Of a stretch of DNA of 64,000 nt, positions 1 to 64,000 are shown in pieces. Location of the stretch: positions 682,001 through 746,000 of the forward strand of contig JACRHT010000012.1 of the NCBI GenBank assembly GCA_016217545.1, given 5' to 3'. The stretch comes from Opitutia bacterium (GTDB lineage Bacteria; Verrucomicrobiota; Verrucomicrobiia; Opitutales; Opitutaceae). The notes beneath the pieces were generated by a model. It saw nothing but the letters and a program-made list of their open reading frames with translations, did not search any database and had not been told where the DNA came from. A program made the translations under genes and the position numbers. Numbering within the stretch: position 1 is the stretch's first letter; every line of letters begins with the position of its first letter.

Positions 1-565
1 CGACGATGACGTAGAAATCCTCCTGCGCGATCTCGTAGAGGTTCTTCGCGTCGTAACTCATCGTCATGAGGCCGGTGGCGGGTGCGGTGAGCGGATCGAA
101 GAAATCCCGGGTCAGGCCGACCTTCGCGCCGCCGAGGAAGCGCACGATTTGGGGGCGGTTGCGGACGGTGCCGGGGAGGTCGGGGTCGCGCCGGTCGAGG
201 TCGGCGTTGAGCGTGCCCCAGGTGTAAGCGAGCACGAGCGTCGGCGGCGGGGATTTGGGCGTGGCGGGCAGGTAGCCTTGTTTGGCGAGTTCCGCCGCGA
301 TGAAGCGGAGCGCATCCGACGGGGGCGGTTCCTTGATGCCGCCCATGGTCGCGCCGAGATCGCGGAAGCCGAGGCTGACGCCGACGTAGTATTGCGGGTG
401 ATCCTTCGAGGCGGCGGGCATCTTTTTGCCCGCGGGAGTCATGTCGGTGACGGTGATGACCTCGAGGTCGCGTCGCCCGAGGAGCAAATTGAAGAAGCCG
501 CGAGCGCGCAGCTCGACGCCGGTGAACAACAGGACCGCGACGGTAACAGACCGGACCCAAGGCAT
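1..565 (-). CDS. Exported protein of unknown function (partial)
   Basis: The gene runs off the left edge, so its C-terminus is missing; 188 codons are visible. I chose the ATG at 565 because it begins a short basic then hydrophobic segment (MPWVRSVTVAVLLFTG) that looks like a signal peptide, and an AGGAAGA purine run lies about 25 bases upstream. The mature part is soluble-looking, with a Pro-rich stretch (TPKSPPPT) and the phrase VLAYTWGTLNADL. I recognise no family. The reading frame stays open for the whole visible length with GC-rich third positions, which supports a real gene. It is divergent from the TonB_C gene at 707, so a shared promoter region of about 140 bases lies between them. 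Confidence 0.6.
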   Translation of the reverse strand, partial: MPWVRSVTVAVLLFTGVELRARGFFNLLLGRRDLEVITVTDMTPAGKKMPAASKDHPQYYVGVSLGFRDLGATMGGIKEPPPSDALRFIAAELAKQGYLPATPKSPPPTLVLAYTWGTLNADLDRRDPDLPGTVRNRPQIVRFLGGAKVGLTRDFFDPLTAPATGLMTMSYDAKNLYEIAQEDFYVIV

Positions 566-706
566 GGCTGGAGGAGATTGACGGCGGCGATCTTCCTCCG
601 GTTTCGCAAGCGACGCCATCCTGAACGTGCCGGGTCGACGGCGCGGGACTTGCCAGCGCGGACCGGCCCACTACGGTGGCGCACGCGCTTTGGGCCGAGC
701 GCACGC

Positions 707-2083
707 ATGACCTCTCGTCTCCGGTTTGCTCCGCGATTTGTCGCGTTCTGCCTCGCTTGTCTTTCTCTGCCGGCTTCCGGCGCCGATGCGCCTGTGGCCG
801 TCGACGCCGCGCTCGCGGTGACGGGAGATCCGTTGCTCCGTGCCTGGGTGCCGCCCGTCTACCCGGAAGCGGCGCGCGCCACCAAATTGGAAGGGCGCGT
901 CATCGTGGACATGCTCGTGGACGAGCACGGCGTCGTGACCGAGGCGCGCGTGGCGCACTCGGACAACGCGGTGTTCGACGAAGCGGCGCTCGCGGCCGTG
1001 CGCCAGTGGCGTTTCAAGCCGGGCCTCGATGAGGGCAAGCCGGTGCCGTTCGGTCTGGTCGGACCGGTGGAGTTTCGACTGGCGCCGAAGGAGAAGATCG
1101 CGCCCGGCGCGCTGCCGCCCGAGCGCCTGTGGCCGACGCCGGCGAAGCGCAAGGCGGCCAAGATCGTCAATGCGATCGATCCGGACTACCCGGAGGAGCT
1201 CGATCCGCGCAAGTTGCCCGGCCGCGTCGATCTGCGGATCCAACTCGGCGCCGACGGCAAGATCTCCGGCACGCGCGTGCTGTGGGCGTCGCACGCGGCG
1301 TTGGTGGCGGAAGCGCTGCGCGTGTCGCGCACGTGGACGTTCGAGCCGGCGCGGCAGGGTTTGCTGGCGATCCCATCGGAGATGGAGGCGCCGGCGGAAT
1401 TCGTCAGCGTCGGTGCGAACCGCGCGGAAATTCTCGCGGCGAACGGCATTCGCGTCGTCGACGCGGAGCCGGAAGTGTTGCCGGAGCCTTTCGTGATCAC
1501 AGAGCCGGTTTTCCCGCTGGAAAAACTGCTCGCGGGCGAGGAGGGCACGGCGGAGGTGGCGTTCACGGTCGACGCGCGCGGCGTGGCCACGGCCCTCGCG
1601 CTCACGTCGTGTTCCGCGCCGGAGTTCGGCGCGGCGCTCGTGGCGGCGGTCGATGGGTGGACGTTCCGCCCGGCGATGCAAGGCGGGGCGCGCGTGCCGG
1701 TGAAAGTCGCGGTGACGTGGAGCTTCGCGCGTCCGGCGGAAGGCGCGTTGAAGCGGCTCGCGGACGCGTTGGCGCCGGGCGGCGGGGGCGTGCCTGCGGC
1801 GAAGGGCCTCGATCGTCCGCTGGCGGTCGTCTGGCGCGGGTTTCCCGTTTATCCGAGCGCGCTGGTGGAGTCGGCGGCGAGCGGGAAGGCGGACATCGAG
1901 TTCATCATCGATCGCGACGGCCGGGCGCGGTTGCCGCGGGTGTTGTCGGCGACGCAGCCGGAGTTCGGCTGGGCGGCGGCGACAGCAGTGAGCCAGTGGG
2001 TGTTCGAGCCGCCGATGCGCGGTGGCGAAGCGGTGGCGGTGCGCGTGCTGATCCCGATCGGGTTCACGCCGCCGAAGAAGTGA
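707..2083 (+). CDS. Secreted protein with four TonB C-terminal domains
   Basis: A 458-residue protein starting MTSRLRFAPRF. The signal peptide ends near SGADA, so the mature protein is predicted periplasmic. Four copies of the TonB_C fold follow, at roughly residues 45-120, 150-225, 250-335 and 360-455. Each has the YP..A(R) opening, a G.V.....D..G.V core and an A...W.F.P closing motif. Known TonB proteins have one such domain after an N-terminal membrane anchor and a Pro-rich spacer; neither is visible here. It may bind TonB boxes or act as a periplasmic scaffold instead of transducing energy (inference). The open frame extends upstream of 707, but only this ATG gives a signal peptide. A paralogue follows after 8 bases, so the two are probably co-transcribed. 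Confidence 0.82.
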   Translation: MTSRLRFAPRFVAFCLACLSLPASGADAPVAVDAALAVTGDPLLRAWVPPVYPEAARATKLEGRVIVDMLVDEHGVVTEARVAHSDNAVFDEAALAAVRQWRFKPGLDEGKPVPFGLVGPVEFRLAPKEKIAPGALPPERLWPTPAKRKAAKIVNAIDPDYPEELDPRKLPGRVDLRIQLGADGKISGTRVLWASHAALVAEALRVSRTWTFEPARQGLLAIPSEMEAPAEFVSVGANRAEILAANGIRVVDAEPEVLPEPFVITEPVFPLEKLLAGEEGTAEVAFTVDARGVATALALTSCSAPEFGAALVAAVDGWTFRPAMQGGARVPVKVAVTWSFARPAEGALKRLADALAPGGGGVPAAKGLDRPLAVVWRGFPVYPSALVESAASGKADIEFIIDRDGRARLPRVLSATQPEFGWAAATAVSQWVFEPPMRGGEAVAVRVLIPIGFTPPKK

Positions 2084-2091
2084 TTTAGCCC

Positions 2092-3177
2092 ATGAAATAC
2101 CGCTTGTTCTGCATGTTCCTCGCTGCGACGGCCGTCCTCTCCGCCGCCGATCCGGCAAACGATTTTCCGAAGCCCGACGTGATGCCGCGCGCGATCCGGC
2201 AGGTTCCCCCGATCTATCCTTACGGGTTGCGCGCTGCTGGAGTGGTGGGCCGTGTAACGGTTGACGCCATTCTGGACACCCAGGGCAAGGTTGCGGAAGT
2301 GCACATTGCGCGCTCAAACAACCCGTATTTCGAGCGCCCTACGATCGATGCGATGATGAAGTGGCAGTTTTCGCCGGCGATGAAGGACGGCAAGCCGGTG
2401 AAGACCATCGTCCGGCAACAGATCAATTTTGAACTTGAGGGCGTAAGCCGCAGCGCCCTCTGGACCATAGTGCCGCCTCGCGACTGGGGCAGCACGCCGC
2501 TGGAGTTCCGCTGGGAAGTCGCGCCCGAGCCGGTGAGCACATTGATGGCGGCGTATCCGTTTGAGGCCTTGCTCGCGAAGAAATCCGGCAAGGTCACACT
2601 CAACTACCTGATCGATCGCGAAGGGCGCGTAGCCATGATCCAAGTGCGGGAGGCGAGCGCACCGGAATTCGCTGCATCGGTCGCCGCAATGATCGATGGT
2701 TGGCGCTTCAAGCCGGCGCGGAAGGCCGATGGCTCTGCGGCGATGGCTCTGGTGACAGTCACGCGCGAATTTTTTCCGAACGGTCGCGGGGATGTGCCGG
2801 TCAGCGATGGCGCGCAATCGATCGCTGATCGATTGAGGAAAAACAAACTGACGACGGTGCCGGTCGGCGAACTCGACGCGCCGCCGAAGGGCATTTCGCA
2901 ACGGCCGCCGGTCTATCCAGCCCAGTTGCGCGAGGCGGGCCAGGATGGCGAGGCCACGGTGGAGTTTTTCATCGATGAGAATGGCGACGCGGTGCTCCCG
3001 CGCGTGGTGTCGGCGACGGCACCCGAATTCGGCTATGCGTCTGTGCAGGCGGTGGCGACATGGCGGTTTACCAAGCTCACGAAGGCCGGAAAAGCCGCCA
3101 TCAGCCGCGTGCGGCAAACGCTGAACTTCCACCTCAAGGAGCCGTCCCCGCCGCTGCCGGAGGAATTCGTTCCGTGA
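2092..3177 (+). CDS. Secreted protein with three TonB C-terminal domains
   Basis: A 361-residue protein. A cleavable signal peptide (MKYRLFCMFLAATAVLSAA) is followed by three TonB_C-like repeats at about residues 35-120, 145-230 and 260-350. The repeats contain PPIYPYGLR, AYPFEALL and PPVYPAQLR and end in W.F/W.FKP-type motifs. It is a shorter paralogue of the gene ending 8 bases upstream; the two look like a tandem duplication with different repeat numbers. As in the neighbour, no membrane anchor or Pro-Lys spacer for ExbB/ExbD coupling is visible, so the automatic name energy transducer TonB would be misleading. Codon use is less GC-biased than the first copy (for example gtaacg, gcatcg codons), hinting at different ages or constraint. 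Confidence 0.82.
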   Translation: MKYRLFCMFLAATAVLSAADPANDFPKPDVMPRAIRQVPPIYPYGLRAAGVVGRVTVDAILDTQGKVAEVHIARSNNPYFERPTIDAMMKWQFSPAMKDGKPVKTIVRQQINFELEGVSRSALWTIVPPRDWGSTPLEFRWEVAPEPVSTLMAAYPFEALLAKKSGKVTLNYLIDREGRVAMIQVREASAPEFAASVAAMIDGWRFKPARKADGSAAMALVTVTREFFPNGRGDVPVSDGAQSIADRLRKNKLTTVPVGELDAPPKGISQRPPVYPAQLREAGQDGEATVEFFIDENGDAVLPRVVSATAPEFGYASVQAVATWRFTKLTKAGKAAISRVRQTLNFHLKEPSPPLPEEFVP

Positions 3178-3238
3178 GCCCGCCCTGCCCACTTCGCGCT
3201 TGCGGGGCGCAGTGGGCGGGCAACGGTTGGCCTTCGCC

Positions 3239-3703
3239 ATGAAAGTCTCGTTCACCGCGAAGGAATACCGCCAGCTCCTCGAACTCGTGCACCTCGGCAT
3301 GTGGGTCGTCACCGGCTACCAAGGCGAGGACACCGCCGCGGCGAAACGCTACTTCGATCTCGACCAGCGCCTGATGGAGATGGCGACCGAGATGGGTTGC
3401 GCCGACCTCGTCGAGGAGCGCACCGACGGCACGCTCCAGCCCTCGCCGAAACTCGCGGAGGACGAGCGCATGAAGGAGATCCAGTTGGATTTCCAGAACG
3501 ACGCCTTCTGGCACGAATTCGTCCAGCGCCTCGCCGACCGCGATCAGGCCGGCGCCGCCGCCAAGCGCGCGATCGAGACGCCCGGCGTCGAGCCGCCGCC
3601 GTCGGCCGAGGACGAGTTGAAGAAGATCGAGGAACGCTACTGGCAGGAGTTCGAGAAGAACGACCTCGCCAACGTCGTCGTGCTCCGCGGCGGCCGCGGC
3701 TGA
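3239..3703 (+). CDS. Conserved hypothetical protein, 154 aa
   Basis: A soluble, acidic, mostly helical protein starting MKVSFTAKEYRQLLELVHLGMWV. That start is preferred over an ATG 13 codons upstream because the extra residues are low-complexity and lack the charged helix pattern. It has many Glu/Lys pairs and a predicted helix (EDELKKIEERYWQEFEKNDLANV) near the C-terminus. Uncharacterised proteins of this type recur in Verrucomicrobia (from memory, not checked here). No catalytic motif is visible. The TGA stop is the first three bases of the TGAGAGC heptamer array, so the array abuts the coding sequence with no spacer. Confidence 0.7.
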   Translation: MKVSFTAKEYRQLLELVHLGMWVVTGYQGEDTAAAKRYFDLDQRLMEMATEMGCADLVEERTDGTLQPSPKLAEDERMKEIQLDFQNDAFWHEFVQRLADRDQAGAAAKRAIETPGVEPPPSAEDELKKIEERYWQEFEKNDLANVVVLRGGRG

Positions 3704-3762
3704 GAGCTGAGAGCTGAGAGCTGAGAGCTGAGAGCTGAGAGCTGAGAGCTGAGAGCTGAGAG
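3701..3762 (+). repeat. Heptamer tandem array (TGAGAGC, about 9 copies)
   Basis: Near-perfect head-to-tail copies of TGAGAGC start exactly at the stop codon of the preceding gene and end in AGAGTGTG. Shorter, degenerate versions of the same word occur at 23447-23483, just upstream of hisG, and at 41428-41457, upstream of the DsrE gene. Confidence 0.95.
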
Positions 3763-3934
3763 TGTGCCGGCAGCTAGCACGGCGCGTTTATCGCGCAAGC
3801 GTGCGTCGATAGACACGCCCTAGGGGAGAGTTCATTAGCGAACGGTCCGCTCGTCGGAGGCGTTGCGGAGCGATGGGCGCGGGCTTAATCGTTCCGCCAC
3901 GATGCTTCCCAAAAATCCCACCCCGGGCGCCAGT

Positions 3935-5386
3935 ATGGATCGGCGTGATTTTCTAAAAACGGTCTCGGTGGCCGGCGCGGGTCTCGCGCTCGGCGGCACG
4001 CAGCTCTTCGCGGCCGAGTCGGCGTCGCGCCGCCGACGCTACGCCATCGTGGGTCTCGGCTCGCGCCACATCATGTATCAGGACGCGATCGAGAAAACCT
4101 ACCGCGAGCACGCCGAGCTCGTCGCCGTGTGCGATCTCAATCCCGGCCGCATCAAGGTCGCGCAAATCCGCTCCGGCAAAAACGACGCGCCGGTGCCGCG
4201 CGGCTATCTCCACACGGATTTCCTGAAGATGATCGCGGAGACCAAGCCCGACGCGGTGATCGTCACGACGGTCGACGCCACGCACGACGATTACCTCGTC
4301 GCCGCGCTCGACGCCGGCGTCGACGCGATCACGGAAAAGCCGATGACCACCGACGCGGAAAAATGCCAGCGCATCGTCGCCGCCTGCGCCCGCTCGGGGA
4401 AACACATCCGCGTGCTCTTCAATTACCGCTATTCGCCGCATCGCACGCAGGTGAAGGACCTGCTCATGTCCGGCGTCATCGGCGAGGTGCGCTCGGTGGA
4501 TTTTCACTGGATGCTCAACACGCACCACGGCGCCGACTACTTCCGCCGCTGGCACGGCGAGAAGAAGAACTCCGGCGGCCTCATGGTCCACAAGGCTACG
4601 CACCACTTCGACCTCGTGAACTGGTGGCTCGGTGCGATCCCGGTGCGCGTCACCGCCGTCGGCAAACGCGAGTTCTACACACCCGAGATGGCGAAGCGCT
4701 TCGGCCTCGAGTCGCACCACGAGCGCTGCCACACCTGCCCCGAACAGCAGAAGTGCGGGTTCTTCCTGAGCCTCGCTGCCAGCCCGAAGCTCAAGGAACT
4801 TTACCTCGATCAGGAAGGCCACGACGGCTACTTCCGCGATCGCTGCGTCTTTCATCCGCGCATCGATATCGAGGACACGATGAACGTCATCGTCGGCTAC
4901 GACGACCGCACGACGCTCAGCTACTCGCTCAACGCCTTCAACGCGTGGGAAGGCTACCACGTCGTCTTCAACGGCACGCTCGGCCGGCTTGAGCACAGCG
5001 ACGTCGAGTCGGTCTATGCCGACGAGACCGGCTCCTCCGTCGGCAAGACGGAGAAGGGCGTGACCACCCGCGTGTTCCCGTTGCGCGGTCCCGCGCGCAA
5101 CATCGAGCCCTGGACCGGCACCGGCGGCCACGGCGGCGGCGACAAGGTGATGCTCGACGACGTGTTCCTGCCGCATCCGCCCGCCGACAAATACCTCCGG
5201 GCGGCCGACGAGCGCGCCGGCGCGCAGTCGATGCTCATCGGCGCGTCCGCGAACCTCTGTTTCAAGACCGGCCAGCCGGTCGACGTCACCAAGCTCGTGG
5301 CCGGGCTCGGCCGCCCCGTCTACGCGCCGATGCCGCCGCGCACCGGCCCGCTCCCGATGCCGCCGCCGCGCGCGTGGTCGCCCTGA
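3935..5386 (+). CDS. Gfo/Idh/MocA-family oxidoreductase, Tat-exported
   Basis: A 483-residue protein. It starts with a twin-arginine signal (MDRRDFLKTVSVAGAG), so export of a folded, cofactor-loaded enzyme is predicted. A Rossmann NAD(P) fold follows (YAIVGLGSR), then the family's EKP motif (ITEKPMTTD) and the C-terminal GFO_IDH_MocA domain with HKATHHFDLVNWW. The likely role is oxidation, reduction or hydrolysis of a sugar or cyclitol; the substrate is unknown. A cysteine cluster (RCHTCPEQQKCGF, then DRC about 30 residues later) in the C-terminal domain could bind a metal. An upstream ATG at 3902 is possible, but the Tat motif normally sits at the very N-terminus. A terminator follows, so it is probably monocistronic. 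Confidence 0.85.
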   Translation: MDRRDFLKTVSVAGAGLALGGTQLFAAESASRRRRYAIVGLGSRHIMYQDAIEKTYREHAELVAVCDLNPGRIKVAQIRSGKNDAPVPRGYLHTDFLKMIAETKPDAVIVTTVDATHDDYLVAALDAGVDAITEKPMTTDAEKCQRIVAACARSGKHIRVLFNYRYSPHRTQVKDLLMSGVIGEVRSVDFHWMLNTHHGADYFRRWHGEKKNSGGLMVHKATHHFDLVNWWLGAIPVRVTAVGKREFYTPEMAKRFGLESHHERCHTCPEQQKCGFFLSLAASPKLKELYLDQEGHDGYFRDRCVFHPRIDIEDTMNVIVGYDDRTTLSYSLNAFNAWEGYHVVFNGTLGRLEHSDVESVYADETGSSVGKTEKGVTTRVFPLRGPARNIEPWTGTGGHGGGDKVMLDDVFLPHPPADKYLRAADERAGAQSMLIGASANLCFKTGQPVDVTKLVAGLGRPVYAPMPPRTGPLPMPPPRAWSP

Positions 5387-5393
5387 GTGGAAC

Positions 5394-5422
5394 GAAGGCC
5401 CGTCGCGCGGCGGGCCTTTTGC
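5394..5422 (+). terminator. Rho-independent terminator
   Basis: A GC-rich hairpin (AAGGCCCG / CGGGCCTT arms) followed by TTTTGCTTTT lies just after the oxidoreductase stop. The stem may also serve the convergent gene ending at 5426. Confidence 0.8.
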
Positions 5423-5425
5423 TTT

Positions 5426-5908
5426 TCAATACCGCCAGCCGAGCCGCTTGTAGACGAAGTGCATCAGCCACGCCGGGCCGATGAGCAGGAAGATCACGTC
5501 GTGGAAGAACGACGGTTTCTTGCCCTCGATCTTGTGGCCGATGAATTGGCCGATCCACGCCAGCACGAAGAGCGTGAGGCTGCTCTTCCAGATCGCCACC
5601 GGGCAGCCCGAGCCCGCCTGCCACTCGATCAGCGCGTAGCACGCGCTCATGAACAGGAACATGCCCATCGCGAGCGGGATCGACAGCCGCAGGTAGAAAA
5701 ACAGCACCGCGAGCGCGATGGGTTGCGTCCAATTGAAGCCCGGCATCGCCGTGGCGAAGGCGCCGCCGACCGGGATCGACCAGATCAGGCCGAGCACGCA
5801 GTAGAAAATCGTGGGCACGCAGATCCAGTGAATGGTTTCGTTGATGCGATTCTGGTGGCTCTCGCCGTATTCGGCGAACCATTGGTCGGCTGTCTTGCGC
5901 TCGCTCAT
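5426..5908 (-). CDS. Mpo1-like (DUF962) membrane protein
   Basis: A 160-residue protein with about four hydrophobic segments. It shows DUF962/YGL010w hallmarks: an N-terminal W-FAEYGESHQNRINETIHWICVP segment with conserved His residues, and a later FIGHKIEGKKPSFFHD segment. Yeast Mpo1 is an iron-dependent dioxygenase of 2-hydroxy fatty acids; the His residues of both segments (HQNR, HW, GHK, FFHD) match its proposed iron ligands. The function here is extrapolated from that family. The ATG at 5908 (MSERKTADQWF) is preferred over one 13 codons upstream, which would add a Pro-rich tail. It is convergent with the oxidoreductase gene and divergent from the YceI gene. Confidence 0.8.
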   Translation of the reverse strand: MSERKTADQWFAEYGESHQNRINETIHWICVPTIFYCVLGLIWSIPVGGAFATAMPGFNWTQPIALAVLFFYLRLSIPLAMGMFLFMSACYALIEWQAGSGCPVAIWKSSLTLFVLAWIGQFIGHKIEGKKPSFFHDVIFLLIGPAWLMHFVYKRLGWRY

Positions 5909-6030
5909 GGGGTCGTGGGGTGGAGGCGGGGCGACGGCATGCCGCACCGTGCGCCCTGAATAACTCTCCCGGGACGCAACACCACTGCGGATTTGCGGTC
6001 CACGGACGTTCGGCCCACATTCCCCCCTCC

Positions 6031-6612
6031 ATGAAATTGCCCCGCTGGCTTCCCGTCCTCGCTTTCCTTGGCGCCGCGCTCGTGCGCGCCGTTGCCGTCG
6101 ACGCTCCCGCCGAGCGCACGCTCAAGCTCGATCGCTCGAAGTCCTACGTCGACGTCGACGTGAAGGCGACCATGGCCTCGTTCACCGGCCACCTCGACCG
6201 CTACGAACTCGCCGTGCCGCTCGACGCGAACGGCAAGATCAAGGACGCGCTCCTGAAGTTCAAATTCGCCGACCTGCACACCGGCAAACCCGACCGCGAT
6301 GCCGAAATGATCAAATGGCTCGGCGGCGGCGAACCCGAAGGCAGCTTCGATCTCGGTCTGCTCGCGCTCGCGCCCGACGGCCAGGGCCAGGCCAGCGGCA
6401 AGCTCACCTTCCACGGCGAGACGCAGCTCGTCGAATTCCCCGTGCTCGTGAAGATGCAGGACGGCGTCTACACCGTCACCGGCAAGACCACGATCGACTA
6501 CCGCAACTGGGGCCTGAAGAAATTCCGCAAGTTCGGCGTCGCGAGCGTCGATCCGGACGTGACGATCCGTTTCCAGTTCGTCGGCGCGCTGCCGGTGGCT
6601 GCGCAAGAGTGA
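6031..6612 (+). CDS. YceI-family periplasmic protein
   Basis: A 193-residue protein with a signal peptide (MKLPRWLPVLAFLGAALVRAVA). It is followed by a YceI-like lipocalin fold: strands LDRSKSYVDVDVKATMASFTG, then GKLTFHGETQLVEFPV and GKTTIDYRNWGLKKF. YceI proteins bind isoprenoid or other lipophilic ligands in the periplasm; the ligand here is unknown. The ATG at 6031 sits 7 bases after a CCCCCC run with no strong Shine-Dalgarno, but it is the only start giving a signal peptide. A membrane protein gene follows 52 bases downstream on the same strand. Confidence 0.8.
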   Translation: MKLPRWLPVLAFLGAALVRAVAVDAPAERTLKLDRSKSYVDVDVKATMASFTGHLDRYELAVPLDANGKIKDALLKFKFADLHTGKPDRDAEMIKWLGGGEPEGSFDLGLLALAPDGQGQASGKLTFHGETQLVEFPVLVKMQDGVYTVTGKTTIDYRNWGLKKFRKFGVASVDPDVTIRFQFVGALPVAAQE

Positions 6613-6664
6613 GCGCGGCGCTGCGACCGCAACGGCGGTCGATGCGCGCCGACCGTTCGCCACG

Positions 6665-7075
6665 ATGACAAAAAACAAACTCGAGCTGATCGCCACCTGG
6701 CTCGCGCTCGGCGCGGGCACGCTGGATTTCTGCACCGGACTCGGACTCGTTTTTGTGCCGGGCCTGATGTTGAAGCTCATGGGCGCAGGCGCGTTGGCGG
6801 CCGAGCCGACGATCTACCTGCGTTGGGTGGGCGCGTTCGTGTGCGCGGTGGGCTTCAGTTATCTCTGGGCGCTGTGGCGCCGCGACGTCGCGCTGCTCCG
6901 GCACGTGCTGGAGCTGACCATCTTCTTCCGTCTCGCCGCCGGCGCCTACAGCGCGTGGGCGGTCGCGAGCGGCGTGCTGCCGATCGCTTGGGTCAGCGTG
7001 CCGCTGACGGATTTTTTCCTCGCCGCGACGCAGACGTGGCTGGTGCGCCGCGGCGTGTTCACGACGGCTCGCTGA
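6665..7075 (+). CDS. Small integral membrane protein
   Basis: A 136-residue protein with about four hydrophobic helices (residues 8-32, 44-66, 76-98, 108-128) and short loops. I do not recognise a family with confidence; the general layout resembles DoxX-like or DUF4345-like proteins. The start MTKNKLELIATW is the first ATG. Its last 17 bases overlap the 3' end of the convergent fusion gene, so the two transcripts may be antisense at their ends. Confidence 0.65.
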   Translation: MTKNKLELIATWLALGAGTLDFCTGLGLVFVPGLMLKLMGAGALAAEPTIYLRWVGAFVCAVGFSYLWALWRRDVALLRHVLELTIFFRLAAGAYSAWAVASGVLPIAWVSVPLTDFFLAATQTWLVRRGVFTTAR

Positions 7076-8810
7076 GCACCTCGCGCAGGACGGCGAGCAG
7101 GCGGGCGCTGGTGGCGGAGTCCTTGACCGCGATGCGCACGCTGTGGCTGCCGAGGCTGCGGCTCATCGTCGCGGCGTCGCGCAGGAACAAGCCTTGGGCG
7201 CGACACTCCGCGACCACTTGCGCGGCGCTCGGTCCGTCGGGCGGCAGATGACAGAGCAGGAAATTGGCGACGCCCGGCAGCACTTCCCAGCCGAGTGCGC
7301 TCAGGCCGGCCGCGAGTTCGGCGCGCAGCGCGTGGGTCTCGCGATAACGCGCGGCGTAGTAGGACGGATCCTGCAGCGCGCGGACAGCCGCCACTTGCGC
7401 CGGCAAGCCGACAACCCACGGCGGCGTGATGGCGCGCAACGCCTCGAGCTGGTGCGGCCCTGCGCACAGGTAGGCGGCGCGTGCGCCGCTGAGAGCATAG
7501 ACCTTCGAGAGGGATTTGCAGACGATGAGGTTTTCCGAATGGGCGGCGACGGTCTCGAGCGACTCCGGCATGCCGCCGGCGTATTCGATGTAGGTTTCGT
7601 CGATCCACACGCGCGTGGACGGCGGCGTGTCGCGGAGCAGCGGCTCGAGCACCGCACGCGGCAGGTGCCGGCCGGTGGGGCTGTTTGGATTAACGATGAC
7701 GACGAGGTCGTAACCGGCGGCGAGAGCCGTGGCGAGCCGCGCGGGGTCCACGACGTAACCATCGGTGCGATGCAGTGCCAGGCGATCGATGTGGCAGCCG
7801 ATCACGCGTTCGAGCACGTGGGCGTATTCGCCATAGGTCGGGTCGAGGATCAGCGCGTGCGAAGCCGGCGTGAGCCATTGCCGGAAGGCGCGGAAAATCA
7901 GGTCCGACGAACCGCCGCCAACGAGGACGTTGGCCGGTTGCACGCCGCGCGCGGACGCGATCGCCTCGATGAGTCCGGTGCAGGCGGTCGGCGGCGACGT
8001 GCGCAACAGCCACGGGAGGTGTTCGTGCAACGTCGTCAGCACGCCGGGAGCGGGGGCGAACCACGCGTCGAGCACGTCGGCGTTGATGACGTCGCGCCGT
8101 CGCTCGAGTGCGGCGAAATCCTCTCCGATGGCGTGGAAGAAGGCGCCGCCGTGGAAGCAGGCGGCCGGCTTGCGGAACGGAAACGCGAGGCGCCACTCGG
8201 TCGCGGTTTCGAGCCGGTCGAGCAGCGCGGCGTGTTCGGTGGCGCGGGCGCGCAGTTCGTCGGTGGTCGCGAGCATGAGCTCGTAGGTCACGGCACCGGC
8301 GCGGGTCGTCAGCCCGAGCGGGCGCAGGCCCACGTGGCGGTAAAGCTCCAGCACTTCGCGCCGGCCGATGGCGGCGATGCGCGTGCCGCCGTGCGCCTCG
8401 ACCCAACGGAGCGCGGCATACATCAGCAGCAGCGCGATCTCGCGGCCGCGATGCGGTTTCAGCACGGTCAGCAAGCGGACTTCGTGGAGCTGCGCGTCGA
8501 CGTGGAACGGCAGCGCGTCGCGCGCGAAGTATTTGTCGAGCGAGAGCGACGGGGCCGAGGGCGGTGTGATGCTGACGAACCCGGCGATCGCGCCATCGAT
8601 GCGGGCGACGAGATTGAAGACGTGGGGATCCAGCGCGTCGCCGAGACGGCCGGCGGCGTTGGGCATGTGTTGACCGAGTTCGCGAGCATAGACGTCGTGG
8701 CGCAGGCGGGCGAGCTGCTCGCGGTCGGAGGCGTCGGCGAGCTCGACGGAGAAACGGGCGGCGGATTCGCGGCGGCGCGGTGCGGTGGGGCGGACGAGGA
8801 CGGAGTTCAT
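7059..8810 (-). CDS. GNAT acyltransferase - PLP aminotransferase fusion
   Basis: A 583-residue two-domain protein. Residues about 18-180 form a GNAT/autoinducer-synthase-like acyltransferase domain (HEVRLLTVLKPHRGREIALLLM, followed by LYRHVGLRPLG). Residues about 230-580 form a fold-type I aminotransferase resembling HisC/CobD. The Schiff-base Lys is near residue 436 (CKSLSKVYALSGAR), with NPNSPTG and WIDETYIEY motifs upstream. The fusion suggests successive amination (or decarboxylation) and N-acylation of one small molecule; the substrate is unknown. A dedicated hisC exists at 20.1-21.2 kb, so this is not the histidine enzyme. The next gene upstream ends 22 bases away, suggesting co-transcription. 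Confidence 0.8.
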   Translation of the reverse strand: MNSVLVRPTAPRRRESAARFSVELADASDREQLARLRHDVYARELGQHMPNAAGRLGDALDPHVFNLVARIDGAIAGFVSITPPSAPSLSLDKYFARDALPFHVDAQLHEVRLLTVLKPHRGREIALLLMYAALRWVEAHGGTRIAAIGRREVLELYRHVGLRPLGLTTRAGAVTYELMLATTDELRARATEHAALLDRLETATEWRLAFPFRKPAACFHGGAFFHAIGEDFAALERRRDVINADVLDAWFAPAPGVLTTLHEHLPWLLRTSPPTACTGLIEAIASARGVQPANVLVGGGSSDLIFRAFRQWLTPASHALILDPTYGEYAHVLERVIGCHIDRLALHRTDGYVVDPARLATALAAGYDLVVIVNPNSPTGRHLPRAVLEPLLRDTPPSTRVWIDETYIEYAGGMPESLETVAAHSENLIVCKSLSKVYALSGARAAYLCAGPHQLEALRAITPPWVVGLPAQVAAVRALQDPSYYAARYRETHALRAELAAGLSALGWEVLPGVANFLLCHLPPDGPSAAQVVAECRAQGLFLRDAATMSRSLGSHSVRIAVKDSATSARLLAVLREVLSEPS

Positions 8811-8832
8811 GGGCGGTTGTTCTTTCGGGCGG

Positions 8833-9498
8833 TCACTCGGCGCTCGCGGCCGCGCGGCATGTTTTGCGGAGCAGGCAGTGCGTCGGCACGTAGACGAGGC
8901 CGAAGGGAGCCGCGATCCAGGCGCCGAGGTAGGCCAGCGGCGGCAGCCAGGTTTGGGGCGTCTCCTCGCTGAAACCGAAAACGTAGTTCACGTTGCGCGG
9001 GATCTTCGGGTCGGCGACGGGCGCACCGGCGGCCGGCAGGAAGAAATACGACACGACGCACAGCGCCGCAGCGAGGGTCGACCACGCGGGCAACGCGCGA
9101 CGATCGTAGCCGAGCCGGCGCACGGCGTAGAACAACAGGAACGGCAGCCAGCCGTGGAAGAGCGAGAGCCCGCGCAGGAAGAGCGAGCGGTTCGCGTCGA
9201 ACATGTAGTCGGTCATGCCGGTCAACTTCCACCCGAACGCGTGGGCCGCGAAGTCCACGCACCAAACCAACTGCGGGAGCATGATGCCGACGGCGGGCAG
9301 CGAGAGCAGCAGAGGGCTTTCGCGCCACATGCCGACGAGCGTGAGCAGCAGCGCGACGTCGCAGAAATAGAGGAAGTTGGTCGGTCCGTAGTTGAGCCAG
9401 TAAACGGGAATGAGCACCGCGAGGAACGCCGTGTAGGCGAGCTTGAGCCAAAGCGGCAGGCGCGTGGCGCCGGGAGTTTTGGGAGCGAGGGAGTTCAT
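8833..9498 (-). CDS. Multipass membrane protein of unknown function
   Basis: A 221-residue protein with about six hydrophobic segments and motifs such as NYGPTNFLYFCDVALL, GLSLFHGWLPFLLFY and NVNYVFGF. Membrane proteins of this look are common in Bacteroidota, Planctomycetes and Verrucomicrobia, but I know no function. The ATG at 9498 (MNSLAPKTPG) is preceded by AGGAGAG at a good distance; an in-frame extension upstream would run into the REP-like element and is Arg-rich. It probably forms an operon with the GNAT-aminotransferase gene 22 bases downstream, so it may help export or recycle that enzyme's product (inference). Confidence 0.65.
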   Translation of the reverse strand: MNSLAPKTPGATRLPLWLKLAYTAFLAVLIPVYWLNYGPTNFLYFCDVALLLTLVGMWRESPLLLSLPAVGIMLPQLVWCVDFAAHAFGWKLTGMTDYMFDANRSLFLRGLSLFHGWLPFLLFYAVRRLGYDRRALPAWSTLAAALCVVSYFFLPAAGAPVADPKIPRNVNYVFGFSEETPQTWLPPLAYLGAWIAAPFGLVYVPTHCLLRKTCRAAASAE

Positions 9499-9546
9499 GG
9501 TGGGAAAGTGGAGGAGAGAAATCCGACCGGATTTCGTCGGTTGGGT

Positions 9547-9620
9547 GGTAGGGCGGGACCGCCGGGCCCGCTGCGTGGGCGGCAACACGTTCCCGGCGGG
9601 CCCAGCGGCCCCGCCCTACC
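9547..9620. repeat. REP-like palindromic element (GTAG...CTAC)
   Basis: Outer arms GTAGGGCGGG and CCCGCCCTAC enclose an inner GCCGGGCCCGCTG / CGGCGGGCCCAGCGG palindrome. It lies between two minus-strand genes and could fold as a bidirectional terminator or REPIN. Confidence 0.85.
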
Positions 9621-9653
9621 GCACGCGACGAGGGCGCAGGATTAAATCGCACA

Positions 9654-11834
9654 TCACGTGGACGCAGTTTGAAGGGTTGGCTCAACCGCCGCCGCCAGCT
9701 CGCGCTGTAGCGTGCGGTGGTCGGTCTTGCCGGTGCCGAGCTTGGGGATGGCGCGGACGACGCGCAGTTCGCGCGGCGCGCAGAGGTTCGAGAGACCGCG
9801 GCTGCGGACGGCGGTGCGGACTTCGGCGAGCGTGAGGCGGGCGTCGTTTGTGGCGGCGACGAGCTTTTCGCCCTTGTCGGTGTCGGGCACGGCGACGACG
9901 GCCACCTGGCAACGCGGACCGAGATGCGGGAACGCTCCGGCGAGCGCATCCTCCACGGCGGTCAGGCTGACCATCTCGCCGCTGACCTTGGCGAAGCGCT
10001 TCATGCGGCCGAGCAGGTGCAGAAAACCGCGTGCGTCCACGAGGGCGAGGTCGCCGGTATCATACCAGCCATCGAGGGCGCGGAACGCCGCGTTCGCTTC
10101 GGCGTTGAGGTAACCCTTCATGACGTTCGGGCCGCGCACGAAGAGCCGGCCGCCTTCGGCGATGCCGTCCACCGGTTCGAGGCGGTAGTCCATGCCCGGA
10201 ACGAAGCGGCCGGCGCTGCCCAACGCGGAATCGAGGCGCGTGTTCGCGGTGACGAGCGGGCTGCACTCGGTGGCGCCGTAGCCCTCGAGGATGCGCACGC
10301 CGAACTTGCGTGCCCAGAGATCGAAGGTGGCTCCTTGCACCTTTTCCGCCCCGGCGAGGAGGAAGCGCACGGAGTTGAAATCGTAGGCGTGCGCCTTGCG
10401 CGCGTAGCCGTTGAGAAACGTGTTCGTGCCGAGCAGCACGGTGCAGGCGCGGTCGTAGACGATCGTCGGCACGACGCGGTAGTGCAGCGGCGACGGGTAG
10501 AGGAAGGTGTAGCAGCCGCGCACAAGCGGAAACAGCAGGCCGCCGGTGAGGCCGAAGCTGTGGAAGAGCGGCAGCGCGTTGAAAAAGCGGTCATCGTCGG
10601 TGAGGTCGAGCACCGCGTTCGCCTGCCGGATGTTGGCGAGGAGATTGCGGTGCGAGAGTTCGACGCCCTTCGGCGTGCCTTCGGAGCCGCTGGTGAAAAG
10701 GATCACGGCGGTGTCATCGCCGCGCAGGGGCGAACGCCGCTGGCGCGCGCCGCACGCCACTAAGTGTTCGAGCGCAAAGCCGATTTTCGCGAGCGCGCCG
10801 ATACGGGCGCGGACGTCTTCGAGAAAAATAAACTCTAGCCCGGCGGCTTGGAGCGGCGCGAGGTCGAGCTTGGCCTTCTCGATGAACAGGCGCGACGTGA
10901 CGATCTGCCGCAGTCCGGCGAGGCGTGCGCAGGCGAGCATCGTGGCGGAGCCGGTCGAGTAGTTGAGCAGCGCAGGCACGCGGCCCGTGCGCCAGAGGCT
11001 GAGCAGCACGAGCGGCGTGGCGTTGGCGTTGGGCAGCAGGACGCCGATGCGATTGCTCGAGGCTGATGGATCGTGCGTGAGCAGCTCTCGCCACTGGCGC
11101 GCGAGCACATCAGCGCCGATCAGGACGCGGCGATAGGAGAGCGAGACGAGCGAGTGGTCCTGCAGCGCGACACGCGAGGGGATCGCGGCAGCGGTTTCGG
11201 CGACGGCGGCGAGGACGTTCGACGGGCCGAAGGCGAGGTCGGTTTCAAATTGCTGGCGCACGAGCGCGTCGCGCAGCCAAGTGGTCAGATGGATGCGCGC
11301 GTCGTGTCCGGGCAGGTCGTCGCAGCGCGGCGGCGTGAGCACGTCGCTGAAGTGCGCGGTGACGCGCGGGAACCATTTCGTCCAGCCGCGGTGGCGCACG
11401 AGGTGCAGGCGGTTCGCGCCGCGCAGGTAGCAGGTGATGACGCGCGCGCCGGTGCGACCGATGAGGAAGCCGGTGCCCTCGAAGAGCTTCATCATCGAAC
11501 CGGTGAGCGAGATGCGGCCCTCGGCGAACAGCACGAGCCGCCCGCCGGCCGCGAGGTGTTCCGCCATGTCGCGGACGGCGTAGGGCGAGACGTGATCGAC
11601 CGGAAAGGTGCGACGGTTGACCATGATGCGCCGCGTCAGCCAGTTGTTCTCCGCCGTGGTGGACGACGTGACGAACTTCCAGTCGTCATCGAGCACGACG
11701 TAGAGAAAGAGCCAGTCGAGCCACGACACGTGGTTGGGCACGAGCAGCACCGGGCCGGGCGCGGAAAGGCCGGCGGTGTTGTAGGCCCGGAAGCGGAACA
11801 GCAACCGAACGAGCCAACGCGCGAACGTTTTCAT
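9654..11834 (-). CDS. aas: Aas-like lysophospholipid acyltransferase / acyl-ACP synthetase
   Basis: A 726-residue fusion. The N-terminal PlsC/LPLAT domain (residues about 1-190) has the NHVSWLDWLFLY catalytic box (HX4D), FAEGRIS and PVDHV motifs. The C-terminal AMP-binding domain (about 230-720) has the P-loop ILFTSGSEGTPKG, the GYGATECSP motif and GWYDTGD. In E. coli Aas re-acylates lysophosphatidylethanolamine with acyl groups activated on ACP. The start MKTFARWLVRLLF overlaps the stop of the LplT-like gene by 4 bases (ATGA), indicating translational coupling exactly as for lplT-aas. Homologues often share the annotation AMP-binding protein. Location is inner membrane, cytoplasmic face (family knowledge). 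Confidence 0.88.
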   Translation of the reverse strand: MKTFARWLVRLLFRFRAYNTAGLSAPGPVLLVPNHVSWLDWLFLYVVLDDDWKFVTSSTTAENNWLTRRIMVNRRTFPVDHVSPYAVRDMAEHLAAGGRLVLFAEGRISLTGSMMKLFEGTGFLIGRTGARVITCYLRGANRLHLVRHRGWTKWFPRVTAHFSDVLTPPRCDDLPGHDARIHLTTWLRDALVRQQFETDLAFGPSNVLAAVAETAAAIPSRVALQDHSLVSLSYRRVLIGADVLARQWRELLTHDPSASSNRIGVLLPNANATPLVLLSLWRTGRVPALLNYSTGSATMLACARLAGLRQIVTSRLFIEKAKLDLAPLQAAGLEFIFLEDVRARIGALAKIGFALEHLVACGARQRRSPLRGDDTAVILFTSGSEGTPKGVELSHRNLLANIRQANAVLDLTDDDRFFNALPLFHSFGLTGGLLFPLVRGCYTFLYPSPLHYRVVPTIVYDRACTVLLGTNTFLNGYARKAHAYDFNSVRFLLAGAEKVQGATFDLWARKFGVRILEGYGATECSPLVTANTRLDSALGSAGRFVPGMDYRLEPVDGIAEGGRLFVRGPNVMKGYLNAEANAAFRALDGWYDTGDLALVDARGFLHLLGRMKRFAKVSGEMVSLTAVEDALAGAFPHLGPRCQVAVVAVPDTDKGEKLVAATNDARLTLAEVRTAVRSRGLSNLCAPRELRVVRAIPKLGTGKTDHRTLQRELAAAVEPTLQTAST

Positions 11835-13111
11835 CGAGTGGAAGTGGCCGCCGTCACGGCGGTGGAGTTTTCTTCGCTGGCGCGCAGGCGCAGCGCGACC
11901 GAGGCGAGGGCCAGGACAATGGGCAGCGCGATGAACACCTGCGTCGGAGAAAGGCCCGCGGCGGTCAGCGCGCCGAGGAAACCGGCGCCGACGAGCATCG
12001 CGAGGTAGTCGGTGAAATTCTGGATCGCGATCGTTTTGCCGAGTTTGCCCGGGTCGCTCTCGTGTTGGAGCGCGGCGTTGAGCGGCACGATCAGCAAGCC
12101 GGCGAAGATGCCGGCGGCGACGAGCGCGGCGATGACCACAGCGAGGCCGGCGTGCCCGCCGAGCAAGCCGAGCGCGAGCACCGCCGCCGCCATCAACCAT
12201 CCGTAGCGACGCGCCCACGAGAGATCGCCGAGGCGGTGGAGGCGTCCGGCAAGCACGCTGCCGGCGACGATGCCGAGCACGAGGCCGAGTTTCAGGAGCG
12301 CGAGCTGGGTGTTGGTGACGTCGTGGCGTCCGGCTTCGTGGAAGACCTGCAGGCCCCAGCCCTGGAGGTTGCTGCGCAGCGTGGCGCCCGCGAACCAGAA
12401 CAAGGCGCAGCCGAACAACACGCGGCCGAGGCGCGCGTGGGTGAGGAGGCGACGGAGACTCGTGGCGAATTCGCCGGCGCTGTGCCGGAGCGAGGCCGTG
12501 GCGTTGTGCGGCGTGCGCTCCATGCGGCTGTTGCAGACGAGGGCGGCGACGTAGAGCACGGCGCTCGCGATGTAGCACGCGGGCAGGGAGCGTGTGGCGT
12601 CGTAGAGCGCGGCGCCGCCGCCGAGTCCGCCGACGATGGCGATGAGCGTGAGCATCTCGACCATGCCGTTCGCCTTCACGAGTCGTTCGGCGGGCAGGAT
12701 TTCCGGCAGGATGCCGTATTTCGCCGGTGAGTAGACGCACGCGCCCAGTCCGATGATGGCGTAGCCGATGACCTGCCACGTGCGGCTGGCGTGAAAATCA
12801 CCCGCGTGCAGCCAGACGCCCGCGAGCGCCAGCAGCGCGCCGAGGAGTTTCACGACGTTGCCGCCGAAGAGCCACGACGTCTTCGGCATGCGGTCGTTGA
12901 GCCAGCCCGCGAGCGGGGCGAGCACAATGAACGGGATGAAGAACACTGCGCTGAAGAGCGCGTTCTGGGCGTTGACCTCACGCTCGGTGATCGCGCCGCT
13001 GGCGAGGCTGAACGTCAGGGGTCCGAGCGCGGCGGCGAGGACGAAATTATCGCCGAAGGCGCCGAGAAACTGACCCGCGAGCAGGCGGTGGTAGTTGCGT
13101 GGGGAGTTCAT
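11831..13111 (-). CDS. lplT: LplT-like lysophospholipid transporter (MFS)
   Basis: A 426-residue protein with about 12 transmembrane segments. It has the LplT/MFS signature near the N-terminus (GQFLGAFGDNFV), a loop with LNDRMPK, and Y(S)PAKYGILPEILP, which is characteristic of the LplT family. LplT flips lysophospholipids across the inner membrane to supply Aas. It overlaps both neighbours by 4 bases (ATGA): rhombosortase upstream and aas downstream. The three genes are therefore a tightly coupled unit. The coupling of this pair to a rhombosortase is the unusual part. Confidence 0.85.
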   Translation of the reverse strand: MNSPRNYHRLLAGQFLGAFGDNFVLAAALGPLTFSLASGAITEREVNAQNALFSAVFFIPFIVLAPLAGWLNDRMPKTSWLFGGNVVKLLGALLALAGVWLHAGDFHASRTWQVIGYAIIGLGACVYSPAKYGILPEILPAERLVKANGMVEMLTLIAIVGGLGGGAALYDATRSLPACYIASAVLYVAALVCNSRMERTPHNATASLRHSAGEFATSLRRLLTHARLGRVLFGCALFWFAGATLRSNLQGWGLQVFHEAGRHDVTNTQLALLKLGLVLGIVAGSVLAGRLHRLGDLSWARRYGWLMAAAVLALGLLGGHAGLAVVIAALVAAGIFAGLLIVPLNAALQHESDPGKLGKTIAIQNFTDYLAMLVGAGFLGALTAAGLSPTQVFIALPIVLALASVALRLRASEENSTAVTAATSTR

Positions 13112-13695
13112 GTGGGGAGGGTGCGTGGGAAAGAGCGAAAAGCCGAGGTTCGCGACGCGGCGGTTTGGTAAAGCAGCGCGGTGATGGCGCCGAGCGCGTG
13201 GGCGGCCGTGGAGGGACGGATCGCGGCGGACCCGAAATCACTGAACAGCGCGCTGCCGTTCACGGATTCCCAGACGAGTTTTGCGACGATGAGCGCGAGC
13301 GCGGCGAGCCACCATGCGCGCGCGGCGTTCGCGGCGGAGAGCTGCGTCAGCGCCAACAACGTCGCGACGCCGACCGCGAGACCGGAGAGGCCGCCGTAGA
13401 AGGCCATCGTCGGCGTGGTCGCGAGCAGGCCGAGTCCGAGCAACGGCGCGGCGAGCAGGGTGCAGCGGGCGAGCGCGCCGGGACGCCTGTGTTCAAGCCA
13501 CGCGCCGGCACCGAGGAGGACGAGGAGATTCCACGCGGCGTGAGAGACGGAGAAATGCACCCAGTGACCGGTGACGAGCCGCCACCATTCGCCGTGCAGG
13601 ATGGCGGCGCGGTCGTAGACGCAGGCCGCGGGCGCGAGTGCCGCGAGCGCAGCTGGCAACACGAAGAGCAGGAGCGGGGCGCGGAGGGTTTTCAT
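13108..13695 (-). CDS. rrtA: Rhombosortase (rhomboid-family intramembrane protease)
   Basis: A 195-residue protein with about six hydrophobic segments. Rhombosortase hallmarks are present: HGEWWRLVTGHWVHFSVSHAAWN at residues about 34-56, the catalytic serine in GGLSGLAVG, and the catalytic His in TAAHALGA. Rhombosortases cleave the GlyGly-CTERM tails of exported proteins. A probable substrate lies immediately upstream: the lipoprotein at 13778-14665 ends in a GGG, hydrophobic segment and Arg pattern. The stop overlaps the LplT-like start by 4 bases. All key residues are present, unlike the degenerate rhomboid at 34181-34957. Confidence 0.85.
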   Translation of the reverse strand: MKTLRAPLLLFVLPAALAALAPAACVYDRAAILHGEWWRLVTGHWVHFSVSHAAWNLLVLLGAGAWLEHRRPGALARCTLLAAPLLGLGLLATTPTMAFYGGLSGLAVGVATLLALTQLSAANAARAWWLAALALIVAKLVWESVNGSALFSDFGSAAIRPSTAAHALGAITALLYQTAASRTSAFRSFPRTLPT

Positions 13696-13734
13696 TTTCG
13701 CGAGAAGGGAGAGCGCGGATTGTTGAGATTGCGC

Positions 13735-13795
13735 TGTAGCCGGCCTCGCCGAGGCCGGTGCCGGACGTGGGCCGGGGTCAACGACCCCGGCTACA
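13735..13795. repeat. REP-like element (TGTAGCCGG...CCGGCTACA)
   Basis: Outer inverted arms TGTAGCCGG / CCGGCTACA flank two small hairpins (CCTCGCCGAGG and GGGGTCAACGACCCC). The element is nearly the same as the one at 51531-51579. It encodes the last six codons and the stop of the rhombotarget lipoprotein gene. Confidence 0.9.
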
Positions 13796-14665
13796 GTTGC
13801 GAGTGCGAGCGAAGGTCGCGAAAACAGCTCCGAAGCAGAGCAGCGCGAGCGCCGCGGCGAAGGCGCCGTCGACCGCGCCGCCGCCGGTGTAGCCGGGTTT
13901 GTGTTCGATGCGGACGTTCTGCGGTTCCTCTTTGGCGCGCACCTTGAAGAGCTCGAGTTCCTGGGAGAGGTTCGCGGTCATCTGCGCGGCGGCTTCCTCG
14001 ATGCTCTTGGCGGAGGCGGTGCGGAGAAAATCGTCGGTGCGGATGAGGGTGGAGTGATTTTGGACGGTGCTCGTGCCCGGCGCGCGGAAGAGCAGGCTGC
14101 GGCTCGGGATGTCGTAGACGACGGCCTCCATGAGCGTGTGCGTTGTGTTGCGCTGGGCGGGAACGATGTAGGCGCCGACGATGGTCCAGTAGGCGAGGCT
14201 GGCCTCGGTGTCGGTCGAGTTCTGGGCTTGGTCGTAGGCGATGAGGGCAATCACATCGACGCCCATCATGGCGCGGAGCTGGTCGAGATTGTCGAAGCCG
14301 CCGCCGGGACGCAGGTAGGTCGTCGGGATGATCTCGATGGATTGGACGAAGGGGAGCGCCTTGAACTGGCCCGCCACTTTGCGGAGCAGCTCGGTCTTTT
14401 GCGCTTCGGTGAAGTTGCCCTGGGCACGGTAGAACCCGCCGCGCCCGTCGCCGATGCCGGTGGGCACGAACGCCACGCCGACGCGCAGCGGCAGGCGCAG
14501 CGTGGGGATTTGCGGCTGCACGAACGGCGTCTCCTTGTTCGGGTAGAGGAACTGCACGATGCTGCTCGCCTCGTGGCGCGAGCGATGGCCCCAGACACCC
14601 ACGCACCCGGTGAGGAAGCTGAGAAGGAGGACCGCGGGAAGGAGGAGCAGGAGGCGCTTTTTCAT
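13778..14665 (-). CDS. Rhombotarget-type lipoprotein (GlyGly-CTERM-like tail)
   Basis: A 295-residue protein. The N-terminal lipoprotein signal has a lipobox (LSFLTGCVG), so it is predicted to be acylated and periplasmic-facing. The body includes FVPTGIGDGRGGFYRAQGN and GVDVIALIAYDQAQN. The C-terminus is GYTGGGAVDGAFAAALALL, more hydrophobic residues, then ARTR: a GlyGly-CTERM-like sorting signal for rhombosortase, whose gene is next. This matches the TIGRFAM group of rhombosortase-linked lipoproteins (family knowledge, from memory). The start MKKRLLLLLPA at 14665 is chosen over an ATG 17 codons upstream because it begins the signal peptide. The 3' end runs into a REP-like element, which supplies the terminal residues NCSRGR and the TGA. 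Confidence 0.82.
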   Translation of the reverse strand: MKKRLLLLLPAVLLLSFLTGCVGVWGHRSRHEASSIVQFLYPNKETPFVQPQIPTLRLPLRVGVAFVPTGIGDGRGGFYRAQGNFTEAQKTELLRKVAGQFKALPFVQSIEIIPTTYLRPGGGFDNLDQLRAMMGVDVIALIAYDQAQNSTDTEASLAYWTIVGAYIVPAQRNTTHTLMEAVVYDIPSRSLLFRAPGTSTVQNHSTLIRTDDFLRTASAKSIEEAAAQMTANLSQELELFKVRAKEEPQNVRIEHKPGYTGGGAVDGAFAAALALLCFGAVFATFARTRNCSRGR

Positions 14666-14750
14666 GACGCGCAGCTTACCGGAGAGCGGAACAACCGCGG
14701 TAATCGATAAACTCAATGTGGGTATTGAGAAGGCGCGTGGCGGGTTAGCG

Positions 14751-14771
14751 CCGGCGGGACGCCTGCGCTAC
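14751..14771. repeat. REP-like hairpin ending in CTAC
   Basis: GCGGGACGCCTGCGCTAC with a preceding CCG; read on the minus strand it is GTAG plus a small hairpin. It lies in the divergent spacer between the lipoprotein and LysR genes, and a similar sequence recurs at 57487-57517. Confidence 0.6.
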
Positions 14772-14840
14772 GCCCCAGCACGCGCTTCACCGCTCGCGGG
14801 TTGCCAGCGCGGCGGGTGTGCGGCAGCGTGGCGGTGCGCG

Positions 14841-15731
14841 ATGAATATCCACCACCTCGAACTGTTCTACTATGTGGCGAAACACGGCGGCATCAGCCGC
14901 GCAGTGCGGGCGATGCCCTACGGCATCCAGCAGCCGGCGGTGAGCAGCCAGATCCTGCAGCTCGAGCAGGATCTCGGGGCGAAGCTCTTCGAGCGCACGC
15001 CGTTCCGGCTCACGCCCACCGGTGAAGAGCTGATGACGTTCATCGCGCCGTTCTTCGAGAACGTCGGGGCCGTCGGCGCGCGCCTGCGCAAGAGCGCGGC
15101 GCCGCAGCTGCGCATCGGGGCGTCGGAGCTGGCGCTGCGCGATCACCTGCCGGCCATCATCGGGCATCTGCGCCAACATGAGCCGAAGGTGCGACTGAGC
15201 CTGCGCTCGGGTTTCCAACCGCAGATCGAACGCTGGCTGATCGACAAGGAAATCGATCTCGCGATCACGCCGATCGACAGCCGGCCACCGGCGGGCGTGG
15301 AGCACCGTCTGCTGTTGCGCGTGCCGATCGTGCTGCTCGTGCCGAAGAAATCGCGGTGGAAAAAGGCCGAGGAGCTTTGGGCCGGCGGCATCCCGGAGGA
15401 GTCGCTCATCTGCCTCCCAGCGAACGAGTGCATGAGCATGATTTTCCAGCGCCACTTGAAACATCATCGCACGGCGTGGACGCCGGCGATCGAGGCGAGT
15501 TCGTTGGAGTTGATCACGCAATACGTCGCGAGCGGCTACGGCGTGGGCGTGAATGTGGCGATCCCGGGCGTGATCAAGCACCGCGACGTGCGCGCGTTGC
15601 CGCTCGCGGGTTGCGGGCCGGTCGAAGTGGCGGCGCTGTGGCGCGGGAAGCCGACGCCGCTTGTGCAGGCTGTGCTCGATGCCGCGGGGGGCTACATTCG
15701 CGGGCAATGGCCGGATTGGGCGTGCGCGTGA
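14841..15731 (+). CDS. LysR-family transcriptional regulator
   Basis: A 296-residue protein. The N-terminal winged helix-turn-helix (MNIHHLELFYYVAKHGGISRA, then QQPAVSSQILQLEQDLGAKLF) is followed by a LysR substrate-binding domain (about residues 90-290) with VLLVPKKSRW and YVASGYGVGVNV. The effector is unknown. The ATG at 14841 begins the canonical MNIHHLELFY start; the upstream open frame is repeat-derived. It is divergent from the rhombotarget lipoprotein operon, and LysR proteins commonly regulate the divergent neighbour, so control of lipoprotein/rhombosortase/lplT/aas expression is a reasonable hypothesis. It converges on hisIE. Confidence 0.85.
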   Translation: MNIHHLELFYYVAKHGGISRAVRAMPYGIQQPAVSSQILQLEQDLGAKLFERTPFRLTPTGEELMTFIAPFFENVGAVGARLRKSAAPQLRIGASELALRDHLPAIIGHLRQHEPKVRLSLRSGFQPQIERWLIDKEIDLAITPIDSRPPAGVEHRLLLRVPIVLLVPKKSRWKKAEELWAGGIPEESLICLPANECMSMIFQRHLKHHRTAWTPAIEASSLELITQYVASGYGVGVNVAIPGVIKHRDVRALPLAGCGPVEVAALWRGKPTPLVQAVLDAAGGYIRGQWPDWACA

Positions 15732-15764
15732 GGGTGCGGCCACCCGCAAGCGGCGGCGAAGGTG

Positions 15765-15842
15765 GAGCGCGTTGACCTCAACGCGCTCGGAACCGGTTGA
15801 GGTCAACCGGTTCCACCGAAAGCAGGCTGGAAGCCTGCGCTA
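15765..15842. repeat. Hairpin cluster between convergent lysR and hisIE
   Basis: Three consecutive perfect hairpins: GAGCGCGTTGA/TCAACGCGCTC arms (15765-15788), GGAACCGGTTGA/TCAACCGGTTCC arms (15789-15814) and GCAGGCT/AGCCTGC (15822-15838), the last followed by GCTAC as in other REP-like units. They probably act as a bidirectional terminator for the two convergent genes. Confidence 0.8.
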
Positions 15843-15856
15843 CGACGGACGCGCGG

Positions 15857-16474
15857 TTACTTTTTCGGGGCGTGGCGTTTTTCGAGGATACTGAGGGCGT
15901 CTTGGAGCGAGAGGCCTTTGGTGCGCAGGAGGACGATCAGGTGGAAGAGCAAGTCGGCCGCTTCGTTGGCGAGTTCAACGTTGTCGCCGGCGGTCGCGGC
16001 GAGTGCAGTCTCGACGCCCTCTTCGCCGACTTTCTGCGCGACGCGCTTCACGCCTTCGCGGACGAGTTTGGCGGTGTAGCTCTTCTCGTCGCCGGAGCAG
16101 ATGCGCTGATTCACCGTGCGTTCGAGCTGCGCGAGGAAACCGGTGCCGGTGGCGCCGCCGCCTTCGCCGAAGCACGAGCAGGTGCCGCGGTGGCAGGTCG
16201 GACCGTTGGGGCGCGCGCGGACGAGCAGCGTGTCGTTGTCGCAATCGCCCTCGACGCTCACGAAGTCGAGGAAATGGCCGGACGATTCTCCCTTGGTCCA
16301 GAGGCGGTTCTTCGAACGCGAGAAAAACGTCACTCGCTTGGTCGCGAGCGTCTGCTCGAGCGCGGCGGCGTTCATGTAGCCGAGCATGAGGACTTGCTGC
16401 GTGTCGGCGTCCTGAATGATGGCGGGCAGCAGGCCGTCGCCTTTTTGCCAGTCGAGGGCAGGGAGAGTGTTCAT
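15857..16474 (-). CDS. hisIE: HisIE: phosphoribosyl-AMP cyclohydrolase / phosphoribosyl-ATP pyrophosphatase
   Basis: A 205-residue bifunctional enzyme catalysing the second and third steps of histidine synthesis. The HisI half (about 1-115) has [35 protein letters not shown] and the zinc-binding CHRGTCSCF. The HisE half (about 125-205) has [19 protein letters not shown] and [17 protein letters not shown]. The start [17 protein letters not shown] at 16474 has GGAGG nearby; the in-frame extension upstream is encoded by a dispersed repeat and was rejected. It is the last gene of the his operon, 112 bases after hisF, with the repeat in between. Confidence 0.93.
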
Positions 16475-16487
16475 TGGAGGTGGGAGA

Positions 16488-16576
16488 AACCACGAATGGA
16501 CACGAATGAACACGAATGAGGGAAGACTGGTTCGCGGGGCGGGATCATTCGTGTGAATTCGTGTCTATTCGTGGTT
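16488..16576. repeat. Dispersed inverted repeat, CACGAAT family (copy 1)
   Basis: The left arm is tandem CCACGAATG-GACACGAATG-AACACGAATG words. The right arm carries their complement (ATTCGTGT...ATTCGTGTC...ATTCGTGG). The arms are separated by about 25 unrelated bases. A second copy lies at 62347-62435. It is placed between hisF and hisIE without breaking either gene. Confidence 0.92.
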
Positions 16577-16586
16577 GAAAATTTCT

Positions 16587-17354
16587 TCAGGTGCGGATGC
16601 AGACGCCTTCGCGGGCGAGGTAGGATTTGAGAGTGGGAATCGGGATGGTGCCTTTGTGGAAGACCGACGCGGCGAGCGCGCCGTCGACCGAGGCTTGTTG
16701 GAAAACGTCGCGGAAGTGCTCGGGCGCGCCGGCGCCGCCGGAGGCGACGAGCGGGATTGTGAGCACGGAGCGGACGAGTTTGAGCTGCGTGAGATCGTAA
16801 CCGGCGCGCACGCCGTCTTGGTTCATGCAGTTGAGGACGACTTCGCCGGCGCCGCGCTTTTGCGCTTCGGCGGCCCAGTCGATCGTGCGCCAACGCGTGG
16901 ACTGCGTCTTGTCGGGATTGCCGGTGTAGGCCTTCACGAAGTAGTCGCCGTTTTCCTGGCGCGAATCGATGCCGACGACGACGGCTTGCGAGCCGAATTC
17001 GTCGGCCAGCGCGGTGATCAGATCCGGGTTTTCGAGGGCGGGAGAGTTGAGCGAGACCTTGTCGGCGCCGCTGTGGAGGATCACGCGCGCGCCATCGAGC
17101 GAGCGGATGCCGCCGGCGACGCAGAACGGAATGTCGATCACACGGGCCACGCGCTCGACCCATGCGGCGGAGACGGTGCGACCGTCGCTGCTCGCGGTGA
17201 TGTCGTAGAAAACCAACTCGTCGGCGCCGGCATCGCGGTAGCGTTGGGCGAGCTCGATGATGTCACCCATGTCCTCGTGGTTGCGGAACTGGACGCCCTT
17301 CACGACGCGGCCGTCGCGGACGTCGAGGCAGGGAATGATTCTACGGGCGAGCAT
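16587..17354 (-). CDS. hisF: HisF: imidazole glycerol phosphate synthase cyclase subunit
   Basis: A 255-residue (beta/alpha)8 barrel. Motifs are [23 protein letters not shown] with the catalytic Asp in PCLDV, the C-terminal phosphate site [12 protein letters not shown], and DGVRAGYDL with the second catalytic Asp. It partners HisH (18325-18918), which supplies ammonia from glutamine, to make IGP and AICAR. The start is ATG 17354; an upstream in-frame ATG seven codons earlier gives a poor match. The spacer to hisA contains AAGTAACAAGAGCCAAGTGCC-type low-complexity sequence. Confidence 0.94.
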
Positions 17355-17459
17355 CTGAGAGGTTCCAAGTAACAAGAGCCAAGTGCCAAGAAATGCGAGA
17401 GAGCGAGGCGAGAGCCAAGGCAGCCGGTTTTGGCGTTTGGGCGTTTGTGATTTGAGATT

Positions 17460-18191
17460 TCATCGGCATGCGAGCGCCTCCTTCAGCGTGAACTTGTGCT
17501 CGTAGAGCGCGCGGCCGACAATTGCTCCCGGCGTGCCTTCGGCTTTGAGACGACGCAGATCGTCGAGCGACGAGACGCCGCCGGACGCCTGCACCTGCAA
17601 CGCGGGAAAATCACGCCGGAGCTGCGCGTAGAGTTCGAAGTTCGGGCCGGTGAGTTTACCATCGCGACTGATGTCCGTGCAAAGCATGTGACGCAGGCCG
17701 CGCGCGGTGAAATTCGTCAGCACGTCGGCGAGTGCGAGGCCGCTGTCGGCCCGCCAGCCGGCGATGGCGACTTGCGGCACGCCCGCGGCGTTGAGGCGGA
17801 CGTCGAGCGCGAGGACGATTTTTTCCGGACCGAATTTCTCCAGCCAACCGGCGACGAGCTCCGGTTCCTTCACGGCGAGGCTGCCGACGATGACGCGCGT
17901 CACGCCCGCAGCGAGCAGTGCGGTGACTTGCGCTTCCTCGCGGATGCCGCCGCCGGATTGCACGAGCAAGCCGCTCGCGGCGACGACGCGTTCGATGAGC
18001 GCGGTCTGGCGCTGCGCGGGATCCTTCGCGCCATCGAGGTCGACGAGGTGCAGCCAGGTGGAACCGGCGGCTTTGAACTCGCGCGCTACGACGGTCGGGT
18101 CGTCGTGGTAGGCTTTCTCGGCTTCGAAGCTGCCCTCGGTGAGGCGCACGACGCGACCGCGGCGGAGGTCGATGGCGGGATAGATGATCAT
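17460..18191 (-). CDS. hisA: HisA: ProFAR isomerase
   Basis: A 243-residue (beta/alpha)8 barrel starting MIIYPAIDLRRGRVVRLTEG, with the catalytic Asp in PAIDL and the second catalytic Asp in CTDISRDGKLTGPN. QVQASGGVSSLDDL and GAIVGRALYEHKFTL form the C-terminal phosphate site. It isomerises ProFAR to PRFAR. A TTG three codons upstream could also initiate, but the ATG matches the family start. It lies 134 bases downstream of hisH; that spacer holds a 14-base direct repeat. Confidence 0.94.
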   Translation of the reverse strand: MIIYPAIDLRRGRVVRLTEGSFEAEKAYHDDPTVVAREFKAAGSTWLHLVDLDGAKDPAQRQTALIERVVAASGLLVQSGGGIREEAQVTALLAAGVTRVIVGSLAVKEPELVAGWLEKFGPEKIVLALDVRLNAAGVPQVAIAGWRADSGLALADVLTNFTARGLRHMLCTDISRDGKLTGPNFELYAQLRRDFPALQVQASGGVSSLDDLRRLKAEGTPGAIVGRALYEHKFTLKEALACR

Positions 18192-18217
18192 GCGGGACAA
18201 GAAACTCGTTTGTTATC

Positions 18218-18299
18218 CATTAAGAACTTTGCCGCAGGGCGGCGGGCGCGGTCGACGTGCCGGCGCGGGCGGGAGGAAAGTTGCTCATTAAGAACTTTG
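18218..18299. repeat. Pair of 14-base direct repeats (CATTAAGAACTTTG)
   Basis: Exact copies at 18218-18231 and 18286-18299 flank a 54-base GC-rich stretch between hisH and hisA. On the minus strand each copy reads CAAAGTTCTTAATG; the first-transcribed ATG opens a 19-codon frame (MSNFPPARAG...) ending in the TAA of the second copy. Confidence 0.9.
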
Positions 18300-18324
18300 G
18301 GTTGCGGCACGCGCGGCGCGGGGA

Positions 18325-18918
18325 TCACGCGGGGAGGGTGAGGAAGTTTTTCAGGAGCTGGGCGCCGGCGGGGCCGGAGCGCTCGGGGTGGAATTGCACG
18401 CCGTAGAAGTTGCCGCGCTGCACGACGGCGGCGAACGGCGTGCCGTGCGTCGCGCTGGCGAGAGTGTGGGCGTTCACCGGGCCGGCGTAGCTGTGGACGA
18501 AATAGAAACGCGCGTCGCGGGCGATGCCGTGGAGGAGCGGCGTGTCGCGGAGGACTTCGAGCGTGTTCCAACCCATGTGCGGCACGGTGATGCCGTGCGT
18601 CTCGGGAATGCGCGTCACGCGGCCGGGGATCAGGCCGAGCGAAGTGGTGTCGCCTTCGTCGGAGGATTCGAAGAGGAGCTGCTCGCCGAGGCAGAAGCCG
18701 ATGACGGGCTGCGTGAGACCGCGGATGGTCTCGACGAGATTGCGCGCGCGGAGCTTGCGCATGCCTTCCTGCGCGGAGCCCACGCCCGGCAGGATGACGC
18801 GCTCGGCCGAGCGGATGATGGCGGGATCGGCGGTGAGCTCGCTCGCGATGCCGAGCCGCTCAAGCGCGAAGCGCACCGAGGCGATGTTGGCGCCGCCGCT
18901 GTCGACGATGGCGAGCAT
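18325..18918 (-). CDS. hisH: HisH: IGP synthase glutamine amidotransferase subunit
   Basis: A 197-residue class I glutamine amidotransferase. It starts MLAIVDSGGANIASVRFALERLG; the catalytic Cys is in VIGFCLGEQLLFESS, and the His-Glu pair is in GVQFHPERSGPAG. It hydrolyses glutamine and channels ammonia to HisF. Its ATG overlaps the hisB stop by one base (TGATG), indicating translational coupling. The nucleophile context FCLGEQ differs slightly from the common CLGMQ motif. Confidence 0.93.
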   Translation of the reverse strand: MLAIVDSGGANIASVRFALERLGIASELTADPAIIRSAERVILPGVGSAQEGMRKLRARNLVETIRGLTQPVIGFCLGEQLLFESSDEGDTTSLGLIPGRVTRIPETHGITVPHMGWNTLEVLRDTPLLHGIARDARFYFVHSYAGPVNAHTLASATHGTPFAAVVQRGNFYGVQFHPERSGPAGAQLLKNFLTLPA

Positions 18919-19982
18919 CACAGCACTCCCTTCGAACTCGGGATGTCGCCGCCGACGGTGCGGGCGACGGCGGGACGCAGCGCGCGGCCGAAGCCTTTGA
19001 ACAGCGCTTCGATCATGTGGTGCGTGTTGTCGCCGGTGACCTTCATGTGCAGCGTCGCGCCGAGCGTGTCGCTGACGGATTTGAAAAAGTGCGAGACCAT
19101 CTCGGTGGGCAGCTCGCCGACGTTGCCGCGCGGGAAATCCGCCTCGAAGACCAGCCACGCGCGGCCGCTGAGATCGAGCGCGACGTCAGCGCGCGACTCG
19201 TCCATCGGCATGACGAAGCCGTAGCGGCCGATGCCGCGTTTGTCGCCGAGGGCCTGCTTGAGCGCGGTGCCGAGGGCGAGGCCGACGTCTTCGATGGTGT
19301 GGTGCTCGTCGATGTGCAGGTCGCCGTCGCAGGTGATGACGAGGCTGATGCCGGCGTTGCGGGCGATCTGCTCGAGCATGTGGTCGAAGAAGCCGAGGCC
19401 GGTGCGAAATGAGACGGGCGCGGTGGCGTCGAGGTCGACGGTGACGGTGATCTTGGTCTCCTTGGTCTCGCGTTTGATCGTGGCGCGACGCGGCGCGTCG
19501 ACGAGCTGGCGGGCGATTTCGGTCCAGTTGAGTTTGGTGCGGTCGTAGCGGAGGCCGCGAATGCCGAGCGCGGCGGCAAGCTGGAGATCGGTTTCGCGAT
19601 CGCCGATCACGGCGGAAGCAGCGCGGTCCCACGCGGTGTCGCGAAGGTAGTCCATCACGAGGCCGGGCTTGGGTTTTCGGCAATCGCAACGATCGGCGGC
19701 GGTGTGCGGGCAGACGCGGACGGCTTCGAAGGCGATGCCTTGCGAGGCGAGGATACTGATCAACAGGTCCTGCAGCGGGCGGAATTCGCTCTCGCGAAAA
19801 CTCGGCGTGCCGAGGCCGTCCTGATTCGTCACCATCACGAAGGTGAAGCCGGCGTCGCGTAGGCGGCGGAGTGCGGGGACGACCTCGGGTTCGAGCGCGA
19901 ACTTGTCGAGGCGGTCGATCTGCTGGTCGACGGGTTCGGCGATGAGCGTGCCGTCGCGGTCGAGGAAGAGGAGTTTTTTCAT
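18918..19982 (-). CDS. hisB: HisB: histidinol-phosphatase / imidazoleglycerol-phosphate dehydratase
   Basis: A 354-residue bifunctional protein. The N-terminal HAD phosphatase (about 1-160) has LFLDRDGTLIAEP, FVMVTNQDGLG and a Zn-loop with CPHTAADRCDCRKPKPG. The C-terminal IGP dehydratase (about 165-354) has FFDHMLEQIARN, DGDLHIDEHHTIEDVG and DNTHHMIEALFKGFGRAL. This is the enterobacterial-type fusion covering two histidine steps. The start MKKLLFLDRDGT is unambiguous. A REP-like element separates it from hisC. Confidence 0.94.
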   Translation of the reverse strand: MKKLLFLDRDGTLIAEPVDQQIDRLDKFALEPEVVPALRRLRDAGFTFVMVTNQDGLGTPSFRESEFRPLQDLLISILASQGIAFEAVRVCPHTAADRCDCRKPKPGLVMDYLRDTAWDRAASAVIGDRETDLQLAAALGIRGLRYDRTKLNWTEIARQLVDAPRRATIKRETKETKITVTVDLDATAPVSFRTGLGFFDHMLEQIARNAGISLVITCDGDLHIDEHHTIEDVGLALGTALKQALGDKRGIGRYGFVMPMDESRADVALDLSGRAWLVFEADFPRGNVGELPTEMVSHFFKSVSDTLGATLHMKVTGDNTHHMIEALFKGFGRALRPAVARTVGGDIPSSKGVL

Positions 19983-20004
19983 GGATCAGGCGCGAGGCTG
20001 GGCG

Positions 20005-20067
20005 ATAGGGCGAATCGTCCCGATGAGCCGGTTCGGGGAGCGGCTCGTCCGGAGGACTCGCCCTACC
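20005..20067. repeat. REP-like palindromic element between hisC and hisB
   Basis: Outer arms ATAGGGCGA / TCGCCCTAC enclose GATGAGCCG...CGGCTCGTC. The left arm has ATAG rather than GTAG. It lies inside the his operon transcript. Confidence 0.8.
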
Positions 20068-20100
20068 CGTGCTGTCGCGCGAGGGGAGTTTTCGCAGCGC

Positions 20101-21195
20101 TTAGACACGGGCGAGGGTCTCCAGGGCGAAGTCGTTTTCGGCGCGCGTGCCGATGGTGATGCGGACGGTGTTGGGCACGTCCTTGCTGCGGTCGCGGATG
20201 ACGAGGCCGGCGGCGCGGGCGATGTTCATGATGCGCGAGGCGTCGGTGACCTCGACCAGCAGGAAGTTGGCGTCGCTCGGCCAGATCTTGCGGACGTGCG
20301 GGAGTTTCACGAGCGCGACGGTGAGGCGGCGGCGTTCGCCGACGAGATCGAGGGCGGACTGGCGCGCGGCGGAAATGCCGGCGGGCGTGAGCGCATCGAG
20401 CGCGGCGCGGACGACCGGCGCGGGAATCGGGTAGGGCGCGATGATTTTCTGCAGGACGCCGACGAGCGCCGGCGAGGCGAGCGTCACGCCGACGCGTGCG
20501 CCGGCGAGGCCGTAGGCTTTCGAGAGCGTGCGGAGGACAACGAGGTTGGGATTGGCGTCGAGTTCCTGCACGAGGCTCGGCTCGGTGGAGAACTCCGCGT
20601 AAGCCTCGTCGACCACGACGACGGCGCGCGAGGCGAGCGTCGTGACGATCTTGAGCACTGCGTCGCGATCAAGGAGCTGGCCCGTCGGGTTGTTGGGTGA
20701 GCAGAGGAAAACGAGTTTGGTTTCCGGTGTCCCGCCTCCGCCATTCGGCTCCGGCGCGGCAAGCACGGCGCGGAGAACGGCGTCGGCATCGAGCGCGAAG
20801 TCCTTTTCGCGGACGAGCGGGACGGTGAGGACGCGCGCGCCCTGGATCGCGGCGGCGACGGAATACATGCCGTAGGTCGGCGGCGTGAACAGGATCGAGT
20901 CCTGGCCGGCGCGGCAGAACGCGCGCAGGAGAAGATCGATGCCTTCGTCGGAACCGCGCGTGACTAGTATGCGGTCGGGTTTGACGCCGTAGAGCGAGGC
21001 GAGGCGGGCGACGACTTCGGCCGGTTGCGGCTCGGGGTAACGGTTCAGGCGCGGCGCGCCGGCGTGCGGCGTCGAGGGATTTTCGTTGGCGTCGAGCCAG
21101 ACCTTGCCGCCGGAGGCTTCCTTGCGGGCCGAGGAATACGGGGTGAGCGCGAGGATATCGGGGCGGACGAGCGCGAGAACGGGGTCGGAGTTCAT
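20101..21195 (-). CDS. hisC: HisC: histidinol-phosphate aminotransferase
   Basis: A 364-residue fold-type I PLP enzyme. Motifs are DANENPSTPHAG, RYPEPQPAEV, SDEGIDLLLRAF, CSPNNPTGQLL, VVVDEAYAEF and the Schiff-base Lys in LRTLSKAYGLAGARVG. It transaminates imidazole acetol phosphate. The start MNSDPVLALVRPDILAL overlaps the hisD stop by 4 bases (ATGA). It is distinct from the aminotransferase half of the 7059-8810 fusion. Confidence 0.94.
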   Translation of the reverse strand: MNSDPVLALVRPDILALTPYSSARKEASGGKVWLDANENPSTPHAGAPRLNRYPEPQPAEVVARLASLYGVKPDRILVTRGSDEGIDLLLRAFCRAGQDSILFTPPTYGMYSVAAAIQGARVLTVPLVREKDFALDADAVLRAVLAAPEPNGGGGTPETKLVFLCSPNNPTGQLLDRDAVLKIVTTLASRAVVVVDEAYAEFSTEPSLVQELDANPNLVVLRTLSKAYGLAGARVGVTLASPALVGVLQKIIAPYPIPAPVVRAALDALTPAGISAARQSALDLVGERRRLTVALVKLPHVRKIWPSDANFLLVEVTDASRIMNIARAAGLVIRDRSKDVPNTVRITIGTRAENDFALETLARV

Positions 21196-22493
21196 CGGGA
21201 GAGTTTTTGGAGGCGGACGGTGACCGCGCGGCGGTGGGCGACGAGGCTTTCGGCCTCGGCGAGGCGCGCGACGGTGCCGCTGAGGCGGGCGAAGCCGAGC
21301 GGTGTGGCTTCCTGCACGGTCATCGTGCGCGAGAAATCTGCCAGGCCGAGGCCGCTGAAGGAACGCGCCCAGCCGTAGGTCGGCAGGACATGGTTGGTGC
21401 CGCTGGCGTAGTCGCCGAGCGACTCGGGTGTCCACGGGCCGACAAAGACCGAGCCAGCGGCGGTGATTTGCGGGAGGAGGCGGCGCGGGTTTGCGAGTTG
21501 GAGGATGAGATGCTCGGGCGCGTAGGCGTTGGCGATCTCCACGGCTTCGGCGGGCGAGGCGGCGAGGATGACGCGGCTCTTTTTCAGCGCGACTTCGGCG
21601 ATTTCGCGTCGCGGAAGGAGCTTGAGCTGAGTTTGGACTTCGAGAGCGATGCGGGAGGCAATCGCCTCGGAGAAGGTGACCAATACGACCTGCGAGTCGG
21701 GGCCGTGTTCGGCTTGCGAGAGGAGATCGGCGGCGACGAACGAGGCGTCGGCGGTGCGGTCGGCGATGACCATAACCTCGGACGGGCCGGCGGGCATGTC
21801 GATGGCGGCGCCGGCGGCGGAGCGCGAGACTTGGAGCTTGGCCTCGGTGACAAAGGCGTTGCCGGGGCCGAAGAGCTTGTCGCACTTCGGGATCGTCTTC
21901 GTGCCGGCGGCCATGGCGGCGATCGCTTGCGCGCCGCCGACCTTGAAGACGTCGGTGATGCCGCAGAGTTGGGCGGCGAAAAGGATCCAGGGATTCACGC
22001 GGCCGTCGCGGCCCGGGGGCGTGCAGAGGACGCGCACGGGACAGCCGGCGAGTTGCGCGGGGACGCCGAGCATGAGTGCGGTGGAGAACAGCGGCGCGCT
22101 GCCGCCGGGGACGTAGAGGCCGACGCGCTCGATCGGGCGCGTGACTTTTTCGCAGACGATGCCGCGCATCGTCTCGACGCGGATCGGTTTCGCAACTTGC
22201 GCGGCGTGGAAGCGGCGGATGTTGCGGTAGGCGGTGCGAAGGGCGGCCTTGTCGGCGGGCGTGAGGGCTTTTTCGGCGGCGGCGAACTCCGCCGGGCTGA
22301 CGCGGAGCGAGGTGAGTTTCGCGCCGTCGAACTTCGCGGTCAGGCGCTTCAGCGCGGTGTCGCCGTCGCGGGCGACCTCGGCGATGATACGCGAGACGGC
22401 GTCGGCGATGTCGGTGCGGCGCGTCTGCGCCGGCCGCTCGAGGGCGGCGGCGCGGCGGGCGGGGGAGAATTTTTTCCAGACGAGCGTTTGCAT
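21192..22493 (-). CDS. hisD: HisD: histidinol dehydrogenase
   Basis: A 433-residue zinc-dependent NAD+ oxidoreductase catalysing the last two oxidations. Motifs are VGLYVPGGSAPLFSTALML, the GGAQAIAAMAAGT loop, GPGNAFVTEAK, DMPAGPSEVMVIAD, LLSQAEHGPDSQ, and the family GDYASGTNHVLPT followed by FSGLGLADFSRTMTVQE. Full length. It lies 31 bases downstream of hisG and overlaps hisC by 4 bases. Confidence 0.95.
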   Translation of the reverse strand: MQTLVWKKFSPARRAAALERPAQTRRTDIADAVSRIIAEVARDGDTALKRLTAKFDGAKLTSLRVSPAEFAAAEKALTPADKAALRTAYRNIRRFHAAQVAKPIRVETMRGIVCEKVTRPIERVGLYVPGGSAPLFSTALMLGVPAQLAGCPVRVLCTPPGRDGRVNPWILFAAQLCGITDVFKVGGAQAIAAMAAGTKTIPKCDKLFGPGNAFVTEAKLQVSRSAAGAAIDMPAGPSEVMVIADRTADASFVAADLLSQAEHGPDSQVVLVTFSEAIASRIALEVQTQLKLLPRREIAEVALKKSRVILAASPAEAVEIANAYAPEHLILQLANPRRLLPQITAAGSVFVGPWTPESLGDYASGTNHVLPTYGWARSFSGLGLADFSRTMTVQEATPLGFARLSGTVARLAEAESLVAHRRAVTVRLQKLSR

Positions 22494-22524
22494 CGGCGAG
22501 GCGGCGTCGGCGGAGACGCGGGCG

Positions 22525-23442
22525 TCACATCATCATCTTTTCGATCGGGAGCACAAGGATGGCGCTGGCGCCGGCGCGCTTGAGGGACTCCATGGTTTCC
22601 CAGAAGACGGCTTCCTGGCAGACGGCGTGGAGCGCGACTTTGGTGTCGTCGCCGGCGAGCGGGAGGATGGTCGGGTTCTCGGAGCCGGGGAGGAGTTTCT
22701 TGATCTCGGCGAGCGCGCTCTTCGGGGCGTGGAGCATGATGTATTTCGCTTCGGCGGCGAGCTGCACGCCGTCGATGCGGCGAAGGAGGATGTCGAGGGC
22801 GTGGCGCTTGGCGGCGTCGAGCGGGCGGTCGCAGCGGATGAGCGTGGCCTTGGATTTGAAGATCGTCTCGACGGCGCGGAGGCGGTTGGCCTCGAGGGTG
22901 GAGCCGGTGGCGACGAGGTCGCAGATGGCGTCGGCGAGACCGAGGCGCGGGGCGATTTCGACGGAGCCGGTGAGGAGGACGACGTCGGCTTTCACGTTTT
23001 GCGCGGCGAGCCAGCGTTTGGTGAGACGCGGGTAGGAAGTCGCGATGCGGAGGCCGGCGAGGTCGGCGGAAGAGGCGTAGCCGCGCTCTTCGGGGAGGGC
23101 GACGGCGAGGCGGCAGCCGCCGAAGTCGAGGCGGCGGTCGACGACGTAGGGGTTGTGCGTGCCGCCGGAGGTGCGTTCGAGGGCGGTTTCCTCTAGGACG
23201 TTCTCGCCGACGATGCCGAGGTCGCACACGCCGTCCATGACGAGTTGCGGGATGTCGTCGTCGCGGACGAAGAGGATATCGATCGGGAAGTTTTCGGCGT
23301 GGAGGAGCAGCTTTTCCTTGGGCGCCTTGACCTTGATGCCGCAGCGGTTGAGCAGGTCGAGCGAGTCGGTGGAAAGGCGTCCGCTCTTCTGGATGGCGAG
23401 GCGGAGGCGGTCTTTGGCGGGAGGAGTGACGATGGGAGACAT
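22525..23442 (-). CDS. hisG: HisG: ATP phosphoribosyltransferase (long form)
   Basis: A 305-residue long-form enzyme, with a C-terminal regulatory domain (ACT-like) that permits feedback inhibition by histidine and removes the need for HisZ. Motifs are [48 protein letters not shown] and [13 protein letters not shown] with the PRPP loop. The start [13 protein letters not shown] at 23442 is preceded by a TGAGAG-type spacer; the 25 extra upstream codons are repeat-derived. It is the first structural gene behind the attenuator. Confidence 0.94.
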
Positions 23443-23446
23443 GGGA

Positions 23447-23483
23447 GGCTGAAGTTGAGAGTCTGGAGCTGAGAGTTGAGAGG
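23447..23483 (-). repeat. Degenerate TGAGAG-type spacer repeat
   Basis: GCTGAAGTTGAGAGTCTGG then GCTGAGAGTTGAGAGG: short imperfect copies of the heptamer seen at 3701-3762, located between the attenuator terminator and the hisG start. Confidence 0.7.
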
Positions 23484-23494
23484 CCGGAAAAGCA

Positions 23495-23526
23495 GAAACC
23501 CCGGTGGGGTGTGCCACCGGGGTTTC
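23495..23526 (-). terminator. his operon attenuator terminator
   Basis: A perfect 13-base-pair stem (GAAACCCCGGTGG / CCACCGGGGTTTC) with a 6-base loop, followed on the minus strand by TGCTTTTCC. It lies between the His leader peptide and hisG, so termination here would switch off the operon. Confidence 0.85.
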
Positions 23527-23581
23527 AGAAATTGGGTTTCATCACCACGGGAAGGCACGCTGCCTTCCCGGGCAGGGAAGG

Positions 23582-23617
23582 CTAGGAGGAGTGGTGATGG
23601 TGGTGGTTGAGAACCAT
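23582..23617 (-). CDS. hisL: HisL: his operon leader peptide
   Basis: A short frame of 11 codons plus stop, ATG at 23617 and TAG at 23584-23582, reading MVLNHHHHHSS. Five consecutive His codons (CAC CAC CAT CAC CAC) lie about 140 bases upstream of hisG and immediately before alternative hairpins and a terminator. This arrangement is diagnostic of translational attenuation of histidine biosynthesis. No strong Shine-Dalgarno is visible, so translation initiation may rely on an unstructured leader. Too short for routine gene finders. Confidence 0.85.
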   Translation of the reverse strand: MVLNHHHHHSS

Positions 23618-23721
23618 GACGAAGCGTTCGCCAAAAAGCCGGACTGGGCCGAAAGCGGCAAGCGATTTCTTTTGCCCGCCACGGCATAAGGCACGACAAA
23701 ACCCGCCGCTCCCCCTCGCGC

Positions 23722-24987
23722 ATGATCCACCCTTCGCACAACGCCGGCGACGACCGCGGGCATTACCACGAAGAGTTTACGCCGCAACCAAGCGCGTGGG
23801 CCGGCGCGGCCGTGACGGTCGGCGCGACCTACGTGGTGTTCCTGATTTTTGCGCAGTTCGGTTTCCTGAAGCTCGTGCAGGGCGTCGTGGGCGAGGAAAG
23901 CCCGCTGCTGAAGGCGATCCTCGCGGTCATGGCTGTGGCGGGATTGGGCGGCAGCGCGTGGGCCGGGTGGACACATACGGACAACAAGAGCCAGCGCCGC
24001 TTGGTGGCGATGTTTGCGATCTGCGGCGCGGCGGCGGGATTGAGCCTGTTGGCGCGCTCGCCGTTGCCGCTCTTCGCGATCTCGCTCCTCATCGGGTGGG
24101 GCCTCGGCGGACTCACCGTCACCCTCGCCGGCACGTTGCGGCGGGTGACCGGTGGCGACCGGCTCGGTTCGGCGATCGGCGCCGGCACGGGCGCCGCTTA
24201 TGCGATTTGCAATCTGCCGTTCGTCTTCAACGGCGGCCGCGAGACGCATGGCTTCGTCGCTCTCGCCGCGGCCTGTGTGGGCCTGATCGGGGTGCACCTG
24301 CTCGACTTGCGCGCACCGCGGCAGGTGCCGAACAACTTCGACTACCAAACGCCCGGGCTCGTCTCGTGGGTGCTGATCCTGCTCGCCCTCGTGTGGCTCG
24401 ACAGCGGGGCGTTCAGCATCATCCAGCATTCGCCCTACTTGAAGGAGATGACGTGGGGCAGCGGACGCCTCTACGCGAACGCCGCGATCCATTTCGCGGC
24501 GGCGCTGCTGGCGGGCTACATGATGGACAAACGCTGGATCGGACGCGCCGTGCTCCTGGCCACGACGATGTTGCTGGCGGCCTGTCTCCTCATCGAACCG
24601 AACCGCGCCAAGCTCACGGAGGGTGTCCTGCTCTACACCGCGGCGGTGTCGATCTACTCGACCGCCCTGGTGTTTTATCCGTCGCGCAGCAGTCGGGCAA
24701 AATGCGCCGCCATCGTCTATGGCATCGCGGGCTGGATCGGCTCCGGACTGGGCATCGCGATGGTGGAAGGCCTGTCCGCGATCCCGCGCTGGCTGGTCAT
24801 TACGGCCGGGTTGGTGGCGACGCTGGGGCTCCTGCTCCGCGGGTGGATGATGCGGCGCGAGACGCGGCGGTTCGCCGCCGGTTTGCTGACGCTGGCTTTG
24901 ATGGCGGGTTTAGGGGCGCTGCCGATGGCGGCGGATGGGCGAGGGAATTGGAACTGGTCAACCGTGACGCTTTCCCACTCCGTTTAG
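23722..24987 (+). CDS. MFS-like integral membrane protein
   Basis: A 421-residue protein with about 12 hydrophobic helices after a His-rich soluble N-terminus (IHPSHNAGDDRGHYHEEF). Helices include GATYVVFLIFAQFGFL, LFAISLLIGWGLGGL and WVLILLALVWLDSGAFSII; a conserved phrase is MTWGSGRLYANAAIHF. The topology and a mid-protein loop fit a major facilitator-like carrier. The substrate is unknown. The N-terminal His cluster could bind metal. It is divergent from the his operon, and its promoter must lie within the about 100 bases before 23722. Confidence 0.65.
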   Translation: MIHPSHNAGDDRGHYHEEFTPQPSAWAGAAVTVGATYVVFLIFAQFGFLKLVQGVVGEESPLLKAILAVMAVAGLGGSAWAGWTHTDNKSQRRLVAMFAICGAAAGLSLLARSPLPLFAISLLIGWGLGGLTVTLAGTLRRVTGGDRLGSAIGAGTGAAYAICNLPFVFNGGRETHGFVALAAACVGLIGVHLLDLRAPRQVPNNFDYQTPGLVSWVLILLALVWLDSGAFSIIQHSPYLKEMTWGSGRLYANAAIHFAAALLAGYMMDKRWIGRAVLLATTMLLAACLLIEPNRAKLTEGVLLYTAAVSIYSTALVFYPSRSSRAKCAAIVYGIAGWIGSGLGIAMVEGLSAIPRWLVITAGLVATLGLLLRGWMMRRETRRFAAGLLTLALMAGLGALPMAADGRGNWNWSTVTLSHSV

Positions 24988-25002
24988 CCAACCCTTGTGC
25001 TG

Positions 25003-27045
25003 ATGCCTTCCGCCGTTCCTCCCGCTGATTCCGCCGCTGGCGCGAGTCGTTGGTCCAAACTGCTCGCACGCCGCCATGGCGGTGTCGCTATCTTCTTCGC
25101 GGTCTTCCTGATCGCGGCTTTCCTCACGCGCGTGGCGTTGCTCATCCAGGCGCGGCACGACGTGGTCTGGAATCCCTCGCTGCTCGCGGCATTCTTCTGG
25201 GGCGTGCTCTACGATCTCGGCGCGGCGGCGTGGGCCTCGCTGCCGCTGACGATCCTGCTCGCGGCGCTGCCGGCGCGGTTCTTCGAGTGGGCGTGGGCGC
25301 GCTGGCTCGCGGCGATCGGGGCGTTCGCGATCATCTACGCGCTGTTCTTCGGCACGGTTTCCGAGTGGACGTTCTGGGAGGAGTTCGGCGTGCGGTTCAA
25401 CTTCATCGCCGTCGACTACCTCGTCTACACGACGGAGGTCGTCGGCAACATCCGCGAATCCTACAACCTCCCCGCGATTATCGGCGGCGTCGCGGCCGTC
25501 GCGGCGCTCGGCGTCTGGCTGCTCGCGCGCACCGGCTGGCCGCAGCGCTGGTTCGCGCACGCGAACGAGCCGATGGGCCGGCGCTGGAAGGCGGCCGCGA
25601 TCTGGTTCGTCGCTGCGCTGGCATTCGGCTTGGTGCAGGACGACACGCGCCTGCCGGCCTTCAAAAACAACTTCAACCGCGAGATCGGCAAGAACGGCCT
25701 CTGGTCGCTCTTTGCCGCGTTCAAGAACAACATCCTCGATTACGAGCAGTTCTACAAAACGCTCCCGATCGACGAGGCGTTCGCGCAGGTGCAGGCCAAG
25801 CTCGCCGTCGACGGCGCGACGCTGCTCCGTCCCGGCGAGCGCGACACCCTGCGCTACGTGCAGAACGACGGCGGCCCGGAGCTGAAGCCCAACGTCATCC
25901 AGATCACGGTCGAGAGCCTGAGCGCGGACTTCGTCGGCATCTTCAACCACGCCTCGAAGCTCACGCCGCACCTCGAAGCGCTCGCGCGCCACAGCTTGGT
26001 GTTCGAGAATTTCTACGCCACCGGCACGCGCACCGATCGCGGCATGGAGGCGCTGACGCTCTCGCTGCCGCCGACGCCTGGTCGATCGATGATCAAGCGG
26101 CCGAACAACGAGAACATGTTCACGCTTGGCTCCGTGTTCCAGTCGAAGGGCTACGAGACGGCGTTCATCTACGGCGGCTTCGGCTACTTCGACAACATGA
26201 ACTACTTTTTCGGCCACAACGGCTATCGCGTCATCGACCGCAACAGCCCCGAGGCCGACGTCACCTTCGCCAACGTCTGGGGCGCGTGCGACGAGGACCT
26301 CTATCGCTGGACCATGCGCGAGGCCGACAAGTCCTTCGCGGCCGGCAAGCCGTTCCACTACTTCGTCATGACGACGTCGAATCACCGCCCCTACACCTTC
26401 CCCGAGGGCAAGATCGACCTCCCGTCGAAAATCTCCGGCCGCGCCGGCGCCGTGAAATACACCGACTTCGCCATCGGCCAGTTCCTCAAGGACGCGGAGT
26501 CGAAGCCGTGGTTCAAGAACACCGTGTTCGTCATTGTCGCCGACCACTGCGCCTCCAGCGCCGGCCGCGCCGAGCTGCCGGTGCAGAACTACCACATCCC
26601 GCTCTTCATCTACTCGCCCGGCGGCCACATCGCGCCCGGCCGCATCAAGGGGCTCACGAGTCAGGTCGACTACGCGCCGACGCTGCTCGGCCTGCTCAAC
26701 TGGAGCTACGTGTCGCGCTTCTTCGGCCACGACGTCCGCCGGGCGCCCGCCGAGACGGCCCGCGCGCTCATCGGCAACTACCAGAAGCTCGGCCACCTCG
26801 AGCGCGGTCACTTCGTCGTGCTCCGTCCGCAGCGCGGCGCCAACTCTTACACCGTCGATCTCGCCACCGGCGGACTCACACCCGCTCCGCGCGACGAGGC
26901 CAACGAGAAAGCCGCCATCGGCTACTACCAGAGCGCGAACTATCTCTACGAGCACGGGCTCTACGACGCGCTCACGCCCGAGGAACTGGCGAAGTTCACC
27001 GCCGAGGGAGAGAAGCGCGCCGCCGCCAAGTCCGCCGGCAAATGA
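25003..27045 (+). CDS. LTA synthase-like membrane phosphotransferase (sulfatase fold)
   Basis: A 680-residue protein. About five N-terminal transmembrane helices (residues 25-190) are followed by an extracytoplasmic alkaline-phosphatase/sulfatase domain (about 290-600). LtaS-type landmarks are VIQITVESLSADFVG (metal Glu), the nucleophile Thr near residue 342 in ATGTRTDRGMEAL, and VFVIVADHCASSAG (metal Asp-His). Gram-negative relatives (OpgB, EptA-like, LtaS-like) transfer phosphoglycerol or phosphoethanolamine to glycans or lipids. ATG 25003 was chosen over GTG 24997. Its stop overlaps the next start by 4 bases (ATGA), and that gene is in turn coupled to a PAP2 phosphatase. Confidence 0.83.
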   Translation: MPSAVPPADSAAGASRWSKLLARRHGGVAIFFAVFLIAAFLTRVALLIQARHDVVWNPSLLAAFFWGVLYDLGAAAWASLPLTILLAALPARFFEWAWARWLAAIGAFAIIYALFFGTVSEWTFWEEFGVRFNFIAVDYLVYTTEVVGNIRESYNLPAIIGGVAAVAALGVWLLARTGWPQRWFAHANEPMGRRWKAAAIWFVAALAFGLVQDDTRLPAFKNNFNREIGKNGLWSLFAAFKNNILDYEQFYKTLPIDEAFAQVQAKLAVDGATLLRPGERDTLRYVQNDGGPELKPNVIQITVESLSADFVGIFNHASKLTPHLEALARHSLVFENFYATGTRTDRGMEALTLSLPPTPGRSMIKRPNNENMFTLGSVFQSKGYETAFIYGGFGYFDNMNYFFGHNGYRVIDRNSPEADVTFANVWGACDEDLYRWTMREADKSFAAGKPFHYFVMTTSNHRPYTFPEGKIDLPSKISGRAGAVKYTDFAIGQFLKDAESKPWFKNTVFVIVADHCASSAGRAELPVQNYHIPLFIYSPGGHIAPGRIKGLTSQVDYAPTLLGLLNWSYVSRFFGHDVRRAPAETARALIGNYQKLGHLERGHFVVLRPQRGANSYTVDLATGGLTPAPRDEANEKAAIGYYQSANYLYEHGLYDALTPEELAKFTAEGEKRAAAKSAGK

Positions 27046-27974
27046 AAACCCTCTTCGGCTGCGCCCTCGTCCTCGCTCTCGCGGCGCCGTTCGGTCGCGC
27101 TGAGGAAGCCGTCGCCGTCGCGCCCGCCGCCAACGAGCCGGCGAAAGTCCAGAAAGCCACCGACGACGACCTGCGCATCCAAGGCATCTTCAACAGCGCG
27201 CTGCCCGGCACCGAGCGGAAGAGTTCGCTGCGCCTGATCGTGCACCCGCATCTCGGCGATCTCACGAAACGCGACGAGATCCGCACCGCGCTCGGCATTC
27301 GCTACGGCCTCACGGCCAACTGGGAGGCCACCGCCGAGACCGACGCGTATTTCACCCACGGCCTGAAAGGCGGCAATTTTGGCGAGGAAGCCGGCTTCGC
27401 CTCGATCCACCTCGGCACGAAATACCGCCTCGGCGACCCGCTCAAGCTGGGCATCGATACCTCCGTCGGCATCGATTGGTCGCGTCCGCTCGGCACGCCG
27501 CCGCCCGCGGTGACCGACGGTCTGAAACACATTTCGCCGTTCTTCACGATGTCGCGCCAACTGCAGTCGCATCCGGGCTGGCGCGTGTTCTGGGGGCTCG
27601 GCTACGACGACGTCACGCAGACCGACGTGATCGGCAAACTCGAGAAAAACGACCTGCGCGACGACTCGCTCGGCCTCTCCGCCGGCGTGCTCTGGGAGCG
27701 CGGCCAGACCACCTACACGCTCGAGACGACTTACCAGACGACGAACCTCACGAGCGACAGCAACCGCTACGTGCTCGGCGTGCGGCCCGGCGTGGTGTGG
27801 ACGATCCCGCCGAAATACACCTTTCGCGCCCGCGGCAAATGGCTGCTCGGTGTCGGCTTTCGCTTCACGCACGGGCCCGACGGCAACGACGTCGGCCTCA
27901 ACGCCAAGCTGCGCGTGAACTTCGACTTCAAGCGCTTGCTCGGTCGGAAAAAAGCCCCAGCGTCGGCGCCATGA
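27042..27974 (+). CDS. Outer-membrane beta-barrel protein of unknown function
   Basis: A 310-residue protein with a signal peptide (MKTLFGCALVLALAAPFGRAEE). It is followed by alternating-hydrophobicity strands typical of a barrel: SSLRLIVHPHLGD, GIRYGLTANWEATAETDAYF, GASIHLGTKYRL-like segments and KYTFRARGKWLLGVGFRF, ending NVDF-like strands (LRVNFDFKRLL). It overlaps the LTA-synthase-like gene before it and the PAP2 gene after it by 4 bases each, so the three should be made in fixed ratio. It may be an outer-membrane acceptor or exit for the modified lipid or glycan (inference). Confidence 0.72.
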   Translation: MKTLFGCALVLALAAPFGRAEEAVAVAPAANEPAKVQKATDDDLRIQGIFNSALPGTERKSSLRLIVHPHLGDLTKRDEIRTALGIRYGLTANWEATAETDAYFTHGLKGGNFGEEAGFASIHLGTKYRLGDPLKLGIDTSVGIDWSRPLGTPPPAVTDGLKHISPFFTMSRQLQSHPGWRVFWGLGYDDVTQTDVIGKLEKNDLRDDSLGLSAGVLWERGQTTYTLETTYQTTNLTSDSNRYVLGVRPGVVWTIPPKYTFRARGKWLLGVGFRFTHGPDGNDVGLNAKLRVNFDFKRLLGRKKAPASAP

Positions 27975-28684
27975 CGCCCCGCGCGCCCGAATTTCTGGAT
28001 CGCACGCTCTGGCCGGCGGTGCTGCTGCTCGCCGGCGCGCTCGCGATTTTCGAGTTCACCAACGTCGACCTCGCGCTGCAGGACCATTTCTACGATTTCG
28101 CGCAGCACCGCTGGATCGTCGACGGCAACGAGCCGGTCGGGCGCGCCGTGTTCTACAACATTCCGAAGATCGGCGTGATCGTCACCGGCGTGGCGTTGCT
28201 CGTGCTCGCGCTCGGTCCCGGGCGCTGGCGCGAGCGGCTGCGCCTCGAGCGACGCGGACTCTGGGTCGCGGTCGCGACGATCGCGACAGTGCCCGCGCTC
28301 GCCGGCCTCGGGAAGAATTTCACCAACACCTTTTGCCCCTCGGAAATCCGGCGCTACGGCGGCGGCGTGCCTTACGTGAAGCTGTGCGAACCTTATCCGA
28401 GCGACGATCGCCCGAAAGGGAAGGGGCATTGTTTTCCCGCCGGGCACGCCAGCGGCGGCTTCGCCCTGATCGCGCTCGCGTGGCTGCGGCCGTCGCGGCG
28501 CGTGCGGTTCATCGGCGTGGCGCTCGGTCTCGGATTCGGTTGGTATATGGGCACGTATCAGATGCTCAAAGGCGCGCACTATCTCAGCCACACGGTGACC
28601 ACGATGTTGCTCGCGTGGATCGTGGCGCTCGCTTGGCGCCGTGCGCTGATGCACGGTCTGGGAGGAAGTCCCGCCGCGAACTGA
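27971..28684 (+). CDS. PAP2-family membrane phosphatase
   Basis: A 237-residue protein with about five transmembrane helices. The PAP2 catalytic motifs are KGKGHCFPAGHASGG (the PSGH-type motif, here PAGH), the preceding DDRPKGKG loop, and the final GAHYLSH (HX3-type) motif. Members dephosphorylate undecaprenyl-PP, lipid A 1-phosphate or phosphatidate. FPAGHASGG with HYLSH is most like the lipid A 1-phosphatase/LpxE-like branch, but the substrate cannot be fixed from sequence. The start overlaps the barrel gene stop (ATGA). Confidence 0.85.
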   Translation: MTPRAPEFLDRTLWPAVLLLAGALAIFEFTNVDLALQDHFYDFAQHRWIVDGNEPVGRAVFYNIPKIGVIVTGVALLVLALGPGRWRERLRLERRGLWVAVATIATVPALAGLGKNFTNTFCPSEIRRYGGGVPYVKLCEPYPSDDRPKGKGHCFPAGHASGGFALIALAWLRPSRRVRFIGVALGLGFGWYMGTYQMLKGAHYLSHTVTTMLLAWIVALAWRRALMHGLGGSPAAN

Positions 28685-28805
28685 GTAGTTTCGGCCCGGC
28701 CGCGCGCTTGACGCCATGGCACAGCGGGGGTCGGCTCGTCACCTCGCACATCCGCTCCGTGGCCAGGGGTGGCGAAGCGGAATTTTCAACGCCCCTCGCC
28801 CCGCC

Positions 28806-29288
28806 ATGACACTTCGCACACCGATGAACGACGGCACGCCGCACGTGCTGGTGGTGGAAGACGACGAGAACGACGTGTTCTTCCTCCGGCGCGCCTTGGA
28901 CAGCGTGGCTGCCGGGATCGATCTCCACGTGGCGAGCGACGGCCGCCAGGCGATGGATTATCTGCTCGGGCGCGACGGCTTCAGCGACCGCACCGAGCAT
29001 CCGCTGCCGAGCGTCGTCCTGCTCGACCTGAAGGTGCCCTACATTTCCGGCTTGGAGGTGCTGCGGCAAATCCGCACGACGCCGGAGCTGCGCCGGCTGA
29101 TCGTGGTGATCCTCACGTCGTCGGCGCTCGAGTCCGATGTCACGCAAGCCTACGAGATCGGCGCGAACTCGTTCCTCGTGAAGCCGAGCCGGCTCGAGGA
29201 ACAGAGGGAACTCGCGCTGCGCATTGTCGGCTACTGGTTGCGGTCGAATCTCCCGCCGCCGCTGAGAACCGGCGGCGACGGAGCGTGA
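28806..29288 (+). CDS. Single-domain response regulator (Rcp1-like)
   Basis: A 160-residue receiver-only protein. The acidic pocket is VLVVEDDENDVFFLRRAL, the phospho-Asp is in VVLLDLKVPYISGLEVL, the Thr/Ser switch is ILTSSA and the Lys is in FLVKPSR. The extended segment DYLLGRDGFSDR between beta-3 and alpha-3 is typical of Rcp1-type regulators that pair with phytochrome-like or hybrid histidine kinases. No output domain is present and no kinase lies nearby. Starts at 28806 (MTLRTPMNDG) or 28824 are both possible. Confidence 0.85.
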   Translation: MTLRTPMNDGTPHVLVVEDDENDVFFLRRALDSVAAGIDLHVASDGRQAMDYLLGRDGFSDRTEHPLPSVVLLDLKVPYISGLEVLRQIRTTPELRRLIVVILTSSALESDVTQAYEIGANSFLVKPSRLEEQRELALRIVGYWLRSNLPPPLRTGGDGA

Positions 29289-29350
29289 GCGGGTGAACGG
29301 CGCCGCGATTCCATGGCGGCGCCGTGGGCGCGAAGCGTCGCGCGGAGCGT

Positions 29351-29800
29351 TTACGGCAGCTTGGCCTGGATGGCCTTGCTCGCGGCGGCGAAGTCGATGA
29401 GCGGCGCCTCGGGGCGCTGCTTGAGCGCGCCGATGACCTTGCTCATTTCCTTCTTCGAGGCGGCGCCGGTGGCGGCGATCACCTCGACGATGAGCGCGTC
29501 GAGCTTCGCGGGATCGAGGCCTTGCGGGAGATATTTTTCGAGGTGCCCGATCTCCGCGGTGTTGGCAGCGACGAGGTCGGCGCGACCGCCCTTTTCGAAC
29601 TCGGTGCGCGCGTCGGAGAGATTCTTCACGGCCTTGCGGATGGTCGTGATGGCGAGGGCGTCGTCGATCGGCTTGTTCGCGTCCATGGCGGCGCGCTGGA
29701 TCGCGGCGTCCATGGTGCGGAGCGCGGTGGCGCGGGCGGTGGCGCGCGCCTTCATGGCGGCGACGATGTCGGCACGGAGAGTTTCGTAGACGTTGGCCAT
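29351..29800 (-). CDS. GatB/YqeY domain protein
   Basis: A 149-residue YqeY protein, starting MANVYETLRADIVAAMKAR, with ALRTMDAAIQRAA, TTIRKAVKNLSDARTEFEKG and KEMSKVIGALKQ. The domain resembles the tRNA-binding tail of GatB, but no role beyond possible tRNA-dependent amidation is established. It is helical and cytoplasmic. The in-frame extension upstream of ATG 29800 is Arg/Ser-rich and overlaps the region before the divergent hydrolase gene, so it was not used. Confidence 0.88.
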   Translation of the reverse strand: MANVYETLRADIVAAMKARATARATALRTMDAAIQRAAMDANKPIDDALAITTIRKAVKNLSDARTEFEKGGRADLVAANTAEIGHLEKYLPQGLDPAKLDALIVEVIAATGAASKKEMSKVIGALKQRPEAPLIDFAAASKAIQAKLP

Positions 29801-29944
29801 GGCGCGGAAGATGCCGGTTTCGCGCCAAAGCGAAAGCGCGGAGTGCGGCCTGCCAGTTCGCCGCTTGTCCCGTCGACGCGAAAGATGCAGAAGAGAGTCA
29901 CGGGCCACGCTCGTGCCCGTCGGCGCGAGCGCAATCGAAGCACT

Positions 29945-31327
29945 ATGCCTCCCATGAAAGCGCCCCGCTACGACCGATTGTCCCACCGTATGCTGCGTGC
30001 GTTGAGCGAGAATGAGTGGCTCAACTTGCCCGCGCTCACCCAGGCGGTGACCCGCGATCCCCTTATTATCAAAGCCAGAGTGCGCGCCGCGCTCACCTTG
30101 CTCCTGGATTGCGGCGCGGTTGTCGTCGTGAAGAAGGCGGGGAAAAAGGGATTCAGTCTAACCGAGGCCGGACGCGCACTGCTCGCCGAATGGGACCGCA
30201 CCGCGCCGCTGTCGGATGAACTCTCGCGCGGGTTGCCCAAGCCGCGGATCCATTGGGTGGCTCACAAACTCAGAAGACCGCCAGCCGATCTTGCGGAGGC
30301 GGATGCGGTCCCCCTTGCGGCGGCGCTGCCGGCCGCACCGTTGCCGCAGGATTTGCTGAGCGACCCACGGATCGTGCCGGTGTGGTATGGCACGAATCGT
30401 CGGCCGGAAAACGCGGACTACGAACACGACGGCTATGGCGGCGCCACCGACGAGCGCATGCATTACGGCTATTGCACCGTGAACGTGCCGAAGCGCTACG
30501 TGAAGGGCGGCTCGGGGCGCGGCTGGCTCGGTCGCCTCATCCATCGCGAGCAAACCGAACTCGAACTCGGGAGCGTCACGCCGCTGGCGGAGGAAGAATT
30601 TTGGACGCGGCTCGCGAGCACGCTCGATGCATTGAAGGACGCGCCGGCCATGCTCCTGTTCGTCCATGGCTTTCGCACCACATTTCGCGGCGCGGCGGAG
30701 AGCGCGGGACAGTTGAGCTACGAGTTGGACTTGCCGGTGGCGCTCTTCAGCTGGGCCTCGCGCGGCAAGATCGCCGGCTATCTCGCCGACGAGGAAGCCG
30801 CCCGCGAGTCCGTGCCGGCCTTGAAGGAATTCGTGCGAACGCTCGCCACCACCGCCGCGACGCAAGGACGCAAACTCCATGTGATCGCGCACAGCATGGG
30901 CAACCGCGCGCTGCTCCAGGCCCTGCACGAAGTCGCGTTGCAGGGCGCGGCACCGGGGCTCCAGCTCGGGCAGGTCATTTTCGCGGCGCCCGACGTGCCG
31001 CAGCGCGAGTTTCTGCGGCAACTGGCGCAGATCGTCGCCGCGCCGGGACTCACGGCGGGACACACGCTTTACGCGGCCAAGGACGACCTCGCGCTGTTCG
31101 CCTCGCGCGAGCTGCACGACAACCCGCGCGCGGGCATCTGCCCGCCGGTGACGACGGCGCCGCAGCTCGAAACCGTGGACGTGTCGCAATACAACCTTTC
31201 CACGCTCGGCCACGGCTATTGCTTCAACGTCGGGCCGGTGCTCGAGGACATTTCGGTTGTGTTGCACGGGGGCAAATTCCGTCTGCGCAGCCGCGGCACC
31301 GGGGGCAGCTACTGGGTGCTCGGTTGA
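29945..31327 (+). CDS. Winged-helix / alpha-beta hydrolase fusion (DUF900-like)
   Basis: A 460-residue protein. Residues about 10-85 look like a winged helix-turn-helix (LSHRMLRALSENEWLNLPALTQAV, then GKKGFSLTEAGRALLAEW). Residues about 130-455 are an alpha/beta hydrolase of the DUF900 type: VPVWYGTNRRPEN, HYGYCTVNVPKRY, LLFVHGFRTTF (oxyanion loop), nucleophile Ser near 317 in VIAHSMGNRALLQAL, and a final GHGYCF. DUF900 enzymes are usually exported or membrane proteins; here no signal peptide is seen and a DNA-binding-like domain is joined instead. The substrate is unknown. Starts at 29945 or 29954 are equally plausible. It converges on the radical SAM gene with a 4-base gap. Confidence 0.75.
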   Translation: MPPMKAPRYDRLSHRMLRALSENEWLNLPALTQAVTRDPLIIKARVRAALTLLLDCGAVVVVKKAGKKGFSLTEAGRALLAEWDRTAPLSDELSRGLPKPRIHWVAHKLRRPPADLAEADAVPLAAALPAAPLPQDLLSDPRIVPVWYGTNRRPENADYEHDGYGGATDERMHYGYCTVNVPKRYVKGGSGRGWLGRLIHREQTELELGSVTPLAEEEFWTRLASTLDALKDAPAMLLFVHGFRTTFRGAAESAGQLSYELDLPVALFSWASRGKIAGYLADEEAARESVPALKEFVRTLATTAATQGRKLHVIAHSMGNRALLQALHEVALQGAAPGLQLGQVIFAAPDVPQREFLRQLAQIVAAPGLTAGHTLYAAKDDLALFASRELHDNPRAGICPPVTTAPQLETVDVSQYNLSTLGHGYCFNVGPVLEDISVVLHGGKFRLRSRGTGGSYWVLG

Positions 31328-31331
31328 ATCG

Positions 31332-32420
31332 CTAGAACAGTTCCAGCTGCGTGCCGCCGGGCCGGCGGAAGTGCGCGGTCGAGAGCGCGAACTCCTCGCG
31401 GTTCAAGCCGAGGCGACGCGTCGTGACGGCGAACACTTGCCGCAGCTGCTCCGCGAAGATGCCTTCGCCGCGACCGCGCACACCGAAGCGCGCATCGTAG
31501 AGCTGGCCGCCGCGCATCTCGCGGACGCGGTCGAGCACGCGCTCCTTTTTGCCCGGCTCGTGCGCGTCGAGCCAGTCGATGAACACGTCCTTCACCGCGT
31601 GCGGTAGGCGCAAGGTGATGTAGTTGGCGCGCCGGGCGCCGGCGTCGCGCGCGGCCTCGAGGATGGCGGGCAACTCGTGGTCGGTGAGGCCGGGAATCAC
31701 CGGGGCGACGTTGACGCCGACCGGCACGCCGGCCTCCGCGAGCAGGCGGATGGCGCGGAGGCGGTGCTCGGGTCGAGCGGCGCGCGGTTCGAGTTTGCCG
31801 GCGAGCGCGGCGTCGAGCGTGGTGACGCTCACCGTGGCCGCGACGCAGCTCCAACGGGCGAGCTCAGCGAGCAGGTCGAGGTCGCGCGTGATGAGGAAGT
31901 TTTTGGTGATTACGCCGACGGGATTCCGGAATTCCGCGAACACCTCGAGGCAGGCGCGGGTGAGCCGGAAGCGCCGCTCGGCGGGTTGGTAGCAGTCGGT
32001 GACGCCGCTGAGCATGACCGGCTGCGGGCGCCATTTCTTCGCGCTCAACTCGCGCCGCAACAGCTCGGGCGCGCGGCGCTTCACCATGATCTTCGTCTCG
32101 AAATCCAGCCCGCTGCTGAAGCCGAGGTAGTCGTGGAACGGTCGCGCGAAGCAGTAGGCGCAACCGTGTTCGCAGCCGCGGTAGGGATTCAGGCCGTAGG
32201 CCGCACCGACGTCGGGGCTGTCGTTCGGGGCGAGGATGGTCTCGCTCGCGTCGTCGAAGAACTGCGTGCGTGGCTGCGGTCGTTCGATGGGCACGCCGTG
32301 GTCGTCGAACTCGGCGAAATCCGGGTCGGCCTCCACCGTGATGGACTCGAAGCGATTCGCCGGATTCACGCGCGCGCCGCGGCCAAGGGGAGCGGGCGAC
32401 GAGGCGGGCGCGGTGGACAT
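31332..32420 (-). CDS. PA0069-family radical SAM protein
   Basis: A 362-residue radical SAM enzyme with the cluster motif CEHGCAYCFARPFHDYLG (CX3CX2C) at about residue 84, preceded by GLNPYRGCEHG. Family features include MLSGVTDCYQPAERRFRLTR, VGVITKNFLITRDLDLL and VTTLDAALAGKLEPRAA. It is related to spore photoproduct lyase-like and SplB proteins, but the reaction is unknown. The start MSTAPASSPAPLGRGARVNP is at 32420. It is divergent from the YdcF gene and nearly abuts the convergent hydrolase gene. Confidence 0.87.
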   Translation of the reverse strand: MSTAPASSPAPLGRGARVNPANRFESITVEADPDFAEFDDHGVPIERPQPRTQFFDDASETILAPNDSPDVGAAYGLNPYRGCEHGCAYCFARPFHDYLGFSSGLDFETKIMVKRRAPELLRRELSAKKWRPQPVMLSGVTDCYQPAERRFRLTRACLEVFAEFRNPVGVITKNFLITRDLDLLAELARWSCVAATVSVTTLDAALAGKLEPRAARPEHRLRAIRLLAEAGVPVGVNVAPVIPGLTDHELPAILEAARDAGARRANYITLRLPHAVKDVFIDWLDAHEPGKKERVLDRVREMRGGQLYDARFGVRGRGEGIFAEQLRQVFAVTTRRLGLNREEFALSTAHFRRPGGTQLELF

Positions 32421-32531
32421 GCGGCGAACGTATGCAAGCAGGTCGCGCCGCCAGCACGAAGTGAGCGCCGCCCGCAAAAACCGCCGTGCGCAGCATTGAT
32501 GTCGCGCCGCGCGCGCGGTGGAATGGCCGCA

Positions 32532-33188
32532 ATGTCTGCCGCTGCCGATTCCCGCGCCTTCGAGATCGCGTTCGCGTATCTCGCCGCGGCGGACGCGCTG
32601 CCGGCCGCGCCGGCGGACGTCGTGTTGGGCCTCGGTCATTTAGACCGCGCGATTCCGCGGGTCTGCGCGGAGCTGGCGCTGGCGGGGCGGGCGCGCTGGA
32701 TCGTGTTCTCCGGCGGCGTCGGCGCGGGCAGCGGCGATTTCGCCCAAGCGGAGGCGCTCGAGTTTCGCGACGAAGTGCGGCGACACTGGCCGACAGCGGA
32801 GGCGCGGATCGTGCTGCTCGAAACGCGTTCGACCAACACGGGCGAGAATCTCGCTTTCACGACTGCCGCGCTCGCCGCGGAGCGGCCGGATTTGCAGCCG
32901 GGCGAGGGGTTGCGTTCCGCGATCGTCGTGGCGACGCCCTGCCGCTTGCGGCGGGCGCTGGCGACGGTGCGGCGGCATTGGCCGGCGGTGCAGGTGGCCG
33001 GCGCGTGTGCGACGCGGTCGCTGGCGGAAGAGGAGACGCTCTACGCGCGCCACGGCTTGGCGCTGCGCGCGCAGGTCGCGGGCGAGTTCGAGCGATTGGC
33101 GACTTACCCTGCGCGCGGTTTCATTGCGCCCGTGGAGATGCCGGCGGACGTCGTCGCGGCGGCGCGCCGGCTCGGGGCCAAGGTTTAG
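32532..33188 (+). CDS. YdcF-family protein (DUF218)
   Basis: A 218-residue soluble protein. YdcF/DUF218 features are a VVLGLGHLDRAIPRVC nucleotide-fold opening, WIVFSGGVGAGSGDFAQAEAL, and the ETRSTNTGENLAFT loop. Relatives include SanA and YdcF, implicated in envelope integrity and S-adenosylmethionine binding respectively. No membrane anchor is visible, so this is the short cytoplasmic type. ATG 32532 (MSAAADSRAFE) is preferred, with 32523 and 32499 possible. It is divergent from the radical SAM gene. Confidence 0.8.
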   Translation: MSAAADSRAFEIAFAYLAAADALPAAPADVVLGLGHLDRAIPRVCAELALAGRARWIVFSGGVGAGSGDFAQAEALEFRDEVRRHWPTAEARIVLLETRSTNTGENLAFTTAALAAERPDLQPGEGLRSAIVVATPCRLRRALATVRRHWPAVQVAGACATRSLAEEETLYARHGLALRAQVAGEFERLATYPARGFIAPVEMPADVVAAARRLGAKV

Positions 33189-33260
33189 AAAAACGTCGCC
33201 CGCGGACGTAAAACCGCCGCAGCATTGAACGAATATCCGCCGTCTGTGTCCTACTGCCGC

Positions 33261-34115
33261 GTGTCCCATCGTCTCCTTGCCCTGTGCGCCCTGCTGGCTG
33301 TGTGCGTCGTGCCGTCGTTCGCGGCCGAGACGCTGGCCGAAAAATCCCTGAAGGAAATCGTCGAGCGGCAGAAGCAGCTCTTCGAACGCGCCGAAAAGGA
33401 GGGCGACCAGCTCGACGAGGCGCGCTTCGCCGGCGAGGCGAAAGGCATCGCGAGCAGCTACGACGTGTTCATCCAGAAGAACCCGGATTTCACGCCCGGC
33501 TACGTCGCCTACGGCGTGTTTCTCGGCAAGATCGACATGACCAAGGCGGCGGTCGCGATGCTGCTGAAGGCCAACAAGCTCGACCCGAACATCCCGCTGG
33601 TGAAAAACCAGCTCGCGAAGCATCTCGCCGAGGACGGCAAGCCCCTCGAGGCGCTGCCGTATCTCACCTCGGCGATCGACCTCGCGCCGAACGAGCCGCT
33701 CTACCACTTCCACCTCGGGCAGCTCTTGCTGGCAGCCCGTGACGACTTCCTGCACGAAGGCACCTGGACGCGCGCGGCGCTCGACAAGGCTATGCTCGAG
33801 GCGTTCCAGCGCGCGGCGGACCTCGCGCCCGCCGACCTCTCGCTCGCCTACCAGCACGCGAAGGCCTACTACGAAATCGATCCGCCGCGCTGGGACGAGG
33901 CGCTGGCGGTTTGGGAAAAACTCGGCGGCCGCGCCACGACCGAATCGATGCGCCAGCTGATAAAGCTCCAGCGCGCCAATGTCCTCGTGAAGCTCGACCG
34001 GCGGGATGAGGCCCGCATGTTGCTCGACCAGGTGACGGACCTGAAGCTGACGGACGAAAAGCAGAAGCTCATCGACGCGCTCGCCGCGACCGCTGCGGCC
34101 AAACCCGCGAAATAA
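33261..34115 (+). CDS. Secreted TPR-repeat protein
   Basis: A 284-residue protein. A GTG start at 33261 gives a good signal peptide (MSHRLLALCALLAVCVVPSFAA); a TTG at 33225 would add 12 residues. The mature protein has tetratricopeptide-like helices: PGYVAYGVFLGKIDMTKAAVAMLLKANKLDP, then NQLAKHLAEDGKPLEALPYLTSAIDLAPNEPLYHFHLGQLLL, then AAALDPADLS-like repeats (FQRAADLAPADLSLAYQ). It is probably a periplasmic scaffold; the partner is unknown. The rhomboid-like gene follows after 65 bases on the same strand. Confidence 0.8.
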   Translation: MSHRLLALCALLAVCVVPSFAAETLAEKSLKEIVERQKQLFERAEKEGDQLDEARFAGEAKGIASSYDVFIQKNPDFTPGYVAYGVFLGKIDMTKAAVAMLLKANKLDPNIPLVKNQLAKHLAEDGKPLEALPYLTSAIDLAPNEPLYHFHLGQLLLAARDDFLHEGTWTRAALDKAMLEAFQRAADLAPADLSLAYQHAKAYYEIDPPRWDEALAVWEKLGGRATTESMRQLIKLQRANVLVKLDRRDEARMLLDQVTDLKLTDEKQKLIDALAATAAAKPAK

Positions 34116-34180
34116 GCGGCGAGTTTCCATGACGCCGCTCGGCGCTTGCGCGCGGCGGGCCGGACTGGCAAGTCCCACGC

Positions 34181-34957
34181 ATGTCTTTGCTCAATCGCCT
34201 CGAACGCACGCTCGGGCGCTTCGCGATTCCCAACCTCTCGCTCTACCTGGTGATCGGCCAGGTCTTCTTCTGGAGCGTCAGCTTTCTCGGGTATTTCGAT
34301 CTCGAGCGCATCGCCCTGCTGCCGCTCGCGGTGCGCCAGGGAGAGTTCTGGCGGTTGGTGTCGTTCCTGTTTTATCCGCCGAGCTCGCACCCGGTGTTCA
34401 TCGCGTTTGCGTGGTATCTGTTCTGGATGATGGGCAGCGCGCTCGAGGGCTACTGGGGCGTGTTTCGCTACAACCTCTTCGTGTTCACCGGCTGGGCGCT
34501 CACGGCCGGCGTGGCGTTCCTTTTCCCGGGGACGTATGCGATCAACCTCTTCCTGGCCGGCAGCGTGTTCCTCGCGTTCGCGTTCCTGAATCCGGATTTC
34601 GAGATGATGCTGTTCTTCATCCTGCCGGTGAAGATCAAGTGGCTCGCCCTGCTGCAATGGCTCTTCTACGGCTACGCGATCATCTTCGGCCCGTGGCCGG
34701 TGAAGCTGGCGACGCTCGCCGCGATCGGGAACTTCCTGCTCTTTTTCTCCAGCGACATCGTGCAACGGATCAAAACCGGCCGCCGCCGCATGGAGCATCA
34801 GGCCCGCGCCGCCGCCGCGCGGACGGAAGAGCGCGAGCCGCGCCACCGCTGCGTCGTGTGCGGCAAGACCGAGCTCACGCATCCGATGGAGGACTTCCGC
34901 TACGGCGACGACGACAAGTGCTACTGCTCGGAGCACCGCGGCGGCAAAAAGAGCTGA
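34181..34957 (+). CDS. Rhomboid-like membrane protein, catalytic residues absent, zinc-ribbon tail
   Basis: A 258-residue protein. The six-helix rhomboid/derlin-like core (residues 15-200) has the family phrases RQGEFWRLVSFLFYPP, FWMMGSALEGYWGVFRYNLF and FLNPDFEMMLFFILPVKIKWLALL. The expected GxSG serine is replaced by LAGSVF-type sequence and the last helix has no His (GNFLLFFSSD), so protease activity is unlikely. The tail carries CVVCGKTELTHP and KCYCSEH: a likely CX2C...CXCX2H zinc site. A role in recognising or recruiting membrane proteins is inference. It is followed after 3 bases by prmB. Confidence 0.78.
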   Translation: MSLLNRLERTLGRFAIPNLSLYLVIGQVFFWSVSFLGYFDLERIALLPLAVRQGEFWRLVSFLFYPPSSHPVFIAFAWYLFWMMGSALEGYWGVFRYNLFVFTGWALTAGVAFLFPGTYAINLFLAGSVFLAFAFLNPDFEMMLFFILPVKIKWLALLQWLFYGYAIIFGPWPVKLATLAAIGNFLLFFSSDIVQRIKTGRRRMEHQARAAAARTEEREPRHRCVVCGKTELTHPMEDFRYGDDDKCYCSEHRGGKKS

Positions 34958-34960
34958 ACG

Positions 34961-35854
34961 ATGTCCACGCGTCCGCAGACCGTCGGAGAATGGCTCGATT
35001 GGGCCGTGCGGCGCTATGACCGGCAAAGCGTCGCGCTCGGCCAGGTCGCGGACAACGCGCACGACGAGGCGCTCTATCTCCTGCTGCACACGCTCGGTTT
35101 GCCGCTCGAAAGCCCGCGCAGCGTGCTGCGCCGCAAGGCCACGCCCGAGCAGGCGGCGGCGCTCGCGGAGGTTTTCCGCCGGCGCATCGACGAGCGCACG
35201 CCGGCGGCCTACCTTACGCGCGAGGCTTGGTTGGGCGGGCACAAATTTTACGTCGATGAGCGCGTGATCATCCCGCGTTCGTATTTCGTCGAGCTGTTGC
35301 CGGAGGCGATTCCGCAATGGCTGCCGGCCAAGAAGCCGGTGAAGCGCGTCGTCGACGTCTGCACCGGCAGCGGTTGTCTCGCGGTGTTGCTCGCGGACCG
35401 TTTCCCCGAGGCGAAGGTCGATGCGATCGAACTCTCGCCGGATGCCGCGGCGGTGGCTCGTTTCAATTTCGCGCAAAACGAACTCGGCGCGCGCATCAAG
35501 CTGCACCGCTCGGATGTCTTCGATGCGGTGCCGGTCGTGAAATACGACGTCATCCTCTCGAACCCGCCTTACGTGCCGTCGCGCGAGATGAAGGGCTTGC
35601 CGGAGGAATTCCGGAAAGAGCCGGCCATGGCGCTCGACGGCGGTGCGGACGGGCTCGACATCGTGCGCAAGCTCCTGCGGCAGGCCCGCGAGCGCCTGCA
35701 GCCGCACGGCATCGTGACGCTCGAGGTCGGTCAGGCAAAGGCGGCGCTGGCGGCGAAGCTGGCGGAGCTAGACCCGCATTGGCTGCCGACGCAGGACGGC
35801 GAGGATTGCGTCTGCGTGATCACCGCTAAACGATTGTTCGAATGGAAGGAATGA
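34961..35854 (+). CDS. prmB: PrmB: ribosomal protein L3 glutamine methyltransferase
   Basis: A 297-residue SAM-dependent methyltransferase. The N-terminal helical domain (VGEWLDWAVRRYDRQ, HDEALYLLLHTLGLPL) is followed by the class I fold with VVDVCTGSGCLAVLLA and the catalytic ILSNPPYVPS (NPPY) motif. YVDERVIIPRSYFVELL in the linker is diagnostic of PrmB rather than PrmC. It methylates Gln150 of L3 (E. coli numbering). The start lies 3 bases after the rhomboid-like stop, and its own stop overlaps the next gene's start by 4 bases (ATGA). Confidence 0.92.
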   Translation: MSTRPQTVGEWLDWAVRRYDRQSVALGQVADNAHDEALYLLLHTLGLPLESPRSVLRRKATPEQAAALAEVFRRRIDERTPAAYLTREAWLGGHKFYVDERVIIPRSYFVELLPEAIPQWLPAKKPVKRVVDVCTGSGCLAVLLADRFPEAKVDAIELSPDAAAVARFNFAQNELGARIKLHRSDVFDAVPVVKYDVILSNPPYVPSREMKGLPEEFRKEPAMALDGGADGLDIVRKLLRQARERLQPHGIVTLEVGQAKAALAAKLAELDPHWLPTQDGEDCVCVITAKRLFEWKE

Positions 35855-38268
35855 AGGTGACGGAAACGGCGGGACAAAAATACCTGCGTTGGTTTTTGGT
35901 GGCAGTCGCGAGCGGCGCGATGGTCTGGCTCTACTTCTGGATTCAGGCACCGGCGATTTCGCAACTGCTCGGCCGGCATAGCGCGAAAACGGCCTACTAC
36001 AACCGGCTCGTGGACGGATTTCGTTCCGGACATTTGTATCTCGCGGGCGATCCGGCGCCCGAAATGGCGAAGCTGAAGAATCCCTACGACCCGCTGGAAA
36101 ACGCGCCGTATCGGCTGCACGACGCCACTTACTACAAGGGGAAATACTACCTCTACTTTGGGCCGACACCGGCGCTGGTCCTGTTCTGGCCCTACGTGGC
36201 GATCACCGGCGAATACCTTTGGCACCGGCAGGCGGTGGCAGTCTTCGGCTCGGCGGCGTTTCTAATTTCCGTCGGATTGTTGTGCGCGATTCGGCGACGG
36301 TATTTCCCGCGGGCGGGAGCGTGGACCATGTTCTTCGCGGTGATCGGGCTGGGGTTTGTGAACACGATCCCGATCGTATTGCGCCGGCCGGATGTGTGGG
36401 AAGTGCCGATCACGTGTGCGGCGGTGTTCGTGTTGCTGGCCCTTGTCGCGATCTGGCGGGCGATCCATTGGCCGAGCGACCGCACGGGCTGGACGGTGAT
36501 CGCGAGCGCATTCTACGGGTTGGCCATTGGCGCGCGGCCGCCGGTGTTGCTCGGTGCGGCGATGCTGCTCGTGCCGGCGCTCTACGCATGGCGACGCGAT
36601 CGCGCGGACTGGGTGGGGGTGCGGCGACTGGTGCTCGCGGCGGTGCTACCGGTGACGGTGGCGGGGCTCGCGCTGTTGAGCTATAACTGGCTGCGGTTTG
36701 AGAACCCGCTCGAGTTTGGACAACGCTATCAACTCGCGGGAGTGGACAATACGCAGGTCACGTTCTTCGGTGGAAATTTCTTCTGGTATCACCTGCGGCT
36801 CTACCTCTGGGAGCCGGTGCGCTGGTTTCAGTATTTTCCGTTCGTGCGCGGCATCGAGATCCCGCCGCCGCCGGCGGGACAGCTCGGCGTTGAGAGCATG
36901 TTCGGGCTGCTGACAAACACGTCGTTCGTGTGGCTGGCGTTGCTGGCTCCGTGGCTCGGTGACCGGGGCGAGGCGAGGGCGTCGTGGCGCTGGTTTGTCT
37001 TCGCGGCGGGCGTGTATTCGGCGATCGCGGGCGCGACGGTCATGATGTTCGGCGGGGCGTGCAATCGCTACTTCGTGGACTTCGTGCCGCCGCTGGTGTT
37101 GCTCGCGGCGGCCGGCGCGTTGGCGATCGATCACTCGCTAAGCAGAGCAGCAAGGGCGTGGCGCTGGCTCGGGCGCGCGGTGTGGGTGGCGGCGACGGTG
37201 TTTTCGGCGGCATTCATTTTCTTCTCCAGTTGCGAGCACCTCGGGCTGCTGCGGTTGCGCGATCCCCTATCGTATGAGAGCTTGGCGAGGTTCTTCAATT
37301 GGCCGGTGGCAGCCGTCGAGACGTTGCGCGGGGTGCGCTCCGGGCCGCTGGAACTGACGGTGAAGCTACCGCCGTTTACCACGCGGCGTGCGGAGCCGTA
37401 TCTCGTCACGGGCACGCCGAACGAAGCGGATTACCTCTGGATCGAATACGTGAGCCCGGACACCGTGCGTTTCGGAATCGAGCACACCAACTACGGCGGC
37501 CCGATCAGCGAGATGATCAAGGTCGACTACGCGCGCGAGCACACGATCACGCTGCAGTTCCGCTCGCTCTATCCGCCGGCGGAGCACGCCTATTGGGAAT
37601 CGGCCGAGGGAGCGGCGCTGCTGGCGTCGCGTGACGAGCTCCGGTTGATGTTCGATGATCGCGAAGTGCTGCGCGGCAAGGTCGCTGGCTACGACGCAGC
37701 TCCGCAGACACGTTTCATCGGTTACAGTCCCTATGTGCAGGCGTTTGGCAGCCGGTTCACGGGGGAGATACTGCGGCAGCGCACGCTTTCGGCGCCCACA
37801 CCGGAGCAGGCCCGTGCACCCGGGCCAGTGGCGTTCAAGTTCTGGATGCCGACCGGTGTGCCGCCGAATTGGACCGAACCCCTTGTGCAGACCGGTGAAA
37901 CGGGAAAGGCGGATACGGTTTGGATTCGCTACGTCGACGATCGCCACGTCACGTTCGGCTTGGACCACTGGGGCTACGGAGGACCGGAGACGCCGCCGAT
38001 CGAAGTGGATTTCGCGCAGGTGCACCGCTTCGAGATTCGCATGGGTTCGCTTTACCCGGAGGAGCTAAAGCTCCCGGCCAACGACGCGCGACGTCGCCGG
38101 CTTGAAGTGAAATTCAACGGTGTGGTCGTGCTTGAAAGAGTGCAGGATTTTCACCCCGCACAGGCCAACCAGGTGTTTTTCGGTCGTAATCCCGCAGGTG
38201 CGTCGACGACACAGGCGCGCACCTCCGGCCGCTTGGCCGAACTCTGGCGTTTGGGCGCGCAAGATTAG
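35851..38268 (+). CDS. Large multipass membrane protein with duplicated C-terminal domain
   Basis: An 805-residue protein. A GT-C-like membrane half (residues 1-500, about 11 helices) has TYYKGKYYLYFGPTPALVLFWP near its start and FGGACNRYFVDFVPPLVLL. The rest is a periplasmic region with two similar modules at about 540-590 and 695-745: DYLWIEYVSPDTVRFGIEH...GGP and DTVWIRYVDDRHVTFGLDH...GGP, each followed by an FRSLYPP/MGSLYPE motif. No catalytic motif is certain. ATG 35851 has GGAAGGA 3-9 bases upstream and overlaps the prmB stop; ATG 35842 is the alternative. A polysaccharide or lipid glycosyl-transfer role is a guess from topology. Confidence 0.7.
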   Translation: MKVTETAGQKYLRWFLVAVASGAMVWLYFWIQAPAISQLLGRHSAKTAYYNRLVDGFRSGHLYLAGDPAPEMAKLKNPYDPLENAPYRLHDATYYKGKYYLYFGPTPALVLFWPYVAITGEYLWHRQAVAVFGSAAFLISVGLLCAIRRRYFPRAGAWTMFFAVIGLGFVNTIPIVLRRPDVWEVPITCAAVFVLLALVAIWRAIHWPSDRTGWTVIASAFYGLAIGARPPVLLGAAMLLVPALYAWRRDRADWVGVRRLVLAAVLPVTVAGLALLSYNWLRFENPLEFGQRYQLAGVDNTQVTFFGGNFFWYHLRLYLWEPVRWFQYFPFVRGIEIPPPPAGQLGVESMFGLLTNTSFVWLALLAPWLGDRGEARASWRWFVFAAGVYSAIAGATVMMFGGACNRYFVDFVPPLVLLAAAGALAIDHSLSRAARAWRWLGRAVWVAATVFSAAFIFFSSCEHLGLLRLRDPLSYESLARFFNWPVAAVETLRGVRSGPLELTVKLPPFTTRRAEPYLVTGTPNEADYLWIEYVSPDTVRFGIEHTNYGGPISEMIKVDYAREHTITLQFRSLYPPAEHAYWESAEGAALLASRDELRLMFDDREVLRGKVAGYDAAPQTRFIGYSPYVQAFGSRFTGEILRQRTLSAPTPEQARAPGPVAFKFWMPTGVPPNWTEPLVQTGETGKADTVWIRYVDDRHVTFGLDHWGYGGPETPPIEVDFAQVHRFEIRMGSLYPEELKLPANDARRRRLEVKFNGVVVLERVQDFHPAQANQVFFGRNPAGASTTQARTSGRLAELWRLGAQD

Positions 38269-38435
38269 ACGACGGATCGTCGGGCACGCCTCGCGCAGTG
38301 CGGTGGCGCGTGGTGTGACCGAGCGTGCCCTGGCACGTGGCAGAAGGGCGTCAGGTTGTCGTTTTTCGACGACAAAAGCGGGTTTCATTTTGACCGCGGT
38401 TTCGTGAGGTCTATCTGGCGAAGCACACACACGCA

Positions 38436-39410
38436 ATGAACAGCCGATTCTTCACTCCGTTCCTGGCGCTGGCGGGCAGCGCCCTTCTCGCGATCTCTGC
38501 CCAAGCGCAGCTCACGTTCTCGTTTGATTTCCAAAATCCCGGAGTGGGTTTCAACGACCCCACTTCCGGCGCCGCGCGGCAGGCCGCGTTGCAGGATGCG
38601 GCGAACACGCTGGCGTCCTATTTCGCCGTTTCCGGTCCGGTGAACCTGACTTTCACCGTGAACTCGGAGAACAGCAGCGGTTCGAACACGCTGGCGAGCG
38701 CGGGCAGCGTGTTGGTTTCGGATGGCGCGGGATTTTTCCGCACCGTGGTGCAGAACAAGATCATCATGGGCTCGGACGCCAACGGCACGTCGGCGGACGG
38801 CACCATCAACTGGAACTGGGCCCACTCCTGGAACATCTCCGGCACCGTCGGCGGCTCCGAATACGATTTCAAGAGCACCGCGATGCACGAGTTGCTGCAC
38901 TCCTTCGGCATCCTGAGCTACGTCGGCGCCTCCGGCACGAATACCGGCACCAACTGGACGACGTTCGACCAGTTCCTCACGACCAACGCCGGCGCGGGCA
39001 GCCCGTTGATCAACCAAACCACGTTCGCGTGGATCGGGCCTGATTCCGTGCTCACCGGCGGCGGCACGCCTCCGAGCTACGCGGCCAACGGCATGTTCTT
39101 CAGCGGATCCAACGCGATGGCGGCCAACTCGAACAATCCTGTTCCGATCTACTCGCCGAGCACGTGGGAAGGCGGCAGCAGCGGCAGCCACACGGCGGAC
39201 AACTATTTCACCGGTTCGAATCAGCTGATGATGAATGCCGCCACGAGCTTCGGGCCTGGCATTCGCACCCTCAGCGCCATCGAGATGGGCATGCTCACCG
39301 ACATGGGCTACACGCTGACTGCGGTGCCGGAGCCTTCCACTTACGCTTTGATCCTCGGCCTCGGCGCTCTTGGCGCGCTGGTGGTGCGCCGCCAGCGTCG
39401 CGGTTGTTGA
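38436..39410 (+). CDS. PEP-CTERM secreted metalloprotease-like protein
   Basis: A 324-residue protein. The signal peptide is MNSRFFTPFLALAGSALLAISAQAQ. The mature domain has a zinc-protease motif AMHELLHSFGI (HEXXHXXG) at about residue 150. The protein ends with VPEPSTYALILGLGALGALVV and RRQRR, a canonical PEP-CTERM sorting signal for an exosortase. The Asn/Ser/Gly-rich body suits an extracellular matrix protein. HEXXHXXG points to a metzincin-like fold; the third ligand is not certain. No exosortase lies in this window, so it must be encoded elsewhere. About 165 bases of non-coding sequence precede it. Confidence 0.85.
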   Translation: MNSRFFTPFLALAGSALLAISAQAQLTFSFDFQNPGVGFNDPTSGAARQAALQDAANTLASYFAVSGPVNLTFTVNSENSSGSNTLASAGSVLVSDGAGFFRTVVQNKIIMGSDANGTSADGTINWNWAHSWNISGTVGGSEYDFKSTAMHELLHSFGILSYVGASGTNTGTNWTTFDQFLTTNAGAGSPLINQTTFAWIGPDSVLTGGGTPPSYAANGMFFSGSNAMAANSNNPVPIYSPSTWEGGSSGSHTADNYFTGSNQLMMNAATSFGPGIRTLSAIEMGMLTDMGYTLTAVPEPSTYALILGLGALGALVVRRQRRGC

Positions 39411-39423
39411 ACCCGTCGGAGGC

Positions 39424-39663
39424 TCACGCCCAGGAAGGCGGAAGAGCAACGGAGCCGCGTTCGCCCGGCGCGTAGCGTTCGCACGGGCGGCCGGGGTGGA
39501 CGAGGCGCGTGGCACGGGCGGGATGCGTGCACCAGAGCCACTCTTCGGCAAACGGATCGGTGCGGATCGTCCGTGCGAACCGGCAATCGCTCCCGCAGGG
39601 CTGACCGTCGTCGGGCGGCAGCGCGGCGGCTTCGGGCTCCGCGAAAAACTCGCTCACGCGCAC
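39424..39663 (-). CDS. Small Cys-rich protein of unknown function
   Basis: A 79-residue frame starting with GTG at 39663, one base after the rhodanese stop. It contains four cysteines in QPCGSDCRF, WLWCTHPARA and RPCERY, plus a conserved-looking FARTIRTDPFAEEWLWC segment. The spacing resembles a small zinc or iron-sulfur binding motif. I know of no characterised family, but the abutting position behind a sulfur-relay gene and the Cys pattern argue that it is real. A GTG two codons further in is an alternative start. Confidence 0.5.
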   Translation of the reverse strand: MRVSEFFAEPEAAALPPDDGQPCGSDCRFARTIRTDPFAEEWLWCTHPARATRLVHPGRPCERYAPGERGSVALPPSWA

Positions 39664-39664
39664 C

Positions 39665-40066
39665 TCATTTCTTGGTCTCGAGCTGGCGCACCGGCAGGCC
39701 GGCGTCGATCCACTCCTTCAGGCCGCCGGCGTTGGCGACCTGGTAGCCTTTTTCCGCGAGGGCCGCGCCGATGTTGCCGGCGCGTTTGCCGGAGCGGCAG
39801 TAGAGGATGAGCGTCTTGTCCTTCGCGGCTTTGGCGAGGAAGGGCTTCCACTCGAACTGCGCGTTCTCGAAATCGCTCTGCGGCAGCAGCACGGCGGGCG
39901 CGGCAACGCCGGTCTGGAACCACTCGGCCGGCTCGCGGACGTCGACGAGCGTGGCTTTGCCGTCGGCGACGAGTTTCGCGGCCTCGGCGGGAGTGATGCG
40001 GGCGACTTCGGCGCCGCAGAGGGTCAGGGCGCCGAGCAGGAAGAGGGCAGCGAGGGACTTGAGCAT
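39665..40066 (-). CDS. Exported rhodanese-like sulfurtransferase
   Basis: A 133-residue protein: signal peptide (MLKSLAALFLLGALTLCGAE) then one rhodanese domain with ATLVDVREPAEW and the persulfide Cys in LYCRSGKRAGNIG. Predicted periplasmic. It transfers sulfane sulfur, probably downstream of the sulfide:quinone oxidoreductase-like enzyme encoded 2 kb upstream on the same strand. A second rhodanese with a membrane anchor lies at 48620-49021 in the efflux cluster. Confidence 0.88.
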   Translation of the reverse strand: MLKSLAALFLLGALTLCGAEVARITPAEAAKLVADGKATLVDVREPAEWFQTGVAAPAVLLPQSDFENAQFEWKPFLAKAAKDKTLILYCRSGKRAGNIGAALAEKGYQVANAGGLKEWIDAGLPVRQLETKK

Positions 40067-40105
40067 GCCCTCAGCTTGCGCGGATTCGCGCGCGGGGCAA
40101 GAGGC

Positions 40106-40765
40106 TCAGTCTGTCTTCGGCGGCGTGGGCGTGGCGGCGGGTGGCGGGTTTTCGTAGGAGACGCGGATGAGGCCGCGCCATTCCCAGGCTTGGTAGCCGG
40201 TCGCTTTGTCCTCCGGGTAAAGCCGCTCGAGCATGTGTTGCACCTGGGGCTGCAGCGACTCGGTGGAGCCGTGGCAGAGCAGGCATTTCGGATTCACGGC
40301 GATGGGGCGGTAGACGCGCCACTCGAGCGGTGCGCCGGGCTTATCCACTTTTTGCACGATCAGCTTCGGCGGCGATTCGCCGGATTGCATGGCGATGCGC
40401 ACAAGGTCGAGGGCGGCGAAGTCGGCCGGGTCGGGCGTGTTCTTCGGGTCGCGCACGCGGAAGCTCGTCATCTTGATCGCGGTGACGACGGGTTTGCCGG
40501 CGACGGGTTTCGGCGGCGCGAGCGTCTTGAGGTGCAGCAGCTCGATGGCTTCATCAAGGCCCTTCGACGCCAGCGTGCGCTCGACTTCCATCATCAGCGA
40601 TCCGCCAACGCGATCGATGAGACGTTCGCCCGACTGGCTGATGGCGGCGGCTTCGGGATCGCTGTCGGCCGCCCACGAGAATTTCATTTCGGGTTTCGCG
40701 GGTTCTTGCGCGGATAACAGCGCGCACAGGCCGACGAGCACCGCGGGGTAGGGGTAGTGCTTCAT
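40106..40765 (-). CDS. DUF3365 / Tll0287-like haem sensor protein
   Basis: A 219-residue exported protein. The signal peptide MKHYPYPAVLVGLCALLSAQ is followed by a DUF3365 domain with SFRVRDPKNTPD and EWRVYRPIAV, and a single c-type haem motif KCLLCHGSTE (CXXCH). Tll0287-like domains sense redox or bind small ligands through haem. The Pro-rich tail ends PPPAATPTPPKTD. ATG 40765 is used; the upstream extension is Arg-rich and would lie outside the signal. It lies between the DsrE and rhodanese genes, so a role in sensing or relaying electrons during sulfide oxidation is plausible. Confidence 0.8.
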   Translation of the reverse strand: MKHYPYPAVLVGLCALLSAQEPAKPEMKFSWAADSDPEAAAISQSGERLIDRVGGSLMMEVERTLASKGLDEAIELLHLKTLAPPKPVAGKPVVTAIKMTSFRVRDPKNTPDPADFAALDLVRIAMQSGESPPKLIVQKVDKPGAPLEWRVYRPIAVNPKCLLCHGSTESLQPQVQHMLERLYPEDKATGYQAWEWRGLIRVSYENPPPAATPTPPKTD

Positions 40766-40840
40766 GGGGAAAGTATACACCCGGCGCGGCACTTTGCCTA
40801 CGGGGCCAAGAAAGCGCAACGGATGCGCAGAGTGAAAACG

Positions 40841-40909
40841 GTAAGGCCCCGCCGACGGGAGTCGACGGGGCCCGCCATGTGGGCGCGGCGCGTGAACGCC
40901 GCGCCTACC
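40841..40909. repeat. REP-like palindromic element
   Basis: GTAAGGCCCCGCCGAC...GTCGACGGGGCC then GGCGCGGCG...CGCCGCGCCTAC. The inner GGCCCCGTCGAC palindrome can form a strong hairpin between the haem-sensor and DsrE genes. Confidence 0.85.
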
Positions 40910-40918
40910 CACCTGCGC

Positions 40919-41416
40919 TCAGGTGAAGATGATCTGGCCGCCCGCGGCCAATTCGTAGAAATCGCCGACGGTGAGAACTTTTTCCATGTGCGGCACGAAG
41001 TCGTCGTTCGTGAGGTGGAACATGTCGACCGTGGCCTTGCAGGCGTAGAGGTGGCCGCCGGCGTCGGAGATCATTTGCGTGAACTCGCTGACGGGCGGGA
41101 TATCGAGCGCCTCCATTTCCTTCTGCATCATTTTCGTCGCGAAGGCGGACATGCCGGGGACGGCGCCGAGAATGGTGGGCAAAGGAAAACCTTTCGCGTC
41201 GGGGATGCGCATCGCGGGGTTGCCGACAGTGGAGATCTTGAGCGTGTCCTGGTATTTTTTCAGGACAGCGTAGAGGCCGAAGAAGGTGAAGAAGAGGTTG
41301 GCCTCGATGCCCTCCATGCGGGCGCCGTTGGCCATGATGAGGCCGGGATAAACGCCGTCGAGCGAGCCGCGCGAGACGATGATCGAGACCTTTTTGATTT
41401 TTTCGGGTGAGGACAT
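40919..41416 (-). CDS. DsrE/DsrF/DrsH-like family protein
   Basis: A 165-residue protein, starting MSSPEKIKKVSIIVSRGSLDG, with the DsrE-fold features GLIMANGARMEGIEANLFFTFFGL, GAVPGMSAFATKMM, DAGGHLYACKATVDMF and a conserved Cys near residue 125. DsrE-like proteins carry persulfide sulfur as trimers or heteromers with TusE/DsrC. The tusE/dsrC-like gene is the next one upstream. The spacer between them holds a GTTCTC-type inverted repeat and a TGAGAGC spacer. Confidence 0.85.
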   Translation of the reverse strand: MSSPEKIKKVSIIVSRGSLDGVYPGLIMANGARMEGIEANLFFTFFGLYAVLKKYQDTLKISTVGNPAMRIPDAKGFPLPTILGAVPGMSAFATKMMQKEMEALDIPPVSEFTQMISDAGGHLYACKATVDMFHLTNDDFVPHMEKVLTVGDFYELAAGGQIIFT

Positions 41417-41427
41417 GGGGATGGGAA

Positions 41428-41457
41428 GCTGAGAGCTGAGAGTCTAGAGCTGAGAGC
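41428..41457 (-). repeat. TGAGAGC-type spacer repeat
   Basis: GCTGAGAGCTGAGAGTCTA then GAGCTGAGAGC: four heptamer-like units 12 bases upstream of the DsrE start. Confidence 0.8.
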
Positions 41458-41474
41458 GGGGGATAGGGCGGAGT

Positions 41475-41577
41475 GAATCGTTCTCGTTCTCTTACTCGTT
41501 CTCATTCTCCCGGAGATCGGCGGTGCGCTTCGAGGCGGGGAGAACGAGAAAGAGAACGAGGAACGAGAGCGAATCGC
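41475..41577. repeat. Dispersed inverted repeat, GTTCTC family (copy 1)
   Basis: Left arm words ATCGTTCTCGTTCTCTTAC..., right arm GAGAACGAGAAAGAGAACGAG...GAGCGAAT, about 35 unrelated bases between. A second copy is at 61198-61296. It ends flush against the dsrC-like stop codon. Confidence 0.85.
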
Positions 41578-41895
41578 TCAGATGCAGCCGTGGGGCTTTT
41601 TGATGCCGGCGATCTTCGCGGCCTTCTTGGCGGGGCCGCCGGGGAAGAGCTCGTAGAGCTCCTTCGTTGGCACGCCGCTTTCCTTGGTGAGCTTGCGCAT
41701 CGAGGGACCGTCGCCCTTCGTCTCGAATTCCTTGCGCATGTAATTCAGCACGACGAAGTGCCGTTCGGTGAGGGCGGCGATGCCTTCCTCGGTGGCGAGG
41801 GCTTGGGCGATGGTGGCGTCCCAGTCCTTGTAGTTGATCATGAAACCCTCGGCGTCGAAGTCGATGGGCTTGTTGTTGATGGTGCGGATGGCCAT
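41578..41895 (-). CDS. TusE/DsrC-like sulfur carrier protein
   Basis: A 105-residue DsrC/TusE protein. Features are GFMINYKDWDATIAQALA, EEGIAALTERHFVVLNYMRKEF, KGDGPSMRKLTKESGVPTKELYELFPGGPAKKA and the C-terminal KIAGIKKPHGCI. The penultimate Cys (CysA) is present, but the second Cys of the DsrC arm (CysB, 11 residues earlier) is replaced by Ala, as in TusE. It can carry a persulfide but should not form the DsrC trisulfide. It lies between the SQR-like and DsrE genes, suggesting a sulfur relay. Confidence 0.87.
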   Translation of the reverse strand: MAIRTINNKPIDFDAEGFMINYKDWDATIAQALATEEGIAALTERHFVVLNYMRKEFETKGDGPSMRKLTKESGVPTKELYELFPGGPAKKAAKIAGIKKPHGCI

Positions 41896-41954
41896 GGCGG
41901 GTGGTGTGGTTGAAAATTGAGTGATGAGAGTTGAGAGACGAAGAGGAGCGCGGC

Positions 41955-43193
41955 TCACGCGGCGGTGGTTTTCTTGCCGCTCATGCTGAAGGCGTGGCCG
42001 ACGGGCATGGGGCGCGCGGGGAGGAGCATGTTCCAATAGACCCAGCGGAACATGAGTTTCCCGAAGTGATTCAGGCGCGTCTCCTTGAGCAGCGACATCG
42101 GGCCAACGTGCGGGAGCGGGTAGTGGCCGGGCAGCGGCTCGACGTCGTAGCTGAAGTCGATGAGCAGCGCCTTGCCGTCGCCGGACTCGATGAAGCAGTT
42201 GGCGTGGCCGTCGAACTTCGCCTCGGGCGCGTTGCCGGCCACGACGCTGAGGATGTTTTCCATCAGCACGTCGGCTTGGAAGTGCGCGACCGAACCGGCT
42301 TTCGAGGAGGGCAGGTCGGTGGCATCGCCGAGAGCGAAGATGTTGGGCGCGACCTTGGAGACGAGCGTGTGCTTGTCGGTCGGGACGTAGTTGAGCTCGT
42401 CGCCGATGCCGGAAGCACCGATGACGGGATCGCCCATGTTGGTGGGCACCGTCACGAGCAGGTCGTAGGCGACCTCGCGCTCGTCCCAGGAGTGGATCTT
42501 CTTCGCCTCCTGATCGACGCGACCGAGGGCGAAGTCGGCGGTGAGGTGGATGCGACGTTTGTCCAGGAAGTCGCCGAGCAGTTCCGCGGCCTTCGGCTTG
42601 GTGAACGCGGCCGGGAGCGGCGTGACGTAGTCGATCTCGACTTTGTCGCGCATGCCTTTGGCGCGGAAATACGAGTCGGCGAGGAAGGCGAACTCGAGCG
42701 GCGCGACGGGGCACTTGATCGGCATCTCGGCGATGTTCACGACGAGGCGGCCGCCCTTGAACTGGTCGAGCTGGCGTTGGAGCGCGGTGCAGCCTTCGAG
42801 CGTGTAGAACTCGCCGACGGACTTGTGCCACTCGTCGCCCAGCATGCCCTCGTTCTGCGCGGGCACGGGCTGGGTGCCGGTGGCGATGATGAGGAAGTCG
42901 TAGGCGAGCACGTGGCCGCCCTTGAGGTGCACGCGGTTGTGGTCGGGTTCGATGCGCTCGATGAGCGCTTCGACGAAATCCACGCGCGGGTGCAGCGTCT
43001 TGCGGCGGGATTTGACGAGGTCCTGCGGTTCGTAGCCGTGGAACGGCACGAAGAGGAAGCCGGGTTGGTAAGGGTGGTCGTTGTCGCGATCGACCACGGT
43101 GATGCGCCACCCGGAGGAGGGCAGCGCGCGGGCCAGTTTGTTGGCCATGATGGTGCCAGCGGTGCCGGCGCCGAGGATCACGAAGTTTTTCAT
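41955..43193 (-). CDS. sqr: Sulfide:quinone oxidoreductase-like flavoprotein
   Basis: A 412-residue FAD/NAD(P)-binding oxidoreductase. It has an N-terminal dinucleotide fold FVILGAGTAGTIMANKL, the second fold LIIATGTQPV, NIFALGDATDLPSSKAGSVAHFQ (FAD C-terminal GD motif) and a membrane-facing tail with WVYWNMLLPARPM. Cysteines near residues 135, 161 (EMPIKCPVAP) and 328 fit SQR redox sites. The reaction inferred is sulfide oxidation to polysulfide or persulfide with quinone reduction at the inner membrane. Flavocytochrome c-like NADH dehydrogenases are similar in fold, but the neighbours (DsrC, DsrE, rhodanese) support SQR. Confidence 0.82.
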   Translation of the reverse strand: MKNFVILGAGTAGTIMANKLARALPSSGWRITVVDRDNDHPYQPGFLFVPFHGYEPQDLVKSRRKTLHPRVDFVEALIERIEPDHNRVHLKGGHVLAYDFLIIATGTQPVPAQNEGMLGDEWHKSVGEFYTLEGCTALQRQLDQFKGGRLVVNIAEMPIKCPVAPLEFAFLADSYFRAKGMRDKVEIDYVTPLPAAFTKPKAAELLGDFLDKRRIHLTADFALGRVDQEAKKIHSWDEREVAYDLLVTVPTNMGDPVIGASGIGDELNYVPTDKHTLVSKVAPNIFALGDATDLPSSKAGSVAHFQADVLMENILSVVAGNAPEAKFDGHANCFIESGDGKALLIDFSYDVEPLPGHYPLPHVGPMSLLKETRLNHFGKLMFRWVYWNMLLPARPMPVGHAFSMSGKKTTAA

Positions 43194-43230
43194 GGCGGGT
43201 TTTTCGTTGAGCGCGGGTGGGGAGGCGGCG

Positions 43231-44634
43231 TCAGAAGCGGTAGCTATACATCAGCTGGGCGTTGTTCTGCCCGTGCGTGATGTGGATGCCGTAGCCGTTG
43301 GTCTTGCCGACCTCGAAGCCGTGGGTGAACGAGAAGTCGAGGCTGGAGCGCTCGTCGAACTTCCAGCCGAAGCCGACCATCAGGTGGCGTTCGATCGTGG
43401 CCGGGAAGAGGCAGTTCAGGAACTTGTCCGGGATCGGGTCGCTCGAGGCCGCGCCGCCGAAGCGGAGCGTGAGCTTGTCGGTCGCCTGGTAGGCGGCGCC
43501 GAGCTGCGCGACGAGCTGGTCGTCCCAGTTCTGGAAGAGCACGGCGCTGAGCTGCTGGCCGGCGAAGTTGCCGTTGCTGGCGGCGGACGACGCGGTGAAG
43601 GTCATCGCGAACTGGTTCATGACGCTCGCCCAGTAGATTTGGCGGAGGTCGGCGGCGATGAGCCAGCGCTCGTTCGGGCGGTAGGCGAGGCCGGCGCCGA
43701 GCATGGCGGGCCACTCGAAATTGTTCACCTTCATCTCGCCGTTGAGCGTCTGCGCCATGCGGCCCATGCCGGGGACGTTGAGCTGGAAGCTCATCGCGGC
43801 GCGGCTCGTCTTGAGGTCGCTGAGCGAAGACTTGGTGTGGTAGGTGAGGCCGAGGGTGAGTTGCGGGGAGGCTTGGTAAAGGACGCCGATCTTGCCGGCG
43901 TAGCCGTAGCCCTTGGCCTCGCCGGTCATCGCGTTGCCGTTGGAGAAGTTGAAATACGCGTAGTCGACGTTCGTGCCGGCGGGCAGCGTGGCCATCATGC
44001 CGCTGAAGCTCTGGACGATCGTGCCGGAGGCGCGGCCGAATTGCTGGCTGGTTGGCATCACGAGGTCGAAGAACTGCGTGCCGCTCATGGCCATCTTGAG
44101 GTCCATGCCGGCCCACAGGAAATCGGCGGTGGCGGCGACGTGGAGGCGGTCGTTCACCTTCCAGACGATCGGGGCGATGACGCGGCCGACGGAGACCTCG
44201 GTGCGATTCTCGAGGCCGAAGCCGAGGCCGCGCCAGGAATTCGCGTCGTATTGGCAGCCCATGCCGCCCTGGCCGAAGATGCCGAGGCCATAAGTGAGGT
44301 CGCCCGAGCGCCGCGCGTAGCCGAAGGCCGGCATGTAGAACGCCGTGAGCTCCGAATCAGCCTTCGCTCCGGCGGGGTTGGTCGCCGTGATGTCAGGCCC
44401 GAGGATGCCGATGGCGACATCGAGGCGGGCGCGCTCAGCCATGAGGCCGAGCGTGGCCGGGTTGTTGATGACGGCGGCGGTGCCGTTGTCGAAGGCCATG
44501 GAGGTGCCGCCCATCGCCGTGGCGATGGGGCCGTAGCCTTCCATGTTCATGCCGTTGGTCGCGACCAGCGGGCTCGTGAGACCGACCGCCGCGAGCGTGG
44601 CCGCGAGGGGGAGAAGGGAGCGCAGGGTTTTCAT
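43231..44634 (-). CDS. OmpP1/FadL-family outer-membrane transporter
   Basis: A 467-residue protein. The signal peptide (MKTLRSLLPLAATLAAVGLTSPLVA) is followed by the FadL N-terminal plug-like segment NGMNMEGYGPIATAMGG, then SMAFDNGTAAVINNPATL, and a 14-strand barrel ending NAQLMYSYRF (C-terminal aromatic). Members import hydrophobic compounds such as long-chain fatty acids or aromatics. It is the first gene of the sulfur cluster (SQR start 38 bases after its stop), so it may pass sulfur compounds or hydrophobic substrates. The FadL call is firm; the substrate is not. Confidence 0.87.
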   Translation of the reverse strand: MKTLRSLLPLAATLAAVGLTSPLVATNGMNMEGYGPIATAMGGTSMAFDNGTAAVINNPATLGLMAERARLDVAIGILGPDITATNPAGAKADSELTAFYMPAFGYARRSGDLTYGLGIFGQGGMGCQYDANSWRGLGFGLENRTEVSVGRVIAPIVWKVNDRLHVAATADFLWAGMDLKMAMSGTQFFDLVMPTSQQFGRASGTIVQSFSGMMATLPAGTNVDYAYFNFSNGNAMTGEAKGYGYAGKIGVLYQASPQLTLGLTYHTKSSLSDLKTSRAAMSFQLNVPGMGRMAQTLNGEMKVNNFEWPAMLGAGLAYRPNERWLIAADLRQIYWASVMNQFAMTFTASSAASNGNFAGQQLSAVLFQNWDDQLVAQLGAAYQATDKLTLRFGGAASSDPIPDKFLNCLFPATIERHLMVGFGWKFDERSSLDFSFTHGFEVGKTNGYGIHITHGQNNAQLMYSYRF

Positions 44635-44727
44635 GGGCGGATGCCGTTTGGGGGGATTTGATCCGGCCTCCATTGTCGCACGAACCCCGCTCATCCGCTG
44701 CGCGCCCATTGGCAAAAGTGATGGCGT

Positions 44728-44760
44728 GAGCAAGTATATGCGCAAATGCTCAAATAGATA
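44728..44760. promoter_or_regulatory. Putative ArsR-type operator between FadL and chemoreceptor genes
   Basis: GAGCAAGTATATGCGCAAA followed by TGCTC, with GAGCA/TGCTC arms. It shares TATATGCGCA...AATGC with the palindrome at 55300-55330 beside arsR. It lies about 100 bases upstream of each divergent gene. Confidence 0.5.
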
Positions 44761-44841
44761 AGCACGGCTTGGGGGTGTTCTCCACCGTTCCGGCTCAAGT
44801 GAGGGTCCCGGTGTTCCGATGTAAGGGGAGGTCGTCACCTC

Positions 44842-46762
44842 ATGAGAAACCTCAGTCTCCGTCTCCAGCTGTTGCTGGCTTTCGGCGTCATCGCGTCCAT
44901 CGCGCTCGTCGTCGCCGGCATTGGCTACCTTGCCACCCACCGCGTCAGCGGTTACGTCAACCACATCGGAGAGCACACGATGCCCGCCATGGAGGGGCTG
45001 CTCGAATCCCGGTTCGAGCTCGAGAGCGTGCGGGTGGCCCAGCGCACGCTGCTGTCGCCCAATCTCAAGCCCGACGATCGGGCCCGACAGTTTACCAACG
45101 CCCAGGAGGCGCTGGAGCGCTACCGAAAGGAGTTCGCCGTCTACAGCGCGGAGGCGAAGAGCGGACCGCACGCCGGCGAGATCGCGCAGCTTGAGCGCCA
45201 GGTCGCCGACTGGCAGGAGGCGAACGACAAATTTTTCGCGACCGTGCACGCCCTCGAGCGCATGGACGTCACCAATCCCGTGGCACTCGAGGCGCAGCAG
45301 GAGGGCTTCCGGGGCGACCACCATCAGGCCATTGCGCGCGCGGCGACGCACATTTTCGGGGCGCAGGCCTACACCGGCGGCACTGATGCCACCGCCTGCC
45401 GCTACGGCAAATGGCTCTCCAGTTACCGCACCGCCAATCCCGCGATCAGCGGCCTCATGGAAAAATCCCGCGGGCCGCACGCGCGTTTCCACGCGGCCAT
45501 CGCCGCCATCCAGGCCAAGCTCTCCGCCGGCGAAACCGCGGAGGCGCAGAAAATCTACACCGAGAACCTCGTGCCTGCGGCCGACGAGACCATCGGCATG
45601 TTCGGCGCGCTCCTGGCCGAAACCGCCAAGGCCCGCGACATTTACGACCAGCTCGACCACATCACGATGACCGAAGTGCGCGAAAAGCAGAAGATCGTGC
45701 AGGCGTCCTACTCGGCGCTGGTTGCCGCCTCGCGAACGGAGGCGGATCGCGCGGTCGATACGGCGCAGGCGGACGCCCGTTCCTCCGGACGCGGGGTGGC
45801 GATCGCCACGCTCGCCGGCGTCGTGCTCGCGCTTGTGCTCGGGTTCGGCCTCGCCTTTTCGCTGTCGAACCGCATCGGCGCCGTCAGCGCCACGCTCGAT
45901 GCCGGTGCGGACCAGACCGCCGCGGCGGCCACACAGATTGCCGGCGCGAGTTCCAGCCTGGCCGAAGGTGCAAGCCGGCAGGCCGCGGCCCTCGAGGAAA
46001 CCTCCGCCACGCTCGCGGAGATTTCGAGCATGACCAAGCGCGCCGCCGATCACGCCCGCGAAGCGAAATCCATCGCCCGCGACGCGCGCGGCGCGGCCGA
46101 AACCAGCTGAGAGCGACGTCGCGCAGATGAGCAAGGCGATGGAGGACATCGGCCGCGCCACCCGCGAGGTCGAGGCCATCGTCAAGACCATCGACGAGAT
46201 CGCCTTTCAAACGAACATCCTCGCGCTCAACGCCTCCGTCGAGGCCGCGCGCGCGGGCGAAGCCGGCGCCGGTTTCGCCGTCGTCGCCGGCGAGGTGCGC
46301 ACGCTCGCCCAACGCGCCGCCGATGCCGCGAAGGACACCGCGCAGCGCATCACCGCCGCCAGCACCGCGAGCAATTCCGGCCGCGAATACGTCGGCCGGG
46401 TGCAGGGCCGCCTGACGGAGATCCTCGCGAAGACCCGTCAGGTCGACGAGGCGATGGAAGCGATCGTCGTGGCCGCCCGCGAGCAGGACACCGGCCTCAG
46501 CCAGGTAAACACCGCGATGGCCGAGATGGACAAACTCACCCAGGAAAACGCCGCGTCGGCGGAGGAATCCGCGTCGGCCTCCGAGGAATTGCACGCCCAA
46601 ACCGAGGAGTTGCGCGCGGCGATGAGCCGGTTGCACGCCATCGTTCGTGGCGTGCGTGCGGCGCAGACGGAGGACGCCGCGCACGCGGGCGCCGTGGCGG
46701 TGCCCTCGGTCAAGTCGCCCGTCCGCGAACCCGCGCGCGCCGCCGCCGTGGCCGCTCGCTAA
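44842..46762 (+). pseudogene. Methyl-accepting chemotaxis protein, frameshifted
   Basis: Two frames together form one chemoreceptor. The first (44842-46110) has TM1 (residues 8-30), a periplasmic helical domain containing a CZB-like zinc motif (DATACRYGKWLSS near residue 186, later ARFHAA), TM2 (about 317-340), no obvious HAMP, then the start of the MA domain ([17 protein letters not shown]). It stops at TGA 46108-46110. The second frame (46127-46762 and slightly upstream) carries the hairpin tip [17 protein letters not shown] and [18 protein letters not shown]. Restoring two bases (AGCGCTGAG for AGCTGAG) joins them. It could be a true pseudogene, a sequencing error or recoding. An ArsR-like site precedes it. 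Confidence 0.75.
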
Positions 46763-46783
46763 CGACGCGTGCGGCGAGCCCGC

Positions 46784-47404
46784 TCAGGCGGGCCGGCGCG
46801 CGAGGATCTGCACGACCGCGCTGCGTCCGGTGTGGCCGCCGCCCTCGTGCACGTCGCGCTCGAGTTCGCGTCCGATCTCGAACTTGAGCCCGGGTAACTC
46901 GGTGCGCAGCAGCTCGAGCGTGGGCAGCAACGCCGGGTCCTTCGGCCCGCCGGTGCCAAACGCGAGCTGCGCGGGCGTGTAGGCTTCCATCACGAAGACA
47001 CCGCCCGGGCGCAGACCTGCGGCGACTCGGGCAAGGACGTCGCGTCGCAGCTCCGGCGGCAAGTGCATGAAAATCGCCACGATGCCGCTCCACGCGCCGG
47101 GCGCGATGGCGTAGGCCGCGAGATCGGCCGCTTCGGTCGTAAGTGCGACCCCGCGTTGCGCGGCGAGCGCTTGCGCCTTCGCGAGTCCGGTTGCGGAAAG
47201 ATCGGTCGCGGTCACGGCGTGTCCGCGCGTGGCGAGGAAGACAGCGTTGCGACCCTCGCCCTCGGCGAGGCAAAGCACCGGGCCGGCGGGAATCCGGTCG
47301 GCGACGACGCGGAGAAAATCATTGGGCTCCGTCCCGAAGACGAAGTCCGGCGTGGAGTAGCGGTTGTCCCAGAATTCGGCGCCGTAAGCGGGGTTCAGTG
47401 CCAT
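46784..47404 (-). CDS. SAM-dependent methyltransferase (TehB-like)
   Basis: A 206-residue class I methyltransferase: AYGAEFWDNRYSTPDFVFG, motif I VLCLAEGEGRNAVFLA, SGIVAIFMHLPPELR, and GLRPGGVFVMEAYTP. The YSTPDFVFGTEPNDFL opening resembles TehB and thiol/tellurite methyltransferases, which detoxify metalloids or thiols by methylation. Its ATG lies inside the permease 3' end (10-base overlap), so it is the last gene of the efflux cluster. Substrate inferred only from context. Confidence 0.82.
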   Translation of the reverse strand: MALNPAYGAEFWDNRYSTPDFVFGTEPNDFLRVVADRIPAGPVLCLAEGEGRNAVFLATRGHAVTATDLSATGLAKAQALAAQRGVALTTEAADLAAYAIAPGAWSGIVAIFMHLPPELRRDVLARVAAGLRPGGVFVMEAYTPAQLAFGTGGPKDPALLPTLELLRTELPGLKFEIGRELERDVHEGGGHTGRSAVVQILARRPA

Positions 47405-48351
47405 GCGTTGAACACCCAACCCACAATCGTGGTGCCGACAAGCACGACGACGGAAAAAATCACGAGCAGGCGCACGGTCATCACGCTGCGCAGCATCACG
47501 AGCTCGGGGAGCGACACGCCGACGGCGGAGAGCAGGAACGCCAGCGCGGTGCCGAGCGGCACCCCCTTGGCGACGAAGGCCTCGAGGAGCGGCACGGTGG
47601 CGTTGGCGCTGACGTAGAGCGGCAGGCCGGCGAGCGAGGCCAGCGGCACGGTCCACGCGCCGCGGCCGGCGAAGAGCGATTGGAAGAAATTCTCCGGCAC
47701 GAAACCGTGGAGCCCCGCGCCGAGCACGAGCGCGCCGACGAGCCACGGCGCGATGTTGCGCAGGATGCGGCCGCTGGTTTGCGCGGCGTCGATGAGGCGC
47801 GCGCGCCAGCCTTCGGGCGGCATGTCGTCATCCTCCTCGCCGGTGAATTGAGCGTTCGGCTGCAGCCAGCGCTCGGCGCGCAACGCCCCGAGGAAGAGGC
47901 CGCCGCCGATGCCGAGGAGGATGCCGGCGGTGGCGTAGCCGAGCGCGAGTTTCCAGCCGAAGGTGGCGGCCATGATCGCGACCGCGATCTCGTTCACCAG
48001 CGGCGAGGTGATGAGGAAGGCGAACGCGACGCCGATGGGGAAACGCGCCTGCACGAAGCCGAGGAAGATCGGCACCGACGAGCACGAGCAGAACGGTGTC
48101 AGCGCGCCGAACAGCGCGGCCGCCGGATAGCCCAGCAGCCGGCCGCCGCGGCCTTCGAGCTTCGCGCGGAGTTTGTCGTGCGGGATGGCGCCGCGCACGA
48201 GCGCCATCAGGAACGAGACGCCGGCGACGAGCACGACGACCTTGAGCAGGTCGTAGACGAAAAAATGCAGCGCCGCGCCGAGGCCGCGCGCCGCATCGAG
48301 TGCGCACGCCGCGACGACGCGGTCAGCGATCCATTCTGCCCAGAACCACAT
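47395..48351 (-). CDS. ArsP-like permease (DUF318)
   Basis: A 318-residue protein with about eight helices. The family signature is ALTPFCSCSSVPIFLGFVQ (paired Cys in a helix), then GVAFAFLITSPLVNEIAVAI, and in the second half PLYVSANATVPLLEAFVAKGVPLG with FLLSAVGVSLPEL. ArsP exports trivalent organoarsenicals through its Cys residues; relatives may move other thiol-reactive species. It is next to a methyltransferase, which could supply a methylated substrate (inference). An acidic loop EEDDDMPPEG lies between the halves. Confidence 0.85.
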   Translation of the reverse strand: MWFWAEWIADRVVAACALDAARGLGAALHFFVYDLLKVVVLVAGVSFLMALVRGAIPHDKLRAKLEGRGGRLLGYPAAALFGALTPFCSCSSVPIFLGFVQARFPIGVAFAFLITSPLVNEIAVAIMAATFGWKLALGYATAGILLGIGGGLFLGALRAERWLQPNAQFTGEEDDDMPPEGWRARLIDAAQTSGRILRNIAPWLVGALVLGAGLHGFVPENFFQSLFAGRGAWTVPLASLAGLPLYVSANATVPLLEAFVAKGVPLGTALAFLLSAVGVSLPELVMLRSVMTVRLLVIFSVVVLVGTTIVGWVFNAWH

Positions 48352-48399
48352 GGTCGTAGTGAGATACGAGCCGCGGCGCGGGGCAACGCCGCGAGCCCG

Positions 48400-48594
48400 T
48401 CATTCCTTGGTCTTCAGGCCGCAGGTATTGATGCCGAGCGGCAGGTAGGCCGGGCAGAAGCCGAAGGCGGCGGTGAGCAGCGGCACGGCGCCGACGAGGC
48501 CCCACCAGCTTTTGAAGTAGTAGCCCGCGCCGAGAATGGCGCAGCCGAGGATGATGCGAACGATGCGATCGATGAAGCCGACGTTGGTTTTCAT
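48400..48594 (-). CDS. DUF2892 / YgaP-like small membrane protein
   Basis: A 64-residue protein: MKTNVGFIDRIVRIILGCAILG, two hydrophobic helices and GFCPAYLPLGINTCGLKTKE. It matches the DUF2892 domain (as in the YgaP membrane tail), with two conserved Cys. The family is linked to rhodaneses and sulfur transfer across the membrane. It lies directly downstream of a membrane rhodanese on the same strand, so the two may work as a split YgaP. Confidence 0.87.
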   Translation of the reverse strand: MKTNVGFIDRIVRIILGCAILGAGYYFKSWWGLVGAVPLLTAAFGFCPAYLPLGINTCGLKTKE

Positions 48595-48619
48595 TTTGTT
48601 TTTTGGGGGGAGGAGGAAA

Positions 48620-49021
48620 TCAGCGGTGTTTCGGCGAGCAGATGGGCCAGCCGGCCTTATCCCAGTCGCGGAGCGAGCCGGCGTTCACGGCGTCGAAGCC
48701 TTCCTTTTTCAGCGTCGAGGCGGCCATGCCGGAGCGCGTGCCAGAGGCGCAGTAGAGGAGGAGTTTCTTGCCCTTGTTTTTCTCGAGGAAGGCGCGCCAT
48801 TGCGTGCGCTCGCCGCGGAGGTCGCTGAGCGGCATGAGCGCGGCGGTCTTGGCGACGCCGCTGTGCCACTCCATCGGCTCGCGGAGATCGACGAGCACGG
48901 CGGTGCCGGCTTTGAGCGCGGCCTTGGCGTCTTCGAGCGGGATGCCGGGGCGCATCATGATGAGCTGGCGCACGACCATGAAGGCCATGAACGCGAGGAG
49001 GAGGAGGAGGAACCAGTTCAT
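48620..49021 (-). CDS. Membrane-anchored rhodanese-like protein
   Basis: A 133-residue protein: one N-terminal helix (MNWFLLLLLAFMAFMVVRQL) then a rhodanese domain with AVLVDLREPMEWHSG and the persulfide Cys in LYCASGTRSGMAAS. A second Cys lies near the end (PICSPKHR). ATG 49021 is used because the extra upstream codons are REP-derived. It partners the DUF2892 protein and sits in the RND cluster. Confidence 0.87.
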   Translation of the reverse strand: MNWFLLLLLAFMAFMVVRQLIMMRPGIPLEDAKAALKAGTAVLVDLREPMEWHSGVAKTAALMPLSDLRGERTQWRAFLEKNKGKKLLLYCASGTRSGMAASTLKKEGFDAVNAGSLRDWDKAGWPICSPKHR

Positions 49022-49057
49022 GCGAACGGAGAGAAGGAAGGTAGAGGTCGGCGTGCG

Positions 49058-49085
49058 GCGGGTCGCCTGCAAGCAGGCTCCTACA
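49058..49085. repeat. REP-like 28-base hairpin (identical to 53515-53542)
   Basis: GCGGGTCGCCTGCAAGCAGG followed by CTCCTACA: GCCTGC/GCAGGC stem and CTAC end. It lies between the rhodanese start and the RND stop. Confidence 0.92.
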
Positions 49086-49100
49086 TGGAACGATTGGGGA

Positions 49101-52459
<3,359 letters not shown>

Positions 52460-52463
<4 letters not shown>

Positions 52464-53482
52464 GGGGCGATCTCGAGCGGTTGACCTTCACGGAGTCCGG
52501 CCGGAGCGCGGACGATCACGGATTCGCCGACAGAGAGACCGGAGAGAATCTCGATGCGTCCGTCGTGGGCGGCGCCGGTTTTCACGAGGCGGAGCTCGGC
52601 GCGGTTGTTGATGGCAACAAAGACGTGCTCCAACTGGCCGGCGCTACTCAAGGCGTCGGCCGGCACGACGATCGCGTGCACGGTCGCGGAGGGAACGTGG
52701 ACGCGGACGAATTGGCCGGAGCGCACGGGCGCGTCGGTGGCGACGGCGAGTTTGGCGGTGACGGTGCGCGCGAAGGCGTCGGAGGCGGACGAGAGTTCGA
52801 CGATGTTGGCGCGGAACGTGGCGCCGGACTCGGCTTGCACGAGGAGCGCGTCGCCGAGTTTCACGTTGGCCGCGAGGGAGTCGGGGATGCCGGTCTCGAT
52901 CTGGAGGTCGCCCGCGCCCTCTACTTCGAGGAGCGGGTGGCCGGGCGCGGCGAGGTCGCCGGCGTGGACGAATTTGCGGGTGACGGTGCCGGCGAAGGGC
53001 GCGCGCAGCTCGGTGTAGCCGAGCATGGTCTCGGCTTCGCGCAGCATCGCCTCGGCGCCGGCGAAGCGGTCTTCGAGGCCGCGCACCATGTCGGCGGTGC
53101 TGGCGTTCTTGGCGAGGAGGTCGCGTTCGCGGGCGAGGTCGCGCTGGGCGACGTTGAATTGCGAGCGAGCTTGGGCGACGCGCGCGGAGATTTCAGCGGC
53201 GGAGATTTTCAACAGCACCTCGCCGGCGGCGACGCGTTGGCCGAGCGTGACGGGCAGGTCGGAGATGGTGCCCATGACCCTGGCGGCGAGTATCGCGCGC
53301 TCGGCGGGGCGGACGGTGCCGGTGACTTCGGTGAGGACGGGGGCGTCGATCGCGGCGGCTTTCGCGACGGACACGCGTGCGGTGGGGAGCGCGGGAGCGG
53401 CGGTCGCGGAATCAGCGCCGTGCTTCGCGCAGCCGGCGAGGAGCGCGAGGGCGAGGATGAGAGCGGTGGCGGGGAGTTTCAT
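52460..53482 (-). CDS. RND efflux periplasmic adaptor (membrane-fusion lipoprotein)
   Basis: A 340-residue HlyD/AcrA-type adaptor. The lipoprotein signal [22 protein letters not shown] (lipobox LAGC) is followed by lipoyl halves ([37 protein letters not shown]), the coiled-coil hairpin [22 protein letters not shown] and the beta-barrel ([29 protein letters not shown]). It bridges the RND pump and TolC. ATG 53482 is chosen because it begins the signal. Its stop overlaps the pump start by 4 bases. A REP-like element precedes it. Confidence 0.9.
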
Positions 53483-53514
53483 TTTTGTTAAACGGGTCGG
53501 GGAGCGGAGGTCTG

Positions 53515-53542
53515 GCGGGTCGCCTGCAAGCAGGCTCCTACA
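53515..53542. repeat. REP-like 28-base hairpin (copy 2)
   Basis: It is identical to 49058-49085. On the minus strand its GTAG provides the TAG stop of the TolC gene (53538-53540). Confidence 0.92.
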
Positions 53543-54866
53543 GGTTCGCAGCACCGAGCGGCGTGAGGCCGATGGCGCGGTGGAGTTCGGCGAGGGCGAT
53601 GCGCTCGTCGGCTTCGGCGATGGTGCGGCGCATGCGCGCCTCGATGAGGCGGCTTTCGACGCCGATGAGGTCGGAGGCGAGGAGCGCGCCTTTCTCGAAG
53701 CGCGCGCGGGTGAGGACGGCGCTCTCCTCGGCTTGCGCGACGGTCTGGGCGCTGACGTCGAGGCGTTCGCGGGCCGAATCGTGGGCGAGGCGGGCCTGCT
53801 CGGCTTCGAGGGCGAAACCGAGTTCGGCTTTGCGGAGCATTTCCTTCACTTGGGCGAGCTCGGCCTCGGCTTGGCGGATTTTGCCGGAGGTCTGGCCGCC
53901 GTCGAAGACGTTCAGGTCGACGGAGACGCCGGCGAGCCAGCTGTCGGCGTGGCGGTCGAGTTGCCAGCCGCGGTCGTATTGGTAGGAGGCGAAGGCGTTG
54001 ACGGTGGGGCGGCGCGCGCCGCGGGCGACGGCGACCATTTTTTCCGCGGCGGCGAGGCGCTGGCGCAGGCCGGCGAGTTCGGGGCGGTTGGCGCTGTTCG
54101 CGGCGGAGGGGACGGTGAGGGCGTCGAGCGACGGATCGGCGGCGGCGAGTTCGACGGTCTCGCCGGGTTGCGGTTCGCGGCCGAGGACGAAGAGGAAGGC
54201 GCGTTCGGCCAGCGCGGCGCCGTGGCGGGTGACGGTGAGTTGCTCGCGGGTCTGGGCGAGCTGGACCTCGAGGCTGAGGAGGTCGGCCTTGAGCAGCTGG
54301 CCGGCTTCGAAGCGGAGGCGGGCGTTGGCGAGGGCGGCTTCGTAGGCGCGGACGCCGGCGGCGACGGCGGTGGCGGCTTCGCGGGCTTTGCGGAGGTTGA
54401 GGAGGGACTTGATCGCCTCGGTGGCGAGTTGCTGTTGGGCGGCGCGGAGATCCTCGGCGGCGGCGAGGGCGCCGGCGCGGGCGGCGTTGCGTCCGGCGGT
54501 GGCGCGGCCGCCGCTGTAGAGGTTGTAGCCGACGGTGCCGGTGAGGTTGAGGTTATCGATCTTGCCCGGGTGGTTGAAATCGAGGCCGAAGTTGAAGGCC
54601 CGCTGGTTGAGGATGGAGCCGAAGGCCATCATCGGGCTGTTCGTGTCCGTGTAGCGGCCGGAGACGCTGAGCTGGGGCATCCAGGCGGCGTTGGCCTGTT
54701 CGATCATCGCCTCGGCAGCGACGGTGCGCTGGCGGGCGAGGGCGGCATCGGGGTTGTCGCGCAGGGCGGTGGCGACGGCTTCGGATGCGGTCCACGGCGC
54801 GGCGTGGGCGGCGGCGAACGACAGGAGGAGGGCCGGCAGGAGAGTCGGACGGAGCAGGGAATTCAT
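53538..54866 (-). CDS. TolC-family outer-membrane efflux protein
   Basis: A 442-residue outer-membrane factor. The signal peptide (MNSLLRPTLLPALLLSFAAAHA) is followed by two tandem OEP repeats with long coiled coils: WMPQLSVSGRYTDTNSPMMAFG, YNLYSGGRATAGRNAARAGALAAAEDLR, then the second half LAGVSVDLNVFDGGQTSGKIRQAEAELAQVKEM and SRLIEARMRRTIAEADERIALAEL. It completes the tripartite pump. The stop codon is donated by a REP-like element. The DUF6132 gene ends 2 bases before its ATG. Confidence 0.9.
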   Translation of the reverse strand: MNSLLRPTLLPALLLSFAAAHAAPWTASEAVATALRDNPDAALARQRTVAAEAMIEQANAAWMPQLSVSGRYTDTNSPMMAFGSILNQRAFNFGLDFNHPGKIDNLNLTGTVGYNLYSGGRATAGRNAARAGALAAAEDLRAAQQQLATEAIKSLLNLRKAREAATAVAAGVRAYEAALANARLRFEAGQLLKADLLSLEVQLAQTREQLTVTRHGAALAERAFLFVLGREPQPGETVELAAADPSLDALTVPSAANSANRPELAGLRQRLAAAEKMVAVARGARRPTVNAFASYQYDRGWQLDRHADSWLAGVSVDLNVFDGGQTSGKIRQAEAELAQVKEMLRKAELGFALEAEQARLAHDSARERLDVSAQTVAQAEESAVLTRARFEKGALLASDLIGVESRLIEARMRRTIAEADERIALAELHRAIGLTPLGAANL

Positions 54867-54868
54867 GA

Positions 54869-55051
54869 TCAGGAGGAACTGCGTGAGCCGGAAGACCAGA
54901 GGAGGCCGAGCACGGTGCCGTAGAGGGCGCCGCGCCACCAGGTCGAGGTGAGCGGGCAGGTGCCGGAGGAGCATTGGCCGTAGTAGCCGAGCGCCGCCCC
55001 GAAGGCGGCCCCGGCCAGGATCGGCAAGAGGAAGAGCAACCACGCGGGCAT
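54869..55051 (-). CDS. DUF6132-like small membrane protein
   Basis: A 60-residue protein: MPAWLLFLLPILAGAAFGAALGY, then YGQCSSGTCPLTSTWWRGALYGTVLGLLW. The CSSGTCPLTS motif with two Cys and two helices is typical of DUF6132, small proteins found next to rhodaneses and DUF2892 in thiol/sulfur loci. Function unknown. It lies between the DUF2892 gene (12 bases upstream) and tolC (2 bases downstream). Confidence 0.78.
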   Translation of the reverse strand: MPAWLLFLLPILAGAAFGAALGYYGQCSSGTCPLTSTWWRGALYGTVLGLLWSSGSRSSS

Positions 55052-55063
55052 GGCGGCGGGGGA

Positions 55064-55285
55064 TCAGCGGCGGCCGCCCCAGTGAATCACGTCGTGGTCG
55101 TCGACCCAGCCGAGTTTCGTCAAAAGCAGCGTGGGCGGGCAGAAGCCGGTGAAGACGGACTGGATGAGGTTCAACCCGACGAAGGCCGGCAGCAGCAGCC
55201 ACCAGGGGCTGACCCAGTGGGTGAGGGCGACCCCGATGAGGGTGGCGGTGCCGGCGAGGAGGCGGACGAGGTGGTGCGTGGTCAT
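55064..55285 (-). CDS. DUF2892 family membrane protein
   Basis: A 73-residue protein: MTTHHLVRLLAGTATLIGVALTHW, a second helix LLLPAFVGLNLIQSVFTGFCPPTLLL, then GWVDDHDVIHWGGRR. The GFCPPTLLL loop is the DUF2892 hallmark, with a single Cys. It is the first gene of the efflux cluster, 15 bases from the palindrome, which puts the operon under ArsR control. It is a paralogue of the 48400-48594 protein with a longer, His-containing tail. Confidence 0.83.
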   Translation of the reverse strand: MTTHHLVRLLAGTATLIGVALTHWVSPWWLLLPAFVGLNLIQSVFTGFCPPTLLLTKLGWVDDHDVIHWGGRR

Positions 55286-55299
55286 GGCAATAATGCTTA

Positions 55300-55330
55300 T
55301 TGACTTTATATGCGCATAAATGCATATACT
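55300..55330. promoter_or_regulatory. ArsR operator and divergent promoter
   Basis: TATATGC and GCATATA arms (55307-55313 and 55322-55328) around GCATAAAT. The site overlaps a plus-strand TTGACT...TATACT promoter (55300-55305, 55325-55330) and a minus-strand TATAAA. Binding would block both divergent transcripts. Confidence 0.7.
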
Positions 55331-55364
55331 TGCCACGATGTCAAGAGGCTGTTTCCTGCGCCAC

Positions 55365-55700
55365 ATGCCCAAACACCGCCCGCTCAACGAGGACGCCCTC
55401 CAGCTCGTCGCCGCCCGTTTCGCCGTGCTGGCGGAGCCGATGCGGTTGCGCCTGATCCAGTCGTTGTTCGAGGGCGAGCGGAACGTCACCGACCTCGTCG
55501 AGGCCACCGGCGGCACGCAGGCGAACGTCTCGCGGCACCTCCAGACGCTCACGGCGGCGCACATCCTCGCGCGGCGCAAGGAGGGGTTGCAGGTTTTCTA
55601 CCGCATCAGCGATCCGACGATCCCGAAGCTGTGCGAACTCGTCTGCGGCAGCCTGGAGAAGTCGCTCAGCCGGCAGATCGGTCATCTGGCTCCGGAGTGA
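55365..55700 (+). CDS. ArsR-family transcriptional repressor
   Basis: A 111-residue winged-helix regulator: LNEDALQLVAARFAVLAEPMRLRLIQSLFEG, recognition helix TGGTQANVSRHLQTLTAA, wing RRKEGLQVFYRI and a C-terminal Cys pair (KLCELVCGS, residues 90 and 94). Cys residues in alpha-5 fit metalloid, thiol or persulfide sensing as in other ArsR proteins; which ligand cannot be read. ATGs at 55338 and 55320 are in frame, but 55320 lies within the operator; 55365 (MPKHRPLNED) matches the common family start. It is divergent from the efflux operon and followed by the PIG-L gene 10 bases downstream. Confidence 0.87.
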   Translation: MPKHRPLNEDALQLVAARFAVLAEPMRLRLIQSLFEGERNVTDLVEATGGTQANVSRHLQTLTAAHILARRKEGLQVFYRISDPTIPKLCELVCGSLEKSLSRQIGHLAPE

Positions 55701-55710
55701 GGGAGGCGCA

Positions 55711-56598
55711 ATGAGCGCAGCGTGGCAGAGGTGGCGTCGGGTGGCGGTGCTGCTGGCGCTCGCGGCGACGGTGCGCGGGGAGGCGGACACGGTGCGGGAG
55801 ACGAGCACTCCTCAGCCGCACAAGGCGGCGTTGATGGTCGTCATCGCGCATCCGGACGATGAGGCGTATTTTCCCGGATTGTTGCCCTACGTGTGTCGTG
55901 TTCGACAGCTGCCGGTGGTGTTCATCGTGCTGACGAGCGGCGAGGCTGGCATCGAGCCGCGCGGAAATCGCGAGCGGCGCGAGGAGGAGCAGCGGCGCGC
56001 GTGCCGCGTCTACGGTTTGCCGAACGAGCCGATCTTCGCGCGCTTTCCGGACGGAGCGTGGCAGGGCACGCTGGAGGAGAATTGGAAACTCTGGGGCGGC
56101 GAAAATCGTGCGGCCGAGTGGCTGGTGGAGCAAATCCGCCGGTATCGGCCGGACGTGATCGTGACGCATGCGCTTGATGGAGAGTCGGGGCATGCGAATC
56201 ACGTGGGTTGCGCGCTTTCCGTCACGAAGGCCGTCGCGTGGGCGGCGGATGCGGCGGTGTTGCCTGCCGCGGCGAACGGTAGCGGCCCGTGGGGGACGAA
56301 GAAACTCTACGTGCACCGCTGGCCGATCCGGTCGTTGGCGTTTCGGCAGGACGTGCCGGTCGACGGCCTCGGGCAAACTTGCCTGCAAATCGGCGAAGCG
56401 GGCGGGCGCGAACATGTTTCGCAAGGTTATGATAAACAGCCGTTTTCTGAACTCGATGAGCCAGGCGTGAGCCGTTTCGGTCTCTACGCGACGACGGTGG
56501 GCGAGGACAGTCGTTCCGGGGATTTATTCGAGCACGTCGGTCTCTCGTCGTATCGGAAGCAGGAGAGCGGCTCAGTTTTGTCCGGTTTGCGCCGATAA
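55711..56598 (+). CDS. PIG-L family deacetylase
   Basis: A 295-residue protein. The metal site is VVIAHPDDEAYFPG (AHPDDE) with a later His pair in ESGHANHVG. An N-terminal segment (RVAVLLALAATVRGEA) suggests a signal or anchor. PIG-L enzymes remove N-acetyl groups from GlcNAc-linked lipids or from thiols such as mycothiol and bacillithiol precursors (MshB/BshB). Next to an ArsR gene and sulfur genes, a thiol role is possible but unproven. GGGAGG precedes the ATG. It probably shares a transcript with arsR and the HDOD gene. Confidence 0.83.
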   Translation: MSAAWQRWRRVAVLLALAATVRGEADTVRETSTPQPHKAALMVVIAHPDDEAYFPGLLPYVCRVRQLPVVFIVLTSGEAGIEPRGNRERREEEQRRACRVYGLPNEPIFARFPDGAWQGTLEENWKLWGGENRAAEWLVEQIRRYRPDVIVTHALDGESGHANHVGCALSVTKAVAWAADAAVLPAAANGSGPWGTKKLYVHRWPIRSLAFRQDVPVDGLGQTCLQIGEAGGREHVSQGYDKQPFSELDEPGVSRFGLYATTVGEDSRSGDLFEHVGLSSYRKQESGSVLSGLRR

Positions 56599-56607
56599 GG
56601 AGGGAGC

Positions 56608-57450
56608 ATGGTTTCCCCCGGCATGTTAGCTGAAACGCTGTTCCACGATCTGGCGCAGCAACTTCCCGCCGCTCCGCGTCTCCTCGCGGAACTTGGCCGG
56701 CTCGTTCGCGCGCCGGAGACCGATGCGCGCGATGTCGTGGCGCTGCTCAAACGCGATTCGGCGCTCGTGTCACGCGTGCTGCGCATGGCGAACAGCGCGG
56801 CCTATGGACGCGCGGAGCCGATCGGCGCGATCGAGGATGCCGTCGTCGCGGTCGGCTTCGGCGAAGTGCACCGCCTCGTCGGTGCGCTGGCTTCGGTGCA
56901 GCTGGCGGAGACGCCGCTGCCGTTGCATGGCGTGAGCAGCGCGCGCTACCGGGAGAATTCGCTTTTTGTCGCGACGTTGATGGAGGAATTCGCCGTGCGC
57001 GCGAAGCTCGACGGGCAGGATTGCTACACCATCGGGCTGCTGCGGAGCCTCGGCATGCTGATCCTCGAACGTGCCGCGGTGCGCGAGAATCTTTCGGTGA
57101 CGCCGTTCCACGGCAGCGGCGAGGAAAGCCTCGCGGTGTGGCAGCACCGGTTTTGGGGCACCGATTGCTGGCAGGTTTGCGCCGCCGTGCTCCAGCACTG
57201 GCACTTGCCGGCCGACATCGTGCTCGCGATCGAGCACCACGACGAAGCCATCGTGCGGTCGGAGCCGGTCGTGCATCTGCTCGATTTGGCTGCGACGGTC
57301 GCCACGCAGAACGGCTACGGTCTGCCGGGCGATCATCCGAATACGGCGCCGCAATCCCTCGCGGCGGCCGGGCTCACGATGGACCAGTTCCACGGTGCGG
57401 TGGAGCGGGCGGAGCAGACGTTCGTGCGGCTGCGGGCGTCGGTGGCCTGA
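56608..57450 (+). CDS. HDOD domain signalling protein
   Basis: A 280-residue protein consisting mostly of an HDOD domain: QLPAAPRLLAELGRLVRAPET, DVVALLKRDSALVSRVLRMANSAAYG, DAVVAVGFGEVHRLVGALA, GLLRSLGMLIL and IEHHDEAIV. HDOD proteins are catalytically inactive HD relatives used in signalling and gene regulation. A strong AAGGAGG lies 6 bases before the ATG. It follows the PIG-L gene by 9 bases. Confidence 0.85.
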   Translation: MVSPGMLAETLFHDLAQQLPAAPRLLAELGRLVRAPETDARDVVALLKRDSALVSRVLRMANSAAYGRAEPIGAIEDAVVAVGFGEVHRLVGALASVQLAETPLPLHGVSSARYRENSLFVATLMEEFAVRAKLDGQDCYTIGLLRSLGMLILERAAVRENLSVTPFHGSGEESLAVWQHRFWGTDCWQVCAAVLQHWHLPADIVLAIEHHDEAIVRSEPVVHLLDLAATVATQNGYGLPGDHPNTAPQSLAAAGLTMDQFHGAVERAEQTFVRLRASVA

Positions 57451-57486
57451 GCGGAACGCGAGCCGGAAGACGTCGACCGCTGCGAT

Positions 57487-57517
57487 GGTAGCGATGCAGG
57501 CGGGACGCTTGTGCTAC
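57487..57517. repeat. REP-like hairpin GTAG...CTAC
   Basis: GTAGCGATGCAGGCGGGACG followed by CTTGTGCTAC; it resembles 14751-14771 (shared GGCGGGACGC). It lies between the convergent HDOD and yebC genes. Confidence 0.65.
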
Positions 57518-57521
57518 GAAC

Positions 57522-58274
57522 TCAGGTGTGCGCGGCGTCGCTGATCGCCTCGTCCATTTCGTCGTTCGAGGACACTGCTTGGACGTCCTCGTTTTCTTCG
57601 AGGGCTTCCTGGAGTCGCACGATGTTCTTCGCGATGCTGAGGTCGGCGACCGGCACGGTGACGTTCGGAATGTGGGCGATTTCGGACGAGTCGGGCTTGA
57701 TGCCGGCCTGCTCGAGGGCGTGCGCGACTTTGTCGAAGGCGTGGATGCCGCAGCGCACTTCGAAGCCTTGCTCGGTGGCGATGACGTCGTCGGCACCGGC
57801 CTCGAGGGCGACTTCCATGAGCTTGTCCTCGGTGGTTTTGCCGGCGGCGATGAGGAACTGGCCGGCGTGGAGAAACTGGAACGACACCGAGCCGGTCTGC
57901 GCGAGGTTGCCGCCCCAGCGCGTGAAGATGGAGCGCACCTCCTGCGCGGCGCGCTGCTTGTTGTCGGTGAGAACCTTCACCACGAACGCGACGCCGCCGG
58001 GGCCGTAGCCTTCGTAGGTCATTTCCTCGAACACGACGCCCGGCAGTTCGCCGGTGCCCTTCTTGATGGCGCGCTCGACGTTGTCGGCGGGCATGTTGGA
58101 TTCGCGCGCCTTGAGCAGGAGCGTGCGGAGTCGGGCGTTGGCGTCGGGCGAGCCGCCGCCGGATTTGGCGGCGAGCGTGATGTCGCGCGCGAGGCGCGAG
58201 AAGACCTTGCCCTTGCGCGCGTCAGTGACGGCCTTGAGGCGTTTGACTTTGGACCATTTGTTGTGGCCGGCCAT
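57522..58274 (-). CDS. yebC: YebC/PmpR-family protein
   Basis: A 250-residue protein starting MAGHNKWSKVKRLKAVTDARKGKVFSRLARDI, with PADNVERAIKKGTGELPG, YEGYGPGGVAFVV, NKQRAAQEVRSIFTRWGGNL and GSVSFQF. YebC-family proteins bind ribosomes or DNA; recent work links them to relief of ribosome stalling at proline motifs, and older work to transcriptional regulation. It is slightly extended at the C-terminus with an acidic tail (NDEMDEAISDAAHT). It is followed upstream on the same strand by yidC after a terminator, so it is a separate unit. Confidence 0.93.
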   Translation of the reverse strand: MAGHNKWSKVKRLKAVTDARKGKVFSRLARDITLAAKSGGGSPDANARLRTLLLKARESNMPADNVERAIKKGTGELPGVVFEEMTYEGYGPGGVAFVVKVLTDNKQRAAQEVRSIFTRWGGNLAQTGSVSFQFLHAGQFLIAAGKTTEDKLMEVALEAGADDVIATEQGFEVRCGIHAFDKVAHALEQAGIKPDSSEIAHIPNVTVPVADLSIAKNIVRLQEALEENEDVQAVSSNDEMDEAISDAAHT

Positions 58275-58311
58275 GGGAGGAAACGGAGGACAGAATACTG
58301 AAAACGGCGGA

Positions 58312-58343
58312 CAGAAAAAAGCCCGCCGGTGAAGGCGGGCGTG
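58312..58343 (-). terminator. Terminator of the rpmH-rnpA-yidD-yidC operon
   Basis: On the minus strand, GCCCGCCTTCACCGGCGGGC followed by TTTTTTCTG, directly after the yidC stop. Confidence 0.88.
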
Positions 58344-58346
58344 AGT

Positions 58347-60164
58347 TTATTTCTTCTTCTTCGGCGTGACGTTCTTCAGGCCGTCGGCGCCGACTGCGGT
58401 GGGCAGCTCGGGCTCGGGCATTTTGTTGATGAACATCTGCTGGCCGATCGAGAACAGCGCGTTGACGCTCGAGTAGAGCGCGAGCGCGGAGGCGAAGTTG
58501 TAGCAGAACAACGCGAACATCCACGGCATGATCTTCATCATGGTCTGCTGCGCCGGGTCGACGTTGGGGGCCGTCGGCGTGAGCTTCATCTGATAAATCA
58601 TCGTCGCGCCCATGATGATGGGGAGGATGTTGATGTTGAGATGGGTCAGGCCGAGGAGCGGCAGCGTGACGGCGCCGAAGGAGTAGACCGTATCCGGCGC
58701 GGAGAGGTCGACCGCCCAGAGGAACGGCGCGTAGCGGAGTTCGGCGGCGCCCTGCAGCACGGCGAAGAAACCGATGAAGAGCGGCATCGTGATCAGGATG
58801 GGGATGCAGCCGCCGAGCGGGTTGACCTTGTTCTCCTTGTAGATGCGCATCATCGCTTCCTGCGCCTTCTGCGGGTTGTCTTTGTATTTCTCGCGCGACT
58901 CCTGGATGAGCGGCATGAGCTTTTGCATGCGCTTGGCCGAGCGGGACGCGGCGAGCGTGAAGGGCAGCGTGACGATCTTGAGGAGGATGGTCATCACGAC
59001 GATGGCCCAGCCCCAGTTCGGGATGAAGCTGTGGACCTTGGCGAGGAGCCAGATCATGCCCGGGCCGAACCACTGGGAGAGGAAGATCTTGTTGAAGAAG
59101 AATGGGGCGAAATTCATCACCTTGTCCTCGTCCTTCTTGAAGTGGTCGGTGGCGGAGAGGCGGCTGTATTCCTTCGGGCCGGTGTAGTAGGTGGCGCTCC
59201 ATTTGGCCGTGCCGTTGGCGGGAATGGGTTTCAGGTCGACCATCAGCTCGCCCGTGATGGCGTAGGCGGTGCGATCCTCGACGGGTTTCATCGGATCGAT
59301 CTTCACGCGCTCGATGCGCAGGCCGACGCCCGGCTCATCCGGAGTGAGGATGGCGGCGAAGAACTGGTTTTTCACCGCGGCCCACGTGATCGGGGCGATC
59401 TTGTCCATGAAAGGCAGCGGCGGGCTCGAGGTGAAGAAGCCGCCGCCGGCGAGTTCGTCGCGGCCGATGAACTCCGTGCCGTTGTCGTTGTAGTAGCCGG
59501 CGTTGACATACATGCCGGAGTCGAGGGCGTTGAGCGGAGAGGCGGTGCCGAGGTTCAGCGATGTGCGCGGGAGCGGCAGCGGCTGCGCGGAGAGATTGCG
59601 GAACGTCGTCTCGTGGCGGACCTGATACGGGTCGCCGACACTGCCGCCGAGCAACTCGTAGCGGCGGGTGACCTCGAGCTTGCCGTCGACGACGGTGCGG
59701 TAGACGACCGAGTGGGCGTCGTGCGAAACGAGTTCATAGCGCGCGTCCTTGTCGGCGCCGGGCAGCGTGCCGAAGCTGAGGGCGGGCGCGGCTTGCGGGG
59801 CGTTGAGCACGTAGCCGTCAGCGGAGGGCTTGCCGTGGGCGTCGAGCGTGGCGGCGTGCTTCTTCAGCTCGATGCGGTCGATGGCGCCGCCGGCGGTGGT
59901 GAAGCGGACGCTGATGTAGTCGTTGGCGACGGTGACGTATTCCGCGGGGGCGCCGCTGGCGGGTTTGCTGGCGGAGAGCGTGGTGTCGGCCGGCGAGTGG
60001 GCGGGGCCGGTGGCGGGAGCCTCGTTGGTGGCGACGGGGCTCGTGACCGGTGAAGACGGGATCACGGGCTTCGGCGGCGGCGGCGAGAATTTCGCGCTGA
60101 AATAGAAGGCGAGCATGGCGGCCACGAGGAGCAGCACGCCGATGGCGGTGTTTTTCTTGTCCAT
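58347..60164 (-). CDS. yidC: YidC membrane protein insertase
   Basis: A 605-residue Gram-negative-type YidC. It has an N-terminal anchor (MDKKNTAIGVLLLVAAMLAFYF), a large periplasmic domain (about 60-370, with AEYVTVANDYISVRFTTAGGAI), and the insertase core with FIPNWGWAIVVMTILLKIVTLPF, KMQKLMPLIQESREKYKDNP, NPLGGCIPILITMPLFIGFFAVL and a final KIMPWMFALFCYN. The basic tail ends PKKKK. It inserts membrane proteins with or without SecYEG. It follows yidD by 25 bases in the conserved rpmH operon. Confidence 0.95.
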   Translation of the reverse strand: MDKKNTAIGVLLLVAAMLAFYFSAKFSPPPPKPVIPSSPVTSPVATNEAPATGPAHSPADTTLSASKPASGAPAEYVTVANDYISVRFTTAGGAIDRIELKKHAATLDAHGKPSADGYVLNAPQAAPALSFGTLPGADKDARYELVSHDAHSVVYRTVVDGKLEVTRRYELLGGSVGDPYQVRHETTFRNLSAQPLPLPRTSLNLGTASPLNALDSGMYVNAGYYNDNGTEFIGRDELAGGGFFTSSPPLPFMDKIAPITWAAVKNQFFAAILTPDEPGVGLRIERVKIDPMKPVEDRTAYAITGELMVDLKPIPANGTAKWSATYYTGPKEYSRLSATDHFKKDEDKVMNFAPFFFNKIFLSQWFGPGMIWLLAKVHSFIPNWGWAIVVMTILLKIVTLPFTLAASRSAKRMQKLMPLIQESREKYKDNPQKAQEAMMRIYKENKVNPLGGCIPILITMPLFIGFFAVLQGAAELRYAPFLWAVDLSAPDTVYSFGAVTLPLLGLTHLNINILPIIMGATMIYQMKLTPTAPNVDPAQQTMMKIMPWMFALFCYNFASALALYSSVNALFSIGQQMFINKMPEPELPTAVGADGLKNVTPKKKK

Positions 60165-60189
60165 GAATGAAAGGTTCAGCGATCAGCGG

Positions 60190-60513
60190 TCAGCTTTGGG
60201 CTGGCGCGGCCGGGGAGGTGATTTTGACGCAGGAGATTTTTTTCCGCGGCACCGGATCGATGCCGCCGGGGTGCCACGGGCCGCATTTGGCGAGGCGGCG
60301 CGCGGTGAGCGCGAGGCCGGACAGCAGGCCGTGTTCGCGCAGGGCTTCGCGGGCGTAGTGCGAGCAGGTCGGGGCGAAGCGGCAGCCGCACGACGGCGCG
60401 GCGACCTGGAGCGCGGGGGAGACGAGCCTTTGATAGAGCCAGAGCAACGCGTCGAGGGCCCGCGCCGGCAGGCGGGCGGCGAAACGGAGGGCGGCGTGGA
60501 TCGGCTCAGGCAT
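60190..60513 (-). CDS. yidD: YidD membrane protein insertion efficiency factor
   Basis: A 107-residue protein with the YidD signature: LLWLYQRLVSPALQ, the Cys-rich APSCGCRFAPTCSHYAREALREHG, and RLAKCGPWHPGGIDPVP. It helps YidC-dependent insertion. The C-terminal extension SCVKITSPAAPAQS is longer than usual. It overlaps rnpA by 8 bases. Confidence 0.93.
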   Translation of the reverse strand: MPEPIHAALRFAARLPARALDALLWLYQRLVSPALQVAAPSCGCRFAPTCSHYAREALREHGLLSGLALTARRLAKCGPWHPGGIDPVPRKKISCVKITSPAAPAQS

Positions 60514-60907
60514 GGGGCGGCTTGGCGGGGACGAGCTTCCGACAGGCGGCGATGAATCTTTGCTCCACTTCGGCGTAAGGCTGGCGGAGCGCGGCGGCGC
60601 GAGCGGTCAACACGAGGTCGAGCCCGGCGGGCACGAGGTGCTGGTGCTTGCGGTAGATCTCGCGCAGCCGGCGCTTGGCGCGGTTGCGGAGGACGGCGGC
60701 GTTGCCGACCCCGGCCTTGGAAGCGACGACGCCCACGCGGGCAGGGGTCGCATCTTCCGGCGCGGGCCGGGCGCGCCAGACGAGTTGGAACGCGCCGCAA
60801 TCGGCGCGGCGGCCGTGCTCGCGCGCGGCGCGGAAGTCGCGGTTGCGCTTCACGCGCTGCGCAGCGCGGAGGCGCTGCGACGGCGGAGGCGTGTCAGCGC
60901 CGGGCAC
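60506..60907 (-). CDS. rnpA: RnpA: RNase P protein component
   Basis: A 133-residue protein with the RnpA RNA-binding motif NAAVLRNRAKRRLREIYR (RNR box), RVGVVASKAGVGN and VKRNRDFRAAREHGRR. It starts with GTG at 60907; the 18 residues before VKRNRDF are a Pro/Gln-rich extension with no obvious role. It matures tRNA 5' ends with the RNA subunit. It lies 12 bases after rpmH and overlaps yidD. Confidence 0.93.
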   Translation of the reverse strand: MPGADTPPPSQRLRAAQRVKRNRDFRAAREHGRRADCGAFQLVWRARPAPEDATPARVGVVASKAGVGNAAVLRNRAKRRLREIYRKHQHLVPAGLDLVLTARAAALRQPYAEVEQRFIAACRKLVPAKPPHA

Positions 60908-60919
60908 GGCGGGCGGAAA

Positions 60920-61057
60920 TCAGACGACGGTCAGGCGCTTGCGGCCCTTGCGGCGGCGGGAGGCGAGGACCTTGCGGCCACCGCGGGTGGCCTTGCGGGC
61001 GCGGAAACCGATCTTGCGAGCGCGCTTCTTGCGGTGCGGACGGAATGTAGGTTGCAT
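60920..61057 (-). CDS. rpmH: Ribosomal protein bL34
   Basis: A 45-residue protein starting [18 protein letters not shown] and ending GRKRLTVV, with the L34 pattern of clustered Arg/Lys ([19 protein letters not shown]). It is too short for many gene finders but unambiguous. First gene of the rpmH-rnpA-yidD-yidC operon. No dnaA lies upstream, as it often does in other phyla. Confidence 0.96.
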
Positions 61058-61405
61058 GGTTTTGTTAAAAAAAGAGGGCCAACGTCAGTGGAGGGGCGGG
61101 GGGGTGTCAAGCGTCAGGATTTCGAGCAAGCGGGGCCGCGCAAGCGCTCCGTCGTTACAAGTCCGCTCGGCCTTTCGGCCAACAGGCAACCCTTCGGATC
61201 GTTCTCGTTCTCTTAGTCCTTCTCTTTCTCTCCAGCGAGAGCGCGATACAGCCGCGCCCGAGAGAACGATTAAGATCAAGAGAACGAGAAAGATCCGTGG
61301 CCTCGGCAAAGGGCTGGCCTCGCGCGGGCTTTGTGAACACGTTGCGCACAAAATAGCCTTTGCCTCCGCCTTCGCCCGACGCACGGTGGGGCTCGTGTCC
61401 GACGC
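61058..61405. other. Non-coding spacer upstream of rpmH
   Basis: It holds the presumed minus-strand rpmH promoter, a TTAAAAAAAGAGG stretch near 61066-61078, and the GTTCTC-type inverted repeat. No DnaA boxes or AT-rich unwinding element were seen, so there is no sign of oriC. No ORF of note. Confidence 0.6.
61198..61296. repeat. Dispersed inverted repeat, GTTCTC family (copy 2)
   Basis: GATCGTTCTCGTTCTCTTAG ... AAGAGAACGAGAAAGATC arms with a GCGAGAGCGC...GCGCCCGAGAG core. It resembles 41475-41577. Confidence 0.85.
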
Positions 61406-62335
61406 ATGCAAAAAGACCCCTTCACCGGAGGAGAAACATTCCTCGAAGGCCCCCGGCTCCCCGGCGGCGAAGCATGGGCAGGGATTCTGGACCGTCACGG
61501 GCAACGACTTCGGGCGCTCGATCAAGTGGGCGCGAAAGCAGCCCAATGCGCTTTCGGAACACATCAAGACCGCCCGCTCGTCCTCGCCGAAACCGACGAA
61601 GTAGGCCTGCTGGAATACGCCGAGCCGCGCTGGGCGGAGCTGGGTGATGCGATCCGGGCCTTTCGCGCGACGCTGCCGCTGGTGCGGCTGGAGGACTTCG
61701 GCTTCGACTCGGAGCTCGACGACCCGTTCGAGAGCAACACCGCGCGCCTGCACCGCATCGGCGGCGGCGTGGAAGCGCTGGCCTTCGCCGATGCGCAGCA
61801 GTCGGTCTACAAGTTCTTCCTCTTCCGCGAAGGTGGCGATGTTGGGGCGACGTTTCGCTTCGATCGCGCGGAGGACGGCCTGCTTGTCGCCACGGCCGTG
61901 CCGGGCAGCTACCGGCGGTTGTTCGAAAAACTCCGGCTCACGCACATCGTCGGCATGCCGACCGAGCTCGTGGGCATCACGCCCGAGGGCGTGCTCGTGG
62001 CAAAACAGACCTACGGCAAACCGTTGCCGGAAAAGCACGACGTCTCGGGCCTCGACCCGGATCGCTTCATCCCGATCCCGTCGCGCTTCCTGCGCGCCGA
62101 CCGCGACCATCCGCGCCTCGCGTTTCTCGACGGCGAACCGTGGCTGGTGGCCGACACGCACGATCGCAATGTCGTGCGCGACGAACGCGGCGAACTGCGC
62201 GTGATCGATCTGGTGGCCGCGCCGTTGACGCGCGAGCTGCTCGACCGGGCGCCGTTGTTCAGCGATTGGATTGGGCGCGCCAAACTCGACCCGCGCGCGC
62301 AGGTGCTCGCGCCGGTGAACGACGATGAACTCTGA
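61406..62335 (+). CDS. Kinase-fold protein of unknown function
   Basis: A 309-residue soluble protein with a kinase-like arrangement: a possible Lys strand QSVYKFFLFREG (about residue 130), hinge GVLVAKQTYGKPLP, then a catalytic-loop-like DTHDRNVVRDERGELRVIDLVAAPL (HD...N, ID-L) at about 250-275. This resembles kinase-like domains of polyvalent proteins found in mobile elements (family knowledge from memory). Substrate unknown. The ATG at 61406 (MQKDPFTGGETFL) is the first in frame. Base composition matches the neighbours. A CACGAAT-type repeat follows the stop by 12 bases. Confidence 0.6.
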   Translation: MQKDPFTGGETFLEGPRLPGGEAWAGILDRHGQRLRALDQVGAKAAQCAFGTHQDRPLVLAETDEVGLLEYAEPRWAELGDAIRAFRATLPLVRLEDFGFDSELDDPFESNTARLHRIGGGVEALAFADAQQSVYKFFLFREGGDVGATFRFDRAEDGLLVATAVPGSYRRLFEKLRLTHIVGMPTELVGITPEGVLVAKQTYGKPLPEKHDVSGLDPDRFIPIPSRFLRADRDHPRLAFLDGEPWLVADTHDRNVVRDERGELRVIDLVAAPLTRELLDRAPLFSDWIGRAKLDPRAQVLAPVNDDEL

Positions 62336-62346
62336 AACGGAGGAGC

Positions 62347-62435
62347 AACCACGAATGAACACGAATGGACACGAATCCTGCGCTCCGGGCCGGAAGCCAG
62401 GGGTTATGCGTGTCCATTCGTGTTCATTCGTGGTT
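62347..62435. repeat. Dispersed inverted repeat, CACGAAT family (copy 2)
   Basis: AACCACGAATGAACACGAAT...GTCCATTCGTGTTCATTCG then TGGTT. Same architecture as 16488-16576, with a different 30-base centre. Confidence 0.92.
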
Positions 62436-62449
62436 CAAAACATCGGCAC

Positions 62450-63460
62450 GTGAGACCGTCGGCATCATCTTGGGTCGCGACCTGGCTTCGCGCCAACGCG
62501 TTTCTCCTCGGGCTGCTCGCCGTGACGGCGCTCGCGTTCGTTTTTCCCGAGCCCGCGGCGCGGGGCGGGTGGATGCAGCCGGAATTGCTGACGAATGTCG
62601 GCGTGGCGCTGATCCTGTTCCTGCAAGGCTGGTCGCTGCCGTTCGAAAAAGTCCGCGAAGGCGCGGCCAACTGGCGGCTGCACGTCGTCGTGCAGGCGTT
62701 CACGTTCGCGGTCTTTCCGCTCGTGGGACTCGGCCTGAACGCGCTCGTGCCGACGCTGTGGCCCGCGATGCCGCCGGCGATTCGCGATGGTTTTCTTTAT
62801 CTCTGCGTGTTGCCGTCCACGGTCTCGAGCTCGGTCGTCTTCACCTCGGTGGCGCGCGGCAACACCGCCGGTGCGCTCTTCAACGCCGCGTTCTCGAACG
62901 TCCTCGGCGTGCTGCTGACTCCCCTGCTCGTGCAACTGCTCATGCGCACGACGGGGCAGACCACGCCGATCGGTCCGCTGCTGCTGAAAATCACCGCGCT
63001 CACGCTCGCGCCGTTTGCGTTCGGTGCGCTGGCGCGCACGCGCGCGGCGGCGTGGATCGATGCGCGCAAGAAATGGGTCACGCGACTGAGCAACGGCGCG
63101 ATCCTGTTCATGGTTTACGCGGCGTTTTGCGACTCGGTGCAGGACCGCGTGTGGCAGCGGCACGGTGCGGACGTGACGGTGAAGACGCTCGCGCTGGCGG
63201 TGGCGTTGTTCGCGTTCATGTCGGTGCTGATCGCGGCTTCGTGCCGCTCGTTGCGGCTGAGCCGCGAGGATTTCATCGCGGGCTATTTCTGTGCGGTGAA
63301 GAAGACGCTCGCGATGGGCGTGCCGCTGGCGGTGCTGATCTTCGGCGCGCGGGCGGACCTGTCGCTGATTTTGCTCCCGATCATGTTCTACCACCCGGTG
63401 CAGCTGCTCGTGAATGGCGTGCTGGCGAACCGATGGGGACGGCCCCAGGCCGAAAGGTAG
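62450..63460 (+). CDS. Bile acid:sodium symporter-like carrier (SBF-like)
   Basis: A 336-residue protein with about ten helices. The SBF-like pattern includes TNVGVALILFLQGWSLPFEKV, CVLPSTVSSSVVFTSVARGNTAGALFNA (the conserved crossover motif), PFAFGALARTRAAAWID and CAVKKTLAMGVPL. It belongs to the ASBT/YfeH-like group that couples Na+ to organic anion uptake; the substrate is unknown. GTG 62450 is chosen because upstream codons are repeat-derived (an in-frame start at 62420 lies inside the repeat). The TAG stop is the GTAG of a REP-like element. Confidence 0.82.
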   Translation: MRPSASSWVATWLRANAFLLGLLAVTALAFVFPEPAARGGWMQPELLTNVGVALILFLQGWSLPFEKVREGAANWRLHVVVQAFTFAVFPLVGLGLNALVPTLWPAMPPAIRDGFLYLCVLPSTVSSSVVFTSVARGNTAGALFNAAFSNVLGVLLTPLLVQLLMRTTGQTTPIGPLLLKITALTLAPFAFGALARTRAAAWIDARKKWVTRLSNGAILFMVYAAFCDSVQDRVWQRHGADVTVKTLALAVALFAFMSVLIAASCRSLRLSREDFIAGYFCAVKKTLAMGVPLAVLIFGARADLSLILLPIMFYHPVQLLVNGVLANRWGRPQAER

Positions 63461-63545
63461 GGGCGCTTGCCCTCAAGCGCCCTGCGCTCGTGCGCGAGGT
63501 GGCGCTTGCGACGCTCAAGGGCCGTTGAGGGCAACGGCCCCTACC
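63456..63545. repeat. REP-like palindromic element
   Basis: GTAGGGGCGCTTGCCCTCAA...TTGAGGGCAACGGCCCCTAC. It supplies the TAG stop of the carrier gene (63458-63460) and ends just before the peroxiredoxin terminator. Confidence 0.88.
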
Positions 63546-63577
63546 AAAAAATAAAAGCCGCGACGTCGGTCGCGGCT
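63546..63577 (-). terminator. Terminator of the peroxiredoxin gene
   Basis: On the minus strand, AGCCGCGACCGACGTCGCGG then CTTTTATTTTT: a strong stem and U-tract. Confidence 0.88.
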
Positions 63578-63604
63578 CGTGGTGCGGAGGGAATCTCGTT
63601 GGCT

Positions 63605-64000
63605 TCAGCCCTTTTGCCCTTCGATAAATTCGAGGATGACTTTCGCCTGCTCGGTCGTCGTGCCCTTGTAGTCGGCGTAGACGATCTTGCCGTCCTTGAT
63701 CAGGTAGGCGGAGCGCGACGCGAATTCGCCGACCATCGGCACGCTGCGCGTCGGAACGCCGAAGGCATTGATCACGGCCTTGTCGGTGTCGGCGATGAGC
63801 GTGAACGGCAGGTTGTATTTCTGCTTAAATTCCGCCTGCGACTTCACGTCGTCGTGACTGACGCCGATGACCGCGACACCTTTCTTCGTGAGAGTCTCGT
63901 AGCCGTCGCGCAGCGAGCAGCCCTGCTTCGTGCAGCCCGGCGTGTCGGCCTTCGGGTAGAAATAGACGAGCGTGTAGGCCTGTTGCTGGTAGACGTCGGC
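63605..64000 (-). CDS. bcp: Peroxiredoxin (Bcp/PrxQ type), partial
   Basis: The gene runs off the right edge; 131 codons plus stop are visible. Visible motifs are YTLVYFYPKADTPGCTKQGC with the peroxidatic Cys and, four residues later, the resolving Cys (CTKQGC), then VIGVSHDDVKSQAEF and the C-terminal SAYLIKDGKIVYADYK. It reduces hydroperoxides with thioredoxin. CX4C is the PrxQ spacing. The N-terminus and start codon lie outside the window. Confidence 0.9.
   Translation of the reverse strand, partial: ADVYQQQAYTLVYFYPKADTPGCTKQGCSLRDGYETLTKKGVAVIGVSHDDVKSQAEFKQKYNLPFTLIADTDKAVINAFGVPTRSVPMVGEFASRSAYLIKDGKIVYADYKGTTTEQAKVILEFIEGQKG

Follow-up and report, generated by a model that had tools for sequence, protein, structure and literature searches.

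A probable histidine attenuator of E. coli type ahead of a proteobacterial-type his operon in Opitutaceae

Introduction

In the his attenuator of E. coli and Salmonella, transcription is governed by two mutually exclusive sets of helices, B:C with D:E and C:D with E:F, and the untranslated Salmonella leader is described as being held by pairing of A with B, as outlined in PMC4046918. According to the accounts given in PMC2965389 and PMC9413887, leader peptides are used by Proteobacteria, Actinobacteria and some Firmicutes. The Firmicutes His leaders treated in PMC9413887 (Bacillus cereus group, Eubacteriales and Erysipelotrichales) carry three to five consecutive His codons, followed by alternative hairpins and a terminator, and as far as that account extends none of them matches the His_leader model RF00514. 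A different solution is the TrpR-family repressor HisR, which controls his operons in Xanthomonadales and Caulobacterales (described in PMC9413887). Words beginning with Verrucomicrob do not occur in the main text of PMC2965389 or PMC9413887, and no verrucomicrobial his attenuator was recognized by title or start of abstract among the open-access matches listed; older comparative work on attenuators may include one.

Here we describe a his leader from a member of the Opitutaceae (Verrucomicrobiota), for which the scheme of helices matches that of the E. coli and Salmonella attenuator. It is very probably a classical-type, ribosome-mediated attenuator controlling a complete proteobacterial-type his operon, the operon having most likely been acquired together with its leader.

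Results and discussion

Leader and his operon in the window

The window analyzed here, a stretch of 64,000 nucleotides from contig JACRHT010000012.1 of assembly GCA_016217545.1, carries on its minus strand a complete his operon, hisG-D-C-B-H-A-F-IE (gene order as checked in the window). The leader and the elements of the switch lie on the same strand, 5' of the hisG start at 23442. The start codons of hisC and hisH were picked by us.

23582..23617, minus strand: leader peptide frame MVLNHHHHHSS with stop codon, ATG GTT CTC AAC CAC CAC CAT CAC CAC TCC TCC TAG; its His codons belong to region A
23591..23599, minus strand: A, CATCACCAC, part of the His codons and exact complement of s4 at 23540-23548
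23575..23582, minus strand: B, GCCTTCCC, overlapping the end of the stop codon by one base; predicted partner of C under a His stall
23561..23569, minus strand: C, GGGAAGGCA, partner of B or D
23549..23557, minus strand: D, TGCCTTCCC, which pairs with C (termination) or, via GTGCC at 23558-23554, with E (antitermination)
23540..23548, minus strand: s4, GTGGTGATG, adjoining D; predicted partner of the His codons in the untranslated leader; aligns with GUGGUGcAUGA of E. coli
23495..23526, minus strand: intrinsic terminator E:F, 13 bp with a loop of 6; the partner of D is GGCAC at 23515-23511 (end of the 5' arm plus loop)
23487..23494, minus strand: T-rich terminator tail, TGCTTTTC
22525..23442, minus strand: hisG, 305 aa, long form, first controlled gene (NCBIfam TIGR00070, TIGR03455)
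21192..22493, minus strand: hisD (TIGR00069)
20101..21195, minus strand: hisC (TIGR01141)
18918..19982, minus strand: hisB, bifunctional (phosphatase plus dehydratase) as in E. coli (NF003937, 528.9 bits against a cut-off of 443)
18325..18921, minus strand: hisH (TIGR01855)
17460..18200, minus strand: hisA (TIGR00007)
16587..17375, minus strand: hisF (TIGR00735)
15857..16513, minus strand: hisIE, bifunctional (NF002747)

The initial annotation of this DNA had read a 36-base frame encoding MVLNHHHHHSS and three short segments capable of alternative pairing, and both are present, the frame at 23617-23582 of the minus strand and the segments as GCCTTCCC, GGGAAGGCA and TGCCTTCCC. It had further placed a 13-base-pair terminator with a T-run before hisG; the hairpin is found at 23526-23495, 52 bases ahead of the hisG start, but the T-rich tail that follows it (TGCTTTTCC) is interrupted rather than clean. 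The description of the genome as Verrucomicrobium-like had to be given up, as the host belongs to the Opitutaceae and the named records of its relatives are Opitutus, Lacunisphaera, Didemnitutus and Oleiharenicola. The 154-nt stretch 23640-23487 is more stable than its dinucleotide shuffles (z -5.6; 0/200 as stable).

The most conserved block upstream of the leader is an A-rich tract followed by CTTGC, located in the window at about 23658-23675 of the minus strand and beginning some 45 nt 5' of the leader ATG, which was recognized by eye in 30/31 loci (all but L043). This block is a possible candidate for a promoter or UP element.

Conservation among Opitutaceae loci

HisG searches provided 43 Opitutaceae loci of the window's HisG type, of which 31 distinct ones were left after removal of 12 whose contig, going by its length, duplicated a named one. 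Each of the 31 possesses a leader with a His run and, 3' of it, the elements described for the window, so that both leader and hairpins, on whose presence in close relatives the initial annotation had made its reading depend, are retained throughout this group. Since the locus survey itself sought His codons, a shuffle control was needed. In 31/31 loci the 320 nt upstream of hisG contain a short frame with three or more His in succession, compared with 0.39% of the 1550 dinucleotide shuffles made from these regions; at least four His in a row were found in 27/31 real regions versus none among the 1550 shuffles. No frame of at least three His was detected at the 11 examined Opitutaceae loci with the other HisG type or at 54 alphaproteobacterial and mixed loci.

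A functional small protein, for example a metal-binding polyhistidine peptide to which the RNA fold would be secondary, might account for the start MVLN or MILN that several leaders share ahead of the His run, but the residues flanking the run vary among leaders, and the leader of L043 (MGFHHHSPLS) has three His and yet keeps B, C, D and the terminator, which makes such a peptide exceedingly improbable. It is also very unlikely that the region is no more than a terminator or a structured 5' UTR, with no regulatory role and with a His frame that is not translated. Such a region would be in keeping with the fact that no sigma-70-like promoter was recognized 5' of the window leader and that inspection by eye revealed no Shine-Dalgarno sequence before the leader ATG; however, expression of hisG from an upstream start requires the intervening terminator to be overcome, 31/31 leaders retain the His run despite synonymous exchange of its codons (91 CAC, 56 CAT), and the alternative helices are retained as well.

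Pairing and compensatory changes

Pairs were counted by script on anchored segments of all 31 leaders, because the MAFFT alignment was out of register at D between two sequence groups, in one of which the alignment of D took a single G or T to be bulged. The anchor positions are invariant by construction and the sequences are related, and together with the bulge this means that the following pair counts are not independent events. Standard pairs amounted to 244/248 for B:C, to 279/279 for C:D, with two-sided changes at three positions, and to 297/310 for E:F, again with two-sided compensatory changes. For D:E, the first five pairs were standard in 146/155 cases and all seven in 178/217. The fourth D:E pair alternates between T-A and C-G; it is standard in 25/31 leaders, with 9 two-sided changes, a number of standard pairs that 0/2000 shuffles reached. 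The D:E energy of matched partners was better than that of permuted ones over all 31 leaders (3/20000) and not significantly so within the two sequence groups (2920/20000), hence this test mostly reflects one coordinated difference between the groups and carries little weight.

Folding with ribosome masks

The attenuator is expected to work as follows. When His-tRNA is scarce, a ribosome would stall on the five His codons, B:C would form, D would be available to E (the 5' arm of the terminator plus loop), and polymerase would read into hisG. With abundant His-tRNA, the ribosome would reach the stop codon and cover B, C:D would form, followed by the E:F terminator, and transcription would stop. 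In a leader that is not translated, the His codons would pair with s4 in place of the classical A:B, and the terminator would form. A promoter, its transcript, stalling of the ribosome, such a direction of the response and a role for A:s4 are inferred.

Each of the 31 leaders was folded free, with a ribosome stalled on the His codons and with one positioned on the stop codon; every state was computed both for the complete leader and for one lacking the 3' terminator arm. The D:E probability was measured on GCC of D. For the window sequence, the masked folds that the initial annotation had called for behaved as expected of such a switch. Before the 3' arm is present, the stalled mask yielded B:C at 0.87 and D:E at 1.00, the stop-codon mask C:D at 1.00 and D:E at 0.00, and the masked fold of the stop-codon state consisted of C:D plus the terminator E:F. 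Across all leaders, the stalled mask before the 3' arm resulted in D:E of at least 0.92 in 31/31 leaders; with the stop-codon mask D:E fell below 0.5 in 13/31, the window included, and stayed at or above 0.5 in 18/31. In the full-length folds the terminator prevails even under the stalled mask in 24/31 leaders, again including the window, and since it does so at equilibrium despite the stall, antitermination would have to be kinetic. The E. coli leader, treated with the same masks and compared by minimum-energy folds only, displays the same two weaknesses, so these may be limits of equilibrium folding and not of the Opitutaceae leader. Thus, the masked folds predict a mutually exclusive choice between B:C/D:E and C:D/E:F, set by the position of the ribosome, in the window and less distinctly in many of its relatives. 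Along with the 31/31 relatives, the masked folds of the window support the classical his attenuation that had been suggested for this locus.

Comparison with known his leaders

Scored with RF00514, whose gathering score is 49 bits, the window leader reached 45.0 bits (E 2.5e-6) over the full model length, 4 bits under the cut-off, and no match at or over the cut-off was obtained in the 20 Opitutaceae loci scanned or in 200 genomes of the family. The C:D hairpin of the model and the terminator E:F following it are found in the Opitutaceae leaders (279/279 and 297/310 pairs as counted above); its first stem, A:B, is not, with two of its three pairs nonstandard in the window alignment. RF00514 gives background matches near its cut-off on sequences of hairpin plus terminator: L112, L114, L115 and L117-L121, each the best place of one of eight other Verrucomicrobiota genomes (a second place of G391 was left out), score 35-47 bits and hold no His run within the match. 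The RF00514 score as sole proof was dropped on account of these eight genomes. Of the covariance-model matches in 23440-23700, 17 with E values of up to 10, none was to a T-box.

The comparison was also made in reverse, with a covariance model built from the 31 Opitutaceae leaders only. Among 48 sources it found the E. coli his leader with 53.2 bits (E 9e-13) in a full-length match that includes the D-s4 block CUUCC.GUGGUG(c)AUGA, the next being L124 with 29.7 bits and a background locus with 21.7, while L126 was not found. Without its peptide part the model retained E. coli at 39.8 bits (E 2.6e-8), and two background loci chosen by RF00514 scored 30.2 and 26.3; L124 (19.0 bits) and L126 (13.9 bits) rose above neither of them. 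Both L124 and L126 come from gammaproteobacterial genomes with related HisG; immediately 5' of hisG each has a His leader that RF00514 matches at a score below its cut-off.

With the attenuator of E. coli and Salmonella the Opitutaceae locus shares the His-run leader peptide before hisG and the bifunctional HisB, and with the E. coli leader the GUGGUG block after D that is complementary to the His codons. The start of the E. coli locus, hisL-hisG-hisD, was seen in the sequence, and the whole E. coli his gene order is that of the window operon. The two leaders differ in length, hisL of E. coli having seven His codons in 16 aa and the window leader five in 11 aa, in the A:B pairing, which is essentially absent from Opitutaceae (mean -2.2 versus -8.2 kcal/mol), in the stronger A:s4 pairing of the latter, and in the phylum of the host, Verrucomicrobiota. 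The Firmicutes His leaders differ in that they do not match RF00514, whereas the Opitutaceae leader is recognizably E. coli-like.

These comparisons bear on whether leader and attenuator could have arisen in Opitutaceae independently of E. coli. Convergence has been suggested in PMC2965389, within the account it gives of Firmicutes, for the His leaders of hisS and hisZ genes, and the absence of RF00514 matches in Firmicutes noted above points in the same direction. His codons and terminators look alike across his attenuators, and RF00514 scores 35-47 bits in the eight verrucomicrobial genomes where the match holds no His run. Against convergence, the Opitutaceae model finds the E. coli leader at full length, D-s4 block included, and does so even when deprived of the peptide.

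HisR systems are comparable in that they act on his operons in groups with some of the HisG proteins most similar to that of the window (Caulobacterales, 55-58% identity), which suggests a link; HisR is however a DNA-binding repressor and not an RNA switch, and the 54 alphaproteobacterial and mixed loci have no His leader. The gene before hisG at L122 encodes a TrpR-family protein (PF01371, 82.9 bits), and those at L123, L134 and L135 share with it the motif VTTIGRVAR, as seen by eye. Judging from these sequences, the four loci, relatives of the window operon, probably have a repressor in place of the attenuator.

Pairing of the His codons with s4

The initial annotation had pointed out that the His codons are complementary to GTGGTGATG just downstream, an extra pairing beyond the usual scheme. 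This pairing is real and conserved (31/31 leaders), but it is not peculiar to the genome, as it is predicted for the E. coli leader too. A:s4 is stronger than A:B in 31/31 leaders, at a mean of -13.4 versus -2.2 kcal/mol; its energy ranks within the best 5 of 100 s4 shuffles in 27/31, and its probability in the untranslated full-length fold is at least 0.5 in 22/31, the window included. A match of (CAY)n to (RTG)n always fits and by itself tolerates synonymous change; a function of A:s4 is argued for because s4 stays conserved although it lies outside the leader frame.

The E. coli leader has both pairings, A:B at -8.2 and A:s4 at -11.7 kcal/mol, and the Opitutaceae leader accordingly resembles a variant in which A:s4 is present but A:B is missing. 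In the gammaproteobacterial His leaders L124 and L126 A:B and A:s4 are both weak (-0.5 to -3.5 kcal/mol). We tentatively propose, as an idea with somewhat more against it than for it, that the His codons and the GUGGUG(c)AUG block after D might form a clamp which, in place of A:B, locks the leader in its terminating form when translation is absent, that the same clamp might be hidden in the E. coli switch, and that it was carried across phyla with the operon. Such a lock would result from the geometry: with D enclosed by A:s4, D:E could form only as a pseudoknot. The predicted free state before the 3' arm speaks against a strong A:s4 clamp at equilibrium, with D:E of at least 0.5 in 27/31 leaders (window, 0.38).

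Origin of the operon

Window-type HisG (73-100% identity) was detected in 19 of 200 genomes of the family, and the leader model matches with 118-142 bits in exactly the same 19, four others giving weak matches only. Two genomes of the window's own genus (86% and 74% complete) have neither this HisG nor the leader. Other HisGs of the family are 28-33% identical to that of the window, among the matches listed, and of 240 genomes of the phylum those with HisG more than 40% identical were five of the window's family and four of family f7. Bifunctional HisB over the cut-off was present in 12 of 120 genomes, namely all 10 with window-type HisG plus G027 and G032. The latter two have it without window-type HisG (G027:C29:858-1919 and G032:C84:11457-12518); in G027 the operon is apparently cut by the contig start, and G032 has an additional single-function HisB match.

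A HisG tree was calculated from 58 rows chosen by us: 18 of the 31 loci of the window type, 15 gammaproteobacterial, 8 alphaproteobacterial and 17 other Verrucomicrobiota. L126, with stops in HisG, was left out, as was L123, the same gene as L082, which is included; Bacteroidota, which can have similar his operons, were left out too. The window type formed one clade (100/99) and was grouped with E. coli and other Gammaproteobacteria at modest support (81/80), the tree program warning of long branches; long, supported branches separate it from the native Opitutaceae HisG. In a search for the donor, RF00514 had no match in five proteobacterial genomes with close HisG, and in one gammaproteobacterial sample 4/229 genomes matched, none over the cut-off.

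That the his operon was not transferred is at odds with the coincidence of proteobacterial-like HisG and leader in 19/19 genomes, with the bifunctional HisB that accompanies them (and occurs also in G027 and G032), and with the tree, which nests the window type among Proteobacteria. Taken together with the full-length E. coli match, this leaves an independent origin of the attenuator in Opitutaceae, or a his operon that did not move, as an improbable alternative. Most likely, the switch was imported with a proteobacterial-type his operon and is not a native verrucomicrobial invention, operon and attenuator having moved together between phyla into the ancestor of these Opitutaceae.

A separate His leader was noticed in family f7 of the window's class. 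L155 (G247:C22), whose HisG is 41% identical, has its own leader, MRYNAPAYMIWQVTIHHLHHHHVR followed by a stop, and a strong terminator. It is the single case among the four f7 genomes examined that have HisG more than 40% identical.

Ile-rich leaders in other Opitutaceae

In other Opitutaceae an Ile-rich short frame (e.g., MRFTSIIAAIIIIARHPGQEDAA followed by a stop) lies just before the gene of citramalate synthase (TIGR00977, 576.8 bits for L183). It was observed at L183 (G138:C362:17040-17175), L181 (G044:C15:121936-122059), L190-L192, L196, L200, L204, L209, L212 and L216. A pattern search recovered the frame at 9 of 29 loci (the 30 best loci, one being without the gene motif), and L193, L181 and L183 were added by eye; at L181 and L183 it is followed by a CCCGGG terminator. 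From its sequence the frame looks like a native isoleucine attenuator. No Ile leader was found before cimA in the window's own genome. Where a full match was listed, genomes of the three genera with the window-type his operon were also seen to have a different citramalate synthase (e.g., G000:C17:541403-542770), 50-52% identical to the query versus 61-89% in other Opitutaceae, among the matches listed.

Conclusions

The elements of the leader, their conservation, the compensatory changes in C:D, D:E and E:F, the co-occurrence with one HisG type and the similarity to the E. coli leader were observed directly. They place classical peptide-leader attenuation, as far as comparison of sequences can, in the Verrucomicrobiota with support beyond a single sequence. 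The locus offers a clean case of an operon that apparently passed from one phylum to another along with a still intact RNA switch. Moreover, with the pairing of the His codons and s4 being conserved, mutating it would be a straightforward way of asking what keeps the untranslated leader off, both here and in E. coli.
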